Source: an uncultured Hyphomicrobiales bacterium
GTDB taxonomy: Bacteria; Pseudomonadota; Alphaproteobacteria; Rhizobiales; Devosiaceae
Reading direction: 5' to 3'
DNA: 64,000 nucleotides
Assembly: GCA_903828145.1 (NCBI GenBank)
Contig: CAIKKY010000028.1
Span: forward strand, 1-64,000
A model generated the notes under the pieces. It worked only from the letters and a program-made list of their open reading frames with translations, had not been told where the DNA came from and ran no database searches. Both the position numbers and the translations under genes were made by a program. Positions 1 through 64,000 of the stretch are shown here, piece by piece. Positions within the stretch are counted from its first letter, which is position 1. The number at the start of each line of letters is the position of its first letter.

Positions 1-1
1 A

Positions 2-154
2 TATGTCAAAGCGCAATTGAGTGAATTTATGCTTTTCAGTGCCCAATTCCCTGATGGCAACGTTTTTGCGACTGGTGATTCTGTCAAGATCGTAATATAC
101 TGGTCAGATGGTAGTTGCGTTGAGGATACGAGCCCCGCTCAATCAAACGGATAA
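2..154 (+). CDS. C-terminal end of a truncated gene, possibly a transporter ATPase TOBE domain
   Basis: An open frame runs in from the left edge and stops with TAA after about 50 codons. The stretch GDSVKIVIYWSDGSCVED has the beta-strand pattern and GD-x-V start often seen in the last TOBE_2 segment of PotA/UgpC-type ABC ATPases, but 50 residues are too few to be sure. It stops about 75 bp before the end of an IS21-type element. Only the tail is visible, so product and start are unknown. Confidence 0.35.
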   Translation, partial: YVKAQLSEFMLFSAQFPDGNVFATGDSVKIVIYWSDGSCVEDTSPAQSNG

Positions 155-204
155 TTGCCGATCTACAACTCTCCACCGCTGCTTGCATTTGATGTTCACC
201 AGCC

Positions 205-790
205 TCAATATAGCGTTGGGTGGTCGAGGTTGTTGATTTGCACTGAGAGTTGACCCGGGATTTTCATTGAGAAGTGACCCGGGTTTATGGTTTGTGCTGC
301 CTCATTGGCCGCGGGTCGAGTCAGGGACTTCTCCTTTCTGGTTTTCGGCTTCGTCGAACTGGCTTTGAAGCGGAAGCTGTCGTTCCCGGTTTCAAGGATG
401 TGGCAGTGGTGGGTGAGGCGGTCGAGGAGTGCGGTTGGTGGTGATGACGACGCTGGTCTGTTCTTAAAGCCTCGAGAGCACGTGGAATAGCAGCGCCCAG
501 CCCGAGGGGCTGAAGGGCAGGTAACCCAGTTCTTCGAGGATGACGAGGTCAAGCTTCGAGAGCCTGTCGGCCATGTGACCTGCCTTGTTTATGGCCTTTT
601 CCTGCTCGAGCGCATTGACCAGATCGAAGGTGGCGAAGAACCTGACCTTCTTGCGATGATGCTCGACGGCCTGGACGCCGAGGGCGGTGGCGATGTGGGT
701 CTTGCCGGTGCCCGGCCCACCGATGAGAACTACGTTGGGGGCGCCCGCCATGAACTCGCCAGCATGCAGTTGGTGACGTTGCCTACAACT
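205..790 (-). pseudogene. istB: Degenerate istB, IS21-family helper ATPase
   Basis: IstB is the AAA+ helper of the IS21 transposase. The middle of the protein is readable in one frame (464 to about 780): Walker A GGPGTGKTH and Walker B-like [13 protein letters not shown]. The C-terminal part ([20 protein letters not shown]) is in a different frame, read to the stop at 205. Between them the stretch RTSVVITTN is still visible, but roughly 16-18 codons expected after it are missing. N-terminally the similarity fades near 790, so about half the usual 250 residues and all of istA are gone. The copy is dead: truncated, internally deleted and frameshifted. What lies at 790-1040 is not recognisable. 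Confidence 0.8.
231..285. repeat. Terminal repeats of an IS21-family element
   Basis: Two near-identical copies stand in tandem: TTGCACTGAGAGTTGACCCG at 238-257 and TTCATTGAGAAGTGACCCGG at about 263-282. Multiple related repeats near each tip, with an outer TG, are typical of IS21-family ends. The decayed istB beside it supports this. The opposite end of the element is not in the window. Confidence 0.6.
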
Positions 791-1040
791 TCTATCCAGC
801 GTGACTTAGACTCGGGCGGTTGAGTTGGCCGCTCTGGCCGTGGTGAGCGACGGGGGCTGTCCATGAAGGCATCAAGGCTGCCGCCAACAAGGTGCCGTGC
901 GCCCCTGAATGTCGTACGCAAACCGTGCTGATCGAGAGTGGACCATAGACATATTGCATTTGGGGGCGTGGCAAAATACTCCACAAATATGGAGCGCCAA
1001 TCTAGCTGCAGGCCTTGTTCCTTGGTTTCCCGGCAGAATG

Positions 1041-1056
1041 CGGTATTATTATACCG
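1041..1056. promoter_or_regulatory. Palindrome upstream of the HGGxSTG gene
   Basis: CGGTATTATTATACCG has perfect 6-bp arms (CGGTAT/ATACCG) around TATT. It lies 25 bp before a start codon that has a good GGAGGT ribosome site, so it could be an operator or a promoter-overlapping site. No regulator is identified. Confidence 0.3.
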
Positions 1057-1081
1057 TCAATCCATGGACGGAGGTGCAACT

Positions 1082-1354
1082 ATGCCTACACTCGGAAAGC
1101 AGCTGTTTGGCCCCGATTGGCCGGGTCAGCGGTGCGGGGCAATCGCCCGGTCGGGGGTGCAGTGCAAGAACCCGGCGGTGACTGGACGCAAGCGGTGCCG
1201 CTCACATGGCGGGAAAGCCGGCGCGCCGAAAGGTGAGCGGAACGGCAACTACCGGCACGGGGAGTTCACCAAACAGGCCATAGAACGGCACCGTCAGGAT
1301 CGAGCCAAGTTAACTGAAATGGCCAAGCTCGCTCGAAAGCTGGGTTTGATCTGA
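1082..1354 (+). CDS. HGGxSTG-type small protein of mobile elements
   Basis: This 90-residue basic protein contains paired cysteines (RCGAIARSGVQCKNPAV) followed by a C-x-x-HGG-x-x-GAPKG core and a NGNYRHG tail. That is the pattern of the HGGxSTG-domain proteins found in phages and integrative elements of Alphaproteobacteria. The cysteines and histidines could bind zinc, but the function of the family is unknown to me. The ATG at 1082 is chosen because GGAGGT ends 6 bp upstream; the frame is open further upstream without a ribosome site. It points away from the primase-integrase block and is probably element cargo. Confidence 0.65.
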   Translation: MPTLGKQLFGPDWPGQRCGAIARSGVQCKNPAVTGRKRCRSHGGKAGAPKGERNGNYRHGEFTKQAIERHRQDRAKLTEMAKLARKLGLI

Positions 1355-1401
1355 CCGGGGCACTGCTTGCCGACGACCTGAAGGTCGCCGGCAAGTAAAT
1401 G

Positions 1402-1629
1402 TCACGCCTTAGTGATCCACACTGGGAGCTCGGTTACGATGCGCTTTTTCAGCAAAACAAAGCTTGGCGGGGTTTTATAACCTTCGTCTTTGAGCACGCC
1501 GTTTGTGACTAGCATTTTCAATAGAAGCTCACTGAAATTGTTGTCGTCTGCTGGCCCAAATAGCAGGAAATCACTGATTTCCTGGAGCAGCATCTGGGCT
1601 GCGCGGCCGATTTTTTCTTCTGAGGTCAT
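1402..1629 (-). CDS. Hypothetical small protein of the integrative element
   Basis: A 75-residue frame from ATG 1629, beginning MTSEEKIGRAAQMLLQEISD and ending VWITKA. It is predicted mostly helical, acidic in the first half (FGPADDNNF) and basic near the end (LLKKR). I do not recognise it. It is the next minus-strand frame after the primase-helicase, about 170 bp downstream, so it may be the last gene of that leftward operon. The ribosome site is weak (AGAGAAAA). The upstream extension to 1734 is less likely. Confidence 0.4.
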   Translation of the reverse strand: MTSEEKIGRAAQMLLQEISDFLLFGPADDNNFSELLLKMLVTNGVLKDEGYKTPPSFVLLKKRIVTELPVWITKA

Positions 1630-1796
1630 TTTGTTTTCTCTAGATTGCTCGGGGATGGGGATCTGGCCCAGCACCCGGTGGGCCAGGTGCAGAGGTGAAG
1701 ACCGCCGCCAGAACCTTTTCCCTCTCCCCCACATATATATCCCACCTAATATATTGCTGTTTTTGACCGACGTTTAGGAGTGAGCTCTTCACCTCT

Positions 1797-4745
1797 TCAC
1801 CCCCTTGGGCTCGGGGCGGGGGGGAGGGGGTACGTCTTGACCGCGGGCACGGCTACGTCAGAGCCTGAGCCGACCAAGCTAAGGCGGGGAGGAATAGTCT
1901 GGCCCGCTTGGGCCATAGTTTCCGCCGGCCGCCGAGGCGGCAAGAGCCAGCCCGGTTTCTTTCCACCGGATGAGTTTACCCGCCTTGCTGAGCCGTTTTG
2001 GTCGGTTGTCCAGAGGTCGCCGTCCCGGAACTCAGCCAAGCCCGAGGCAAGCCAAAGACGACGGAGAGCCGCTTGAATGGCTTTGACTGTGCTCGGGCCG
2101 GGAACGGGATCGTCGAGATCACTACAAACTTGAATGGCGGTTCGCCGAGTGCCAGAAGCCGGTTTGCCCCAGTCGTAACGCTGATCGAGTTTCTCCTCGA
2201 TGGGGAGAACCGCCCGGTACCGTTCGGCGTTGGCGGCGAGAACCGGTTCCTCGTCCTTGGTCGGCCACCAACGCTCACCGGCGGTGTACCGGTGCCAGGC
2301 CTCGGCCCAAAGCTGATCGATCTCGTCATCGCTCCAACCGGGGTCAACCTGTGTCACCGCCAGGGGTACGAAGCGGCGGTTGCCGGTGGGGTCGGACAGG
2401 AAGTGCTCCTCGTTGACGCTGGCGAAGAACGCCGTGCGTCTCAGGAACGTCGAGGCGGCTCGGGCGTAGGGCAGCCGGATCTCGTCCATGTCCTTGCTGA
2501 CGAAGGCCTTCAGCGCGGCGATGTCGGATTTCTTGAAGGTGGCTTCGAGCTCGCCCAACTCGCAGATCCAACAGGAGACAGCGAGCTTGTGACTATCTTT
2601 GTTGCGGAGATCGAGGACCTGCCCCTCTTTCATGTACTGGCGGAGCGCCCGAGGCAGCCACCTCCTCAGCCCCTTGGTTTTGCCCAGGCCCTGACCGCCT
2701 TGGAAGACAATGATGCTTTCGAAATGCGCCCGTGTTTCGGTATCAAGCCCACGGGCAATCGACGCATGGTCGGCCGCAGCAACGGCCTGCAAAAGCGCGA
2801 TCCGCACCGCGATGCGCGCGACCTCGGGGTCACGGGGCCCCATCACGGCGGCAAGCTTGTCGAACCTCGGCGCGCCATCCCACGGGAGGGGCTTAAGGTA
2901 GTCCGTGACCGGGTTACGAGCGTTCTCGTCGGCAAGGGCGAGAAAATGCGCGTCGAAGTTTTCGGTCGGCACTTCATTCAGCGCACACAGGCTCCGCATG
3001 AGCGAAAAAAGGGCCGACCCCTTGTTGTCGCCACTGCCCTCATCAACCCCGACGCAGCCAATCTCTTTTGAGATCAGGTTGTATGCAGGCATTACGCCAT
3101 AAGCCCGGGTAAGGTGCCGGACATCTTCGCGGTGGTCCAAAATCACGACGCGCTTCGGCTCGTGACGGACAAAGGGGAACCCGGACGGGGGCAGCCTCTG
3201 GTCAAAGGCAACGTCGATCAGCGGCACGGGCTCGGTCTCGCCGGAATGGCGCGCGATCTTGCTCCTGACTTTCGCAACCTCCTCCTGAAGCTGCTGACGC
3301 TTGGTGCCGAGGCCCAGCGCTTTGGCGACGGCAGTTTCGGCTTGGGCCGCGACGATTGAATTGACTTCGGCATTTGCCAGCGCGGCGACGAGGCGGGCGT
3401 GATCAGCACCTCCAGCTTCAATAGCCGCAAAAATGCTCTGATCGTCATGAGCCAGGCGATAAGTCGTGCTGCCGTGCGCGAAGGAGTGCACCACAGGTCC
3501 GCGCCCGGAGTTCCAGAAAAACTTCCCGACGGCGCGACCGCCGTCGTAGTCGGGCTCAACCGGGTCGAGGCATAGCTTCCCGTCAAAGTCAGCGCCTTTG
3601 GGGCCCAGCAAATCGCCAACAGTGACGACGATGCCATCCTCGAAAATGACGGTGTCGGACCCGGCCAGCATCATCCTGTCGTATCGCAAATGCGCTGCGT
3701 GCGCGGCGGTGTCTGCTGCGACGCCCCTTCCTGTCAGTTCAGCAATTTTGGCCCGCTTGATGGCCCCTTTCACTGTCTTCGCGTGCGGCTCGAGGGTCGC
3801 AGCGGCCGCCTTCATGTTCCTCGCTGCTGCAATACGGTCCGCTTCCGTTAGGAGCACCGCATCGACGTCGAGGAAGTCTCCCTCGAGATTGATTGTCAGC
3901 ATACCGCCCGGAGCGTAGGTCAGGGCTTCGCAGAGGTCTGGCGCGACAAAAACGGGTTGCGTCGGTCGTCCAAGCGCCTGGTCCGCCAAGCTGCGGAAAT
4001 GCGTGGCCCCCGCACGACTAACAAACGCAAAGCAGTGCCGGCCGCGACCCCATGCGCGGAGGTGAAGGCTCTCAAGAAGATGGGGGACTTTGCGGCCATC
4101 GTTCACGACGATATGCACGTGCCAGCCACCGGGACCGCTGACGATCTCCGCCGTATTCTTGTTCTGGAGCATCGAAGACGATGAAGGCAGAACCAGCATC
4201 GGGCAGTCGGCCAGTTCGGGGGCCAGTTCGATAAGTGCGGCGCGGACCTCATGAGGGGACAAACAGTCGTTCGGCACTTCTGGCCAAAGCGCCGTCACCT
4301 GGTCGGCCCGCTTCTTGTCCATGTCGATAGTCGCGATCGCCGGGCCTTCGCGGAAGGACAAGTGCTCCTTCGTCGCGGAGACCAGGTCAGGCAAATCGTC
4401 CGGAGAGAAGGCGTTCATCGCTCCCGCAAGAACCCCTTTACTGACAATGGTTCCCGTTTCGAGCGATCCCTCGAAAGTGCCCGCGAAGAAGATGGTTTCG
4501 GGGCCAGTCTCCTCGATGAATTTAAGTCCTTCGGCAGCCGTCTCAAACTGAAGGTTCAGCAGTTCTGCGGGCTGCGACCTTTTTCCGATGACGGTCTTGA
4601 TGAGTGCTCCGTCTTTTCCAAGGTCAAAGCGCTTGCCGACCGGCTGCTCATAGCGCGCGCCACTGAGGCGAATTTTCTTGCGCGGTATCAGTCCGCAATC
4701 TGCTGTGGGGTGCGTGCTGGTGCGCGCGTTCTTTTCAGTCGTCAT
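1797..4745 (-). CDS. Primase-polymerase/VapE-type helicase fusion
   Basis: This 982-residue replication protein has two halves. The N-terminal half has archaeo-eukaryotic primase features: an acidic IDMD pair near 140-143, a serine run near 188-191 and GGWHVHI near 206-212. The C-terminal half is a virulence-associated-E type P-loop ATPase: Walker A GGQGLGKT at 683-690, Walker B region CWICELGELE near 725-734, and SVNEEHFLSDPTGNRRF near 776-792, a sensor/arginine region typical of VapE. Such proteins start replication of phage satellites and integrative elements. The ATG at 4745 has a strong GGAGGT 5 bp upstream. The C-terminus is a proline-rich tail. It follows the HTH and integrase genes in the same direction. 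Confidence 0.85.
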   Translation of the reverse strand: MTTEKNARTSTHPTADCGLIPRKKIRLSGARYEQPVGKRFDLGKDGALIKTVIGKRSQPAELLNLQFETAAEGLKFIEETGPETIFFAGTFEGSLETGTIVSKGVLAGAMNAFSPDDLPDLVSATKEHLSFREGPAIATIDMDKKRADQVTALWPEVPNDCLSPHEVRAALIELAPELADCPMLVLPSSSSMLQNKNTAEIVSGPGGWHVHIVVNDGRKVPHLLESLHLRAWGRGRHCFAFVSRAGATHFRSLADQALGRPTQPVFVAPDLCEALTYAPGGMLTINLEGDFLDVDAVLLTEADRIAAARNMKAAAATLEPHAKTVKGAIKRAKIAELTGRGVAADTAAHAAHLRYDRMMLAGSDTVIFEDGIVVTVGDLLGPKGADFDGKLCLDPVEPDYDGGRAVGKFFWNSGRGPVVHSFAHGSTTYRLAHDDQSIFAAIEAGGADHARLVAALANAEVNSIVAAQAETAVAKALGLGTKRQQLQEEVAKVRSKIARHSGETEPVPLIDVAFDQRLPPSGFPFVRHEPKRVVILDHREDVRHLTRAYGVMPAYNLISKEIGCVGVDEGSGDNKGSALFSLMRSLCALNEVPTENFDAHFLALADENARNPVTDYLKPLPWDGAPRFDKLAAVMGPRDPEVARIAVRIALLQAVAAADHASIARGLDTETRAHFESIIVFQGGQGLGKTKGLRRWLPRALRQYMKEGQVLDLRNKDSHKLAVSCWICELGELEATFKKSDIAALKAFVSKDMDEIRLPYARAASTFLRRTAFFASVNEEHFLSDPTGNRRFVPLAVTQVDPGWSDDEIDQLWAEAWHRYTAGERWWPTKDEEPVLAANAERYRAVLPIEEKLDQRYDWGKPASGTRRTAIQVCSDLDDPVPGPSTVKAIQAALRRLWLASGLAEFRDGDLWTTDQNGSARRVNSSGGKKPGWLLPPRRPAETMAQAGQTIPPRLSLVGSGSDVAVPAVKTYPLPPAPSPRG

Positions 4746-4857
4746 TTGACACCTCCAAATGGCATCTGATTTTTGAACGAGAAGCGCCTGCCCGACGCAT
4801 AAGGTGCGGCGGCGCGAGGGCTGCGGTCAGTGAAAGGGAATTTGCGGGGCGCGGGCC

Positions 4858-5190
4858 TTAGCCCGGACCACCCCTAACCGGGGAGGCGGCGTCCAATTTG
4901 GACTGTGCGAATTCCAACAGTTCCGCCGTGCGGCAAATCGCGCGACCGTTGACCCGCCGCCATACCAAAGGCCAAGTCTCTAGTGTCCGTCTGGACACTG
5001 GGAACAGTCGAGATGTCACGAGGGCCGCGCCAGTTCGGCGGTCAACGTAGGTTGGAAGGTTCGACGTGTCGGCGGCACCGCTCAAGAAGGTGTTTTCCCC
5101 AGAGACACGGTCTTCATTCTCGTCAAGTGCACTACTTTCCGCCGGGGTGCATCGACCGCGGGGGAAGTGTTTTGCGCGTTCCGTTTGCAT
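4858..5190 (-). CDS. Helix-turn-helix DNA-binding protein, excisionase/AlpA-like
   Basis: Of 110 residues, the second half (from about residue 45) reads LPTYVDRRTGAALVTSRLF, then VSRRTLETWPLVWRRVNGR and a helical end. This is the layout of a MerR/AlpA-like winged helix: a tier of DNA-contacting residues, an RTLETW recognition helix and a turn before a wing. Such proteins lie beside integrases as excisionases or as activators of the replication gene. It sits between a hypothetical gene and the primase-helicase, all leftward, 112 bp before the latter. The first 40 residues look disordered and the start is uncertain, as no clear ribosome site precedes 5190. Confidence 0.6.
   Translation of the reverse strand: MQTERAKHFPRGRCTPAESSALDENEDRVSGENTFLSGAADTSNLPTYVDRRTGAALVTSRLFPVSRRTLETWPLVWRRVNGRAICRTAELLEFAQSKLDAASPVRGGPG
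4982..4999. repeat. Inverted repeat AGTGTCC-GTCT-GGACACT
   Basis: The 7-bp arms are perfect. The right arm, GGACACT, recurs at 7195-7201 just upstream of the integrase start. Both are inside the element, so they could be binding sites for its own regulator, but the first copy lies inside a coding region and two copies may be chance. Confidence 0.2.
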
Positions 5191-5256
5191 GCTTAGTGCT
5201 CCAGTTGGCTATTGCCTGCCAATTGGTGCCACCAAGGAAGCGTAAGTTGACCGGAG

Positions 5257-5922
5257 CTATTTTACGCTCTCGCTAACTGCTGACCTGGGTCTTCTCTTTG
5301 CGTAGTGCCGCCAACTGCCTAGGAGTTTGGCGGTGATCGACCGTTTCCGGTATTTGAGGCCGATCCCATTTAAAGCGCGGGCAACCTGCGCGTCAGCCTC
5401 CGGCCATGTCAGCCGCTTTTGGTCCCGCACAATTGAAGCTGCCTCTAGGGCCATGTTGACTAGCTCATGCTGCTCCGCAGAGTTCAAAGCTCCTCCAAGC
5501 CCTTCAGCGGGCTTAAGGCGAGTGTCGACTAACCCATTATCTAGGTCTTTGAGGGCTCGAATTAGACCGCTCAAAAGCTCTGTCGCCGGGTGGGAAACAA
5601 AGACAACGGTCTGCGCATCGGCACCGATTTCCTTGTTCATTAAGTCGGCAACGGCCGCCTTGAGTGCATCCAGTACGTAAATGGCTTGTGCCCGGGTCCA
5701 CCCAACGGTTGCCTCAGCATCCAACTCCATAACGGTGAGTTGGGTGTGGAGCGCCTCAAGCGTATCGATATGCTTTCCCCGCGGGCTTTGTTCATCGGCG
5801 GCGTAAGTAAGGGCAAGTTCAATGCCGACTGGTTCATTGCCGTTATTATGCTCGGCTACCCCGGGCTCTGCCTTGTCTCGCTTCGATGGTGACTGCCGTT
5901 TCAAGTTTATCCCCCCAAACAC
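5257..5922 (-). CDS. Hypothetical protein of the integrative element
   Basis: A 221-residue, largely helical soluble protein with no motif I recognise. It has an acidic helical middle (LEALHTQLTVMELDAEA, then AIYVLDALKAAVADLMNKE) and a basic C-terminus (KRRPRSAVSE). The start overlaps the end of the integrase gene by 77 bp in another frame, so it is probably translated from the integrase transcript. The GTG at 5922 has no clear ribosome site. A TTG at 5904 preceded by GGGGGG is an alternative start. Confidence 0.5.
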   Translation of the reverse strand: MFGGINLKRQSPSKRDKAEPGVAEHNNGNEPVGIELALTYAADEQSPRGKHIDTLEALHTQLTVMELDAEATVGWTRAQAIYVLDALKAAVADLMNKEIGADAQTVVFVSHPATELLSGLIRALKDLDNGLVDTRLKPAEGLGGALNSAEQHELVNMALEAASIVRDQKRLTWPEADAQVARALNGIGLKYRKRSITAKLLGSWRHYAKRRPRSAVSESVK

Positions 5923-7168
5923 TCATAGCTGTTAGCTGTTCCGGCCACCGTTGCGCCCTCTGGTAGACGCCGAGTACGCCACCTCGGGTGCCGCTTTGTC
6001 GATGGTTTAGCACTGCGTCAGCCACGGTTTCTGGCACGCCAGCTTCCCCGAGAGCAGTAGCAAACGAGCGCCTAAAATCGTGAAAGCTCCAGTCCGGTGT
6101 CCCAGGGGCAGCCGCCTGCATGTGCTCGATAATGTCACTAAACGTCTGGATCTGGGTGCCTGCACGCGGTGAGGGAAAAACCAAGCCGTGGCTCGGATTT
6201 CCTGCTTCAGACTGCCGGCGCTTTAAGATGCAGAGGGCTAAAGGGTGGAGATGAAGCCGGTGCGCCTCCCGGTTTTTGGTCATATGCGCCGGCTGCGACC
6301 AAATCGCCGCGTCTAAATTTACGTGTGACCAATCCATGGCTGCTGCCTCGCCACGTCGGCAGGGTATGGCGATCAGGAAACGGACAAGGTCGCGATGAAC
6401 GGGATGTAGGCCTGGTGCAGCCTCCGCGGCGCTCCAGAGCTTAGCCAACTCAGGTAAAGTCAGGAAACGCTCTCGCGCGGGCACAGCTCTCGGGCGACTG
6501 GGCTTCGCGATTAACAAGCATGGGTTCGCTGCCAAGGAGCCCTGGTCCTGTGCCCAGTCGAAAAATCGCGAGAGCGCTCCGAACCGATGTTTGGCGGCCG
6601 CCGGCTTGGTGGCGCTTGCTTCAAGCATGCGACGGATATCAACTGCCGTAATCTCATCGACAGGTTTGTTGATGCAATTCATCTCGCGCAACGCCGCTTC
6701 GGCGTTTGCCAGTTCACCCGCCACGTGGCGCGGGGACAGCGAGCCGTGCCCTCTCAGGTTCCGACGTCTCGGTAACGCCGATCGGTAAAGGTCAAATATG
6801 ACCCCCGTGGCCCGCGAATGTTTCGACGCCGCTGCGTTGATGGCCGTTTTACGTTCGGTGGCAGGGTCTTTGCCAATCTTGTTGGCCCCCTTGTGCTGGT
6901 TTGCCTCACGGCGGGCATCGTCCGGGGCGTGCGTCTCGGGGTTGCCGATGGTGATCGACTGGGAGGCGAACCGTTTTCCAGTCAACGGGTTCGTGCCACG
7001 CGGCTTGTACGAGTAGGTCCACGACATCGAGGTGGCGTTCACCACCAGCGCGAGGCCACGACACTCGGCATCTGAAACAACCAATCGCTGGGAGTTCGAG
7101 CGCCGACGCCAAGCAGCGTCGATAACTGACCGGGTAATTTTGAGGGGGCCCTCGCGCAAGACCTGCAT
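5846..7168 (-). CDS. int: Tyrosine-type site-specific integrase
   Basis: This 440-residue phage-type integrase catalyses integration and excision through a tyrosine intermediate. The N-terminus has the DUF4102-like arm-binding pattern (the SWTYSYKPRGTNPLTGKRFA region and ITIGNPETHAPDDAR). A core-binding helical domain follows, near residues 150-215. The catalytic domain shows IPCRRGEAAAMDW (first Arg), HDFRRSFAT (HxxR), LNHRQSG (His) and GVYQR (Tyr). The ATG at 7168 is preferred because TTGGAG lies just upstream; an in-frame TTG at 7180 is possible. It starts 172 bp from a tRNA-Lys 3' fragment, the usual place for an integrase at its attachment site. Confidence 0.9.
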   Translation of the reverse strand: MQVLREGPLKITRSVIDAAWRRRSNSQRLVVSDAECRGLALVVNATSMSWTYSYKPRGTNPLTGKRFASQSITIGNPETHAPDDARREANQHKGANKIGKDPATERKTAINAAASKHSRATGVIFDLYRSALPRRRNLRGHGSLSPRHVAGELANAEAALREMNCINKPVDEITAVDIRRMLEASATKPAAAKHRFGALSRFFDWAQDQGSLAANPCLLIAKPSRPRAVPARERFLTLPELAKLWSAAEAAPGLHPVHRDLVRFLIAIPCRRGEAAAMDWSHVNLDAAIWSQPAHMTKNREAHRLHLHPLALCILKRRQSEAGNPSHGLVFPSPRAGTQIQTFSDIIEHMQAAAPGTPDWSFHDFRRSFATALGEAGVPETVADAVLNHRQSGTRGGVLGVYQRAQRWPEQLTAMSVWGDKLETAVTIEARQGRARGSRA

Positions 7169-7340
7169 GTGTTGCTCCAACCTATAGTCTGACCGGACAC
7201 TAACCGGACGTATGTCGCGGAGGCAAGCGGAGATGTTCGGGCGGCTAAGGGGGTTGAAATGCGATACAAGTCCCTAAAAATATGAGGGATTGCAGGCTAT
7301 GGGAGACTAACGGAACACAGCGGAATACATCAACTGAGGA
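7169..7340. other. Integrase promoter/attachment region
   Basis: This 172-bp stretch between the integrase start and the tRNA fragment contains related repeats CCGGACACTAACCGGACG (7193-7210), possible integrase arm-type sites. No gene is seen in it. Confidence 0.3.
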
Positions 7341-7385
7341 CTCTTAATCAGCGGGTCCAAGGTTCGAGTCCTTGTGCACCCACCA
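7341..7385 (+). other. attR-like site: displaced 3' part of tRNA-Lys(CUU)
   Basis: CTCTTAA fits an anticodon loop with CUU, followed by a normal variable loop, a perfect 5-bp T-stem (CAAGG/CCTTG around TTCGAGT) and TGCACCCACCA. No acceptor 5' strand or D-arm lies to the left, and the anticodon stem reads ACTGA-GGA-CTCTTAA, with three extra bases at the junction. It is therefore the 3' piece of a tRNA-Lys gene cut off by integration of the element on its left. The matching 5' half plus element-supplied 3' end would lie beyond the left edge, or has been lost. Confidence 0.7.
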
Positions 7386-7519
7386 AACTTCATCGTGAGG
7401 TTTGGCTTTCCGGTTTTTTCCCTTGGTTTTGAAGCGCCTTTTTGGCGCAGCCCTCATCAGTCCCGTGCAACGTTTTGCGCGGTGAGCTGGGCGTTCCGCC
7501 GAGACCGGCGGGTTCCCTG

Positions 7520-8488
7520 TCACCCCAGCCCTCTCAGCGACCGGGTGGCATCGCGGCGCGCAAGACGCAGGGTTTCCGATGGCGATTCGCCAAACAGCGC
7601 CCGATAGTGGACGCTGAATTCCCCCAGATGCGAAAAGCCGCTGTCGCGCGCTATGCTGGTTACGGTGTCCTCGGGAGAGCCGGCATTCAGCCGGTGCCGG
7701 GCGAAATGCAGGCGTTTGTCGTGCACATAGCGGGAAAGCGTTGTTTGCTCGTAGGTGCGAAATGCGGCCTGCAGCGACCGCACGCTGGTGCCGACGGCGG
7801 CGGCAACATCGATGATGCGGATGTCGTCGCGAAAATGGGCCTCGATGTAATCGCGGGCGCGCTTGTGGGCCTGGGGGATCGCCAGCTCGGGGGCGCGGCT
7901 TTCCGGGTCGGTGAACGCCTGTGCCAGCGCGAGAAACAAGAGATCCTCCTGCGCCGCGCGAAACCGCTGGTTGTTGATGACGGCCGCCGGGGCCTCGTCG
8001 ATGGCGCTGATGACGCGCAGCAGCTGCGAGCGGAACAGGTGCAGTCGACGACCCGGGGTTCCGCCCGCGCGGGCTTCCTTCAGCCGGTGGCGATCATCGC
8101 CCATAAGCTCGTGCTCGGCGAAAGCCCGATCAAGGCCGAAATACAGGCGATCACCCGGCCCATGGACCCGCACCGTGAATTCATCGCGGGGGACGATGAA
8201 GGGCTCATGGGCGGTAATGGACATGCCTTGGCACTCAACGCCCGGGCCGAGGGGCAAGACGATGAACAGTCGCTCAGGCGTGTCGCCCTGAAGTTCCAGT
8301 CCGGCCGGCTCATCTGCGATGATCTGCGCCTGCGGCAGTTGAAACAGGCGGATTGTACCCGCGGCGCCTGCGCCCATGGACAGCGGCCTGACCCGACCGA
8401 TGTGGGGGTTCATCAGCCGATAGGTCGTGAGGAAATCCTCCGACGACCGGCATTCGGCAATGGGAAAGGCACTCAGAAGCTTTGGCAT
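7520..8488 (-). CDS. AraC family transcriptional regulator
   Basis: This protein of about 322 residues has a C-terminal AraC/XylS double helix-turn-helix (last ~105 residues: RARDYIEAHFRDDIRIIDV, SVRSLQAAFR, then IARDSGFSHLGEFSVHYR and FGESPSETLR). The N-terminal ~200 residues resemble the AraC_binding_2 ligand domain. It probably activates or represses a catabolic or stress gene; the target is not evident. ATG 8488 (MPKLLSAFPIAE) is preferred over the GTG at 8539. It is the first intact gene right of the integration site, so it belongs to the resident chromosome. Confidence 0.85.
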   Translation of the reverse strand: MPKLLSAFPIAECRSSEDFLTTYRLMNPHIGRVRPLSMGAGAAGTIRLFQLPQAQIIADEPAGLELQGDTPERLFIVLPLGPGVECQGMSITAHEPFIVPRDEFTVRVHGPGDRLYFGLDRAFAEHELMGDDRHRLKEARAGGTPGRRLHLFRSQLLRVISAIDEAPAAVINNQRFRAAQEDLLFLALAQAFTDPESRAPELAIPQAHKRARDYIEAHFRDDIRIIDVAAAVGTSVRSLQAAFRTYEQTTLSRYVHDKRLHFARHRLNAGSPEDTVTSIARDSGFSHLGEFSVHYRALFGESPSETLRLARRDATRSLRGLG

Positions 8489-8621
8489 GCCGACCACTCT
8501 GACGGGTTGCTCTACGCCCCCAGAATGAGAAGGGGGCACCCGCGCTCGTCATGCGGTCAACCCGTTTCAGGCTCAAATCGGAGACCTTTGGTTGTATATG
8601 TCTCCAATTTGAGTTTAAAGA

Positions 8622-9182
8622 CTAGATTCTACGTATCAGCATAGCGGCGCCCGAGGTGATGATGTTCAGGGCTAAAATTGTGAATATTGTTCCCGATAGA
8701 CTTGCTGAACCCAGGTGGGCGATGTCGGCGACGGGCAGGGGTGTGCCCTTAACCCAGGCGACGACCGCCCACAGAGCGGCAAAGGCCAGGGCGTAGAGGG
8801 TGGCGAAAAAAGCCACGTCGACGGGCGTAGGGGCGCGCCAGAACCGAACGGGCCCCATGGCCCAGCGATAGCCCTGCAGGGCGACCAGGGCAGCGCCGCC
8901 AGCGGCCAATCCGCCGGGCAGGGCCGCGATCATCAGATCGGGCCTGCCGAGCGGCAGGGCCCCGAGGATGATGCCGATGACCGCCGGATAGCCGAGCGCC
9001 AGCGCCGCGAGCGCATCGATGCCGCCCGCCAGAAGCGACCAGTTCGGCCAGAGTGTTCCGGCGCTGTGGAGCGGGTCGACGAGGTGCAGGCTGCCAAAAC
9101 TGTGGCGCACGCCAAGCACAATGGCGGTGGTGACCAGCAAAGGGGCCCAGCGGCTCTGGAGAATAAGTGACAGTCGAACCAA
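8622..9182 (-). CDS. Integral membrane protein, MASE1-like
   Basis: A 186-residue protein with four to five hydrophobic helices: about residues 9-25, 50-72, 80-100, 122-142 and 160-182. The spacing and the N-terminal RWAPLLVTTAIVLGV helix recall the first part of MASE1 sensor domains, but there is no GGDEF, EAL or kinase output domain, so this is either a stand-alone membrane protein or a truncated sensor. The function is unknown. It is transcribed leftward, toward and in the same direction as the AraC gene, with about 130 bp between. Confidence 0.5.
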   Translation of the reverse strand: MVRLSLILQSRWAPLLVTTAIVLGVRHSFGSLHLVDPLHSAGTLWPNWSLLAGGIDALAALALGYPAVIGIILGALPLGRPDLMIAALPGGLAAGGAALVALQGYRWAMGPVRFWRAPTPVDVAFFATLYALAFAALWAVVAWVKGTPLPVADIAHLGSASLSGTIFTILALNIITSGAAMLIRRI

Positions 9183-9540
9183 TGTCTTGCCCCTGCTGCT
9201 TGCGAACCCGAAGACGGGTTGGCAGTCGACGTGCTCGATCTTCGCGTTTCCAACCCTGCCATCCGTCGCCGTGATTGGTGGGCTGGCCCCGGTCAGAACT
9301 CCTCATATCAAGGAATACAGCGCCGGAGACTGATGGTTATAGCCTGGTGAAATGTTTATCAGTTCGTATGAGCGCGTAAACGCCGGATTTATTTCAAAGA
9401 TTTTGCCAATATATAGTTTGATTTATCTAATTTATTGCTTTTTTTACTGAATAAACGATCCGAAAACTGCTCAGAATTCAGCCGTTTCTGACATTAGCTC
9501 TGCGCGTTTCCGATAGGACGAAGGTCGATAAGCGATAGTG

Positions 9541-9558
9541 CGGTACGGGATCGTACCG
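9541..9558. repeat. Perfect inverted repeat CGGTACG-GGAT-CGTACCG
   Basis: Seven-base arms around a 4-base centre, in non-coding DNA. It could be an operator for one of the divergent flanking genes. No T-run follows, so it is not a terminator. Confidence 0.3.
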
Positions 9559-9736
9559 TCGGCCGTGGGGTCTCGTCGTCCGGCTCAGGATCGAGGGGCT
9601 GGTCATCCGCTCGTGATTGATGCAGGGGGCATGCGACCGACCGCCCGTGCGCTCTCCGGGTGCGATGCATCGGCTCTCCAGGCGATTCGAGCGGCCCGGC
9701 TCAGGGAATAGCGGCGGCTAGAGGGCGCACTATATA

Positions 9737-9788
9737 TTCATTTTGGAGATAAATTGCCCAAAAAGCAACTCTCTATATCCAAAATGAA
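9737..9788. repeat. Long AT-rich inverted repeat
   Basis: TTCATTTTGGAGATA (9737-9751) pairs with TATATCCAAAATGAA (9774-9788), 14 of 15 bases, with a 22-base spacer. Composition differs from the high-GC surroundings. It may be a small mobile repeat remnant, a large regulator-binding palindrome or a stable hairpin in the leader of the following gene. Confidence 0.4.
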
Positions 9789-9944
9789 GTGTTAATGGCG
9801 AGTCAGACCTCGGTATTTTGGAGGTCGTTGTTGCCGCTGCGCCACAAAATGTACCCAGAAGTTTCAAGATCAGCTTTAGGATTTGCCTCTTTGACAATCC
9901 TGGTTAACAAGGCGCTCTTCGCATCTCCAACTTTGAGGTAAATA

Positions 9945-10445
9945 ATGGCGATCTCCAAATTTGTTCTCGCACTCGGTCTTGGTCTTGTTGGCACCGTTGC
10001 CGCTCAGGCTGCTGATCTGCAGGTTGCGGACGCCCCGGCTGCTGAAGCCACTGTTTCGACCACCGGCGCTTACATTGGCGTTCAGGGCGGCCTGGACACC
10101 GATGAGTACTACAACATCGGCGTTGTCGGTGGTCTGACGTTCACCCAGTCGGAAAACTTCCTGCTCGGCGTTGAAGGCGCAATCGCCGCCTATAACGACG
10201 GCACCGATTCGGGCGTTGAAGGCTATGTCGCAGCGCGCGCCGGTCTCGATCTGCACCCGATCACCATCTACGGCCTCGCCGGCGCTGGTGCGGTTGATGG
10301 GGAATGGGCACTGGCCGGTGGCCTTGGCGCTGAATTCGACGTGACTGACTCGATGAGCCTCCGCGCTCAGGCTGTCAGCTTCGGTGAAACCACGGATTCC
10401 GACGCGTTCACCCAGTTCACCCTGGGCGCCATCTGGCACCTCTGA
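9945..10445 (+). CDS. Small outer-membrane beta-barrel-like protein
   Basis: This 166-residue protein has a clear signal peptide (MAISKFVLALGLGLVGTVAAQAA, cleavage after AQA). The rest alternates polar and hydrophobic residues with many Gly and aromatic positions (GAYIGVQGGL, YNIGVVGGLTF, NFLLGVEGAIAAY and the final QFTLGAIWHL). This fits an eight-stranded OmpA/Omp25-like barrel of the kind common in Hyphomicrobiales. The ribosome site GAGGT precedes ATG 9945. A strong intrinsic terminator follows directly, so it is a single-gene unit. Codon choice is skewed to GTT/GCC, suggesting high expression (inference). Confidence 0.7.
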   Translation: MAISKFVLALGLGLVGTVAAQAADLQVADAPAAEATVSTTGAYIGVQGGLDTDEYYNIGVVGGLTFTQSENFLLGVEGAIAAYNDGTDSGVEGYVAARAGLDLHPITIYGLAGAGAVDGEWALAGGLGAEFDVTDSMSLRAQAVSFGETTDSDAFTQFTLGAIWHL

Positions 10446-10470
10446 TCGGTTCGATCCTACCAGATTTGAA

Positions 10471-10497
10471 AGGGCTGCTTCGGCAGCCCTTTTTTTT
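10471..10497 (+). terminator. Intrinsic terminator of the outer-membrane protein gene
   Basis: AGGGCTGC-TTCG-GCAGCCCT stem with a UUCG-type tetraloop, followed by seven T. It starts 26 bp after the stop codon. Confidence 0.9.
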
Positions 10498-10585
10498 GCG
10501 CGCCGGGTGCCCGTTGCCCGTTTCGATCCGGCGCAAGCGGCGCTAGGCTCGGGGCTAACGAGAGCGCTGACAGGAGGGGGGCGGT

Positions 10586-10990
10586 ATGCACCACACGGCA
10601 CGCTGCTATTGCGGGCAATTGAGCATCACCGTTAAAGCGCCGCCGGTGCATTACCACGGCTGCGCCTGCACGCTGTGCCAGCGCCGGTCGGGCAGCGTGA
10701 TGAGCCTTTCAGGCTGGTTTCGCGATGAGGATGTGGTCGCCATTTCGGGCGAAACCCGCACCTGGTATTCGGATGGCGAGGACCATCCCGATATCCTGAC
10801 CGCCTTTTGTCCGGTGTGTGGCGGCGGCGGGTTCTTTCGCAGCGGCAGCTATCTGCCCGACACGATTGGCATCGCCATGGGCGGCTTCGCCGGGGCGTTT
10901 GGTGCGCCCGAGCACATCCACTTCTGGGGCTACCGGCCCGGCTGGTTCAACCTCGACGCGCCGGGCGTGGCACTCAACGAAGACCCGTAA
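10586..10990 (+). CDS. GFA family zinc-binding protein
   Basis: 134 residues with the GFA/CENP-V fold cysteine pattern: Cys7 and Cys9 (CYCG), Cys26, Cys28 and Cys31 (CACTLCQRRSG), and Cys75 and Cys78 (FCPVCGG). The family was named from Paracoccus glutathione-dependent formaldehyde-activating enzyme, but most members are uncharacterised, so the reaction should not be inferred. A GGAGGGGGG ribosome site sits before ATG 10586. It stands alone between a terminator and the efflux operon. Confidence 0.85.
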   Translation: MHHTARCYCGQLSITVKAPPVHYHGCACTLCQRRSGSVMSLSGWFRDEDVVAISGETRTWYSDGEDHPDILTAFCPVCGGGGFFRSGSYLPDTIGIAMGGFAGAFGAPEHIHFWGYRPGWFNLDAPGVALNEDP

Positions 10991-11210
10991 GCGGATTGCG
11001 CCCGTGCGGCAGGTCGAAACCTTAGGCCCGTTAAAGAATTGGGTCACCGCCCGCTCACCGCAGGCGGCTTTGATGTTTTTGGTGCCGCCTTGATCCTGAA
11101 CAAGATTTCATCGCGCCGTAATGTCCCCTTGAGAGTTGTGGCGTAGGCTCGTTTCGAGTCGGGCGCGTGCCCGGGGGCCTGGGGCCCCGCTGTTATCCGT
11201 GAGGTTTGCC

Positions 11211-12485
11211 GTGAACGTACAGTCGGTTCCCCATGAGGCTTCCGCCGTCGTGCCGAGGCCGGTGCTGCGTAAGAAGCGGCGGTGGGGACGGTGGATCATT
11301 GGGCTCATCCTTGTGGTGGCGCTCGGCTATGGCGGCCTCAGCTTTTTCTCACCCAAGCCCGATCCGCTGGCCGGGCTGGCGCTCAGCACGGTCGGGCGCG
11401 GTGATATTGAGGATGCGGTTCTGGCTCAGGGCACGCTCGAGGCGAGCGAACTGGTGAGCGTGGGGGCGCAGGTTTCGGGGATCGTCAAAACCGTGACCGT
11501 CACGCTCGGGCAGGATGTGACGGCGGGGGACCTGATTGCCGAGATCGATCCGACCGATAAGGAGAATGCCGTGCGGTCGGCCGAGGCGGCGATGGCGAGC
11601 CTTGAGGCGCAGCGGACAGCGCGGCTTGCCGACCGTGACAAGAACCAGCGGGCGCTCGATCGCGCCAAGCGGCTGCAGGGCAATGCGGTGATTTCGGACG
11701 CGGCGCTGGAAACGGCACAGAACACGCTCGATGCGAGCGAGACGCAGATCGCCATTATCGATGCGCAGATCATGCAGGCTAACGTGCAGCTTGAAAACGC
11801 CAAGGTTGACCTGAGCCGCACCCGGATTGTGGCACCGGTGAGCGGCACGGTGGTGGCGGTGCTCGCCGATGTGGGCCAGACCCTGAGCGCACAGGCCTCG
11901 GCGCCGACGGTGATCAAAATCGCCAATCTCGACACCATGCGCATCCGCACGCGGATTTCCGAGGCGGATGTGACGCGGGTGAAGCCCGGCCAACGCGTGC
12001 ATTTCACTGTGCTCGGTGCGCTCAACCGGCCCATTGAGGCGCGACTGACCTCGATTGATCCGGCACCCCGGTCGCTGTCGAATGGGGCATCGAGCAGCGC
12101 GAGTGTCACCGAGGCGGTGTATTATGATGGGCTGATCGACGTACCGAACCTCGATCGGGCGCTGCGGATATCGATGACGGCGCAGGTCAGCATCGTGCTG
12201 AGTGAATCGAAAAAGGCGCTTCTTGTGCCGGCGTCGGCGCTGAGCCGTTCGGGGCCCGAGACTTACACGGTCATGCTGGTGGGTCCCGATGATGTGCCGG
12301 TGGCCCATGAGGTGAAGGTGGGCATCAATAACAAGGTGCTGGCCGAAATCCTTGAGGGGCTGACGGAAGGCGATCGCGTGGTGGGTGGGGCTGGGCTTGC
12401 CGGATCACCCTCACCGCGCCCTGGCGGGTTCTCCAGCCGGTCGGGCAGGCCCGGTATGGGCGTGCCGCCGCGGGCAGGCGGCTGA
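11211..12485 (+). CDS. macA: MacA-like periplasmic adaptor of an ABC efflux pump
   Basis: A 424-residue membrane-fusion protein. An N-terminal anchor helix (about residues 28-46, WIIGLILVVALGYGG) is followed by a barrel-sandwich half (VSVGAQVSGIVKTVTV), a coiled-coil hairpin (roughly 90-180), the second lipoyl half (RTRIVAPVSGTVVAVLADVG) and beta-barrel and membrane-proximal domains. It links the inner-membrane MacB to an outer-membrane exit duct. GTG 11211 is chosen because GAGG precedes it by 6 bp; the in-frame TTG further upstream lacks a site. The stop overlaps the macB start by one base (TGATG), so the two are translationally coupled. Confidence 0.88.
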   Translation: MNVQSVPHEASAVVPRPVLRKKRRWGRWIIGLILVVALGYGGLSFFSPKPDPLAGLALSTVGRGDIEDAVLAQGTLEASELVSVGAQVSGIVKTVTVTLGQDVTAGDLIAEIDPTDKENAVRSAEAAMASLEAQRTARLADRDKNQRALDRAKRLQGNAVISDAALETAQNTLDASETQIAIIDAQIMQANVQLENAKVDLSRTRIVAPVSGTVVAVLADVGQTLSAQASAPTVIKIANLDTMRIRTRISEADVTRVKPGQRVHFTVLGALNRPIEARLTSIDPAPRSLSNGASSSASVTEAVYYDGLIDVPNLDRALRISMTAQVSIVLSESKKALLVPASALSRSGPETYTVMLVGPDDVPVAHEVKVGINNKVLAEILEGLTEGDRVVGGAGLAGSPSPRPGGFSSRSGRPGMGVPPRAGG

Positions 12486-14422
12486 TGGCCCCGCTTATTG
12501 CGCTCAGCGGTATCACCCGGTGGTTTCCGCTGGGCGATGGCGAAGTCACGGTTCTCAAAGACGTGACGCTTGATATTGCCGCGGGCGAGTTTGTTTCGAT
12601 TGTCGGCAGTTCGGGGTCGGGCAAATCCACCCTGATGAACATTCTGGGCTGCCTCGATGGGCCGAGTGCCGGGAGCTATCGCTTCGATGGGGTTGAAGTG
12701 GGGGGCCTTGGCATTGAAGAGCTGGCCACGCTGCGGCGCGAGCATTTCGGCTTCATTTTCCAGCGCTATCATCTCATGGGCGAACTTTCGGCCATTGATA
12801 ATGTCGCGGTGCCCGCGATTTATGCCGGCACGTCGGCGGCGCTGCGCGAAGAGCGGGCAGTCGACCTGCTTGTTCGGCTCGGGCTCGGCGACCGGCTTTA
12901 TAACCGGCCCTCGCAGCTTTCGGGGGGGCAGCAGCAGCGCGTGAGCGTCGCGCGGGCGCTGATCAATGGCGGCGAGGTCATTCTGGCCGACGAGCCAACG
13001 GGCGCGCTCGACAGCAAGAGCGGCGAGGAACTGCTTGATCTGTTGTCGGAACTGCATCAGGCCGGGCACACGGTGATTATCGTCACGCATGATCCGGCGG
13101 TGGCGCGGCGGGCGGAACGGACCATTGAAATCCGCGATGGCGAAGTGGTGCGGGATACGCGGATCGCCACGGCGTCGGCGCGGCCCGGGCGCCTCGCGTC
13201 GCCTTTGCCCAAGGCCGGGTTCGGGGCCAGCCTCGCGCGGCTTGGCAACGCCTTTTCCATCGCGCTCCGCTCCATGCTGGCGCACCGGATGCGCAGCTTT
13301 CTGACCATGCTCGGCATTGTCATTGGTATTGCCTCGGTGGTGATGGTGGTGGCGCTGGGGCAGGGCGGGCAGGAGCAGGTGCTGAGCCAGATTTCGGCCC
13401 TCGGCACCAATACGATCACGGTCCTGCCGGGCTCCGGTTTTGGCGACCGTTCGGCGGGCAGCATCCGGACGCTCACTGAAGGAGACGCGCGGGCGCTGGC
13501 GGCCGAGCCCTTTGCGGACAGCGTGACTCCGACCGTCAACAGCTCTGGCACCGTGCTGTTTGGCAATAAATCGGCCAGTGCCCAGGTGACGGGCGTGGGG
13601 CTCAACTATTTCCAGGTGAACGGCCGGACCATCGACAAGGGGCAGGGGTTCCAGACGGACGATATCGACAGTCGGGCGCAGGTGGCGGTGATCGATCCCA
13701 ATGCCGAGGCCGAGCTGTTTGAGGCGGGCGAGACCGCGCTGGGGCAGGTGATCATTGTGGGCGCCGTGCCGCTGCGGGTGATCGGGGTGGCGGCCAAAAG
13801 CACCGGGTTCGGGCCCGGCGGCCAGAGCCTCAATATCTGGGTGCCCTATACCACGGCCATGACGCGGATGACTGGCCAGTCCGCCCTTTCGGGCATTACC
13901 GTGCGGGTGGCCGATAGCGCCGATGTCGATACGGCGGCGACCCAGATCGAAGCCATTATGCTGCTGCGGCACGGCACCAAGGACTTCTTCGTGTTCAATG
14001 CCAACTCGATCCGCAACGCCATCACGGCGACCACCATGACGCTCACGCTCCTCGTGTCAGCGATTGCCGTCATCTCGCTGGTGGTCGGCGGCATCGGGGT
14101 GATGAACATCATGCTGGTCTCCGTCACCGAGCGGACGCGCGAAATCGGCGTGCGCATGGCCGTCGGCGCGCGGCGCAGCGATGTGCTGACACAGTTCCTG
14201 ATCGAAGCCGTGCTGGTCTGCCTCGTGGGGGGTGCCATGGGGGTGATGCTGGCGCTGGGACTCGGCGCGGTCGTCAGCGCGTTTGGCTTCCAGGTTTCCT
14301 ATTCGCTGGCCTCAATCCTCGTTGCGCTGTTTGCTTCCAGTGTCATTGGCGTGGGCTTTGGATTTTTCCCGGCGCGGCGGGCTGCCGGATTGCGGCCGGT
14401 GGATGCACTCGCGCGCGAATAA
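12485..14422 (+). CDS. macB: MacB-like ABC transporter ATPase/permease
   Basis: This 645-residue protein fuses an ATPase domain (1 to about 230; Walker A GSSGSGKST, signature LSGGQQQR, Walker B VILADEPTGALDS) to a type VII ABC permease. It has one helix near 270-295, a long periplasmic MacB_PCD domain and three C-terminal helices. It works as a mechanotransmitter that moves substrates from the periplasm through MacA and an outer-membrane duct; macrolides, peptides and siderophores are known substrates for relatives, and none can be assigned here. No TolC gene is nearby. Confidence 0.9.
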   Translation: MAPLIALSGITRWFPLGDGEVTVLKDVTLDIAAGEFVSIVGSSGSGKSTLMNILGCLDGPSAGSYRFDGVEVGGLGIEELATLRREHFGFIFQRYHLMGELSAIDNVAVPAIYAGTSAALREERAVDLLVRLGLGDRLYNRPSQLSGGQQQRVSVARALINGGEVILADEPTGALDSKSGEELLDLLSELHQAGHTVIIVTHDPAVARRAERTIEIRDGEVVRDTRIATASARPGRLASPLPKAGFGASLARLGNAFSIALRSMLAHRMRSFLTMLGIVIGIASVVMVVALGQGGQEQVLSQISALGTNTITVLPGSGFGDRSAGSIRTLTEGDARALAAEPFADSVTPTVNSSGTVLFGNKSASAQVTGVGLNYFQVNGRTIDKGQGFQTDDIDSRAQVAVIDPNAEAELFEAGETALGQVIIVGAVPLRVIGVAAKSTGFGPGGQSLNIWVPYTTAMTRMTGQSALSGITVRVADSADVDTAATQIEAIMLLRHGTKDFFVFNANSIRNAITATTMTLTLLVSAIAVISLVVGGIGVMNIMLVSVTERTREIGVRMAVGARRSDVLTQFLIEAVLVCLVGGAMGVMLALGLGAVVSAFGFQVSYSLASILVALFASSVIGVGFGFFPARRAAGLRPVDALARE

Positions 14423-14813
14423 TCGAGCCACCCCGTCGCTCTGACTGGTCAGTTTTGAGGCACCAGGGCCCGCAGCCGAGGTGCTGTCCAGCGGCTCTCG
14501 GGCCGGGACTTCACCGCTTTGTGGAGCCCGCCTACGGGTTTCTCCGTCTATGCGGCTCCCCTTGCGATGCGCCTTAATCGTGGTAACGAAGCGTTAAGGA
14601 TTTTGGGGGTCTTGCAGGCTGGAATCAGGGAGTATGTGCCTAAAATTTGGGCAATTTAACGTGCTCCCGGCGCACCAGACGCACTCGGCTCCGGTTTTGA
14701 TGAGACCGATTTGCAGCGATTGCGTATTTTCCACTGTTCCCTACGGGGACACCCATAATTCGGCGTTAAGAGAATTTTAACTATAGGCGCAGGTTTTGCG
14801 CCGCGGAGTTGGT
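14423..14813. other. Intergenic region with CtrA box
   Basis: These 391 bp hold no gene that I can support. The first 120 bp are GC-rich with short inverted repeats but no clear terminator. The last 60 bp contain a perfect CtrA box just before the next gene. Confidence 0.5.
14766..14780. promoter_or_regulatory. Perfect CtrA-type box TTAA-GAGAATT-TTAA
   Basis: TTAA-N7-TTAA is the full consensus of the alphaproteobacterial cell-cycle regulator CtrA. It ends 33 bp before the start codon of the first hendecad-repeat membrane protein. I found only one other perfect copy in the 64 kb, upstream of the second such protein. Confidence 0.7.
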
Positions 14814-17800
14814 ATGCGTACACGGACCCAGCAACAGTTCGCGAACCTCGCGCAATCCGCCTATGAGCAGAACTCCCCCATGGATGGCGGGCTGATGCAG
14901 GATAATGACCTGGATTGGGGCCTGCAGGGGCCGCGATTCCGTCTCTCCGGGCTGACCATTGCGCTCAGCCTTGTCTGGGTCGTGCTGGTGGCGGCGATCA
15001 CACTGCTGGTTGCCGGATCGTCGCTCGGGACGGCCAGCTTCTGGCTGGGGGGCGGACTCGTTACCTTGCTGGTCGTGGCGCTCATTCCGGTGGGCGCCGT
15101 CGTGCTATTTTTGTGGCTCGATTTCCGCCTGCGCGACCTTGGCGCGCAATCCGACGACGTGCGCGATGAAATCGCCCGCTTCACCGAGCCGACGCCGGCC
15201 AATTCGGGCAATGTGATTTCCATCCGCCACGTGGTGCACAAAGAACTCTCGATGCTCAACGAGCAGCTCGAGCGCTCGATGACGCGCACGCTCTCGATCG
15301 AGGAAAAGGTCCGGGGCGCCATCGATGCGATGGAGAAGGCCTTCAACGACAATGAACGCCGTCTGTTTTCCATCGTGCAGGAGCTGGCGCGCCAGCGGGA
15401 ATCCGTCTCCTCGGCGACCGATCAGGTACGCGAGTCGGTGCGGGGCACCCGCGAAGCGCTGCAGGCTGAACTCACCGCGCTGACGGAACAGATCGTGGAA
15501 GCGGGCAATTACGCGCGCGGCACGGTGGAAGAGGTCAATCGCGGGGTGATCGAAGCCGTGGCCGATGCGGCCCAGGGCCTGGCCCAGAATATTTCGGCCG
15601 TTGTCGCCTCCGATGTCGAACCGCTGCGCCATGCGCTGGATCAGCGCCTCCTGGCGCTGCGCAATGTCATTGCCAGTTCGGGTGAGGGCATGGTGCACGC
15701 GCTTGAAGAGCAGCGCTCGCAGCTGGGCGCCGATATGGAAGTCGCCCTCGGCCGCATTGCCGGGGAACTGGAACGGCAGGCGACACTGGCCGACGAAATC
15801 ATCGCGCAGGCGACCAATTCGGTTGAAGGCAGCCTCGATGGCGCGCTGGGGCAATTCGAGAACCGCATTCGCGAAAGTTCCCAGCAGTTCCGCTCGGTGC
15901 TCGACGCGGGCGGGACTACGGCGAGCGAGAAGCTCGATGCGGCGTGGATCAGCATCAACACAGCCTTCGGCGTGCGGCTCGACGAAATGGAAGTCGAGCT
16001 GGAAAAGCGCATGACAAAGCTTAGCGATGTGGCCGAACGGGCCGAGGCCAAGCTGGTGCCGGCGCTGGAGCAGAGCGCCGAGCGCATGGAACGCGCCATT
16101 GAGGTCAACGGGGCGCTGCGGGAGAGCACCGCCGAACTGGACCTCGTGTTGCACGAGCGCGGCGAACAGCTGATCAAGACGGTCAGCATGCAGTTCGAGG
16201 GCTTCCACAACGCCGTGGGTTCGCGCAGCGAGGCGATCAGCAAGGCGCTGTCAGAAAAGCTGGCGTCGACCTTCGCCCGCATCGATGCCCATGCCGAGGG
16301 CCTGAGCGGCACGCTCAGGGATATGGAAGTCTCAGTCGATCACTCGCGCGAGCGCATGTCCAAGGCCGCCGTCGAGCACAATATGGCGCTGATGCAGACC
16401 ACCGAGGCGCTGTCCGGCGTTCTGGGCGCGGCCAATGAGCGGTTCAGGACGACGATTGAAGAGGGCGGCGCTACCCTCGCTGAAACACTCGATGCGGCGC
16501 GCACGGCATCGGACAATGCCATCGCCTTCAATATTCAGGTGCTGCGCGAAGCCGGGGCCCAGAGCGGGCTCGAAATGACCCGGGTGTTTTCGAGCGCTCT
16601 GAACCAGCTTGAAACCGCGGTGCGGCGTGAGGCCGAGGGCGTTGCCGGGACCGGCCGCCAGGCGGCTGCCGATCTGTCTGGCGCGACTGAAGAGATGACG
16701 CGCGACCTGATTGCCGCTGCCGATCTGATAGCCGAGACGATCCGCACGCGGCTCGATTCCGGCCGCCGCGAATTCGAAGCGGCCTCAACCAGCGCCTTCA
16801 TGCCGATCGACCGGACCTTGACCGAGTTGCTCGAGGGCCTGACCCAGCGCACTTCGGCGCTCGAAACGACGTTGAACGACCGTGCCGAAGGGCTGGAGCG
16901 CGCGCTCAAGACCGGTGCCACCACAATCGATTCCGTTCTGGGCAAGGGTTCAGAGTACATCGAGACCACTTTCGACCACAGCGCGCGGGCGCTGGAGGAG
17001 AATTTCGCGCAGCAATTGCGTCGGCTCGCCGCGCAGTCAAACGTGTTCAATGCCGAGCGCGCCAAGGCGCTTGATGGCGAGATCGAAACTCTGGGGACCG
17101 TGCTCGACGCGCGGACCGAGCTGCTTGCGACTTTCCTGAAGGCGCGCAGCGCCGAATTTGCCGACCGCATGACGGAATCGAGTCGCGATTTCGAGGAGCG
17201 GCTGGCTGAGACACTGCGGCAGATGAGCGACGGCATGGTGCAGGGGGCGGCGCAAATGGCCGAAGGCGCCCATCGCGAAGTCGATGGTCTGGCTGCCCGG
17301 CTGAAGGATCTTGGCGCCGAGATGAATGCGCTGACCGATGTGCAGGCGCGCGCCCTCACCGAGGAGTTCAAGGCACAACGCCAGGCGCTTGCCGATGCGC
17401 TGGGGGCGGAGGAACAGAATGTCCGCCAGCTGTTTGCCGAACGCACCAAGGGTATCGAAAAAGCCATGGCCGCCGGCCTCGTCGAAGTGACGGGCGTTAT
17501 GACGAAATCGGGCGAGCAGGTGAGCAAGAGCCTCAAGGCCGCTGCTGACACCGTGCGCTCCGGGTTTGAAGCCGATGCCGCCACGATCCGCACTGAAACC
17601 GGTGCCGGGATGACCGAGGTTTCTGTGGCCATTTCGGGAATCGCCAAGGGGCTCGAGCAATCCTTGAAGGACACGTTGGTTGGGTTCGACAAACGGCTTG
17701 AAGAGAGCACCAAGGCGGTTATCGGCAAGATGACGGCCGAGGAAAAGGCCGCCACCAAACGGCTCGAACAGGCGACAGAGGCCGTAACGGCCAGCACGCG

Positions 17801-18041
17801 GCGCGCAGCGGAAGTTGCGGCGGAGCGGGTGGTGGCGCTGAATGGCGCCGTAGTGCAGGCCCTGAGTACGCTCAATTCCGGTCCCAAAAAGACATCGGTC
17901 GATCGGCCCGGTCCGGCTAAATTGGCGGTTGACCCCGAAGACGCGGCGGCCGAGAAGGCGGGGACCGACAAAGCTGCGGCTGAAAAGCCCTCAGACAAGG
18001 GAAGCGCCGACAAGAGCGCTGTGAAGAATGCCAAAGCGTGA
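14814..18041 (+). CDS. Long coiled-coil membrane protein, GPR-like paralogue
   Basis: 1075 residues. Two membrane helices lie close together near residues 40-65 and 73-98 (LTIALSLVWVVLVAAITLLV; LVTLLVVALIPVGAVVLFLW). About 900 residues of Ala/Glu/Leu/Arg-rich helix with 11-residue periodicity follow, then a Lys/Ala-rich tail. The architecture matches the protein at 25042-29880 and includes a related early stretch (DNERRLFSIVQELARQRESV here, DNESRMRALIQELASQREAV there). The Pro-rich linker and conserved C-terminal domain of the larger protein are absent. ATG 14814 follows GGAG by 5 bp. It is probably a cytoplasm-facing scaffold at the growing pole; the exact role is unknown. Confidence 0.65.
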   Translation: MRTRTQQQFANLAQSAYEQNSPMDGGLMQDNDLDWGLQGPRFRLSGLTIALSLVWVVLVAAITLLVAGSSLGTASFWLGGGLVTLLVVALIPVGAVVLFLWLDFRLRDLGAQSDDVRDEIARFTEPTPANSGNVISIRHVVHKELSMLNEQLERSMTRTLSIEEKVRGAIDAMEKAFNDNERRLFSIVQELARQRESVSSATDQVRESVRGTREALQAELTALTEQIVEAGNYARGTVEEVNRGVIEAVADAAQGLAQNISAVVASDVEPLRHALDQRLLALRNVIASSGEGMVHALEEQRSQLGADMEVALGRIAGELERQATLADEIIAQATNSVEGSLDGALGQFENRIRESSQQFRSVLDAGGTTASEKLDAAWISINTAFGVRLDEMEVELEKRMTKLSDVAERAEAKLVPALEQSAERMERAIEVNGALRESTAELDLVLHERGEQLIKTVSMQFEGFHNAVGSRSEAISKALSEKLASTFARIDAHAEGLSGTLRDMEVSVDHSRERMSKAAVEHNMALMQTTEALSGVLGAANERFRTTIEEGGATLAETLDAARTASDNAIAFNIQVLREAGAQSGLEMTRVFSSALNQLETAVRREAEGVAGTGRQAAADLSGATEEMTRDLIAAADLIAETIRTRLDSGRREFEAASTSAFMPIDRTLTELLEGLTQRTSALETTLNDRAEGLERALKTGATTIDSVLGKGSEYIETTFDHSARALEENFAQQLRRLAAQSNVFNAERAKALDGEIETLGTVLDARTELLATFLKARSAEFADRMTESSRDFEERLAETLRQMSDGMVQGAAQMAEGAHREVDGLAARLKDLGAEMNALTDVQARALTEEFKAQRQALADALGAEEQNVRQLFAERTKGIEKAMAAGLVEVTGVMTKSGEQVSKSLKAAADTVRSGFEADAATIRTETGAGMTEVSVAISGIAKGLEQSLKDTLVGFDKRLEESTKAVIGKMTAEEKAATKRLEQATEAVTASTRRAAEVAAERVVALNGAVVQALSTLNSGPKKTSVDRPGPAKLAVDPEDAAAEKAGTDKAAAEKPSDKGSADKSAVKNAKA

Positions 18042-18717
18042 GTCCATCAAGACCGCCGGTTTTCCGCGCCTTCAGCGCGTCGCAACCGGCCCTGAAAGCG
18101 TGGATAGTCTTGTCGATGACCTGGTGATGGCCATTGCCGGTCCGTCGCTGAGTGCCGACCGCCCGGAAGTGGACCAGTTCCAGCGCCGTATTTCTGAATT
18201 GCAGGGCCAGTCAGCCCCGGTAGCGCCTGTTTCGTCTGGCGGTGACGGGGCTGCTTTTGCGCCTGCTGCCGCCCCGGTTGAACCCGAGCGGGCCGCAACA
18301 GCACTGCGGACCCCGCACCCGATCGAGGAGCGGATGCGTCGGCTCGATCGCGCCTTGCGCAACCTCGACCCGGAGCCCGTTTCGCCGGAACCTGAGCCTG
18401 AGCCCGAACCGGCCGTGGCGATGGAGCCCGTGCCGGTGGCCCGCCCGGTCGTGCGCCCGGCACAACGGCCGCGCCCGGCGGACCCGGTTGCGGTGGTCGA
18501 TCTTGATGAGCCGTGGTTTGATGAGCCTCTGGCTGACGGGCGGCATGATCGCCGGTTCGTCCGCCGTATGCTGTTTGCCGCGGCGCTCGCGACCCTCGCG
18601 TTTTTGAGCATTCCCATCATGGCGCGGTTCGCCACTGCCCAGACGCAAAGCGAAAGCGTCGTGGCCGAGTCCACAGACACGCCGGATGGGGCGACTGGCG
18701 CCGCTGAAAAAGACTGA
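18028..18717 (+). CDS. Pro/Glu-rich single-pass membrane protein
   Basis: 229 residues. The N-terminus is basic, and a disordered middle is rich in Pro, Glu and Ala (a PEPEPEPEP run). One membrane helix lies near 182-203 (MLFAAALATLAFLSIPIMA), followed by a short polar tail. A short conserved-looking segment, HPIEERMRRLDRALRNLD, precedes the Pro-rich part. The start overlaps the end of the coiled-coil gene by 14 bp, so it is co-translated and likely works with it, for example as a membrane partner at the cell pole (inference). I do not recognise a family. Confidence 0.6.
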   Translation: MPKRESIKTAGFPRLQRVATGPESVDSLVDDLVMAIAGPSLSADRPEVDQFQRRISELQGQSAPVAPVSSGGDGAAFAPAAAPVEPERAATALRTPHPIEERMRRLDRALRNLDPEPVSPEPEPEPEPAVAMEPVPVARPVVRPAQRPRPADPVAVVDLDEPWFDEPLADGRHDRRFVRRMLFAAALATLAFLSIPIMARFATAQTQSESVVAESTDTPDGATGAAEKD

Positions 18718-18822
18718 GACGCACGGCGCCTGCTCCCGGCGCGACTGAGGTCGACAAAACGCTTTTCTCGGCCCCGGTGAGCGCCTACAAGGCCAGAACT
18801 GTTTTAATCGTGGGTTGTCCTG

Positions 18823-19515
18823 ATGCCATTCGGCCTTGATGCTACCGCCTTCGCCGCCTTCTTGCAGGTCATCATGATCGATCTGGTGCTGGCCGGTGAT
18901 AATGCGGTGGTGATCGGCCTCGCGGCTGCCGGGTTGCAGGCCTCGGTGCGGCGGCGCGCCATCCTGATCGGTATTCTGGCGGCGACCCTGTTGCGCATTG
19001 GCTTTGCGCTGATCACCACGCAATTGCTGTCTCTGGGGGGCGGACTGCTGGTGGCGGGCGGGCTGCTGCTGTTCTGGGTCTGCTGGAAAATGTACCGCGA
19101 GCTGAAAAGCGGTGCGCATGAATTTGACGCCGAAGCTGACGAGGCCCTTTCCGATACCGATTTCAACGCCGACGGCCGGGTGGCGGGCCGGGCGCCCCAG
19201 AAGTCCCTGCGGCAGGCGGTGCTGCAGATCATCATCGCCGATGTTTCGATGTCGCTCGACAATGTTCTGGCGGTCGCTGGCGCAGCGCAGCACCATGCCG
19301 AGGCGCTGATCTTCGGTCTTGCGCTGTCGGTTGTGATGATGGGCGTTGCGGCGTCGTTCATTGCCGGTCTGCTTAACCGCTTCCGCTGGATTGCCTGGGT
19401 CGGTCTTGTGATCATCTTCTATGTGGCGCTGCGCATGGTGTACCACGGGGCGGATGCGCTGATGGGCGAGGCCCTGCCGGCGATCCCGTTCATCAAGGAT
19501 GCGATAGCGCACTAA
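18823..19515 (+). CDS. TerC/YjbE family integral membrane protein
   Basis: 230 residues with about seven membrane helices and the two signature acidic motifs of the TerC family, IDLVLAGDNAVVIGLA and IADVSMSLDNVLAVAG, at the start of each half. YjbE/TerC members export manganese or help metalate exoenzymes. The 50-residue cytosolic loop (HEFDAEADEALSDTDFNADG) between the halves is acidic. No yybP-ykoY riboswitch is recognisable in the 105 bp upstream. A half CtrA-like TTAATCGTGGGTTGT lies just before the start. Confidence 0.85.
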   Translation: MPFGLDATAFAAFLQVIMIDLVLAGDNAVVIGLAAAGLQASVRRRAILIGILAATLLRIGFALITTQLLSLGGGLLVAGGLLLFWVCWKMYRELKSGAHEFDAEADEALSDTDFNADGRVAGRAPQKSLRQAVLQIIIADVSMSLDNVLAVAGAAQHHAEALIFGLALSVVMMGVAASFIAGLLNRFRWIAWVGLVIIFYVALRMVYHGADALMGEALPAIPFIKDAIAH

Positions 19516-19615
19516 AGGCTGAGGGCCATTACCCCTGCCATCGCTTGCCCGCCGGGATTTCCCTGATTAGAGTTTTCATATTCAAGACGGCCGCAAACAA
19601 AGGCGGCAGGGGGAT

Positions 19616-21562
<1,947 letters not shown>

Positions 21563-21584
21563 TCTCAGCCGCTTTTGCCGCATT

Positions 21585-21614
21585 CGGGGGGCATGATGCC
21601 CCCCGTTCTGTTTT
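21585..21614 (+). terminator. Intrinsic terminator after acs
   Basis: CGGGGGGCA-TGA-TGCCCCCCG perfect 9-bp stem followed by TTCTGTTTT. It overlaps the leader of the next gene, which therefore probably has its own promoter or depends on readthrough. Confidence 0.75.
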
Positions 21615-21627
21615 GAAGGGTGCCGAT

Positions 21628-22722
21628 ATGGCCGTTACGTTTGCTGCCCGCATGGGCCTCGTGCTTGTGGCGATCGGCCTGACGGTCGGTCTTGCCCGGG
21701 CCGCGACCCTCGAGCAGATGGCGGGGCAGATGATCCTGGTTGGCTTTGTCGGCACCGGGCCTGCCGATCCGGGGGTCAAAGCGGTGATTGCCGATCTGCG
21801 CGCGGGCGGGGTTGGCGGCGTGATGGTGCTGAAAACCAACCTTGGGTCCGCGGCCAAGATCAAAGCATTGACCGGCGCCCTGCGCACGGCCACCGATGGC
21901 GGACCGCCGCCGTTCATTGCCATTGATCAGGAGGGCGGGGCGGTTGCCCGGCTCGGGGCCAATACCGGCTTTCCGCAATTGCCCAATGCGGAAACCGAAG
22001 CGCGCACCCGCTCAGTGGACGAAGCCCGTTCGGACTATGCCGCGATGGCCGAGGGGCTGGCGCAGTTTGGCTTCAACCTCAATTTTGCGCCCGTGTTAGA
22101 CCTGAAGCTCAACCCGGATAACCCGGTGATTGCCCGCTTTGGCCGCTCCTTCTCGCGTGATGCTGGCGTTGTCACCGATTATGCGCGGGCCCTGATCGAG
22201 GCGCATCGGCTTGCCGGGGTCCTGACAGCGCTCAAGCATTTTCCCGGCCATGGCTCGTCAACCGCCGATAGCCATGAGGGAATAGCCGATATCACCGCCA
22301 CCTGGCGCGAAACGGAACTCGCGCCCTATCGGCAGCTCATCAATGAAGACATGGCCGATATGGTGATGATCGGCCATCTGGTGCACTTCGGACTTGACCC
22401 ATCGGGCCAGCCCGCGAGCCTCTCGGGGCCGGTGATTTCGGGCCTGTTGCGCGATACACTCGGATTTCCGGGCGTGGTGATTTCGGACGATCTCGAAATG
22501 GGCGCGATCCGGAAGAGCCATACGCTTGAGGAAACCGTGGTGGCGGCGGTGGAGGCGGGCACGGATATCCTGTTGTTTTCCAACACGCTGAAACCCCGGG
22601 CGAGCCTGGCCGATGAAGTGCGCGCCATTCTGGTGAACGAGGCCGAGGCCAACCCGGACTTTCGGGCCCGGATCGAGGCCAGTTACGCCCGGATCATGGC
22701 CCTGAAGGACCGGCTGAAATAA
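21628..22722 (+). CDS. Exported NagZ-like glycoside hydrolase family 3 enzyme
   Basis: 364 residues of the GH3 beta-N-acetylglucosaminidase type. The diagnostic loop KHFPGHGSSTADSH holds the His/Asp pair that NagZ uses as acid/base, and VISDDLEMGAI holds the nucleophile Asp. Substrate would be GlcNAc-anhydroMurNAc or related wall fragments. Unlike cytosolic NagZ, the N-terminus (MAVTFAARMGLVLVAIGLTVGLARA) is a signal-peptide-like segment, suggesting a periplasmic enzyme. ATG 21628 follows AAGGG. Confidence 0.85.
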   Translation: MAVTFAARMGLVLVAIGLTVGLARAATLEQMAGQMILVGFVGTGPADPGVKAVIADLRAGGVGGVMVLKTNLGSAAKIKALTGALRTATDGGPPPFIAIDQEGGAVARLGANTGFPQLPNAETEARTRSVDEARSDYAAMAEGLAQFGFNLNFAPVLDLKLNPDNPVIARFGRSFSRDAGVVTDYARALIEAHRLAGVLTALKHFPGHGSSTADSHEGIADITATWRETELAPYRQLINEDMADMVMIGHLVHFGLDPSGQPASLSGPVISGLLRDTLGFPGVVISDDLEMGAIRKSHTLEETVVAAVEAGTDILLFSNTLKPRASLADEVRAILVNEAEANPDFRARIEASYARIMALKDRLK

Positions 22723-22837
22723 ACTTGGCGGCGGTGTTTTCCCCATCTTCGGGCTCCAGTTGGACGGATTCACCTCTGCGCGCCGCCGCGGAATGCGATA
22801 AGAACCACCGCATGAGCGAATGGAGAGGACCGGCCCG

Positions 22838-23665
22838 ATGACCGAAACCGAGAGAGACGTGCGGCGCGTGCGTGCGCTGTTCATCTCGGATGTGCATCTG
22901 GGCATGCGGCCAACCCGCATTGCCGAGCTGAATGATTTTCTGCGCTGGCACGAGGCGGAAACCATCTATCTCGTGGGCGATATCGTTGATGGCTGGCGTC
23001 TCGCCAAGGCCTGGCACTGGCCGGCCGAGTATCACGCGCTCGTCGATATTCTGCTCGATAAGGCCATGGCCGGCACGCGCCTTGTGGTGCTGCCCGGCAA
23101 CCACGATGAATTCCTGCGCGAATATCTCGGCACGTATTTCGGCGAGATCGAATGCGTGGACCGCACCGTGCATACCACGGCGCAGGGCAAGACCTATCTC
23201 GTCATCCATGGCGACCAGTTCGATGTGGTGGTGGCCCATGCCAAGTGGCTCGCCCATGTGGGTGACTGGGCCTACCGCTTTGCGCTTCGGGTCAATGTGG
23301 TCATTAACTGGGTGCGGCGGCGCCTGGGGCTCACCTACTGGTCGCTGTCGGCCTGGGCCAAGCACAAGGTGAAAAACGCCGTGAGCGTGATTGGCCGCTT
23401 TGAAGAGGCGCTGACGCTTGAGGCCCACGAGACCGGCGCCGATGGCGTGATCTGCGGCCATATTCACTATGCCGATATGCATGAGCGGACGGGCATCCAC
23501 TACGTCAATACCGGCGATTGGGTGGAAAGCTGCACGGCGGTGGTGGAAACCCCCGAGGGACTTCTCGAGCTAGTACACTGGACGCAGCCGGCTGTGCCGC
23601 GCAAACCGCGCAAGCTGCGGCTCAGGCGTCCGCCGCGTGAGCAACGGGCCGGTGCGCGCAACTAA
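22838..23665 (+). CDS. LpxH-like UDP-2,3-diacylglucosamine diphosphatase family protein
   Basis: 275 residues, a calcineurin-like metallophosphoesterase with the five metal-site blocks in order: ISDVHLG, GDIVDGWR, GNHDEF, HGDQFD and GHIHYAD. Relatives hydrolyse UDP-2,3-diacylglucosamine to lipid X in lipid A synthesis, or act on other diphosphates; this long form is related to LpxH but is not canonical. The C-terminus is very basic (RKPRKLRLRRPPREQR), suiting the membrane surface. ATG 22838 is chosen for GGAGAGG upstream; an in-frame ATG at 22820 is possible. Confidence 0.75.
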   Translation: MTETERDVRRVRALFISDVHLGMRPTRIAELNDFLRWHEAETIYLVGDIVDGWRLAKAWHWPAEYHALVDILLDKAMAGTRLVVLPGNHDEFLREYLGTYFGEIECVDRTVHTTAQGKTYLVIHGDQFDVVVAHAKWLAHVGDWAYRFALRVNVVINWVRRRLGLTYWSLSAWAKHKVKNAVSVIGRFEEALTLEAHETGADGVICGHIHYADMHERTGIHYVNTGDWVESCTAVVETPEGLLELVHWTQPAVPRKPRKLRLRRPPREQRAGARN

Positions 23666-23736
23666 GCGCGGGCTTTTATATCCAGGTGAAAGCGTGAACA
23701 GTGGCGCGACTTGAGTCGCCCCGGAGCCTTTTGTTT

Positions 23737-24960
23737 ATGTCCCGTTTTCCCGTCAGCACCCGGCTTTCGCCCGAGGTGCGGGCTTCGATTTTCCATTTTA
23801 CCGTTTTTGGGTCGACTGGCGTCGCCTCGGTCTATTTCGGCATCTGGCTCAAAAGCCACGGCGTCGCTGAAAGCGAGATCGGCATCATCAATGCCCTGCC
23901 GCTGATTGCCATGCTGATGGTCAATGTGCTGATCGGGCGATTGGCCGACAAGGCCAGTGACTGGCGGGTGATGATTATCGGGCTCTCGGTGCTGGCGGGG
24001 ATTGCCCCGGCGCTTTTGTTCTTTGTCAGCGGATTTTGGGCCATTGCGGCGGCCTGGGTGCTGATTGCCGTGCCCACATCGGCCATGGTGCCGATTGTCG
24101 ATGCGGCGACCATGCGCATGACCGAGCGGCGCGGCACCGATTTCGCCGCCGTTCGCGCCTGGGGCACGCTGGGCTATATGGCAGCGACAGCCGGGGCGGG
24201 GCCGCTGATCGGCTATCTCGGCGGCTGGTCCTTTGTGCCGCTGGTCGTCGGGCTCGCGCTCGTGCGGGTTCTGGCGTCGCTGCAATTGCCGGTGTTCCGG
24301 GGCGAAGCGGCCCGGGCGCAGGCGAAGCCGGTCGTGCCGCCCGAGGCCCGCGCCATGCTGAGGAAGCCCTGGTTCATGGCGGCGCTCATCGGCATCGCCA
24401 TGCTCTACGGTAGCCATTCGGCGCTCGGCGCTTTTGGCGCGCTGCAATGGCTGGCCCAGGGCATTCCCGAGGGCGTGATCGGCCTTCTGATCGCCACGAT
24501 GGCGGCCGCTGAGGCCGCGATGATGTTCCTGTGGAAGCGCATCAGGCTCCGGGTTTCGGCGCGGCATCTCGTGATGATCGCCTCGCTGGTTGCTGCCGCG
24601 CGTTGGGTGGCCATGGCGTTTCAGCCGCCGCTTTACGTGTTGTTTGCCCTGCAATTGCTGCACAGCATTACCTTTGCCGTCGGTTATCTCGCCGGCATGT
24701 ATTTCATCGCCAACTGGACCGATGATACTATTGCGGCCGAAGCGCAGGGCTTCAGCTATGTGCTGCAACAGGCCACTTCCATCCTGGTGCTCATTGGCAT
24801 GGGGGCGCTGATTGCGGCCTTTGGCTCGGCGGCCTGGATCGGGCTCGGGGCCTTTGCCGGCTGTGGGGCGGTGCTCGTCTGGGTGTCGCTGCGGATGCAG
24901 CCGAAACAGGGGCACCCTGTGGATCAGGCGTCCCTCGACATTGCCGACCCGATGGCGTGA
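23737..24960 (+). CDS. MFS transporter, HcaT/nucleoside-symporter-like
   Basis: About 407 residues with 12 predicted membrane helices. The short MFS loop motif NVLIGRLADKASDWR after helix 2 and GTDFAAVRAWGTLGYMAA place it in the MFS_1_like group (HcaT, NupG relatives). Substrate is unknown. GGAG at 23723 supports ATG 23737 (MSRFPVSTRLS). It converges on the giant coiled-coil gene, with a shared terminator between. Confidence 0.8.
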   Translation: MSRFPVSTRLSPEVRASIFHFTVFGSTGVASVYFGIWLKSHGVAESEIGIINALPLIAMLMVNVLIGRLADKASDWRVMIIGLSVLAGIAPALLFFVSGFWAIAAAWVLIAVPTSAMVPIVDAATMRMTERRGTDFAAVRAWGTLGYMAATAGAGPLIGYLGGWSFVPLVVGLALVRVLASLQLPVFRGEAARAQAKPVVPPEARAMLRKPWFMAALIGIAMLYGSHSALGAFGALQWLAQGIPEGVIGLLIATMAAAEAAMMFLWKRIRLRVSARHLVMIASLVAAARWVAMAFQPPLYVLFALQLLHSITFAVGYLAGMYFIANWTDDTIAAEAQGFSYVLQQATSILVLIGMGALIAAFGSAAWIGLGAFAGCGAVLVWVSLRMQPKQGHPVDQASLDIADPMA

Positions 24961-24980
24961 GCCACGGCGCTGGCCGCAAG

Positions 24981-25011
24981 AAAAAGGCCCTCCAGCATGG
25001 AGGGCCTTTTT
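24981..25011. terminator. Bidirectional intrinsic terminator
   Basis: AAAAAGGCCCTCCA-GCA-TGGAGGGCCTTTTT: the stem is flanked by A and T runs on both sides, so it serves both convergent genes. Confidence 0.92.
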
Positions 25012-25041
25012 ATTTCACCGCCAGGAGAGAGCCAAGCGGCC

Positions 25042-28000
25042 TCAGCCGAGGCGGCCGGCGGCATGGGCCAGCATGGTGTAGACGCGGCCGCGATCCGACA
25101 GCAGGATCTCGCGGGTTTCTTCCATCGGTCGCGACCCGGCGGCGGCGCGTTTCAGCAAGTGCTCGAACTCGTTCATGTAGCTCTGTGCGGTCTGGGCGAA
25201 TTCAGTGTCGCGGGTGAGGCGCTTGCGCACATCGTCGTAGGTGGCCTGGCCGCCGAGCGTGTAGATGCGGCGCGAGAACGTGCCGACCTCTCCGTTCTGA
25301 TAGCGGGCCCAGGCATCGGCCAGGGCCGTCGGTTCAATCGCCCGGGCGATATCATCGGTGAGGCCGTTCAGCGGCTTGGCGGTGGGCGCTGGCGGCGTCG
25401 CCGGGCGCGGATTGGCGGTCGCCGGCGTGCCTGAGGCATTGCGCAGCACGTCGCGCAGCCAGCCGCCATTGACATCGGGTGCCGCAGGCTCGGGCGTGCG
25501 GGCCGGGGCCGGGGGAGCCGGATTAAAGGCAGATGGTGCCGGTGCGAGCGGCGTTGCAGGCGCCGCAGAGGCGGGCTGCGGCGCGGGCGCGGGCGGGGCG
25601 GGCTGAATAGGCGCCGGCTGCTGCGGCGCGGGCATTTCAGCGCGCGGTGCAGGGGCGGGCTGGCGCGGGGCCGGTGCCGGCGACGGTCGCGCGTTCGAGA
25701 GGTCATAGGTCTGGGGCTGAGCGCGGACAATGGCGTTGAGTTCGGACAGGGCCTCGATCTGTTCGGCCACAACGCGGCGCATGGCGGCGGCGCTGGCGCG
25801 GGTTTCCTCCGGCAGATCGAGCACGCCCTTGGCCAGTTCGGAGCGGGTGGCTTCGAGTTCCGAGCCGACTTCGCGCGCGGTGGCGCGCATGGCCGATGCG
25901 GTTTCCCCAAAGCGCAGGCTCGCCTGTTCAAGCGCCTGCTGCATTTCGAGGATCATGGTGGCCTGGGTCTGGCGCAGGGCGTCGGCGGCCCGTTCGCTTT
26001 CGGTGCTGGCGTTGGTGGAGAAGGACGAAATGCGGCCCAGCACCTTTTCCGAGGTCGAGCGCATCGCGTCTTCCAAAAGATTGCTGGAGGAGGCCAAGGC
26101 CGCGCGCATCTTGTCATTATTGACGCTGACGAGACGATCAAAGCCCTGGGCGGCCTGCTCGATGGTTTCGGCCACGGCGATGGTCGAGGTCTCGAGGGTC
26201 TGTTCCATGCCGCTGCGCACCGCCGTGAGGCGGGCTTCGGTTTCCGACACGGTTTCGGCGATGGACTGGGCAAAGCCGCGCATGCGGGCATCAATCTCGT
26301 CGGCGCGCGAGGTGAAGCTGTGGGCCAGCGCATGGATGGCCGCCCGGCGCTCGTCGACCGTGGAGAGGGTCAGGGTGCCGGCCGCGCTGAGGCTGGTGGC
26401 AGCCTGATTGAGGCTCGTGGCTTCCGTTTCAAGCGTGCCGAGCAGACTGCCGAACTCGGAGACCATGCCCGAGATCGAGCCCTGAAGGGCACCCACATGT
26501 TCGGACACCAGGCGGCCCGCTTCTTCGGTGGCCGAAATCGCTTCGCGCACAGTGCCGGCGTAATTGGCCGTCTGGTGGGCGACGCTGTTTTCAAGGTGGG
26601 CGAGGTTGGCGGTCGAGCTTTCCAGCACGGTTTGTAGGAGCACGTTCGAATCATTGAGCTTGCCGAGTGCGGCGGTCACATCGGTGAGGATGCGGGCCGT
26701 AGACTGGCTCATGAGGCTTTCGGCCTGGCTCGCATGCTGCGACAAGGCCTGGCCGAGAATGCCGGTGTGGCCGACAAGCGCCTGTTCCAGCTGGTTCGAC
26801 CGGTCGGCAACCAGCGTGCCCAGCGCATCGGTATGCTCGGTGACTACGCGGTTGATCTCGAGCACACGGCCGCCCACAGCGTCGGCTGCGGCCACGGCCT
26901 TGATCGACAGCAGGTTATCGAGGTCGCGCGAGGTCGACTGGATCTGGTCGAGCGCGGTGCGCACGGCAATGTCCATGCGGTCAGCGGTGCCGTTGATGTC
27001 GTCGGCAATGGTCTTGGTGGCCGAGACAATGCGGCGCGTGATGGTTTCTTCAATGCGATCGGCGCCCGATTCAAGATCGGTCATCGATTGCACCAGGGCC
27101 GTGTTGATGGCGCTGTTGAGCGCCGCAAGACGCTCGGCGGTGATGTCGGCCCGGGCGGTGATGGCCTCGGGCAGGGTGCCGAGACGCTGGTCCACCATGT
27201 CGGTGATGGCCTTGCGGGCGGAATTGACGCCGGTTTCGATAATATCGGCAGCGCGGCGGGCGTTTTCGCCCACGGTCGAGGCGGCGCCATCGATGCGGCC
27301 AACCACGCCGGTTTCCGCATCGGCGATGCGCAGGATGACATTATCCACGCCCCGGCCAAGGCTTTCGCCCATTTCAGCGACCTTGCTCTCGATGAGCTGG
27401 GTCACGGCGCGTGAGCGGTCATTCATGGTTTCGGCCACGCCGCGCACGCTGATGTCGATGGTGTCGGCGGCGGTGCGGGCCTGCTCTTCGATGGTGCGGG
27501 CCAGTTCGCTGGTGCGGTCGGCAATCGCCGCCGAGATTTCAACAGTATGGCTGCCCAGCGTCTCGGACAGTTGCTTGGTGCGTTCGGCCAGCGTTTCGCC
27601 AAGTTCAGCCGCCCGTGTGCCCACCGACGCCGCCAATGCCTCGGTGCGCTGATCGAGCGTTTCGGCAATGGCCTGATTGTGGGCCCCCAGCGTGTCATCG
27701 ATGCCCTTGGCATGCTTCATGATGGTGGCATCAAGCGTCTGGGCATGGGCCGAAATCGTCTGGTCGAAGGCACTCACGTGCTGGGCGAGGCCGGAATCGA
27801 GTTCGCGGCCGCGCGCCTCGATCTGGGCGCTGAGATCAGCAGTGCGGGTAACGATGATTTCCGAGAATTCGCTGGTGCGCTCGGCCAGTGTCGAACCGAG
27901 TTCGGCGGTCCGCTGGGCAATCGTCTGTTCCAGCGCATCGGCGCGGGTGTTGAGCGACAGTTCGAGGTCGCGGGTGCGGGAGGACAGGGCCTCGTCGATT

Positions 28001-29880
28001 TCGCGGGTGCGGCCGAGCAGCGTTTCGGAGAAATCGCTGTTGCGGGCCTGCAGGGTCTCGTTGAGCAGTTCGGTGCGCCCATCGAGCGCATCGGCGATGA
28101 TCTGGGTGTGACCTTCGAGCGCATCGGCCATTTCGCGGCTGCGGGTGCCGATGGAATCGGCGAGCTGCTTGGCGCGCTGGCCAAGGGTTTCGGTCAGTTC
28201 GCGGGCGCGCTGGCCGACGACTTCATTGAAATGCTCGCTCTTTTCATCCAGCGCCATTTCAAGGACGTTGGCGCGGGCCGAGAAGGTTGAGTTGTGCTTG
28301 TCGAGCGCCTCGATGAGACGCTCGCCGCGGTCGCCCACCACGTCCGACAGCCCGGCAATGCGGGAATCGATCGAGTTGGCGATATCTTCGAGATGCGCAT
28401 CGAACTGCGCGAGGTTCTGCGACCCGGCGCTCGTGAGGGTGATGCGGGCCCGCTCGGTGGTGTCATCGAGGGCGCCCGACAGTTCGATCATCGCGGACTG
28501 GAGCCGCGATTCCATAGCGTTCACCTGAATCTGGACCTGCTCATCGAGCTGGCCCGAGAGGCCGGAAATCAGTGTTTCGGCTTCGCCAGCGCGAAGGCTG
28601 ATGTCGGAGGCAATGCGTACCCCGATCATATCGAGGGCGGCGGAAACCTCGTGGCCCCGATCCCGCAACTGGTCAAGCAACTGGATGCCGCCCTGTGACA
28701 GAAGCTTGGAGAGCGATGAGGTGCGGTTGTCGATCGCGTCCGCGAGGGTGGCGGTGCGGGTATCGAGGGATTCCGTGATGATCGCGAGGCGGTTGTCGAT
28801 GACCGAATTGAGTTCCTGGGTGCGGTTTTCAAACGCGCCGGAAATCGTGTTGGCCCGGTCTTCTAACGTGATGTTGAGGCGCGACGCGGAATCATCGAGC
28901 GCCACCAGCAGGTTGGAGGTGCGCTGATCGATGAGCTGCACAATGCTTTCGGTGCGTTCGCCAAAGGCGCCGTTGAGCGAATTGCCAGCGCTTTCGAGCG
29001 CCTTGGTGAGGTTACCGCCCGATTCCACAATGGTGCCGGCGATGCGCTGCGAGATCATGTCGAGGTCGAACACGAGGCCGGTGTGGCTCTCGGTAATGGC
29101 TTCGCGCACGCGCTCGGTATTGGTGATGACCGCCTCGCGCTGGCTCGCCAGCTCCTGAATGAGCGCGCGCATACGGGATTCATTGTCGGAATAGGTGCGT
29201 TCCAGCGCGGTGACTTCGTTGTGGATCATCACTTCGAGTTCGCCGGCGCGGGAAAGGGCGCGCTCGAGCCCATCGCCCAGCGCGTTGACTTCGCGGCGGA
29301 CGGCCTGGCCAACCGAGGCGACTTTTTCCGACGCGGTGGTTTCGGGCTCGGCAAGGCGGATGGCGGCCTGAGTGACGGCGGCGGCCGCGTTGCGCAGATC
29401 CTGTGCGCGTCGAATGAGTGTGGCGATGGCGAACATGCCGACCACCGGCACAATGGCCAGCGCGATCAGGCTGAAGAAATCGGTTGAGCCGAAATAGCCG
29501 GGGCTCGTGAATTCACCGCGAATGAGCGCCACGACGAGAATGGCCACGACCCAGGCGGCGCCGATGCCGCCCGCGATCAGCGTGGGGGTATTCGACGAGC
29601 GCGACTGCAGACCATAGATAATGCGCGCGGATGGGAAACGGTCGTCATTGGCGACGGACCCCGTCTGGGCGGCGAATTTTTCGGCGGCGCGCTGACGGTC
29701 AGACCGGCCGGTCTGTTCGCGCGGGGCGGGCTTGGGCTGGGCAGCTGGACGATCTTCGGACGCGGCGGGGGCGGCCGGCTGATCGAGCCCGGAAAACACC
29801 GAATCCTTCAGGGCGTCTTCGACGGCCGAAAACGCCAGAGACGCGGGGTCATTTTGTGGTGTCGCAGACTTCTTGGCCAT
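25042..29880 (-). CDS. Giant hendecad-repeat membrane protein, growth pole ring (GPR/RgsE) type
   Basis: 1612 residues. A disordered Pro/Ala N-terminus (1-90) is followed by two membrane helices (about 98-122 and 134-155), then some 1150 residues of continuous helix. Residues 556-797 split into 22 uninterrupted 11-residue units of the type x-x-R-T-x-x-L-x-x-x-L/I; another run (ENRTQEL onward) lies near 350-400. A Pro/Ala linker (about 1400-1490) leads to a folded C-terminal domain (LADAWARYQNGEVGTFSRR, FEHLLKRAAAGSRPMEETRE). The layout matches GPR of Agrobacterium tumefaciens and RgsE of Sinorhizobium meliloti, which scaffold the ring at the growing pole. It is shorter than GPR (about 2100 residues); repeat number varies in such proteins. 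A perfect CtrA box lies 176 bp upstream. Confidence 0.75.
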   Translation of the reverse strand: MAKKSATPQNDPASLAFSAVEDALKDSVFSGLDQPAAPAASEDRPAAQPKPAPREQTGRSDRQRAAEKFAAQTGSVANDDRFPSARIIYGLQSRSSNTPTLIAGGIGAAWVVAILVVALIRGEFTSPGYFGSTDFFSLIALAIVPVVGMFAIATLIRRAQDLRNAAAAVTQAAIRLAEPETTASEKVASVGQAVRREVNALGDGLERALSRAGELEVMIHNEVTALERTYSDNESRMRALIQELASQREAVITNTERVREAITESHTGLVFDLDMISQRIAGTIVESGGNLTKALESAGNSLNGAFGERTESIVQLIDQRTSNLLVALDDSASRLNITLEDRANTISGAFENRTQELNSVIDNRLAIITESLDTRTATLADAIDNRTSSLSKLLSQGGIQLLDQLRDRGHEVSAALDMIGVRIASDISLRAGEAETLISGLSGQLDEQVQIQVNAMESRLQSAMIELSGALDDTTERARITLTSAGSQNLAQFDAHLEDIANSIDSRIAGLSDVVGDRGERLIEALDKHNSTFSARANVLEMALDEKSEHFNEVVGQRARELTETLGQRAKQLADSIGTRSREMADALEGHTQIIADALDGRTELLNETLQARNSDFSETLLGRTREIDEALSSRTRDLELSLNTRADALEQTIAQRTAELGSTLAERTSEFSEIIVTRTADLSAQIEARGRELDSGLAQHVSAFDQTISAHAQTLDATIMKHAKGIDDTLGAHNQAIAETLDQRTEALAASVGTRAAELGETLAERTKQLSETLGSHTVEISAAIADRTSELARTIEEQARTAADTIDISVRGVAETMNDRSRAVTQLIESKVAEMGESLGRGVDNVILRIADAETGVVGRIDGAASTVGENARRAADIIETGVNSARKAITDMVDQRLGTLPEAITARADITAERLAALNSAINTALVQSMTDLESGADRIEETITRRIVSATKTIADDINGTADRMDIAVRTALDQIQSTSRDLDNLLSIKAVAAADAVGGRVLEINRVVTEHTDALGTLVADRSNQLEQALVGHTGILGQALSQHASQAESLMSQSTARILTDVTAALGKLNDSNVLLQTVLESSTANLAHLENSVAHQTANYAGTVREAISATEEAGRLVSEHVGALQGSISGMVSEFGSLLGTLETEATSLNQAATSLSAAGTLTLSTVDERRAAIHALAHSFTSRADEIDARMRGFAQSIAETVSETEARLTAVRSGMEQTLETSTIAVAETIEQAAQGFDRLVSVNNDKMRAALASSSNLLEDAMRSTSEKVLGRISSFSTNASTESERAADALRQTQATMILEMQQALEQASLRFGETASAMRATAREVGSELEATRSELAKGVLDLPEETRASAAAMRRVVAEQIEALSELNAIVRAQPQTYDLSNARPSPAPAPRQPAPAPRAEMPAPQQPAPIQPAPPAPAPQPASAAPATPLAPAPSAFNPAPPAPARTPEPAAPDVNGGWLRDVLRNASGTPATANPRPATPPAPTAKPLNGLTDDIARAIEPTALADAWARYQNGEVGTFSRRIYTLGGQATYDDVRKRLTRDTEFAQTAQSYMNEFEHLLKRAAAGSRPMEETREILLSDRGRVYTMLAHAAGRLG

Positions 29881-30001
29881 AACTCGTCACAACTCTCGCC
29901 TCGACTGCATGCGGGATTGCCGCGTCAGTCGCCCCGTCGCCGGGATTTGTCCAAATCGGCATGAAAAACTGCGTGTGTTTTTCGACCCGATACCCACTCC
30001 G

Positions 30002-30013
30002 CCCCATATGGGG
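30002..30013. repeat. 12-bp perfect palindrome CCCCATATGGGG
   Basis: It lies in the divergent promoter region between the giant coiled-coil gene and the HPt gene, 43 bp from the CtrA box. It could be an operator; no known consensus is matched. Confidence 0.25.
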
Positions 30014-30055
30014 TTCTCTCATATACAAGCAATTTGAGGCAAACCGAACGCTTTC

Positions 30056-30070
30056 TTAAACGAAGGTTAA
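30056..30070. promoter_or_regulatory. Perfect CtrA-type box TTAA-ACGAAGG-TTAA
   Basis: The second and only other perfect TTAA-N7-TTAA seen in the window. It sits in the 309-bp divergent region, 176 bp before the GPR-type gene and 120 bp before the HPt gene, so it could control either or both. Confidence 0.7.
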
Positions 30071-30189
30071 TTTCGTGGCGCGAACAAGGCGTCCGGTGGA
30101 AAAGTTCAAATTGAACCGACCGGATTAGCCGGGACTTCAGCCGCAATGAATAGGGTCAAGAAACGGGATTGGCCCGCGGACGCCCCTTC

Positions 30190-30573
30190 ATGACGCTGAT
30201 GTCACCGCCGAAAGCCCCGGACCGTCTTAGTCCAATCGATCTTGACCATCTCGTCAAGCAGGTGTCGGGCGACCGCGGGGTGCTGATTGAAATCCTGACG
30301 CTCTATCATACGCTCGCGCCGCGGTACCTCAGCGCGCTCGAACATTCCACCACTCTGGCGCAATTGGGGGAGCGCCTGCATGTGCTCAAAAGCGCTGCGG
30401 CGGGCATTGGCGCCTGGGGGGTGCAGGACCGGGCACGGCAGATCGAACTGAACCTCAAAAAGGGTCGGCCGCTTGATCCAGAATGGATCGATGACCTCGC
30501 GGTGACGGTGGAGGAGGGGGTGCGCTATATCGAGGCGCTGATGGAGAGCGGCGAGCGCTTGCCCGGCTCCTGA
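30190..30573 (+). CDS. HPt (histidine phosphotransfer) domain protein
   Basis: 127 residues forming a single four-helix HPt domain. The phospho-accepting His is His64 in ERLHVLKSAAAGIGAWG, followed by a Lys three residues on, as in the family. There is no kinase or receiver domain, so it would relay phosphate between a hybrid kinase and a response regulator that are not in the window. Start 30190 is uncertain (no clear ribosome site; ATG 30199 also possible). It is divergent from the GPR-type gene, sharing a promoter region that contains a CtrA box. Confidence 0.7.
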   Translation: MTLMSPPKAPDRLSPIDLDHLVKQVSGDRGVLIEILTLYHTLAPRYLSALEHSTTLAQLGERLHVLKSAAAGIGAWGVQDRARQIELNLKKGRPLDPEWIDDLAVTVEEGVRYIEALMESGERLPGS

Positions 30574-30615
30574 GGGAAGGCTATATGCCAGCCACCAGAG
30601 ACGACGAGGTTCATG

Positions 30616-30936
30616 ATGCCCACGATCACCTATGTGCAGCCCGATGGCGTCCGGCTGGATGTCGAGGGGCAGGTTGGCTCGACGGTGATGGAAACCGCAA
30701 TCATGAATGGCGTGCGCGGCATCGTGGCTGAATGCGGCGGGGCCTGCACCTGCGCTACCTGTCACGTCTATGTCGATGCGGACTGGGCCGAAAAGGTCGG
30801 TGGTCCTTCGATGATGGAAGAGGACATGCTGGACTTCGCCTTTGCCGTGAAGCCGACGAGCCGTCTGTCGTGCCAGATCAAGGTAAAGCCCGAGTTTGAT
30901 GGGCTTGTGGTGCATGTGCCCGAGCGGCAAGGCTGA
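30616..30936 (+). CDS. [2Fe-2S] ferredoxin
   Basis: About 106 residues, adrenodoxin/vertebrate type. The cluster motif is [15 protein letters not shown], with the fourth Cys in SRLSCQIKV. It transfers single electrons; partners could be the sulfite reductase or Fe-S assembly enzymes. A second, clearly paralogous ferredoxin sits at 36904. A GAGG ribosome site favours ATG 30616 over the adjacent ATG 30613. Confidence 0.9.
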
Positions 30937-31086
30937 CCTTTCGCGTTTGAGCGGTGCGCGGCGCCCGGTTTCGGGTGCTTTGAGGGCACGGATTGTCGCC
31001 AGCGGTGCCGCTGCGGGGAAATCTTTTTGCCTCTGTGCCGTTGAGGCCAATGCCGTTCTAAGTCCTGCCCCGCAAAGGGAATAGTA

Positions 31087-31109
31087 AAGCTATTGGATTT
31101 CAATAGCTT
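31087..31109. promoter_or_regulatory. Perfect inverted repeat before the sulfite-reduction operon
   Basis: AAGCTATTG-GATTT-CAATAGCTT has 9-bp arms and lies 52 bp upstream of cysG in an AT-richer stretch. A LysR-type (CysB/Cbl-like) operator would look like this; the regulator is not in the immediate neighbourhood. No T-run follows, so it is not a terminator. Confidence 0.5.
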
Positions 31110-31161
31110 GCTCAAAGTCAGTGCGACGCTTATGTAACAGGCTTTCCAAACTGGACTGAGA

Positions 31162-32553
31162 ATGGGTGCGCTCAACACACTTCCTGTGAGCCTCAAGGTT
31201 CAGGGCAAACGCATCGTCATTGTTGGCGGCGGCGATGAAGCTCTGAACAAAGCCCGACTGGTCAGTAAGACGACTGCAATTGTCGTGATTATCTCCCGGC
31301 ACATCGAGGTCGATTTCTCCCCTTTTGCGCATGAAGTGCACGAGCGCCCGTTTGCGGCGGCGGACCTTGAGGGCGCAGTGCTGGTCTATGTGGGCGACGA
31401 GGGGCCGGACGGCGTGGCGGCGATTGCCGCAGCCCATGAGCGGGGCGTGCTGCTCAATGTCGTCGACGTGCCCGACCAATGTGAATTCTATACGCCATCG
31501 CTTATCGTGCAGCCGCCGATCTCCATTGCGGTGGCATCGGAAGGCAATGCCCCGGTCCTCGCCCGGCTGATCCGCGCCCGGATCGAGGCGCTGCTGCCGC
31601 CCAATCTCGGCGCGCTCGCACAGCTCGCAGGCCGGATGCGCGACCGGGTGGAAGCGCTGCTCGAAGGGGCGGCGGCGCGGCGCTATTACGAGGAAATTGT
31701 CACCTCACCGGCGGTTGAAGCCGCCCTCATTGCCGGCACGGGCGAAGCCGAGGCCGAGGCGGTGCTGGCGCGCCATGCCGGGGCCGGGAAGGCGGCGGGC
31801 GTGGTTTGGCTCATCGGGGCCGGGCCGGGGGCCGAAGATCTTCTCACGCTGCGCGCCCAGCGGCTGCTGCAGGAGGCCGATGTGATCGTGCATGATCAAT
31901 TGGTGCCCAGCGCAGTGGTCGACATGGGCCGACGCGATGCCGAACGCATTCTCGTTGGCAAACAGAAGGGGCATCACTCCTTCACCCAGGGGGAAATCAA
32001 CGGGCTGATCGTGCGGCTCGCCCAGGAGGGCAAGCGCGTGGCGCGGCTCAAAAGCGGCGATCCGATGATCTTCGGCCGCGCCGGGGAAGAACTCGAAGCG
32101 CTCGACAGGGCCGGGATTGCCCACCAGATCGTGCCGGGCGTCACGGCGGCGCTGGCGGCTGCGGCGGATACCGCGACGCCCGTGACGCTGCGACAGATTT
32201 CGAGCGGCTTCGTGATTGCCACAGCCCATGGCGCGAATTCGGAAGAACTGAAGCACTGGGCCTCGCTCGCCGCATCGGGGCTGACGCTGGCGCTGTACAT
32301 GGGCAAATCGGTGGCTGCGCCGACGGCAGCGCGGCTGATTGCCGAGGGCGCGGGCGCTGACATTCCGGTGGGCGTCGTCGTGCGGGCCGGGCGGGCAGAC
32401 CGGCTGTTCTATCGCGGTACGCTGGGTTCGCTCGCGGCGGGCATCACCGAACTCGATGATGGGCCGGCGATTATTTTTGTGGGCGAGGCCATTGCCCACG
32501 GGGACTGGGATCAGGCGATCAAACTCGCCAAGGCTGAAGTTAAGGTGGCATGA
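31162..32553 (+). CDS. cysG: Siroheme synthase, multifunctional
   Basis: 463 residues. The N-terminal half (1 to about 205) is the precorrin-2 dehydrogenase/sirohydrochlorin ferrochelatase (nucleotide loop IVIVGGGDEALNKARL, CEFYTPSLI). The C-terminal half is uroporphyrinogen-III methyltransferase (VWLIGAGPGAEDLLTLRA, KSGDPMIFGRAGEE, VPGVTAALAAAA). It makes the siroheme needed by the sulfite reductase encoded next. Its stop overlaps the following start (ATGATG), so this is the first gene of a coupled operon. Confidence 0.95.
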   Translation: MGALNTLPVSLKVQGKRIVIVGGGDEALNKARLVSKTTAIVVIISRHIEVDFSPFAHEVHERPFAAADLEGAVLVYVGDEGPDGVAAIAAAHERGVLLNVVDVPDQCEFYTPSLIVQPPISIAVASEGNAPVLARLIRARIEALLPPNLGALAQLAGRMRDRVEALLEGAAARRYYEEIVTSPAVEAALIAGTGEAEAEAVLARHAGAGKAAGVVWLIGAGPGAEDLLTLRAQRLLQEADVIVHDQLVPSAVVDMGRRDAERILVGKQKGHHSFTQGEINGLIVRLAQEGKRVARLKSGDPMIFGRAGEELEALDRAGIAHQIVPGVTAALAAAADTATPVTLRQISSGFVIATAHGANSEELKHWASLAASGLTLALYMGKSVAAPTAARLIAEGAGADIPVGVVVRAGRADRLFYRGTLGSLAAGITELDDGPAIIFVGEAIAHGDWDQAIKLAKAEVKVA

Positions 32554-32858
32554 TGGAAATTCTCACCGGCAATGAGCTGATGAGCGGGGCGACGGTCTAT
32601 CTCGACCGGGCGGGCCAATGGGTTGAAGACCTGCAGCAGGCCCGTACCTTTGGGGCTGAGGAGGCGGAGGCGCGGGACACGGCGCTGGCGCGGACCAAGG
32701 CCACCGGGCGGATCAATTCGATTGAAATCGAAACGGTGAAACGCGTCGGTGACACCATCGTGCCCGACCGCATCCGCGAACGTATCCGGGCCGAGGGCCC
32801 GACCGCCCCGCGTTTTGACCGCCAGCATCTCGATGAGGATGGCCATGTATCGATATGA
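32550..32858 (+). CDS. DUF2849 family protein
   Basis: 102 residues of the small DUF2849 family, which in Alphaproteobacteria is found between siroheme synthase and sulfite reductase genes. The pattern GNELMSGATVYLDRAGQWVEDL followed by a helical part is typical. Its function is unknown, but the fixed context points to assembly or regulation of sulfite reductase. It overlaps cysG by 4 bp and cysI by 14 bp. Confidence 0.85.
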   Translation: MMEILTGNELMSGATVYLDRAGQWVEDLQQARTFGAEEAEARDTALARTKATGRINSIEIETVKRVGDTIVPDRIRERIRAEGPTAPRFDRQHLDEDGHVSI

Positions 32859-34503
32859 CGAGTTTGACGCGGCCTTTGTGAAGGCGCGCACCGACCAGTT
32901 CGCCGATCAGGTGATGCGTCGGCTGGCGGGGGAGTTGTCCGAGGACCAGTTCCGCCCCCTGCGGCTGATGAACGGGCTCTATCTGCAACTGCATGCCTAT
33001 ATGCTGCGCATTGCCGTGCCCTATGGCACGATGAGCGCAAAGCAGCTGCGCATGCTGGCCCATATTGCGCGGACCTATGATCGCGGCTACGGGCACTTCA
33101 CGACGCGGCAGAACATTCAGTTCAACTGGCCGAAGCTGCGCGACATTCCGCCCATTCTCGCCGATCTGGCCTCGGTGGAAATGCACGCGATCCAGACCTC
33201 GGGCAATTGCATCCGCAATATCACCACCGACCAGTTCGCGGGGGCGGCTGCCGACGAGATCATCGATCCGCGTCCCGTGGCGGAAATCCTGCGCCAGTGG
33301 AGTTCGCTGCACCCCGAGTTCAGCTATCTGCCGCGTAAGTTCAAGATCGCCATGACCGGCGCGACGCATGACCGCGCCGCCATCCGCTTTCACGATATCG
33401 GGCTGCAGGCAGCGACCAATGCCACTGGCGATATCGGCTGGCAGGTGTGGGTGGGTGGCGGTCTCGGGCGGACGCCGATCATCGGCAAGGAAATCTCGCC
33501 CTTCGTGCCGCACGAGCATCTGCTCGCCTATCTGGAGAGCATTCTGCGCGTCTATAACCGCTATGGGCGGCGCGATAACAAGTACAAGGCGCGGATCAAG
33601 ATCCTGGTGCACGAGGAAGGCATCGACACGATCCGGGCACAGGTCGATGAGGAGTTCGCCGCGGTCAAGGGCGGCGTGCTGACCCTGCCGCAGGCTGAAC
33701 TTGACCGGATAACAGCCTATTTTGCCCCGCCGGAGTTTGACCGGATCAACGAGACCCGGGTCGATGTGGCGCGCGAAAAGATCGTCAACCCGGCCTATGG
33801 CCGCTGGTTGGAGCGCAATCTGAATGCGCACCGGCAACCCGGCTATGTGTCGGTGACGATTTCGCTGAAGCCCATTGGTGGTGCGCCGGGCGATGCGACC
33901 GACGCCCAGATGGACGTGGTGGCCGGGCTGGCCGAGCGCTATTCGCATGATGAATTGCGCGTGACCCATGAGCAGAACCTCGTGCTGCCGCATGTGAAGA
34001 TCACCGATCTTGCAGCGCTGTATGCGGTGCTCGTGGAAAATGGCCTTGCCGAAGGCAATGCGGGGCAGATCACCGACATGATCGCGTGCCCGGGGCTCGA
34101 TTTCTGCGCGCTCGCCAATGCGCGCTCGATCCCGATTGCGCAGGAAATCTCCAAGCGGTTCGGCGCGCCGGAGCGGCAGGCCGAAATCGGCGATCTGAAG
34201 ATCAAGATTTCCGGGTGCATCAATGCCTGCGGGCACCACCATGTGGGCCATATCGGCATTCTCGGCGTCGAGAAAAAAGGCACCGAACTTTATCAGATCA
34301 CGGTGGGTGGCGACGCCACTGAGACCGCGAGCATTGGCAATATTCTGGGGCCGGGCTTCGTTGCCGAGGCTGTGCCCGACGCAATTGAACGGCTGGTGGA
34401 CACCTATCTCGCCGCTCGTACAACGCCAGCGGAAACCTTCCTGATGGCCTATCGGCGGCTGGGCGATGCGCCCTTCAAGGAGGCGCTTTATGGCGCAGAC
34501 TAG
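32845..34503 (+). CDS. cysI: Ferredoxin-type sulfite (or nitrite) reductase
   Basis: 552 residues with duplicated NIR_SIR ferredoxin-like and siroheme domains. The [4Fe-4S]-siroheme ligands are Cys415 and Cys421 (CPGLDFC) and Cys458 and Cys462 (SGCINACGHHHVGH). It reduces sulfite to sulfide with six electrons; no CysJ flavoprotein is encoded here, so ferredoxin from this operon is the likely donor. GAGGA precedes ATG 32845 inside the DUF2849 gene. Nitrite reductase activity cannot be excluded, but the linkage to cysG and APS reductase argues for sulfite. Confidence 0.93.
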   Translation: MYRYDEFDAAFVKARTDQFADQVMRRLAGELSEDQFRPLRLMNGLYLQLHAYMLRIAVPYGTMSAKQLRMLAHIARTYDRGYGHFTTRQNIQFNWPKLRDIPPILADLASVEMHAIQTSGNCIRNITTDQFAGAAADEIIDPRPVAEILRQWSSLHPEFSYLPRKFKIAMTGATHDRAAIRFHDIGLQAATNATGDIGWQVWVGGGLGRTPIIGKEISPFVPHEHLLAYLESILRVYNRYGRRDNKYKARIKILVHEEGIDTIRAQVDEEFAAVKGGVLTLPQAELDRITAYFAPPEFDRINETRVDVAREKIVNPAYGRWLERNLNAHRQPGYVSVTISLKPIGGAPGDATDAQMDVVAGLAERYSHDELRVTHEQNLVLPHVKITDLAALYAVLVENGLAEGNAGQITDMIACPGLDFCALANARSIPIAQEISKRFGAPERQAEIGDLKIKISGCINACGHHHVGHIGILGVEKKGTELYQITVGGDATETASIGNILGPGFVAEAVPDAIERLVDTYLAARTTPAETFLMAYRRLGDAPFKEALYGAD

Positions 34504-35779
34504 TACGATTGCGACCCTGATGGCGGCGGATTCCGTGCGTGAAAAGCGGTCGCTCGCCATCATGGCGCTCAATGGGCTCTATGACGAAATGGACGCGGCG
34601 GGCGTGCTGCGCCATGCCGTCGCCGAAGTGCTGCCGGGCGATATTGCCATCGTTTCGTCCTTCGGGGCAGATTCGGCGGTGCTGCTGCATCTGGTTGCCG
34701 AAGTGGACCGCAACCTGCCGGTCTATTTCCTTGAAACCGGCAAGCATTTTGCCGAGACGCTCGATTATGTGGAGACGCTGAAGCGCCAGCTGGGTCTTAA
34801 GAACGTGCGGGCACTGACGCCGGACCCCAAGGATGTGGCGCGCTTCGATCCTGACGGCACGTTGTGGGAGACCGACCCGGATTCGTGCTGCCATATCCGC
34901 AAGACCGAGCCGCTCGACGCCGCCGTCAAAGGGTTTGGCGGCTGGGTCACGGGCCGCAAGCGCTACCAGACCAAAGAGCGCGGCGTGCTGCCGCATTTTG
35001 AACTGACGAGCGATGATCGGATCAAGATCAATCCGCTCGCCTATTTTTCGGATCAGGATATTGCCGACTACAAGGCCAAGCACGGCTTGCCGGAGCATCC
35101 GCTCTATGACAAGGGCTATAAATCCATCGGCTGCGCGCCCTGCACGAGCATTGTGGCCGATGGTGAAGACCCGCGTGCCGGCCGCTGGCGGGGGCTCAAC
35201 AAAAAAGAATGCGGCATTCATTTCGACTTCAACGGAGCCATCGCCAAGCCCATGGTGCAAGCTGACCTGACGCTGTTCAAAGCGGGCGCGTTTATTGCCG
35301 ATCCGTTCCGGGCCTATGCCGAGGGCGATGACCTCGGCAGCGTGCGCTATACCCATATTCCGCTGGCGGTGTTCCGCGCCAATCGCGACGTCGTGCTGGC
35401 CAATCCGCATCCGAACGGGCTTCTCGTTGCGCCTGGTGACCGGGTGGAAGACGTAGCGGCGGATCTCGCCCGCTTCTCCTCGATTGCTGTGGCCTTTCCG
35501 GGCTTCACCGATGGGCGCGGCTATTCGTCGGCGCGGCTCTTGGTCGAGCGCTATGGCTATGGCGGCGAACTGCGCGCCGTGGGCGATGTGCTGGCCGACC
35601 AGATTCCGCTGATGCGGCGGTGCGGCATCACTGCCTTTGTGGTCAAGCACGAGCCGACACGTGCGGCACTCCGCGCCGGTACGCTCGCCACGGTCGATAT
35701 TTTCTACCAGCCGGTGGGCAAGACTGAAGTGCCGCTTGGCACGCGGCCCTACCTGCGGCGGGCGACCGAGACCGTCTGA
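34490..35779 (+). CDS. cysH: APS reductase (CysH) fused to DUF934
   Basis: 429 residues. Residues 1 to about 250 are a CysH-type reductase: SSFGADSAVLL PP-loop, Cys133-Cys134, Cys215-x-x-Cys218 (the [4Fe-4S] set that marks adenylyl-sulfate rather than PAPS reductase) and the catalytic Cys241 in ECGIH. Residues from about 255 to the end are a complete DUF934 domain (FPGFTDGRGYSSARLL, GDVLADQIPLMRRCG). These two are usually separate neighbouring genes. AAGGAGG 6 bp before ATG 34490 fixes the start, inside the end of cysI. No stop or frame slip is seen at the joint. Confidence 0.92.
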   Translation: MAQTSTIATLMAADSVREKRSLAIMALNGLYDEMDAAGVLRHAVAEVLPGDIAIVSSFGADSAVLLHLVAEVDRNLPVYFLETGKHFAETLDYVETLKRQLGLKNVRALTPDPKDVARFDPDGTLWETDPDSCCHIRKTEPLDAAVKGFGGWVTGRKRYQTKERGVLPHFELTSDDRIKINPLAYFSDQDIADYKAKHGLPEHPLYDKGYKSIGCAPCTSIVADGEDPRAGRWRGLNKKECGIHFDFNGAIAKPMVQADLTLFKAGAFIADPFRAYAEGDDLGSVRYTHIPLAVFRANRDVVLANPHPNGLLVAPGDRVEDVAADLARFSSIAVAFPGFTDGRGYSSARLLVERYGYGGELRAVGDVLADQIPLMRRCGITAFVVKHEPTRAALRAGTLATVDIFYQPVGKTEVPLGTRPYLRRATETV

Positions 35780-36903
<1,124 letters not shown>

Positions 36904-36904
<1 letters not shown>

Positions 36905-37221
36905 TGAAGATCCTCGTCACTGACCAGGCGGGAGCCGAGCACGAGCTTGAAGGGCTCGATGGCTGGCGCGTGATGGAAGTGATCCGCGACTGGGGCCTCA
37001 ACATCAAGGCCGAGTGCGGCGGCGCGTGCAGCTGCGCCACCTGCCACGTCTATGTAGACGCGGCCTGGCTCGACAGGCTGCCGCCCATGTCGGACGATGA
37101 GGAAGACCTGATCTATTCGACGCTCGACCAGAAGCCCAATTCGCGCCTCAGCTGCCAGATCCTGCTCAGCGACGAGCTCGACGGTCTGAAAGTGACGCTG
37201 GCCCCGAGCGCGGGGAAGTAG
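36904..37221 (+). CDS. [2Fe-2S] ferredoxin of the sulfite-reduction operon
   Basis: 105 residues, with cluster motif [16 protein letters not shown] and the last Cys in SRLSCQILL. It overlaps the reductase gene by one base, so the two are co-translated and form an NADPH-to-ferredoxin pair that can feed CysI. It is a paralogue of the ferredoxin at 30616 but has a different acidic surface loop (PPMSDDEEDLIYS). Confidence 0.92.
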
Positions 37222-37257
37222 CTCGCTTTTAAGAGTTAATGCGTATAAATCGAGGGC

Positions 37258-37755
37258 ATGAAGGCCTCTGTTGAGACACTTGTTCTTGCCCCAAAGAGCT
37301 TTGCGACGGCACCCCGCTGGACAACCCGGAGTGACGACGACTGGGTCAATCTTGTCGCGCCGCTGGATATCGAGGGCGTAACAGTCGAGGGCCTCCGTTT
37401 TCGCGGCAAGGCCCATCGCTTCAGACCTGAAATGCAGGTCACATTCCGACTGGAAATCATGTTTGGCGCATCGGTGGAACCGCTGGTGCGGCTGGATTGG
37501 CGCCCGACGGCTAAGCACCGCAACCCGGCAAATGCGCCGCAACCGTACCGGCTGGCGAGCATTGAGGGGTCTCATCTACATCCGTTTGACCTGAATTGGC
37601 GCGGCGACAAGCCTGTGGGAGTCAATCTGCCCGTTGCCATTCCCCTGCCGCAGGAAGAGTCATATGATGACCTTCTTGCACGGGTGGGTCAGGCCTTTAA
37701 CGTGGGTCCCATGGCGGGGTTCCCCAGACCTGATTGGACGGAGGTCCTCGTCTGA
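37258..37755 (+). CDS. Hypothetical protein, first gene of an uncharacterised pair
   Basis: 165 residues, predicted mixed alpha/beta, no signal or membrane helix. It has several paired charged/aromatic stretches (VRLDWRPTAKHRNPANAP, EGSHLHPFDLNWRGD). I cannot place it in a family with confidence. It begins 36 bp after the ferredoxin gene, and its stop is coupled (TGATG) to the next gene. Its product is probably a partner of the DUF1828-like protein. Base composition looks a little lower in GC than the cys genes on one side and uvrB on the other. Confidence 0.6.
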   Translation: MKASVETLVLAPKSFATAPRWTTRSDDDWVNLVAPLDIEGVTVEGLRFRGKAHRFRPEMQVTFRLEIMFGASVEPLVRLDWRPTAKHRNPANAPQPYRLASIEGSHLHPFDLNWRGDKPVGVNLPVAIPLPQEESYDDLLARVGQAFNVGPMAGFPRPDWTEVLV

Positions 37756-38507
37756 TGGTGCTAAGTTTCATGACCACTTCTCGCGGACTCGCATCGTATG
37801 TCGCCGAAGCAACGCGCGGGCTCATCAGCCTGACCGAGCGCCCCGAAGGCATATATGTGACTTTTCCGATTGTCTTGCCTGGTGGGCAGGACGCGGTCTT
37901 GCGGGTCAGCCAGCTCGAGGTTGGCTTTCGCGTTACAGATTTTGCGTCCGGGTTTGCTATCGCTGATCTTGCCGGGACAGCGGAGACTTATTTGAGACTG
38001 CTGCGGGCGGAAGCGGCGGCGAAGGGCTTTACCGTTTCCGGACATGAGGTGATGGCGAACGCGGTTTCCGCCGATCAGTTGCCGGCAGCCCTCGCTGGGC
38101 TCAGCTCACTGGTTCACGCTGCGCTTGTTCAGGCCGTTGGTACGCAGCCCGAGACGAAGAAATCTGCAAAATCGCTGATCGATACGCTCGAGCGGGCCTT
38201 CGGTCCGGGCAGAGTGGCTCGTCACCAAAATCATATTGGCGCGTCCAACCACGTTTGGGACTTCGCGGCGACGGTACTGTTGGACGACCGTCTCATTGTG
38301 TCGGAGCTTGCGACGCGAAACATCAATTCGGTCGCTGCCGTGTCGCTGAAGATGTCTGATGTGAAGGCGCTGGATAATGCGCCCGGCCGGCTGGTGATGG
38401 TCAAGGACAAGAACGAGATGGGCGACCTGCTGGTGCTGTTGTCACAGCATGCGCAGGTGGTCGATGAGCAGACTGATCCGGAGGCCCTTCGCCGGGCTTT
38501 CGGCTGA
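37755..38507 (+). CDS. DUF1828-like protein, second gene of the pair
   Basis: 250 residues. The first third (GIYVTFPIVLPGGQDAVLRV, then GFRVTDFASGFAIADL) resembles DUF1828, a short beta-rich domain ending in a D-G/A-x-A strand turn. The C-terminal third (NHVWDFAATVLLDDRLIVSEL to LVMVKDKNEMGDLLVLLSQHA) resembles the DUF1829-type partner domain. Neither domain has a firm function; both occur in accessory loci. The ATG at 37755 overlaps the previous stop by one base; an ATG at 37770 is the alternative. It is the last gene before the convergent uvrB. Confidence 0.6.
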   Translation: MVLSFMTTSRGLASYVAEATRGLISLTERPEGIYVTFPIVLPGGQDAVLRVSQLEVGFRVTDFASGFAIADLAGTAETYLRLLRAEAAAKGFTVSGHEVMANAVSADQLPAALAGLSSLVHAALVQAVGTQPETKKSAKSLIDTLERAFGPGRVARHQNHIGASNHVWDFAATVLLDDRLIVSELATRNINSVAAVSLKMSDVKALDNAPGRLVMVKDKNEMGDLLVLLSQHAQVVDEQTDPEALRRAFG

Positions 38508-38536
38508 GCCCTGCACCCGCCTCAGCTGATCTCGCC

Positions 38537-41062
38537 TTACAGCGAATCCAGTTCCATTTCTCTCAGCCGCTTGATTTCGTCGCGGAGGCGGGCGGCTTTT
38601 TCGAATTCGAGGTTGGTGGCCGCTTCGCGCATTTCGCGTTCGTGGTCCTTGATGACCGCCGCCAGATTGGCGCCCACCTGCACCTTTTCGTTGCCCTTGG
38701 CATCCTTGCCAATCGACACCGTTACCCGGTCGCGTTCGTAGACCGAATCCACGATTTCCTTGATGTTCGACTTCACGCTTTGCGGCGTGATGCCGTGCTC
38801 GGTGTTGTAGGCCACCTGCTTTTCGCGGCGGCGGTTAGTTTCGGCAATGGCGCGTTCCATCGAGCCGGTCATATTGTCGGCGTACAGCACCACATGGCCA
38901 TCAATGTTGCGCGCCGCGCGGCCGATGGTCTGGATCAGCGCGGTTTCAGAGCGCAGGAAGCCTTCCTTGTCGGCATCGAGAATGGCGACCAGCGCGCATT
39001 CCGGAATGTCGAGACCTTCACGCAGCAGGTTGATGCCGACGAGCACGTCAAAGCCGCCGAGCCGCAGATCGCGGATGATTTCAATGCGCTCGATCGTATC
39101 GATGTCCGAATGCATGTAGCGCACGCGAATGCCCTGCTCGTGCAGGTATTCGGTCAGGTCTTCGGCCATGCGCTTGGTCAGCACGGTGACGAGCGTGCGG
39201 TAGCCCTGTTTGTTGGTGCGGCGGATTTCATCCACCACATCATCGACCTGGTTCTTGGCCGGCCGAATATCGACCGGCGGGTCAATGAGGCCGGTAGGCC
39301 GGATGACCTGCTCGACAAACACGCCGCCGGCCTGCTCCATTTCCCACGCGCCCGGGGTGGCCGACACATAGACGGTCTGGGGGCGCATGGCGTTCCACTC
39401 CTCGAAGCGGAGCGGGCGGTTGTCCATGCAGCTGGGCAGGCGGAAGCCATATTCGGCGAGGGTCGCCTTGCGGCGCAAGTCGCCGCGATACATGGCGCCC
39501 AACTGGCCGATGGTGACGTGGCTCTCGTCGATGAACACCAGCGAGTCGTCGGGCAGGTATTCGAACAGGGTCGGCGGCGGTTCACCGGGTTTGCGGCCCG
39601 AGAAATAGCGCGAATAGTTTTCAATGCCGGCGCAACTGCCGGTGGCTTCCATCATTTCGAGGTCGAACAGTGTGCGCTGTTCGAGCCGCTGCGCTTCGAG
39701 GAACCGTCCGGCGCCGTTTAGCTCCTGCAGGCGCGCTGCGAGTTCCTTGCGGATCTCCTTGATCGCCTGGCTCAGCGTGGTGCGGGGCGTGACATAGTGC
39801 GAATTGGCGAAGACGCGAATGGCGGTGAGGTCAGAGCTTTTCTTGCCGGTGAGCGGATCGAACTCGGCAATCGACTCGATTTCATTGCCGAACAGCGTCA
39901 CGCGCCAGGCGGAATCCTCATAGTGCGCCGGGAACAGTTCGATGGTGTCGCCACGCACGCGGAACGTGCCGCGGGTGAAGCCGACATCGCCGCGCTTATA
40001 TTGCAGCTGGGTGAGGGCGCGCAGCACTTCGCGCTGGTCTACCTTCTGGCCCTTGCGCAGATCGAAGGTCATGGAGGTGTAGTCTTCCACCGAGCCGATA
40101 CCGTAAATGCACGATACCGAGGCGACGATGATCACGTCGTCGCGTTCAAGCAGGGCGCGGGTGGCCGAGTGGCGCATCCGGTCGATCTGCTCGTTGATGG
40201 TGGATTCCTTCTCGATATAGGTGTCGGTCCGCGCCACATAGGCTTCGGGCTGATAGTAGTCGTAATACGAGACGAAATATTCGACTGCATTGTCGGGGAA
40301 AAAGCTCTTGAACTCGCCATAGAGCTGGGCGGCCAGGGTCTTGTTATGGGCGAGGATCAGCGCCGGTCGGCCCGTGCGGGCAATCGTCTGGGCCATGGTG
40401 TAGGTCTTGCCAGAGCCCGTGACACCCAGCAGCACCTGATCGGTCTCACCGTTTTCCACGCCCTCCACCAGAGCAGCGATGGCCGTGGGCTGGTCGCCCT
40501 GCGGCTCGTAGGGGGTGACCAGACGGAAGGGGATGCCGCCTTCGGATTTGGCCGGCCGCAGCGGGCGGTGCGGACGCCACTCGGTATTGCCCTCCACTTC
40601 CTTGCGACCATGCAGAATGATGTCTTCGAGGGCCTTAACAGTGGCCGAAATGCCCACGGTCTGCGCCCCGGCAAGGCTCTGGCCCGGCATGGCCACGGTG
40701 GACTTGCGTGATTTGCCCGAGGGCACATGGTTGAACCCGGCCTGCGGGGCTTCGCCAAAGCCATCGAAATCCGGGCGCTCCACTGCATTGGCTTTGGACT
40801 TTGGTGCCTTCAGCGCCATGCCGGTGGCGGCCGAGCGGGTGGCTTTTTTCGGCTTCTCGAGCGGCTGGGGTTCGAGCGGTGCCATGCCGGTGCCAGCGGC
40901 CTCGGCGGCGCGGCGCGCGGCATTATCGAGCGCGCGCTTGTTGCGCAGGCGCTCCTGCGGCAGGCGCTTGCCGAGTTCCTCGGCCTCGGCCTTTTCGATC
41001 TCGCCGATGAAGTCATCGATCGAGAAGCTGGTCGCGGGCTCGGCGGGCTTTTTGGGCGGCAT
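38537..41062 (-). CDS. uvrB: Excinuclease ABC subunit B
   Basis: 841 residues. The UvrB core begins near residue 180 ([17 protein letters not shown]) with Walker [12 protein letters not shown], the beta-hairpin region [11 protein letters not shown], Walker B-like [13 protein letters not shown], helicase motif [14 protein letters not shown] and a C-terminal UVR motif ([26 protein letters not shown]). It loads damaged DNA from UvrA and recruits UvrC. A 175-residue disordered N-terminal extension is absent from E. coli UvrB; long extensions are common in this order. A LexA-like box lies about 100 bp upstream. Confidence 0.97.
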
Positions 41063-41162
41063 GAACGATGTCCGGTTGATCGGCGGGTCCGGTGGGCCAA
41101 CCTAGATAGGCACTGCGGATGCGCCTGTCATCGGGAACCACCCGGATGCGCACAACTGATGC

Positions 41163-41177
41163 GAACAAAAGAGCAAC
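41163..41177 (-). promoter_or_regulatory. LexA (SOS) box candidate for uvrB
   Basis: Read on the uvrB strand it is GTTG-CTCTTTT-GTTC, one base off the alphaproteobacterial LexA consensus GTTC-N7-GTTC, including the usual T-rich spacer. Position about 100 bp before the uvrB start fits SOS control. Confidence 0.6.
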
Positions 41178-41298
41178 AAAATGGCGCGATGAGGATTTCG
41201 TGACCGGGCGACGTCGGAACAGGCGGGGTGTCGGCAGGTTTAGCCTGAGGCCTGAGTGAACGGCCGAACCGGACCATGACGCAGAGGAGCGTATCCCA

Positions 41299-41634
41299 AT
41301 GACCCCCAACAATCAGAATGACAAATCTGGGCCCGAAAAAGGCGGACAGCAGCAGCAGGGCCAGCACCCGGCTGGCCAGTCCGACAAAGCCGGCGGCCAG
41401 GCTGGCAAAGGCTCAGGCGGCATGCAGTCCGGCCAGGGCAACCCCCAGGGCGGCAAGGGCAGCGCTGGCCAACAGGGCGGCCAGTCCGGCCAGCAGTCGG
41501 GTCAGGCCGGGCAGGGCGCTGGCCAGGGCAACCGCACATCCCAGGGCGGCACCGGCCGTCAGGTCGATGATAATCAGGACGACATGGGCCGCGACATCAA
41601 CCGCAGCGACAAGCCGTCCTCCAATAACAGCTAA
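41299..41634 (+). CDS. Gly/Gln-rich disordered protein, hydrophilin-like
   Basis: 111 residues dominated by Gly, Gln, Ser, Lys and Asn, with no hydrophobic core. Short repeats of the GQxGQGxGG kind fill the middle (QGGQSGQQSGQAGQGAGQG), and the end is acidic (VDDNQDDMGRDINRSD). Such extreme hydrophilicity is typical of stress-related hydrophilins, but no family is certain. GGAG precedes ATG 41299 and a terminator-like hairpin follows, so it is probably a real single-gene unit. Confidence 0.6.
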   Translation: MTPNNQNDKSGPEKGGQQQQGQHPAGQSDKAGGQAGKGSGGMQSGQGNPQGGKGSAGQQGGQSGQQSGQAGQGAGQGNRTSQGGTGRQVDDNQDDMGRDINRSDKPSSNNS

Positions 41635-41644
41635 GCCCGGGGCG

Positions 41645-41687
41645 CGGACGGCTGGCGGATCAGCCGGTCGTCCGTCGCCGCTTTTTT
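41645..41687 (+). terminator. Terminator-like hairpin after the disordered-protein gene
   Basis: CGGACGGCTGG...CAGCCGGTCGTCCG imperfect stem, then CGCCGC and six T. Only the plus strand has the T-run. Confidence 0.6.
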
Positions 41688-41703
41688 GCGAGGTACCATG
41701 ACC

Positions 41704-42258
41704 CTAGATCTGCACGATCTGCTGCCCCTGTGGGAGAAGAAACTCGCGCACCGCCTGTACAAGGCCGAAGCGGACCGCGTCGTCCGGCGCGATGTGGACT
41801 TCGCTGTGCCGCCGGACCGCGAGGATCTCGGCGGGAATCGCCGAACGTTCACGCAGGATCTCGTCAGTGCGATGATCATCCGCCAGCGCCGCATCCAGCG
41901 TTGATTGCAGGCGCCGGGCCGTCAGGCCATCGGTCGAGGACATGGTTGTGGGGTGGATCATGAACATGGCGTGGCGCGACGTATAGCGTTCAGCGGCAGC
42001 AAGGAATACCGCCACGGCAATCGAGGAAACGCTGCCGGTGTTGTAAATCGCCACACGCAGCGGCAGAGCGCGGATGTGGTTGTAGAGATAAACCCCATCA
42101 GCCACGTAGCCGCCATTGGATGAAAAGGCGAGCGTCACCTGGGTGAGGCCGGAATTGGCGGCAGCATTCAGCGCTGCGGCGATGCGCCCCACGCCACCAG
42201 GCTCGATCATGCCGGTAAACCCCAGCCATGCCGATACCGGTTCTGCGTCCATCATCAT
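41704..42258 (-). CDS. ClpP/crotonase-fold serine-protease-like protein
   Basis: 184 residues with the ClpP-type fold: SSNGGYVADGVYLYNHIR matches the family's SPGG helix start, the GSVSSIAVAVFLAAAE block carries the candidate nucleophile Ser79, and MFMIHPTT carries His102. The place of the usual catalytic Asp (a DRDxF-type stretch before PxxAxxYGL) reads RRHSEVHIAPDDAVRFGL, so the triad may be altered. It is an orphan: no ClpX or ClpA neighbour and shorter than ClpP (about 200). AGGAA precedes ATG 42258, the first of three Met codons. Role unknown; relatives are found in phage heads and as stand-alone proteins. Confidence 0.65.
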   Translation of the reverse strand: MMMDAEPVSAWLGFTGMIEPGGVGRIAAALNAAANSGLTQVTLAFSSNGGYVADGVYLYNHIRALPLRVAIYNTGSVSSIAVAVFLAAAERYTSRHAMFMIHPTTMSSTDGLTARRLQSTLDAALADDHRTDEILRERSAIPAEILAVRRHSEVHIAPDDAVRFGLVQAVREFLLPQGQQIVQI

Positions 42259-42316
42259 GGGTACTTCCTCAGGCAGAACCCCCGCCGCCGGGCAGGCGGT
42301 GGGGCGTGGAGCCGGA

Positions 42317-43014
42317 TCAGCGGACGCGGATCGAGCTGTTTTTGTCGTTGCCGCTCGTGCCGAGGGTCGAAAGATCGCGCGACACCACGACACAACGGCC
42401 CCCGAAGTTATTGTTGTCGCAAACGAGCGCCCGGGCATTGCCGCGCACATCGATGGACGAGATCTGGTTGTTCCATTCGCCGAGCCTCGGCAGCCGCTCG
42501 CCAGGCCGGACACAGAAGCTGTCGCCCCGGAAATAGCTGCGCTCAAAGAAGCACACCCGGGCCGAGCGCGACCGCAGCGGCAGGCGGTCGAAATCGCCCG
42601 TGCCGAGCTGGAAGCGGAAGCCAGGCAGCGCAAAGCCGAAGTTCACATCGACATCGGCATTGTTCATATCGTCGGGATTGTCGCCGTCGTCCCAGCCATC
42701 GGTGCCGTCATCGGAATTGTCATCGGCGCTGTCATAAGCGTCGTCAACCATCGGCGGCATACCATCGTCGGCGGACAGCAGGCGCGCCGAGACCCAGCCA
42801 TCGGGGCCGGAATGGATGATGTAACACCACCCATTGGACTGGCAGTGGTCGACCGTGACTTCCTCGCCGGGCGTCAGGACGTCGACAACATAGCCGGAGA
42901 CGGGGCAGAACGAACATTGGCCGAGGATAGAGCCTCGGCCGCTTGGGCGCTGGCAGTCACCAGGGCGGTGCCCACGAGCAGCGCGCCCAGACAGGCAAGC
43001 TTTGATGCGGTCAT
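42317..43014 (-). pseudogene. Frameshifted SH3-domain/crystallin-like secreted protein
   Basis: From ATG 43014 (after GGAGGA) the reading gives a signal peptide (MTASKLACLGALLVGTALVT, then ASAQAAEA) and the start of a bacterial SH3 domain (SSANVRSAPSP), then runs into a stop. One frame over, the SH3 domain continues exactly (YVVDVLTPGEEVTVDHCQ, NGWCYIIH, GPDGWVSARLL), then an Asp-rich linker and a beta/gamma-crystallin or I36-inhibitor-like domain (RGDSFCVRPGERLPRL, CDNNNFGGRCVVVSRD). One missing G at about 42894-42897 explains it. Either a young pseudogene or a sequencing error. An intact paralogue is at 60510. Confidence 0.75.
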
Positions 43015-43088
43015 ATCATGTCCTCCAAAAGCCCCCCATGGGGCCAAAAACGAGGACAATGCGCTTTAAGTTCCGGTCTCGGCCGCGC

Positions 43089-43595
43089 TCAGGCCGTCAG
43101 ATCGCGCAGTTTCGCCACGGTGGTGAAGTTGCGGGCCGTTCCGTCGGCCAGCGCGGGCAACTTCAGGCGCGAGCGGCCCTGACCGTTTGGATAGTGGAGA
43201 TAGATTTCGCGGGTGCCGAGCGCGGCCTCCTCGCCATCGGGCGCGACAAGGCGCTGAAGGGCCGCGGCGGCGGGAGGCTTATGCAGAAACAGCACGACAC
43301 TCGCTGTGCCGGGCCGATCAGCGAAGGGACTTTGGGCCGTGATGGCGGCGAGTTCAGCATGGGTGCGGACGAAGACGCCGACGGGCTTGCCAAAATGGGC
43401 GGCGAGGGCCTGCTCCAGCGTGTCGCGCACCGCGACTTCCGTCTCATCAGTTTTGAACAGCAGGTTGCCGCTCGCGATATAGGTTCGGACATCGGCAAAG
43501 CCGCACTTGGTGGCAATGCGGCAGAGGTCGGCACTGCTGATGCGGCTGGTGGAGCCGAGGTTGACGGCGCGCAGCAGGGCAGCATAGGCGGGCAT
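43089..43595 (-). CDS. DUF1697 family protein
   Basis: 168 residues with the family's start (MPAYAALLRAVNLG), a middle ASGNLLF and a C-terminal NFTTVAKL. Fold and context give no reaction; the family is widespread and uncharacterised. ATG 43595 follows TAGGAG; the stop of thymidine kinase is 8 bp upstream, so the two form an operon. Confidence 0.88.
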   Translation of the reverse strand: MPAYAALLRAVNLGSTSRISSADLCRIATKCGFADVRTYIASGNLLFKTDETEVAVRDTLEQALAAHFGKPVGVFVRTHAELAAITAQSPFADRPGTASVVLFLHKPPAAAALQRLVAPDGEEAALGTREIYLHYPNGQGRSRLKLPALADGTARNFTTVAKLRDLTA

Positions 43596-43603
43596 GGTGG
43601 CTC

Positions 43604-44200
43604 CTAGCCCGGACGCCGGGTCGGCCAGCGCCCGATTTCCTCTTCCCAATGGCGGCGGCACAGCGAAACATAGACCGATTTTTCAATCGAGACCTGATCG
43701 CCTTCGGTCAACACGCCGCCCTCGGCACTCTGGCGTACAACCATGGTGGCCTTGCGGCCGCAATGGCAGATGGTGCGCACTTCGCGCAGCTCATCGGCAA
43801 TAGCGAGCAGGGCTGCCGACCCCGGAAACAGCTTGCCCTGAAAATCGGTGCGGAGGCCGAAGCACATGACCGGGATATCGAGCCGGTCGCTGACGCGCGC
43901 CAGTTGCCAGGCCTGCGCCTCGGTCAGGAACTGCGCCTCATCGACAAAGACGCAATCGATCTTGGCCGATTGCATGGCATCGCTGACGCGCTGGAACAGA
44001 TCATCGTCGGCGCCAAACAGGTCCGCCGCAGCGGAAATACCGATGCGCGAGGATATGATGCCGATATCGCCCTCGGCATAAAGCGATGAGGTCAGGAGCA
44101 GCGTCCGCATGCCCTGCTCAATGTAGTTATAGGAGGCCTGCAGCAAGATGGTGGACTTGCCGGCGTTCATGGTCGAATAGGAAAAATACAGTTTGGACAT
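43604..44200 (-). CDS. tdk: Thymidine kinase
   Basis: 198 residues, type II thymidine kinase (TK1-like). P-loop STMNAGKST, catalytic/Mg site CVFVDEAQF, the lasso loop with zinc cysteines CHCGRKA and CRRH near the C-terminus. It salvages thymidine to dTMP. It is upstream of, and in operon with, a DUF1697 gene. Confidence 0.96.
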   Translation of the reverse strand: MSKLYFSYSTMNAGKSTILLQASYNYIEQGMRTLLLTSSLYAEGDIGIISSRIGISAAADLFGADDDLFQRVSDAMQSAKIDCVFVDEAQFLTEAQAWQLARVSDRLDIPVMCFGLRTDFQGKLFPGSAALLAIADELREVRTICHCGRKATMVVRQSAEGGVLTEGDQVSIEKSVYVSLCRRHWEEEIGRWPTRRPG

Positions 44201-44374
44201 GGCGTCCTTTCTGCCGTGCCAGGGCAGCCCGACGCGAGGGCAGACCGGCGGCTCTCAACAGGAATTACCGCTGAATACAGGCGGGCCCGTTCATGCTGTG
44301 GTCATTTTGTCGGCTCGATAATACGCCCACTGCCGCTGAACGGGCGCGGTGCCCATCAATCGAGGTGAGATGCG

Positions 44375-44770
44375 ATGCGAGTGATCCCTGCTGCCGCCCT
44401 GCTGCTGTGTGCCCTGATGCTGGCGGCCCCTGCACGGGCCGAGACCGCCAGTGTCGAAGGGCTGTGGTCGCCGGACCAGCTCTCGGACTACCGGGTGAGC
44501 CTCTGCGGTCCCCAGAAGGATCGGCTGTGCTTCACGGTCGCGGCACTGCGCAAGGCCGCCGATAGCGCGCGCAACCGGCCTTATCTCGGTAAGACCATCA
44601 TCGATGGGGCAAAGCCCGACGGTGCCAATCGCTGGGAGGGACGGCTCGATCTGTTCGGCCAATCCGCTGACAGCACCATCACCTTTCGCGCCCCTGACAC
44701 GATTGAACTCAAAGCCTGCATGCTGCTTGTGGTGTGTCAGTCGATTGTGATGAAGCGGATCGGGGACTAG
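44375..44770 (+). CDS. DUF2147-like periplasmic protein
   Basis: 131 residues. A signal peptide (MRVIPAAALLLCALMLAAPA, then RA) precedes a small beta-rich domain with the DUF2147 order: GLWSPDQ at the start, a Cys-flanked RVSLCGPQKDRLCF, RNRPYLGKTIIDG, W-x-G-x-L and a Cys pair near the end (ACMLLVVCQ). Function unknown; relatives lie in the cell envelope. The 3' end overlaps the convergent EamA gene by 4 bp. Confidence 0.65.
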   Translation: MRVIPAAALLLCALMLAAPARAETASVEGLWSPDQLSDYRVSLCGPQKDRLCFTVAALRKAADSARNRPYLGKTIIDGAKPDGANRWEGRLDLFGQSADSTITFRAPDTIELKACMLLVVCQSIVMKRIGD

Positions 44771-45657
44771 GCGGCAGCGCGGAAGTGCTGCCGGAGCGCG
44801 GGGATCACTTCGACCAGCACGATGGCCGCAAAAATCAGGGCCGCACCGGCATAGCCAAGCGGGGCCAGCCGATCGCCGAGGATCAGCGCGGCCCCGAGGG
44901 CGGCAAACAGCCCTTCAGCCGAGAGCACGATGGCGGCATTGGCCGGCGGCACATATTGCTGGGCCACGGCCTGCAGCGTGAAGGCGATGGCGGTGGAAAA
45001 CACCGCCGTATAGCCCAGTTGCGGCCAATGGGCGGTGATGATCGCCAGATCGGGCTTTTCGAAAAGCGCCATGCCGACGAGACCGGCGAGCGCGGTGACG
45101 AGGAAGCTGATCACTGAAATGGTGATGGGGAGCCCGGTGCGTTTCGAGATTTCGCCGATCAGGGCGACCTGCACGGCCCAGGCCAGCGCTGAGAGCAGCA
45201 CCAGTGCATCACCGAAATTCAGATCGGTGAAGCGTGCGCCATTGAGCCAGTAGACCCCGACGAGCGCCATGGGCGTAGCGATGACCAAAATCGGGTGCGG
45301 CCGCATTTTCAGGAGGACCCAGGCCACGAGCGGCGCGATGAGCACATAGAGGCTGGTCAAAAAGCCGCCATTGGTGGCGGTCGTCATCGTCAGCCCGGCC
45401 TGTTGCAGATAGACGCCCAAGAAGAAATTGAGCGCGATAAGCCCGATCATCAGGGTTTCAAAGCGGTTGAGGCGGCGGTTCTGTCGGCGCCATTCGCGCA
45501 GCGCCAGCGGAACAACAATCAGAGCCCCCAGCAGATAGCGGACGCCGATGAAGGTGAGCGGGCCCATCGACTCCATGGCGGATTTCTGCGCCACGAAGGC
45601 GAACCCCCAGATCATGGTGGTCAGGAGGAGCGCCAAGGTGGCAAGGGAGCGGGGCAT
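44767..45657 (-). CDS. EamA/DMT family transporter
   Basis: 296 residues with ten predicted membrane helices in two EamA repeats (first begins LLTTMIWGFAFVAQKSAM, second near LVLLSALAWAVQVALIGEI). An inner-membrane exporter of small metabolites; substrate unknown. The ATG at 45657 is the only sensible start. Confidence 0.85.
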   Translation of the reverse strand: MPRSLATLALLLTTMIWGFAFVAQKSAMESMGPLTFIGVRYLLGALIVVPLALREWRRQNRRLNRFETLMIGLIALNFFLGVYLQQAGLTMTTATNGGFLTSLYVLIAPLVAWVLLKMRPHPILVIATPMALVGVYWLNGARFTDLNFGDALVLLSALAWAVQVALIGEISKRTGLPITISVISFLVTALAGLVGMALFEKPDLAIITAHWPQLGYTAVFSTAIAFTLQAVAQQYVPPANAAIVLSAEGLFAALGAALILGDRLAPLGYAGAALIFAAIVLVEVIPALRQHFRAAA

Positions 45658-45754
45658 GAGCGGCCTTTTTCAATAAGGCCTCTCGATAGCCGACGATCAG
45701 CCGCCGGGGCAATGCACAATTGCCCCGCATTGCCTTATCGACCCGCAGGCGCGC

Positions 45755-46183
45755 TCAGCTGGCGATATAGGCCTTGAGCGCCTCGGCCTCGCTCGCGCTT
45801 TCATCGAGCTTGGCTTTCACCACGTCGCCAATCGAGACGATGCCGACCACGTCGCCGCCCGCCATGACGGGGAGGTGGCGAATGCGGTGATTGGTCATCA
45901 GCGCCATTAACTGATCGATACCGGCCTCGGCAGTGATGGTGATCACCGGCGCGCTCATCGCCTGCCGCACCGGGGCGGCCAAAACGGCCACCGGGTCCGT
46001 CTCCAGGCGGCGCAGGATATCGCGCTCCGACAGGATGCCCACCATGACGCCCGCTGCATCGCGCACCACAAGCGCGCCGATCCGCCGGGTGTTGAGCAGT
46101 TTCACCGCGTCGCTCAATGGCGCCGCCGCCGCGATTTCTGCCACATCGCGGCCCTTCAGTCCCAAAATCTGGTCGACACGCAT
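45755..46183 (-). CDS. CBS-domain pair protein
   Basis: 142 residues made of two CBS motifs (LNTRRIGALVVRDAAGVMVGILSE region and MTNHRIRHLPVMAGGDVVGI region) and nothing else. Such stand-alone pairs bind adenosyl nucleotides and act as energy sensors or regulate partner proteins. AGGAGGA precedes the ATG at 46183. Confidence 0.9.
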   Translation of the reverse strand: MRVDQILGLKGRDVAEIAAAAPLSDAVKLLNTRRIGALVVRDAAGVMVGILSERDILRRLETDPVAVLAAPVRQAMSAPVITITAEAGIDQLMALMTNHRIRHLPVMAGGDVVGIVSIGDVVKAKLDESASEAEALKAYIAS

Positions 46184-46245
46184 CTGGTCCTCCTCCTTGA
46201 CCGAACAACGGGCAAGTCCAGGGCTCCGTTCCGCGCGCGCGCCGA

Positions 46246-48117
46246 TCAGGGCGATGGGGCTGCGGGCGATTTGAGCCGCAATTTCTGGTCTTCAAGACTG
46301 ACGCCGTCCTCGTTGGGCCGGTCGGCAGAAACCGGCACGCGCGGCGGCAGGGCGACAGCAGCGCCCGACGCATAGGCGGTCACGGTAAAGAGGGTTCCGA
46401 CCACTGAGGGGTCCTTCTCAAGCGTGGCAAAATCGGCGAGGAGAACGCCCGCCGGGTCTTTGGCCGTGGCGCTGAGGGTGAGATCAGACGCCCCCGCAAT
46501 GAAGACCCCGATCGCGCGGGCGACGCCAAGCGCTTCGTCGGTATTGCCGAGATAGGCAAGGGCCATGCCCTGCATGAGCCCCGACATGCCGGTGCGATAG
46601 GCCTCGGGCGTCTCGCCCGCCTCATTGGCCGATCCCGCCAGCAGGATGCCCGCAAGGCCGCCGTCCTTGAGCGCCACCGTGAGAGACTTGAGGCTGAGGC
46701 GCAGCGCGGCGGCCTCGGCCATGGCCGGGTTGTCCGACAGGAGGGCTTCGGTCGCGTCCCCAAAAGCCGCGTCGATGACAATCCGCCCAAAACCGCCCGC
46801 ATCGACGGTAAGGCCGCTGAGGGTCAGGTCGTGGCGCTCGCGATCCCATTGCGCGCTGCCCGCGAGGCTGACCGTCAGTTCGGTAATGCCCCGGGCCCGC
46901 AGTTCGGTGAAGGGCGTTTCCGTTATGTCGGGCGTGATCGGCATGGTGAAGCGGTCGAACAGCAGCGATACCGTGGACGGCATGCCGTCGCGATAGGCGC
47001 CAAGGCTCAGATCAAAACCGCCGAGGCTGACGGCGAGGCGTTTGGCCGCGTCCTGCGGATCAGGCGCGTCGATGGCCAGGCCCGAAAGGCTCATCCCGGC
47101 AATATCGGGAATGAGCAGCCGCCAATTGGCCGCCAGCCAGGGTGCATCGTGTCGGGGCGCGGCCCGCAGCGCGGCGATGGCAGCGCGGAAATCCATGCGC
47201 TTCCACACGAGGCCGTCAAGGCTTGCCGTGGTGCCCGGGGCGGTGAGCGTGAAGTTGCCGACGCTGAGGGCCGGATAGACTCCGGGTTCGAATGCATCGA
47301 GATGGATCGGGCCCGCCGAAACCTGCGCGACCTCATCGCCTGAGGGTGCGGTGCAGGTAAAGCCCGCAAGCTCGGCCTCGCCGCCGCGATAGGACGTCAG
47401 GATGTCAACGAAACTATCGAGGATGGTGCTGAAAACTGCCGGATCGACGGGTGCGTCAGGCGTCGATGGCGCCAGGGCCCTCAGTTTGTCCAGTGCGGCA
47501 TTGACAGGCCGGGTTTCGGTGGCGCCGATGCTGATCTGGCCGAGGTCACAGGTCACGCCCTCAAGGGCGAGACTGCCGCGCTCGATGGTTATGGGGCCGC
47601 TGAGCGGGCGCAAGGCCGCAGTATCACCGGCCGCGTCGTCAATGCCGAAGACTCCGGCCAGATTGACGTTGAGCGCGCGTATCTCGGCAACGCTGAGCGT
47701 ACCGCCCAGGCTGCCGTAATCCACGTCGATCGACCCGATGCTGAGGCTATGAGCCGTGCCGTGCTCCACGCCGACGAGGGCCACATCCGTATAGGTGGCG
47801 GTGTACATCACCGGCGGGCCCTCAGTTTCGGTCGCGGGGACCGACAGGCTCAGGGTAAAGCTCGGCAGATGGATGCGGGCTGCGTCGAAATCGGCGAAGA
47901 ATCCCGCCCGTGTTGCCGGATCGGCAAAAGCCGCGCGAATCTCGGCCTCGGTGGCCGAGGCCCCGGTGATATCGAGGCTGGGCACCACGAGCTGCATGGG
48001 GGCGTCGTGCGGGCCTTCAAGGCTCTTGATGGTGAGGGTTTGCGCCAGCGCCGGGCCGGCAGCGAGTGCGGCGCCGATTGCGATGACAACCACCAAAACG
48101 GCGGGCTTGACCAGCAT
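46246..48117 (-). CDS. Large exported protein of unknown function
   Basis: 623 residues. A signal peptide (MLVKPAVLVVVIAIGAALAA, cleavage near AQT) is followed by a long beta-rich body with repeated modules: VSLGGFDLSLGAYRDG and TVSLAGSAQWDRERHDLTLSGLTVDAGGFG recall AsmA/DUF945-like repeats. A helical stretch near 470-560 follows. GAGGA before ATG 48117 supports the start. It is probably periplasmic or outer-membrane associated; family not identified. Confidence 0.65.
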   Translation of the reverse strand: MLVKPAVLVVVIAIGAALAAGPALAQTLTIKSLEGPHDAPMQLVVPSLDITGASATEAEIRAAFADPATRAGFFADFDAARIHLPSFTLSLSVPATETEGPPVMYTATYTDVALVGVEHGTAHSLSIGSIDVDYGSLGGTLSVAEIRALNVNLAGVFGIDDAAGDTAALRPLSGPITIERGSLALEGVTCDLGQISIGATETRPVNAALDKLRALAPSTPDAPVDPAVFSTILDSFVDILTSYRGGEAELAGFTCTAPSGDEVAQVSAGPIHLDAFEPGVYPALSVGNFTLTAPGTTASLDGLVWKRMDFRAAIAALRAAPRHDAPWLAANWRLLIPDIAGMSLSGLAIDAPDPQDAAKRLAVSLGGFDLSLGAYRDGMPSTVSLLFDRFTMPITPDITETPFTELRARGITELTVSLAGSAQWDRERHDLTLSGLTVDAGGFGRIVIDAAFGDATEALLSDNPAMAEAAALRLSLKSLTVALKDGGLAGILLAGSANEAGETPEAYRTGMSGLMQGMALAYLGNTDEALGVARAIGVFIAGASDLTLSATAKDPAGVLLADFATLEKDPSVVGTLFTVTAYASGAAVALPPRVPVSADRPNEDGVSLEDQKLRLKSPAAPSP

Positions 48118-48229
48118 CAGCCTAATCCTCTGTACGCACCTGCCCCTTTGGAGGGCACTGGTGCCAAAGGTGGGCCTTCGCTCTGCTGCCGTCAAGCCGA
48201 GGACGAAAGCGCGGCGGCGCGCCTGGGGC

Positions 48230-48523
48230 TCAATAGGCGCGCGGCGGCGGGCGCCAGCCCGAGAGCGGCGCGGGCCGTGCGGGGAGGGCTCTGGGCAAAC
48301 GTCCGGCCCGAGCGGTGCGAAAGACTTCGATGCCGAGCGCGAGGGTCAGGGCGGCCAGGGGTGTCATCAGCAGGACGACGCCCGTATCGAGATTGCCGAC
48401 GCCGACGAGGGTCTGGGACGGCAGCAGATCGAACAGGATCGCGAGGCTGACGACAACGAATGTCAATGAGAACGAGGTGACAGCAGCACCGAGCAGTTTA
48501 GTTCTCCCTTGGGTATTGAGCAT
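48230..48523 (-). CDS. Small two-helix membrane protein
   Basis: 97 residues with two membrane helices, about 10-32 (LLGAAVTSFSLTFVVVSLAI) and 45-66 (TGVVLLMTPLAALTLALGIE), and a basic Pro-rich cytosolic tail. No family recognised. AGGAGA precedes ATG 48523. Confidence 0.5.
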   Translation of the reverse strand: MLNTQGRTKLLGAAVTSFSLTFVVVSLAILFDLLPSQTLVGVGNLDTGVVLLMTPLAALTLALGIEVFRTARAGRLPRALPARPAPLSGWRPPPRAY

Positions 48524-48715
48524 GGCGATCTCCTGGCTCGTGGTCCGACCCGACCACCACACCACCCCAATGGGATGAATAAACATCGGGCGCGGGGAAA
48601 AATCCGGGCCGATCAATGGCCAAACCAAGGCGGTCCGACCCGCCGCCGCCGCCAGCACCCTTGCGGAAAAAGCCGTTCGCGGCCTATTGCTCAAGCGCAT
48701 AAGGGAGAGACCAGA

Positions 48716-49918
48716 ATGGCATTTCTGTCAGACGCACTCGGGCGCATTCAGCCGTCCGCCACGGTGGCGATTTCGCGCAAGGCCGCCGACATGGCGCGGG
48801 CCGGGCGCGACGTGATTGCACTGGCCGCGGGCGAGCCGGATTTCGATACGCCCCAGAACGTGCGCGAGGCGGCGATCCGTGCCATCAATGCAGGCAAGAC
48901 CCGCTACACCAATGTCGATGGTATTCCCGAGCTGAAAGAGGCAGTGGCCCGCAAATTCCAGCGCGACAACAGTCTGCCGGTTGCGGCCGAGGACTGCTTT
49001 GTGTCGGCGGGCGGCAAGCAGGTGATTTTCAACGCTCTGCTCGCCACACTCAATCCGGGCGATGAGGTGGTGATTCCGGTGCCCTACTGGGTCAGCTATC
49101 CCGAAATCATGCGGCTTTGCGATGCGCAGCCGGTCTATGCGGCCGCGACCGCCGCGACCGGGTTCAAGCTCAGCCCCGAGGCGCTTGAACGGGCGATTTC
49201 GCCCCGGACGAAATGGCTCATTCTCAATTCCCCGTCCAACCCCACAGGGGCCGCCTATAGCGCCGACGAGCTGAAGGGGTTGGCCGCCGTGCTGCTCCGG
49301 CATCCGCAGGTGCATATCCTCACCGACGATATCTATGAGGTGCTGGTTTATGATGGCGGGCGGTTCGCCACGCTGGCTGAAGTCGAACCGACGCTCCGCG
49401 AGCGGACGCTCACCATGAATGGCGTGTCAAAATCCCATGCGATGACGGGTTGGCGCATTGGCTATTGCACAGGGCCCCGGCCGCTGCTTCAGGCCATGCT
49501 CAAACTGCAAAGCCAATCGACCACCAATCCCTCGTCGATTTCGCAATGGGCGGCGGTTGAGGCCCTCGAGGGCCCGCAGGATTTCCTCAAGTCCTGGCGC
49601 GATGTGTTCGAGGAGCGGCGCAATCTGGTGGTGGCGGGGCTCAATGCCGCTCCGGGCCTTGAGTGCCTGACGCCTGAAGGCGCGTTCTATGTGTTTCCTT
49701 CGGTTGCCGGGCTTTTGGGCAAGGTTTCAAAAGGCGGCGCGCGGCTTGAGACCGATGCCGATGTGGTGCTGGCGCTCCTCGAAGAGACCGGCGTCGCGCT
49801 GGTGCATGGCGCCGCTTTCGGGCTGACGGGCCATATGCGGCTCAGCTATGCGGCGGCGACCACTCAGCTGACCGAAGCGGTGGCGCGTATTCAGGATTTT
49901 GCGGCCGGGGTGCGTTGA
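48716..49918 (+). CDS. aatA: Aspartate aminotransferase, class I PLP enzyme
   Basis: 400 residues, fold type I. Active-site features in order: LAAGEPDFDTP, the SPSNPTGAAYS substrate loop, TDDIYEVLVYDG and the PLP lysine in VSKSHAMTGWRIGY. It matches the rhizobial AatA (Ib subgroup), which transfers the amino group between aspartate and 2-oxoglutarate; some relatives also accept aromatic substrates. AGGGAGAG precedes ATG 48716. A bidirectional terminator lies right after the stop. Confidence 0.93.
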   Translation: MAFLSDALGRIQPSATVAISRKAADMARAGRDVIALAAGEPDFDTPQNVREAAIRAINAGKTRYTNVDGIPELKEAVARKFQRDNSLPVAAEDCFVSAGGKQVIFNALLATLNPGDEVVIPVPYWVSYPEIMRLCDAQPVYAAATAATGFKLSPEALERAISPRTKWLILNSPSNPTGAAYSADELKGLAAVLLRHPQVHILTDDIYEVLVYDGGRFATLAEVEPTLRERTLTMNGVSKSHAMTGWRIGYCTGPRPLLQAMLKLQSQSTTNPSSISQWAAVEALEGPQDFLKSWRDVFEERRNLVVAGLNAAPGLECLTPEGAFYVFPSVAGLLGKVSKGGARLETDADVVLALLEETGVALVHGAAFGLTGHMRLSYAAATTQLTEAVARIQDFAAGVR

Positions 49919-49923
49919 GGCAA

Positions 49924-49958
49924 TAAAAAGGCCCCGCTCGAGGGGCGAGCGAGGCCTT
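49924..49958. terminator. Bidirectional terminator (aatA and small RNA A)
   Basis: AAGGCC-CCGCTCG / CGAGCG-A-GGCCTT stem. On the minus strand it is followed by TTTTTA, a full intrinsic terminator for the RNA unit to its right; on the plus strand it ends aatA. Confidence 0.85.
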
Positions 49959-50065
49959 AAGGGACATCACGCCAAAGCGGACCCCGAGCACCAGCAGCCG
50001 AGGAGGGGAGGGGCTGCTGGCTGTGAGAAGCGATCCGGAGGAGGAGGATGGACCGCAATCTCTTG
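49925..50065 (-). ncRNA. Candidate small RNA A with two anti-Shine-Dalgarno loops
   Basis: Read on the minus strand: hairpin 50056-50030 (GCGGUCC/GGAUCGC) presents CCUCCUCCUCC in its loop; hairpin 50020-49991 (perfect CCAGCAGCC/GGCUGCUGG) presents CCUCCCCUCCUC; then the terminator. One pair in the first stem is G-U on the minus strand but A-C on the plus strand, which supports the minus orientation. A promoter-like TTGTGC-N17-GATAAG (50100 to 50072) would start the RNA near 50065. The design (CCUCC loops, then terminator) resembles the alpha-r14/cuckoo RNAs of Alphaproteobacteria. Confidence 0.65.
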
Positions 50066-50071
50066 AGGTCG

Positions 50072-50100
50072 CTTATCGCGCCCGGCGCGCCTTTGCACAA
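50072..50100 (-). promoter_or_regulatory. Promoter candidate of small RNA A
   Basis: Minus strand TTGTGC, 17 bp, GATAAG; placed about 8 bp before the first hairpin region. Confidence 0.35.
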
Positions 50101-50184
50101 ACGCCGATTGCGAACGTCAGCCATGCACTGCCGGAATGGCTTCAGGTGATCCATGCGCCGTAGCGCTGGCCTCGGCCCGATGGC

Positions 50185-50219
50185 AAAAAAAAGAGGCCCC
50201 ATCCCGAGGGATGGAGCCT
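50185..50219 (-). terminator. Terminator of small RNA B
   Basis: AGGCUCCAUCC/GGAUGGGGCCU 11-bp stem with a short loop, then C and eight U on the minus strand. A U-G pair in the stem becomes A-C on the plus strand, again favouring the minus strand. Confidence 0.88.
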
Positions 50220-50379
50220 GTGATCGGATGGAAACATCCAGTCAATAGTGCGGCAAGTGCGCGAGGGAGGAGGAGTTCACGCCTTTGCCTGTGGACCCTG
50301 CCGAGGGAGGAGGAAACGGCCTGATCCGGTTGCCGCAGAACCTGACCGAGGGAGGAGAAACGGTGCGGTTCACATCGAC
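50185..50379 (-). ncRNA. Candidate small RNA B with three anti-Shine-Dalgarno loops
   Basis: The minus strand carries three short hairpins with almost the same loop: ACCG/CGGU (50364-50345, loop UUUCUCCUCCCU), GCCG/CGGC (50320-50300, loop UUUCCUCCUCCCU), and a third around 50278-50258 (GUG/CAC, AACUCCUCCUCCCUCG). A small GGAUG/CAUCC hairpin and the terminator follow. The repeated UCCUCCUCCC would pair with mRNA ribosome sites. Three loops is more than the two usual for alpha-r14 RNAs. The predicted length is about 195 nt. Confidence 0.65.
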
Positions 50380-50385
50380 ACGAGC

Positions 50386-50414
50386 ACTATGATCTTTGAC
50401 CGTTTGGTCAGCAA
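50386..50414 (-). promoter_or_regulatory. Promoter candidate of small RNA B
   Basis: Minus strand TTGCTG, 17 bp, CATAGT, with the first CCUCC hairpin about 20 bp downstream. Confidence 0.4.
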
Positions 50415-50420
50415 TGCTGC

Positions 50421-50436
50421 AGCTAACATATTAGCT
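50421..50436. repeat. Inverted repeat AGCTAA-CATA-TTAGCT
   Basis: Perfect 6-bp arms just upstream of the promoter candidate of small RNA B; a possible operator site. Confidence 0.3.
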
Positions 50437-50510
50437 ATGCACCCGGCGCAGGGTTAGGTCAGGTGTGCTGACCCAGTAACCTGAATAAACCGTTGATTTT
50501 GAAACCGGAA

Positions 50511-50546
50511 AAGACAAAGCCCCGCTCGAGGGGGAGCGGGGCTTTT
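50511..50546. terminator. Terminator of small RNA C
   Basis: AAAGCCCCGCT/AGCGGGGCTTT, a perfect 11-bp stem, followed on the minus strand by GTCTTTT. Confidence 0.8.
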
Positions 50547-50617
50547 GCAATCACTGCTGACTGCGAGAGGAACACAGACCGCGCGAGGAGGAGGAGTGAG
50601 AGCGCGGTTCTATGCTG
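50511..50617 (-). ncRNA. Candidate small RNA C with an anti-Shine-Dalgarno loop
   Basis: On the minus strand, hairpin 50607-50579 (perfect CCGCGC/GCGCGG) presents CUCCUCCUCCUC in its loop. A single-stranded GUUCCUCUCGC follows, then the strong terminator. A weak promoter-like TTGAAG-N16-CTAAGT (50651 to 50624) precedes it. It is the copy nearest lsrB and the shortest of the three. Confidence 0.6.
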
Positions 50618-50811
50618 GCGCTCACTTAGGCGGCCGACCCTTCGGCTTCAACCAAGCACAGGGCATAGCACCTATGCGTCCAGCGCATGGGCGTTAAGTC
50701 TTTGAGAATGAAGGTATAAATAACGTTTCGGTCGTAGGGTGAGGCCGCCCGACGCAGGTGGGCGGGCTGCTCAGCCCCTCTAGCGCAGGGGTCGCTGACC
50801 CCGTGGCCGAC

Positions 50812-51705
50812 TCAGAACTGCCATTCCCGCGCTTTGCCGACGAGGAAATCGCGGAAGACGCCGACGCGCTTTGAGTTCTTGAGCGCGGGCGGATAGACGA
50901 AATAGGCCTCATAGGCTGGCAGCTCGATGGATTCGAGCACGCGGCGCAGGGTCTTTTCGTCCTCGGTCACGTAATCGGGCAGCATGGCGATGCCGATACC
51001 GGCGCGGCAGGCCTGCATCATGCCGTAGATGGCGTTGACCTTCATGGCGGGGCGGCGCGGCGACGAGTCGGGGCGCCCGAGCCGTTCGAGATAGTTGATG
51101 TCGCCAAGGTGCTGCGGCACCGGTTCGCCAAAAGTTATGACCCGATGCTTATCGAGTTCATCGACCGATTTGGGCTCGCCATGCTCGGCAAGATAGCTCG
51201 CCGAGGCGTAGAAGTGATTGTGCACCGTGAACAGCTTGCGCTGGATCATCTCGGACTGGTTGGGCCGGTGGAGCCGGATAGCCACGTCGGCCTCGCGCAT
51301 GGCCAGATCGAGTTCGGCGTCGTTGAGCTTAATCTCGATCTGGATTTCGGGATAAAGCTTCAGAAACTCGTGGATGCGGGAACTGAGCCAGGTCGAGCCG
51401 ATGCCCACAGTAGTGGTGACGAGCAGGGGCCCGGTTGGCACCTCCTGGCTCTCGGACATCTGGGTTTCGACCTGCTGCAGTTCCCAATGCATACGGTGGG
51501 CGGTGCGAAACAATTGCTCGCCCACCTCGGTCAGCACCAGCCCGCGCGCGTGGCGGATGAACAGCTTGAGACCAAGATCCTCTTCCAGCGCCGAAATCTG
51601 GCGCGACACGGCCGACTGGCTCATGTTCAGCTTTTCCGCAGCATGCGTGAAGCTGCCTGACTCGGCGGCGGTGTGGAAGATGCGGAGCTTGTCCCAATCG
51701 AACAT
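50812..51705 (-). CDS. lsrB: LysR family regulator, LsrB/VtlR type
   Basis: 297 residues. N-terminal winged helix (DKLRIFHTAAESGSFTHAAE, then SQSAVSRQISALEEDLG) and a LysR substrate-binding domain. Its place directly behind trxB (3 bp gap) and the strong start MFDWDKLRIFHTAAESGS match LsrB of Sinorhizobium and VtlR of Brucella/Agrobacterium, regulators of oxidative stress, envelope and AbcR small RNAs. It has a single cysteine, Cys232 (MMQACRAG), close to the redox-active Cys238 reported for S. meliloti LsrB. Downstream lies a cluster of GC-rich hairpins without T-run, then the candidate small RNAs. Confidence 0.8.
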   Translation of the reverse strand: MFDWDKLRIFHTAAESGSFTHAAEKLNMSQSAVSRQISALEEDLGLKLFIRHARGLVLTEVGEQLFRTAHRMHWELQQVETQMSESQEVPTGPLLVTTTVGIGSTWLSSRIHEFLKLYPEIQIEIKLNDAELDLAMREADVAIRLHRPNQSEMIQRKLFTVHNHFYASASYLAEHGEPKSVDELDKHRVITFGEPVPQHLGDINYLERLGRPDSSPRRPAMKVNAIYGMMQACRAGIGIAMLPDYVTEDEKTLRRVLESIELPAYEAYFVYPPALKNSKRVGVFRDFLVGKAREWQF

Positions 51706-51708
51706 GGG

Positions 51709-52659
51709 CTATTCCGCCGCTTCGGCAAGCTGATGGGCGGCAAGGAAGCGTTCGGCTTCCAGCGCAGCCATGCAGCCCATGCCGGCCGCAGTGACGGCCT
51801 GCCGGTACACATCATCGGTGACGTCGCCCGCCGCAAAGACGCCGGGAATCGTGGTGGCCGTACCACCGGGCACGACCTTCAGGTAGCCGCCGGCCTTCAT
51901 GTCGAGCTTGCTCTCGAACACCTTGGTCGCGGGCGTATGGCCGATGGCAATGAACACACCGTCCACCCTCTTCTCGGTCACGGTGCCCGAGGCGGTATCG
52001 CGGATGCGGATACCGGTGACGGAGCGCGGAGCCTCGTCGCCAAGAATTTCGGCCACCTCGGCGTTCCAGATCACCTCGATCTTGGGATTTTTGAACAGGC
52101 GGTCCTGCATGATCCGCTCGGCGCGGAATTCGTCGCGACGGTGGATCACGGTCACTTTGCTGGCGAAATTGGTGAGGAACAGCGCTTCCTCAACCGCCGT
52201 ATTGCCGCCCCCCACAACCACGACTTCTTTGCCGCGGTAAAAGAAGCCATCGCAGGTGGCGCAGGCCGATACGCCAAAGCCCTGGAAGCGGTCTTCGGAC
52301 GGCAGGCCGAGCCAGCGCGCCTGGGCGCCGGTGGCGATGATCACGGCATCGGCGGTATAGGTCTTGCCGCTATCGCCCTTGAGCACGAAGGGGCGCCGGT
52401 CGAAATCAACCTCGGTGATGATGTCGTTGACTTCCCTTGTGCCCATATGAAGCGCCTGCGCCTTCATCTGCTCCATGAGCCAGGGGCCCTGAATGGCGTC
52501 GGCAAAGCCGGGGTAGTTTTCCACATCGGTGGTGATGGTCAACTGACCGCCCGGCTGCAACCCGGCAATCATCACCGGTTCGAGCATGGCGCGTGCGGCG
52601 TAGATGGCAGCGGTATAGCCCGCCGGACCCGACCCGATGATAACGACTTTGGCATGCAT
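51709..52659 (-). CDS. trxB: Thioredoxin reductase
   Basis: 316 residues. FAD motif IIGSGPAGYTAAIY, redox pair Cys133-Ala-Thr-Cys136, NADPH motif VVGGGNTAVEEA and C-terminal GVFAAGDVTDDVYRQAVTAAG. It keeps thioredoxin reduced with NADPH. It is the first gene of a two-gene operon with the LsrB-type regulator. Confidence 0.97.
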   Translation of the reverse strand: MHAKVVIIGSGPAGYTAAIYAARAMLEPVMIAGLQPGGQLTITTDVENYPGFADAIQGPWLMEQMKAQALHMGTREVNDIITEVDFDRRPFVLKGDSGKTYTADAVIIATGAQARWLGLPSEDRFQGFGVSACATCDGFFYRGKEVVVVGGGNTAVEEALFLTNFASKVTVIHRRDEFRAERIMQDRLFKNPKIEVIWNAEVAEILGDEAPRSVTGIRIRDTASGTVTEKRVDGVFIAIGHTPATKVFESKLDMKAGGYLKVVPGGTATTIPGVFAAGDVTDDVYRQAVTAAGMGCMAALEAERFLAAHQLAEAAE

Positions 52660-52808
52660 CTGCGGATGCTCCTGGGGCAGAGGGCAAAAAAGGTGACTGA
52701 AAATAGGGCGATTGTCCTACGCGTTTCAAGGCCGGAACGGCAAAGGCTGCCCCGACCCCATCGCATAACCCCTGAAAACTGCGTCTCGGCGGGGGTGAAC
52801 CCGGCCGA

Positions 52809-53282
52809 TCAGATGAAGCGGACCTCGAGGATCTCGTAACCCCGGGCACCGCCGGGAGCGACCACCTCGATGGAATCGCCGACCTGCTTGCCGATCATGG
52901 CGCGGGCAATGGGCGACGAAATGGAGACGCGACCGGCACTGATATCGGCTTCGGCATCGCCCACGATCTGGTAGAGGCTTTCCTTTTCGGTATCCTCGTC
53001 GATCACGCGGACGGTGGCGCCGAACTTGACCGTGCTGCCCGAGAGCTTGGTGACATCGATCACATCGGCCAGAGCGAGGAGCGTTTCCAGCTCCTTGATG
53101 CGGCCCTCATTGAGGCTCTGCTGCTCCTTGGCGGCCGAATACTCGGCGTTTTCGCTCAGATCGCCATGGGCGCGGGCCTCGGAAATGGCCGCGATGATCG
53201 TCTGGCGATCCTCGGCGGTGCGACGGCGGAATTCCTCGCTCAGCCGCTTATAGCCGGCCGGGGTCATTGGAATCTTATCCAT
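52809..53282 (-). CDS. greA: Transcription elongation factor GreA
   Basis: 157 residues: N-terminal coiled coil with the acidic tip ([16 protein letters not shown]) and a C-terminal FKBP-like domain ([16 protein letters not shown]). It rescues backtracked RNA polymerase. ATG 53282 ([12 protein letters not shown]) follows GGAG by 8 bp. The leader contains a large inverted repeat. Confidence 0.97.
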
Positions 53283-53311
53283 GGCAACGTCTCCAACGCG
53301 CAAAACATAAG

Positions 53312-53358
53312 CTTCCCAACCATGCCCGGCTTCAACAAAGCCGGAACCATGGGGGAAG
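53312..53358 (-). repeat. Large imperfect inverted repeat in the greA leader
   Basis: CTTCCC-CCATG-CCGGCTT on one side pairs with AAGCCGG-CATGG-GGGAAG on the other, with small bulges and a 4-5 base loop. It lies 30-76 bp upstream of greA. No T-run, so possibly a leader structure affecting greA expression; GreA autoregulation through its leader is known in E. coli. Confidence 0.4.
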
Positions 53359-53543
53359 CATCAGGTAAAGAGTGCCCGCTCAGGGCACAATGGTCAAGCG
53401 TCCGGTCCGGCTTTCGCACCGGACCCCGGCGCGGGACGGGGCCGGTCCCCTCGAGACCGCGCTGCTGCAGCGCCTCAACCGGTACAAAAAGGGCGCAGAC
53501 CACCGGTCCACGCCCCTCAACGCCGATGAGATCATGCAGCCGA

Positions 53544-53753
53544 TCAGGCGGCGGACAAATTGTCGGCAGCGTTTTTGCCGGTGCGCTTGTCCTTGATAAT
53601 CTCGTAGATGACCTTCTGCCCCTCATCGAGGCCGTTCAGGCCAGAGCGCTGCACAGCTGAAATGTGCACGAAAACATCAGCCCCACCCTCGTCAGGCTGA
53701 ATGAATCCATAGCCCTTTTGGCCGTTGAACCATTTAACAGTGCCGGTAGCCAT
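53544..53753 (-). CDS. cspA: Cold-shock domain protein
   Basis: 69 residues, one cold-shock domain with both RNA-binding motifs (KGYGFIQP and DVFVHISA). An RNA chaperone; induction by cold cannot be told from sequence. GAGAGGGA precedes the ATG at 53753. Confidence 0.95.
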
Positions 53754-54184
53754 ATATGTCCCTCTCGCAGTCTCTCGCGGCGGCGATCAGACCCCAATGG
53801 CATCAGCCGCCGATCGAAGGTTGCGGGCAACACAGGCAGGCGTTGTTAGCCGGCCCGAAGTGTCGGCCGTAATATTCGACGGGAAAAGCTTAGCCCGGAT
53901 TTTGGAGAGGGGCAATATGTCACACAGCCAGCCGAAAACGCCCGCCAGATCAAGATCTGGCAGGCAGCTTAAAGACCCCGGACCGTATAGCCCCAATGCC
54001 CAAAAGCATGGACAAACAGGATGTGCCGCAGCGGCAAAACCAGCCGCGCCTCACGTGGAGAGGCAACAAAACAATACTAGCGGAGGGAGCGGTTCGGGCC
54101 AAATGAAAATCGCTCCATCTCTAGCTTTTACTCACTGTCGATGTCAGATTAATTACGTAAAAACCAGTTCCTACGGGTGCCCTT
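53754..54184. other. Intergenic region between divergent genes
   Basis: 431 bp without a convincing gene. The left part is the leader of the cold-shock gene, which can be long in this class. 54100-54170 is AT-richer and may hold the promoter of the methyltransferase gene. I see no RNA gene in it. Confidence 0.4.
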
Positions 54185-55087
54185 TTGTCGGCCTTGCAGC
54201 ATTCATCCGGTGATCTGACAGCCGATCGGCGCGCGTCCTATGCCGAGGGTCTGGCGCGCGATGGCGACAAGGCCGGCGCAGCCGACCTGATGGCGCAGGC
54301 ACTGGAGCTGGTGCCGGATTGGACCGCAGGATGGAGCCTGTTGGCGCGCTATGCGCAGGATGCAGGCGACCGGGATGCGGCGATCGCTGCCTGGCAGGAG
54401 GTTGCGGACCGCGATGCTGCGGGGGTCTTTGGGGCCCCGCTGGCGCTTGCGGCGCTCGGGATCGGTTCGCCCGTGGCGGCCCCGCGCTATGTGGCGGCGC
54501 TGTTCGATGATTATGCGGCGCGGTTCGAGACGGCGCTGGTCGGTTCGCTGCGCTACAAGACACCCGACATGCTGGTTGACGCGCTGGTTGCTTCGGGCTT
54601 CGCGCAGGCCCGGCTCACCTATGATTTGGGCTGTGGCACCGGTCTCATGGGGGTGGCGCTGGGGGCGCGCGCCGGGCGGCTTGAGGGGGTTGATCTGTCG
54701 CCCCGGATGCTCGCTGAGGCGCGCGGGAAGGGGCTTTATGCCCGGCTCAGTGAGGGCGATCTCGTCGCCTTCCTATCCGAAGCCCCCGGGGCGGCGGATC
54801 TGATTGTTGCGGCCGATGTGTTCAATTACGTCGGCCCGCTCGATCCGGTGCTGGCGGCTGCGGCGGCCCGGCTTGCGCCCGGGGGGCGGCTCGCCTTTTC
54901 GCTCGAGCGCCATGACGGGCCGGAGCCTTTGATTGTGGGCGAGAGCCTGCGCTTTGCGCATCAGACGGCGGCCGCCGAGGCGGCAGTCAGCCGGGCCGGG
55001 CTCACGCTGCTCAGCCGCACCGATTGCGTGTTGCGCGAAGACCGGGGTCAGCCCGTCGCGGGGGTTCTTCTCATCGCGACGCTTTAG
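54185..55087 (+). CDS. SAM-dependent methyltransferase with N-terminal TPR segment
   Basis: 300 residues. The first ~70 form two TPR-like helices (YAEGLARDGDKAGAADLMAQ; YAQDAGDRDAAIAAWQEVAD). The rest is a class I methyltransferase: motif I LTYDLGCGTGLMGVAL, motif II LEGVDLSPRMLAEARGKG and motif IV LIVAADVFNYVG. The arrangement matches the TPR-methyltransferases (YcgJ/UbiG-like) common in this group; substrate unknown. A TTG at 54185 is the only start that keeps the TPR part; it has no strong ribosome site, so the start is uncertain. Confidence 0.8.
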   Translation: MSALQHSSGDLTADRRASYAEGLARDGDKAGAADLMAQALELVPDWTAGWSLLARYAQDAGDRDAAIAAWQEVADRDAAGVFGAPLALAALGIGSPVAAPRYVAALFDDYAARFETALVGSLRYKTPDMLVDALVASGFAQARLTYDLGCGTGLMGVALGARAGRLEGVDLSPRMLAEARGKGLYARLSEGDLVAFLSEAPGAADLIVAADVFNYVGPLDPVLAAAAARLAPGGRLAFSLERHDGPEPLIVGESLRFAHQTAAAEAAVSRAGLTLLSRTDCVLREDRGQPVAGVLLIATL

Positions 55088-55866
55088 GCGGTCAACAGCT
55101 TCAGGCCGACGAGGACCAGTACCCCGGCCAATAGGCCTCGTACCACCCGTTCGGGGATTTTGGGTGCAAAGAAGCTGGCCAGGGCAATGCCGGGCACCGA
55201 ACCCACGAGCAGTGAGATCAGCAGGCCCCATTCAACATTGCCGATCATCCAGTGTCCGAGACCGGCAACGAGGGTGAGGGGAACGGCATGGGCGATGTCG
55301 GTTGCTACAATGCGGCTGAGGGGCAGTCGGGCATAAAGGACCATTAAAACCGTAACGCCAATCGCCCCTGCGCCGACAGATGAGATTGAAACAATGACGC
55401 CCAGAACCGCACCGAACAGCAGGGTGAGGATGGTTTGGGTGCGGGCGCTCGGGGCTCTGACGCCCGTTGCCAGAGCCAGAAGCTGGCGGCGAAGCACGAG
55501 CGACAAGGCGGTAACCAGCAGCATGCCGCCGAGTACCACGCCAACCAGATGCGCGACCTCCGGGCTCTGGCCGCCGGCTTGTGCCAGAACAACCAGCGTG
55601 ATTGCCGCCGCCGCAACGCTTCCAAGACCAAGCGTAAGGACAATCTTCCAGTCCACACTGCGGTTGACCCCACCATGGACGGCGGTTCCCACAGTCTTGG
55701 TGATGGCGGCAAACAGCAGATCGGTGCCCACGGCGGTTGCGGGGTGGACATTAAACAGCAAGATGAGAAGAGGCGTCATCAAAGACCCACCGCCAACTCC
55801 CGTCATGCCAACAATAAAGCCTACGGCGAAGCCGGACAGGCTATACAAGGGATCAATGCCCCACAT
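55084..55866 (-). CDS. TSUP (TauE/SafE) family permease
   Basis: 260 residues with eight predicted membrane helices in two repeats (GFIVGMTGVGGGSLMTPLLI, then the second repeat FGAVLGVIVSISSVGAGAIG). This family exports or imports sulfite, sulfoacetate and similar organosulfur anions. Substrate cannot be told; a link to the sulfite-reduction operon 20 kb away is speculative. A GGGGGGC ribosome region precedes ATG 55866. The 3' end overlaps the convergent methyltransferase gene by 4 bp. Confidence 0.88.
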   Translation of the reverse strand: MWGIDPLYSLSGFAVGFIVGMTGVGGGSLMTPLLILLFNVHPATAVGTDLLFAAITKTVGTAVHGGVNRSVDWKIVLTLGLGSVAAAAITLVVLAQAGGQSPEVAHLVGVVLGGMLLVTALSLVLRRQLLALATGVRAPSARTQTILTLLFGAVLGVIVSISSVGAGAIGVTVLMVLYARLPLSRIVATDIAHAVPLTLVAGLGHWMIGNVEWGLLISLLVGSVPGIALASFFAPKIPERVVRGLLAGVLVLVGLKLLTA

Positions 55867-56002
55867 GTTCTGCCCCCCGAGGCATACCTTGGCAGCACCC
55901 TATATGACATTTCTGGCGACGCCACCTGCATCACGGCGTTGAATTGCCTAGATGCGGCAATCGGGGGCGATTCAAGGCTCCAAACCGGAAGGATTAGCGC
56001 CA

Positions 56003-56317
56003 ATGGTCAACACTGAACCGACCGCTCGCCCGTCGGCGCCGACCATGGTGGCGGTGCGCTTCCATGCAGCCGGCCGACAGATTGTGGTGAGCCTGTCGAA
56101 TGGGGTGACCCTGGCGCTGCCCGAGGCCCTGGTGCCGGGGCTCGACAGGCTGGACGATGACGGCCGGGCCGAGGTGGCGATCAGCGATGATGGCCATGTG
56201 CTCGTGTGGCCGCGCGGACCGGTCTACCTCAGCTATCTGCGGCTCCTGACCGATTGCCTCGGCGCGCGGGCGGCCATCACCCGGCTCGGCCCCAAGCGGC
56301 GAGAGCGCGAGACCTAG
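56003..56317 (+). CDS. DUF2442-like small protein
   Basis: 104 residues. The core (VVSLSNGVTLALPEALVPGL, then VAISDDGHVLVWPRGPVYLS) follows the DUF2442 pattern of a strand, a leucine/proline turn and an L-x-W end. DUF2442 proteins are small cytosolic proteins of unknown role, sometimes next to toxin-antitoxin genes; no toxin is adjacent here. AAGGA precedes ATG 56003. Confidence 0.6.
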   Translation: MVNTEPTARPSAPTMVAVRFHAAGRQIVVSLSNGVTLALPEALVPGLDRLDDDGRAEVAISDDGHVLVWPRGPVYLSYLRLLTDCLGARAAITRLGPKRRERET

Positions 56318-56706
56318 GCCTTCGCAGTGGCGGTTTTTGTTGCCTGGGCCTTCTCGTCGATCTGGGATTTGAGGCCCATTACAACGCGCGAGATCAGGTC
56401 GAAGGGCAATGGGGTATCGAGGGGGAAGCGCAGGGTGCCCTTGCCGTCGCGCCAGGGCTCCAGCTCGGCAATCAGCTGCGGAGAGTTCTGCGGCACCGGG
56501 TAGATGCCGACATGGCTGCTCCAGCCGGCGAAGAACACCATCACCCGCTTTTTGTAGCGGAAGGCCGGCATGGAATAGGAGATGGTCTCTTCGGCCTCGG
56601 GCACGATCTTCTGGATGTGCCGCCGCAGCGTCTCCAGCCGCTCGCGCTGCGCGGGCGGCTGGGTTTCGAGATAACCATCAATGGACAAAGGCCGCGATCC
56701 GGGCAT
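56314..56706 (-). CDS. DUF1801/YdhG-like protein
   Basis: 130 residues with the family pattern: QPPAQRERLETLRRHI, EAEETISYSMPAFRYKKRVM, WSSHVGIYPVP and a C-terminal P-F-D-L-I helix. Fold of the bacterial frataxin-like/iron-chaperone (FrnE, YdhG) type; function unproven. The 3' end overlaps the convergent DUF2442 gene by 4 bp. Confidence 0.85.
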   Translation of the reverse strand: MPGSRPLSIDGYLETQPPAQRERLETLRRHIQKIVPEAEETISYSMPAFRYKKRVMVFFAGWSSHVGIYPVPQNSPQLIAELEPWRDGKGTLRFPLDTPLPFDLISRVVMGLKSQIDEKAQATKTATAKA

Positions 56707-56738
56707 CAGGCAGTCTCCTTCGCAAGTCCCGGAGCGAC

Positions 56739-60062
<3,324 letters not shown>

Positions 60063-60509
60063 GTCGTCTCTCTCTCGTCGGGAGCGCGGTAGCGCTGGTC
60101 TTGCTGCACGAAAGCCGCACCCGGGCGTTGGGCGCGGGCGGCGTTCAGTCGAGTCTCTGGGCTAAGCGGGCTCTCTAGCCGAAGCCCATGCCTAAGGGAA
60201 GGGGGCGCGGCTCACCCGGTGGCGCAGAGGAGACCTGCGTCGGCGTGGTCCAAAGCGTCGATCTCGAATTTGCTTTACATCAAACTGTATTCCGCGTGCG
60301 AGTGCTTAGTATTCATCTTCGTTCTGTTCGGCCGTCCCGCCAATTCGTAAGCTGATCATAATTTCGGGGCAAATGGAGGCAAGCAAAACGGGCTGTCGAC
60401 TTGCGCGATAACGGATTCTGAAGCCGATATTCAGGTGCCGTTCAGCGTCGCAAGGCTGGAGTGGACATCATTGGCCGGGCAGAGACCCGGCCTTCTGAGG
60501 GAGACCAAG
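60063..60509. other. Intergenic region between carB and the SH3/crystallin gene
   Basis: 447 bp of divergent promoter space. The carB-proximal part is GC-rich; 60270-60400 is AT-richer and likely carries the promoters. No RNA element recognised. Confidence 0.4.
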
Positions 60510-61559
60510 ATGACGCTATCTAGAGGCATTGGGGCTGGGGTAGCCCTGTTCGGGCTGCTCTTTGGTGCAGGGGCGGCTTTCGGGTTCGAAGCGGCGGCCA
60601 AATCTGCTGTGAATGTACGAACCGGGCCGGGACTGAGTTACGGCATTGTGGACAAGCTCGATGCCGGGGAAGTCGTCTCGGTCACCGAATGCTCGCCGAC
60701 CAATTTCTGTTTTGTGCAGCATGATGGCCCCGATGGCTGGGTGAGCGCGGGGTATCTCGTGCCCACCGATGATGCCGCTGCCGCCGACGAAAGCGCTGGT
60801 GCGGGCAAGAACCCCAAGTGCAGCTTCGGCTTTACCATGGGATCGGGCGGCCCCAGCCTCAGTGTCAATTGTGGCGATAACCCGCCGCCGCCGCCACCGC
60901 CCCCCGCGCCGGGCGATGAGCCCTCCGATGATGAGCCGGGCGCGTGTTTCTATTCAGGCAATAATTACTCGGGCGATCAGCTGTGCGTCGGCCTTGGCCA
61001 GCGCAAATCCCTGCCGGCCTTCAATGACCGGATTTCGTCCATCGAACTCTATGGCGGGGCAGTGGCGCGGATCTGCGTCGACAATAATTTCGGCGGATTG
61101 TGCCAGAACATCACCAGCGACAAGCCGTCGCTCGGCGCGGCCATCAATAACAGAACCTCGTCGTTCAAGGTGACGATGGGCCTGCCCGTGCCGCCGCCGC
61201 CGGTGGTGCCGGTGACCTATTCGACGGCGCTGCTCGATGTGCCGCAGACCTATGAGGCCGATCTCGACACGGGCGTCGTCGGCTCGGCCGGGGCTGACTT
61301 CTGGTTCGAGGCGCAAACGGCAATCCTGCGCTACATCACGCCGGTGAATGGCGCGCGGATTGCGGTGGGCGATGGCTCGAACCGCGGCTTTGCCGGGTGT
61401 TCGGTGGCGGCCTTCTCGCCCAACCGCGTGTCGATCGGCGCCGTGCCGCCGGGCACCTATGTGTGCATGCGCACCAATGAGGGGCGTATTGCGCAGTTCA
61501 GGGTGAATGGCTTTGTCGGCACCACGCTGAAGATCGGGTACACGACCTGGGCCAACTGA
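60510..61559 (+). CDS. Exported SH3-domain/crystallin-like protein
   Basis: 349 residues. A signal peptide (MTLSRGIGAGVALFGLLFGA, then GAAFG) is followed by a bacterial SH3 domain (NVRTGPGLSYGIVDKLDAGE to DGWVSAGYLV, residues ~25-85), a Pro-rich linker (PPPPPPPPAPG), a beta/gamma-crystallin or I36-inhibitor-like domain with paired cysteines (GACFYSGNNYSGDQLCVGLG; CVDNNFGGLCQN), a second PPPP linker and a beta-rich C-terminal domain (residues ~245-349). AGGGAG precedes ATG 60510. It is the intact paralogue of the frameshifted gene at 42317. Probably envelope-bound; role unknown. Confidence 0.75.
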   Translation: MTLSRGIGAGVALFGLLFGAGAAFGFEAAAKSAVNVRTGPGLSYGIVDKLDAGEVVSVTECSPTNFCFVQHDGPDGWVSAGYLVPTDDAAAADESAGAGKNPKCSFGFTMGSGGPSLSVNCGDNPPPPPPPPAPGDEPSDDEPGACFYSGNNYSGDQLCVGLGQRKSLPAFNDRISSIELYGGAVARICVDNNFGGLCQNITSDKPSLGAAINNRTSSFKVTMGLPVPPPPVVPVTYSTALLDVPQTYEADLDTGVVGSAGADFWFEAQTAILRYITPVNGARIAVGDGSNRGFAGCSVAAFSPNRVSIGAVPPGTYVCMRTNEGRIAQFRVNGFVGTTLKIGYTTWAN

Positions 61560-61684
61560 CCCCGGTCTAGCGCACATGCGGCCCGGACCTCTGGTCCGGG
61601 CCGTTTCATTTGGCCCCGTGCAAAGGGGCTAGGCCGGGGCGCGGCAATTGGGCAGAATGCGGTGAAACAGCGGGAGACGCGTTC

Positions 61685-62167
61685 ATGGCCGAAGTCATCA
61701 TCCTTGCCCCCACCGATCCGCGCGAGCTGGTGCTGGCACGGCTCATTGATGCGCCGGTGAGCGCGGTCTGGCGCTGCTGGACCGAGCCCGAGCTGATGAA
61801 ACGCTGGTTCACGCCACGGCCCTGGAAGACGGTTGAAGTGACAGGCGAGGTGCGGCCGGGCGGTGGCACCCTGCTAATTATGGAAAGCCCCGAAGGGCAG
61901 CGCGTACCCAATCCCGGGCAATATCTCGAGGTGGTGCCCGAGCGGCGGCTGGTGTTTTCCGATGCTTATCTCGGGGATTGGATGCCCTCTGAAAAGCCGT
62001 TCATGACGGCCGTGCTGAGCTTTGAGCCCGAAGGCAACAAGACGCGCTACATTGCCCGGGTCCGGCATTTCACCAAAGCCGATCGCGACCAGCATGAGGA
62101 GCGGGGCTTCCAGCAGGGCTGGGGCATGGCCACCGAACAGCTCGAAGAGGTTGCCCGCACGCTTTAG
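61685..62167 (+). CDS. SRPBCC/AHSA1 family protein
   Basis: 160 residues, START-like fold: LARLIDAPVSAVWRCWTEPE at the start, MKRWFTPRPWK, GGGTLLIMESPEG and a C-terminal helix (GWGMATEQLEEVA). The hydrophobic pocket binds lipids or other small ligands in the family; function here unknown. GGGAGA precedes ATG 61685. Confidence 0.88.
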   Translation: MAEVIILAPTDPRELVLARLIDAPVSAVWRCWTEPELMKRWFTPRPWKTVEVTGEVRPGGGTLLIMESPEGQRVPNPGQYLEVVPERRLVFSDAYLGDWMPSEKPFMTAVLSFEPEGNKTRYIARVRHFTKADRDQHEERGFQQGWGMATEQLEEVARTL

Positions 62168-62238
62168 GCGGGAACCTAAGGGCTGCTCTGCCGTTTACCG
62201 GCGCGCCGGAGCGTTCCGGCACTCTCGGGGGGAGCGTC

Positions 62239-62412
62239 ATGACCCAATTGCTGATTATTCTCATCGTCATTGCCCTGGTGGCCGGTGCACTGGGCTTTAC
62301 CGGCCTCGCGCGCGGCGCGGCGGGGGCAGCCAAGATCGTGTTCGGGATCATGATCGTCGGGATCATCATCCTGGTCCTGATGGTGATTGCAGGCGTCAGG
62401 CTCCTGACCTGA
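62239..62412 (+). CDS. Small DUF1328-type membrane protein
   Basis: 57 residues with two membrane helices: MTQLLIILIVIALVAGALGF, then GLARGAAGAAKIVFGIMIVG and a hydrophobic tail. The helix, then G-F-x-G-L-A-x-G-A-A-x-x-A-K-I, then helix pattern is that of DUF1328/UPF0391. The function is unknown; relatives are often stress-induced. A GGGGGGAG ribosome site sits just before ATG 62239. It is too short to be noticed by size filters. The end overlaps the convergent transporter gene by 17 bp. Confidence 0.75.
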   Translation: MTQLLIILIVIALVAGALGFTGLARGAAGAAKIVFGIMIVGIIILVLMVIAGVRLLT

Positions 62413-63295
62413 GGGGCTCTGGCCCCGGTTTCGGCTGACGGCTGGCAAGAAATGCGCCGAGGGTCATCAGCACGGCTGCAAGGCCGATTGCCGGGGTGAA
62501 CCGGCCCTCTCCGGCGAGGATGAGCAGGCTCGTCGAGAGGATCGGCGCGGCATAGGATACAACCCCAAGCAGCGGCAGGTTGCCGCGCTTCACCCCGATA
62601 TCCCAGAAGTAGAACGCAAGACCCACCGGACCGAGCCCGAGGAGTCCGAGCATGCCCCACTGCAGCGCGCCCTGGGGCCAGACCGTCGGTTCGGTGACGC
62701 TATGGAGCGCAAAGGCCAGAAAGGCCGTGATGAGGCAGAAGCCGGCCATGGCCTCGCTGGGCACGCGGGGCAGCAGTCGCCACAGCACCGAATAGACGGC
62801 CCAGATCACCGCCGCCGCAAGGGCCGCGAGGTAGCCGGGCCATTGGGCCACTGACCCGCTGAGCCCGCCACCGTCAATGATCACGAGTGCCGCCCCGCTA
62901 AAGGCGATGAGGCCCCCCAGAGCCGCGTGCCGGGACAGTCTCTCGCCCGGCAGCAGGGCCGAGAACAGCACGATCAGGAGCGGCCACAGGTAGTTGAGGA
63001 GACCCGCCTCAACAGGCGGTGCAGCGCTGAGCGCGAAAAAATAGCACGCGTGGTAGAAAAACAGCCCGCCGACCCCGAGCGCCAGCGTGGGAAGCGGCTG
63101 GCGCAAAGCCCGCAGGCTGGCCCGGGGCCGCAGGATGAACAGCGACACCCCGCCAATGAGAAAGCTGAGCGCGGTGATCTGAAACGGCGGCATGGCGCCT
63201 ACGGCCCGCGTGAGCAGCGCCAGCGACGACCAGAGCAGCACGGCAGCAAAGCCGATGAGTGTGGCGGTCTGGCGCGGGCGGGGCTGGTCGATCAT
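62396..63295 (-). CDS. YddG-like EamA/DMT exporter
   Basis: 299 residues with ten membrane helices in two EamA repeats. The early pattern IGFAAVLLWSSLALLTRAVG and YHACYFFALSAAPPVEAGLL are typical of the YddG group, which exports aromatic amino acids and similar compounds. Substrate not proven. GATC-rich leader; ATG at 63295. Confidence 0.85.
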   Translation of the reverse strand: MIDQPRPRQTATLIGFAAVLLWSSLALLTRAVGAMPPFQITALSFLIGGVSLFILRPRASLRALRQPLPTLALGVGGLFFYHACYFFALSAAPPVEAGLLNYLWPLLIVLFSALLPGERLSRHAALGGLIAFSGAALVIIDGGGLSGSVAQWPGYLAALAAAVIWAVYSVLWRLLPRVPSEAMAGFCLITAFLAFALHSVTEPTVWPQGALQWGMLGLLGLGPVGLAFYFWDIGVKRGNLPLLGVVSYAAPILSTSLLILAGEGRFTPAIGLAAVLMTLGAFLASRQPKPGPEPLRSGA

Positions 63296-63426
63296 GATCG
63301 GGGTTGTGCCCTGATTTTTTCAGTCGCGAAAGCGGTGGCGGTTAATTGCTCGCAAGGAATATCCGGGTAGGGGTGGACCAGTGGCGTTTTGCCCGGCCGT
63401 CCCCACGCTCCCAGGTTAGGCTCATC

Positions 63427-63753
63427 ATGAGTTTGAGATACCCCGACCTAGAGGCGCAGACGCGCTCGTCCCCCAGCGGATTAGATACGCTGAATGCAGA
63501 ATTGATGGCCGAACGGGCCGCGGCGCTCGGTCACCACGGCCAGGCGGTCCGGAAGGCCCTGGCCGCGCTGCGCCTGGCCGATGCGCCCGGTGTCGACAGC
63601 CAGCAGCGGACCGGGCGGCTCAAGGCAGCCGCGGCAGCCGTCTGGGCCTATTTCGTGCATCGCGAAGCCCTTGGATTGCACGATCACCGCGATGTGATTG
63701 CACTCTACGGTATATCGGGCGAAGTCCTCGCCCGGCTCGGGGCGTTCGATTGA
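63427..63753 (+). CDS. DUF6665-like protein
   Basis: 108 residues, all helical: GLDTLNAELMAERAAALGHH, then LKAAAAAVWAYFVHREALGL and IALYGISGEVLARLG. This matches the small DUF6665 pattern found in Hyphomicrobiales; function unknown. The ATG at 63427 is the sensible start (no strong ribosome site). It is divergent from the YddG-like exporter. Confidence 0.6.
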   Translation: MSLRYPDLEAQTRSSPSGLDTLNAELMAERAAALGHHGQAVRKALAALRLADAPGVDSQQRTGRLKAAAAAVWAYFVHREALGLHDHRDVIALYGISGEVLARLGAFD

Positions 63754-63872
63754 GGGTTGTTGACCATCAGCCCGGCAAATATCGCCGATAACCGCTTTGA
63801 CACGCAGGCTGTGTTAGCTCTACGCCGTCGCTGGTCGTCTTCCAGCGACTCTCCCAGGGCAAGGAAGGCCTG

Positions 63873-64000
63873 ATGCTTAGCGAGCGTGTCTATCGGCAAT
63901 CGGGTCTTGCGCTCACGGACCGGGCAACCGGGCCCGCGCTCCTGCCGCCGTTCAGCAAGCTGGCGCTCGATGTGCTGTGGGTCGGGTTTCACATTGATCG
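63873..64000 (+). CDS. N-terminal part of an unidentified gene at the right edge
   Basis: From ATG 63873 (after AAGGAAGG) an open frame runs off the window: MLSERVYRQSGLALTDRATG and on through LLPPFSKLALDVLW. No family recognised from 42 residues. Confidence 0.4.
   Translation, partial: MLSERVYRQSGLALTDRATGPALLPPFSKLALDVLWVGFHID

Follow-up and report, generated by a model that had tools for sequence, protein, structure and literature searches.

Three tandem predicted small RNA genes with anti-Shine-Dalgarno loops beside a vtlR/lsrB ortholog in Devosiaceae

What occupies the gap at positions 49919-50811 of the window, the whole stretch of 64,000 nucleotides of Devosiaceae DNA that was analysed, is the question raised by this locus. 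The gap is 893 bp long (890 in an earlier note on this DNA) and lies between a convergent aspartate aminotransferase gene on the plus strand (aatA, which scored 511.7 bits with NCBIfam PRK06107.1, under the cutoff of 617) and a LysR-family gene on the minus strand (Table 1). The earlier note had seen no protein gene in it, and Pfam indeed gave no match at E<=0.001 for the two ORFs of at least 70 aa lying wholly inside the gap. This result and the covarying stems described below led us to drop a small-protein reading. A tRNA scan of the window found none.

The minus strand of the gap was found to hold three units with one (C), three (B) and two (A) anti-Shine-Dalgarno (aSD) hairpins, each unit being closed by a terminator. 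Five of the hairpins were located by a script and the sixth, in unit C, was seen by folding, the first script not having allowed its loop of 17 nt; a second script with longer loops and a stricter motif also gave five (C 1, B 3, A 1), missing the second hairpin of unit A. When the gap was shuffled 500 times with its dinucleotides preserved, this second search gave on average 0.03 aSD hairpins and at most 1, versus the 5 observed. All three strong terminators belong to the minus strand, and the terminator scan of the gap gave 6 overlapping matches versus a shuffle mean of 0.8. The fold z-scores were -8.1 for unit C, -5.2 for unit A and -4.1 for unit B. The script and the fold thus agree with the regulatory RNA array of six aSD hairpins, with a strong terminator per unit, that the earlier note had described, and the stem pairs that it had found to be G-U on the minus strand only, at two places, are those of hairpin 1 of unit A (GCGGUCC/GGAUCGC) and of SL2 of unit C. 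A reading without RNA genes, in which these structures are DNA repeats or chance C/T-rich hairpins, can appeal to the low complexity of the aSD motif, but the shuffles, together with the strand bias, covariation and box spacing reported below, make it hardly credible.

Table 1. Positions in the window of the predicted RNA units, their parts and the flanking genes
Feature	Position	Strand	Basis or remark
aatA, convergent aspartate aminotransferase gene bounding the array	48716-49918	+	PRK06107.1, Pfam Aminotran_1_2; start inferred by eye
Unit A, assigned to type D, 143 nt	49923-50065	-	Start set 61 nt past box
Unit A terminator	49928-49958	-	Close past aatA stop
Unit A aSD hairpins	50030-50056, 49990-50021	-	Script
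Predicted VtlR box, unit A	50114-50136	-	Perfect GCAT-N3-TG-N3-T (GCATGGCTGACGT); left half-site TTCC, not TGC
Unit B, predicted alpha-r14-like sRNA, 195 nt	50185-50379	-	Start set 61 nt past box
Unit B terminator	50194-50219	-	
Unit B aSD hairpins	50338-50371, 50293-50327, 50252-50289	-	Script
Predicted VtlR box, unit B	50428-50450	-	TGCG-N6-GCAT intact
Unit C, predicted AbcR-type sRNA, 108 nt	50509-50616	-	Start set 61 nt past box; end is the T-run
Unit C terminator	50516-50545	-	
Unit C SL2	50547-50564	-	
Unit C aSD2-like linker	~50565-50572	-	
Unit C aSD1 hairpin	50579-50607, outer stem 50572-50615	-	Fold
Predicted unit C core promoter	50624-50651	-	-35 TTGAAG, -10 CTAAGT
Predicted VtlR/LsrB box, unit C	50665-50687	-	TGCG-N6-GCAT; perfect GCAT-N3-TG-N3-T from 50677
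vtlR/lsrB ortholog, LysR family, presumed activator	50812-51705	-	Pfam HTH_1 and LysR_substrate
trxB	51709-52659		Upstream of vtlR; NCBIfam cutoffs
greA	52809-53303		Upstream of trxB; NCBIfam cutoffs

The earlier note had missed both the vtlR neighbourhood and the VtlR boxes. The gene order trxB-vtlR-abcR1-abcR2 is reported for Agrobacterium (PMC7486931), and the AbcR pair of S. meliloti is reported to adjoin lsrB (PMC8844928); the slot downstream of trxB-vtlR, in which the gap lies, is the AbcR locus of the Hyphomicrobiales (vtlR/lsrB). The VtlR protein of the window has a single cysteine, at residue 233. This residue was the only cysteine in 49 of 80 relatives' loci and 23 had none, so that the three cysteines reported for S. 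meliloti LsrB are not conserved here.

We then compared the loci of the best 80 vtlR relatives, 70 of which belong to Devosia, Pelagibacterium, Maritalea or Arsenicitalea, all Devosiaceae, the remaining 10 being labelled Rhizobiales, Hyphomicrobiales, Alphaproteobacteria or, once, Phyllobacteriaceae; the window's genome is accordingly most likely that of a Devosia or a near relative. A search downstream of vtlR gave one or more strong aSD hairpins on its strand in 73 of the 80 loci; none was seen in L048, L049, L054, L080 and L096, where the downstream DNA spans 31 to 2543 nt, or in L118 and L119, whose vtlR identity is 74 and 73%, respectively. In the 77 sequences with at least 1500 nt past vtlR (76 of the 80 loci and the window), 436 strong aSD hairpins were on vtlR's strand versus 5 on the opposite strand. 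The hairpin patterns of 75 sequences, listed by our own hairpin script, which is able to miss units, were most often 1-3-3 (15), 3-3 (12), 1-3-1 (8) and 1-3-2 (7); the first unit found had one hairpin in 51 of the 75 and later units mostly had two or three. Loop number therefore varies to a degree among relatives. An RF01766 (cspA thermoregulator) match below threshold (48.9 bits for a cutoff of 78) at L083:213-627 is possibly a cspA-like coding region.

Alignments of 34 unit C sequences (A1) and 36 unit B sequences (A2) showed covariation of the stems. In A1, 9 of 13 consensus pairs were changed on both sides, SL2 having been excluded from the counted structure as it failed to align, and in A2 this was the case for 26 of 33 pairs; the covariation score was reached in 0 of 500 shuffles for either unit. 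The pair cells kept were 96.8% versus 87.7% in shuffles for unit C and 94.5% versus 79.8% for unit B, percentages that lean upward since the RNAalifold structures come from the same alignments, and sliding the partners lowered the paired percentage to 29-48%. A weaker covariation measure, with further pair types, was reached by 25 of 500 shuffles for unit B and 8 of 500 for unit C. With this covariation and the 73 of 80 loci, stems and loop motifs are conserved in relatives, and on this point the reading of the earlier note therefore stands.

An LsrB box of the form GCAT-N3-TG-N3-T is reported at -61 to -49 of abcR1 (PMC8844928), and TGCN-N6-GCAT is the reported form of the LsrB site in nfeR1 (PMC10746234). 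Of 206 units, 117 had an exact box 70-90 nt ahead of the first loop, in 63 of the 75 sequences having any unit, and the other 89 had none at the expected place; the distance from box to loop was 74-83 nt in 112 of the 117. The chance expectation of boxes in place was 0.5 for 197 units, a count that omitted nine one-hairpin groups without a box candidate which the 206 units include. The reversed box pattern was found once in 564 kb versus 186 boxes, and TGCN-N6-GCAT was present in 92 of 192 units with a box candidate. In the window, the box of unit B (GCATAGCTAATAT) has one mismatch to GCAT-N3-TG-N3-T. Two exact boxes 28 nt apart, about 108 and about 80 nt before the first loop, precede unit B in L047, L051 and L122, a sequence arrangement that suggests a doubled operator.

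Starts were put 61 nt past the box, which in alignments brings TTG near -35 and TATAT or CATAT near -10; since the starts were placed by the box, the -61 spacing is an assumption in Devosiaceae and not a mapped start. A strict sigma-70 pattern scan of the gap gave no promoter, and the promoters proposed there come solely from comparison with relatives. For unit C, with its start so assumed, the -35 TTGAAG fits and the -10 CTAAGT is degenerate against the TATAT of relatives; with this -10, the mismatch in the box of unit B and the linker GUUCCU of unit C, the window copies look worn. Fixed-spacing profiles sorted the promoters into four types, with 19 loci for C, 36 each for B and A' and 11 for D. 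Unit C of the window scored as type C (33.7), unit B as A' or B (49.6 and 39.4, respectively) and unit A as D (41.9, versus 8.5 for C, -11.7 for B and -39.4 for A'), and the window array is on these scores a C unit, a B/A'-type unit and a D unit. Every one of the 11 D loci gave a strong match for unit C as well, and these relatives, at least 11, thus carry four units in the row C-B-A'-D. In L072 (10720-10850), L094, L098 and L099, among these 11 loci, type D follows the array as a fourth unit, preceded by a box of its own and with a terminator loop of the CAUCCCCUCGGG type.

From the computed sequence, structure, covariation, boxes and synteny we infer transcription, starts, VtlR binding, base-pairing and targets, and we consider it probable that the gap holds three tandem, separately promoted sRNA genes forming a VtlR-linked aSD array that would act as a translational repressor of uptake and catabolic genes. 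The units lie on one strand in close tandem order, and a single long precursor, running through from vtlR or from the first promoter, might instead be cut into three RNAs in the manner of Rhodobacter CcsR1-4, RNase E processing being reported for ccaF1-CcsR (PMC10253847). We think this improbable, each unit having its own terminator and upstream box and the array having no DUF1127 gene: the two matches to DUF1127 (PF06568) in the window's own genome are on contigs C19 and C29, and the window is C28. Three separately promoted genes remain the reading followed below.

Rfam at gathering thresholds found nothing in the window. At permissive thresholds, RF02344 (alpha-r14) was the best family for all three units, with 31.4, 29.5 and 24.5 bits versus a gathering score of 58.8, and RF02345 (alpha-r15; gathering score 40 bits) matched nothing in the gap, even at E values up to 10, and nothing in the window's own genome. 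The alpha-r14 kinship asserted in the earlier note, with the covariance-model searches for alpha-r14 and alpha-r15 that it had proposed, was thus upheld as to the nearest family, but at scores far below the cutoff. RF02345 was likewise not matched over its cutoff in 41 relatives or in the 5 Devosiaceae genomes among 150 of the order, where matches were sub-cutoff only. This failure is not taken as absence of AbcR because unit C fits by architecture and position. Its first hairpin carries aSD1 in the loop (CUCCUCCUCCUC in the window), and CTCCC or CCTCC occurs within the first 50 nt in 34 of 34 A1 sequences. The M2 motif GUUCCC lies between the first and second hairpins in 28 of the 34 and reads GUUCCU in the window; AbcR RNAs of Brucella are reported to act through motifs M1 and M2.

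A model of unit C (R1), whose start inherits the assumed 61-nt box spacing, was trained on 33 loci and the window. Scores of at least 53.8 bits were reached in the window and in 69 of the 77 loci, and thus in 36 of the 44 untrained ones; the window scored 68.8 bits, its own row belonging to the training set. A strong match was missing in 8 of the 77 (L049, L053, L054, L055, L058, L110, L118 and L119). The 244 matches listed shared vtlR's strand without exception and, apart from one (L122:3571), lay downstream. At E<=0.001, 121 of 136 Devosiaceae genomes, a set that overlaps the training set, had a match, and in the window's own genome the R1 and RF02344 matches were in the array only, among the best-ranked candidates scored. 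Outside Devosiaceae R1 was weak (14.5 bits in L026, 13.4 bits in L030 and 22-23 bits on three AbcR genes). R1 and over-cutoff RF02345 matches had common ends within 0.8 kb past vtlR in G093, G128 and G159, both models rewarding aSD loops plus a terminator.

In other families of the order, 29 vtlR loci were compared: 19 had an aSD hairpin no more than about 520 nt downstream and 10 had none in that stretch, though an aSD2-like linker and a box are present in three of these, L160, L163 and L165. In the RF02345-matching loci of other families, the parts run from an SL1 whose loop is of the CUCCUCCC type through a linker resembling GCUGUUCCCCUCUGG and SL2 to a terminator, and unit C has them in the same order. 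Among 14 such loci (5 over cutoff), with the match start fixed by Rfam's model, 7 had an exact box 61-65 nt upstream and 3 had, at -61/-62, a box with one mismatch; 4 had neither. By position and architecture, unit C is the predicted AbcR (alpha-r15) counterpart, though below the Rfam cutoff. In Maritalea, one unit C scored 36.2 bits over its 3' part (L114:2429-2505) with RF00519 (suhB/MmgR; cutoff 41), a family of the same Rfam clan as ar15. In L169 (family f40), three near-identical tandem two-hairpin aSD RNAs have their loops 163-832 nt downstream of vtlR, with TGCR-N6-GCAT before each and no exact GCAT-N3-TG-N3-T box; L029 (f6) has two such tandem RNAs, and L166, L170 and L171 have one such pair.

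Unit B has the three aSD-loop hairpins with variable stems that mark alpha-r14/cuckoo RNAs, and it was the unit that scored 31.4 bits with RF02344. The third hairpin of the RF02344 model has its aSD motif in the terminator loop, from which the motif is absent in the window (AGGCTCCATCCCTCGGGATGGGGCCT). Unit B of another Devosiaceae genome (G150, locus L128) has it there and scored 62.2 bits, above the gathering score. Unit B is alpha-r14/cuckoo-like, at a score below the Rfam cutoff. For unit A, the best Rfam match was RF02344 (24.5 bits, E 0.028, below gathering), and no described Rfam family matched the type D unit above cutoff.

The claim of the earlier note that the units are copies of one RNA with diverged loop number was not sustained, as unit C is AbcR-like, unit B alpha-r14-like and unit A of type D; the variation of hairpin patterns in relatives agrees with its idea of diverging loop number, but the units differ in type by promoter. 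Loop loss by decay was accordingly replaced by unit types after the promoter classification, though hairpin patterns vary among relatives. That all three are alpha-r14/cuckoo copies with drifted loop number would agree with RF02344 as their common best family, with those varying patterns and with the proposal reported from Reinkensmeier 2011 of a single family whose aSD hairpin modules vary in number. The AbcR position, aSD1 hairpin, GUUCCC-type linker and SL2 of unit C, the four promoter types and the fit of unit A to type D make this unlikely. Somewhat less doubtful is a local origin, in which the VtlR-box array exists as described but AbcR gave rise to units B and A by the addition of hairpins, their alpha-r14 likeness being convergent: R1 also scored units A and B of the window (42.5 and 34.8 bits, respectively) and the promoter layout is common to the units, but the G150 unit B, with its aSD in the terminator loop, passes the RF02344 gathering score. 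An array of an AbcR-type, an alpha-r14-like and a type D unit is the reading we prefer.

In S. meliloti, LsrB is reported to activate AbcR1 directly (PMC8844928) and NfeR1 by direct binding (PMC10746234), and RNAs of AbcR1/NfeR1 type are reported to repress translation via aSD motifs (PMC8844928). AbcR1 and NfeR1 being known LsrB targets in Sinorhizobium, the parts and the mechanism are already known. By homology, VtlR, encoded directly upstream on the same strand, would bind the GCAT-N3-TG-N3-T box before each unit and thereby lead to its sigma-70-type transcription. The RNAs, as folded, would present C/U-rich aSD motifs in their hairpin loops and, in unit C, also in the linker; these motifs may pair with G/A-rich ribosome-binding sites and so repress the translation of uptake and catabolic genes. 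In the window's own genome, 13 ORFs have GGGAGGAG 4-11 nt before the ATG versus 5 for the reversed pattern, and the paired GAGGAGGAG pattern had no match there. Ten of the 13 were run on Pfam (L179, L184 and L189 being left out) and 8 had matches at E<=1e-10, namely an ABC ATPase, a solute-binding protein, a lyxose isomerase, GH127, a short-chain dehydrogenase, an epimerase, a nucleotidyl transferase and an aldo/keto reductase. The 13 versus 5 site matches are a hint at an uptake and catabolic target class.

Two sRNA families, which LsrB controls separately in Sinorhizobium, would stand together in one conserved locus beside the gene of the presumed activator. This locus could be used to test whether multi-copy aSD RNAs act as a single regulon, how targets are divided and whether the two families share an origin, and searching by position offers a way to such RNAs where Rfam thresholds miss them. 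We put forward only tentatively that the vtlR locus is a recurrent nursery of aSD sRNAs, where AbcR and alpha-r14 would have arisen or been re-amplified by tandem duplication beside their activator, the Devosiaceae array (C-B-A'-D) being the fullest.

AbcR, alpha-r14, tandem aSD RNAs (CcsR), variable hairpin number and the LsrB control of AbcR1 and NfeR1 are all in print. For the assembly of AbcR and alpha-r14 beside vtlR in Devosiaceae, no description was found in the literature searched, del Val 2012 and Reinkensmeier and Giegerich 2015 lying outside it. CcsR1-4 of Rhodobacter sphaeroides (RF02791, CIN1 locus) are likewise tandem sRNAs with CCUCCUCCC motifs, as judged from the Rfam family name. 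Their reported source is a transcript that also encodes a DUF1127 protein, is driven by one RpoHI/RpoHII promoter and is processed to release them (PMC10253847), whereas each window unit has its own box and terminator, with no DUF1127 gene adjoining. Comparison of unit B with NfeR1/alpha-r14/cuckoo (RF02344) showed several CCUCCUCCC-type hairpin loops and variable stems in both; unit B has three aSD hairpins and a separate terminator without the full motif in about 195 nt (115 nt for NfeR1) and, unlike NfeR1, adjoins an AbcR-type unit and vtlR. In the 150 genomes, no over-cutoff RF02344 match of other families was beside vtlR, and sub-cutoff matches were there in G029, G117, G137 and G165. Unit C resembles AbcR1/AbcR2 (alpha-r15, RF02345) in its position right downstream of vtlR/lsrB, a predicted LsrB box before it, a first hairpin whose loop carries aSD1, the aSD2/M2-type linker, SL2, the terminator and a length of about 108-120 nt (121 and 114 nt are reported for S. 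meliloti AbcR1 and AbcR2, PMC8844928); it differs in the linker (GUUCCC in AbcR, GUUCCU in the window) and in the lack of RF02345 matches over the cutoff in the 41 relatives and the 5 Devosiaceae genomes. The Devosiaceae rows join two known RNA types that elsewhere are mostly apart.
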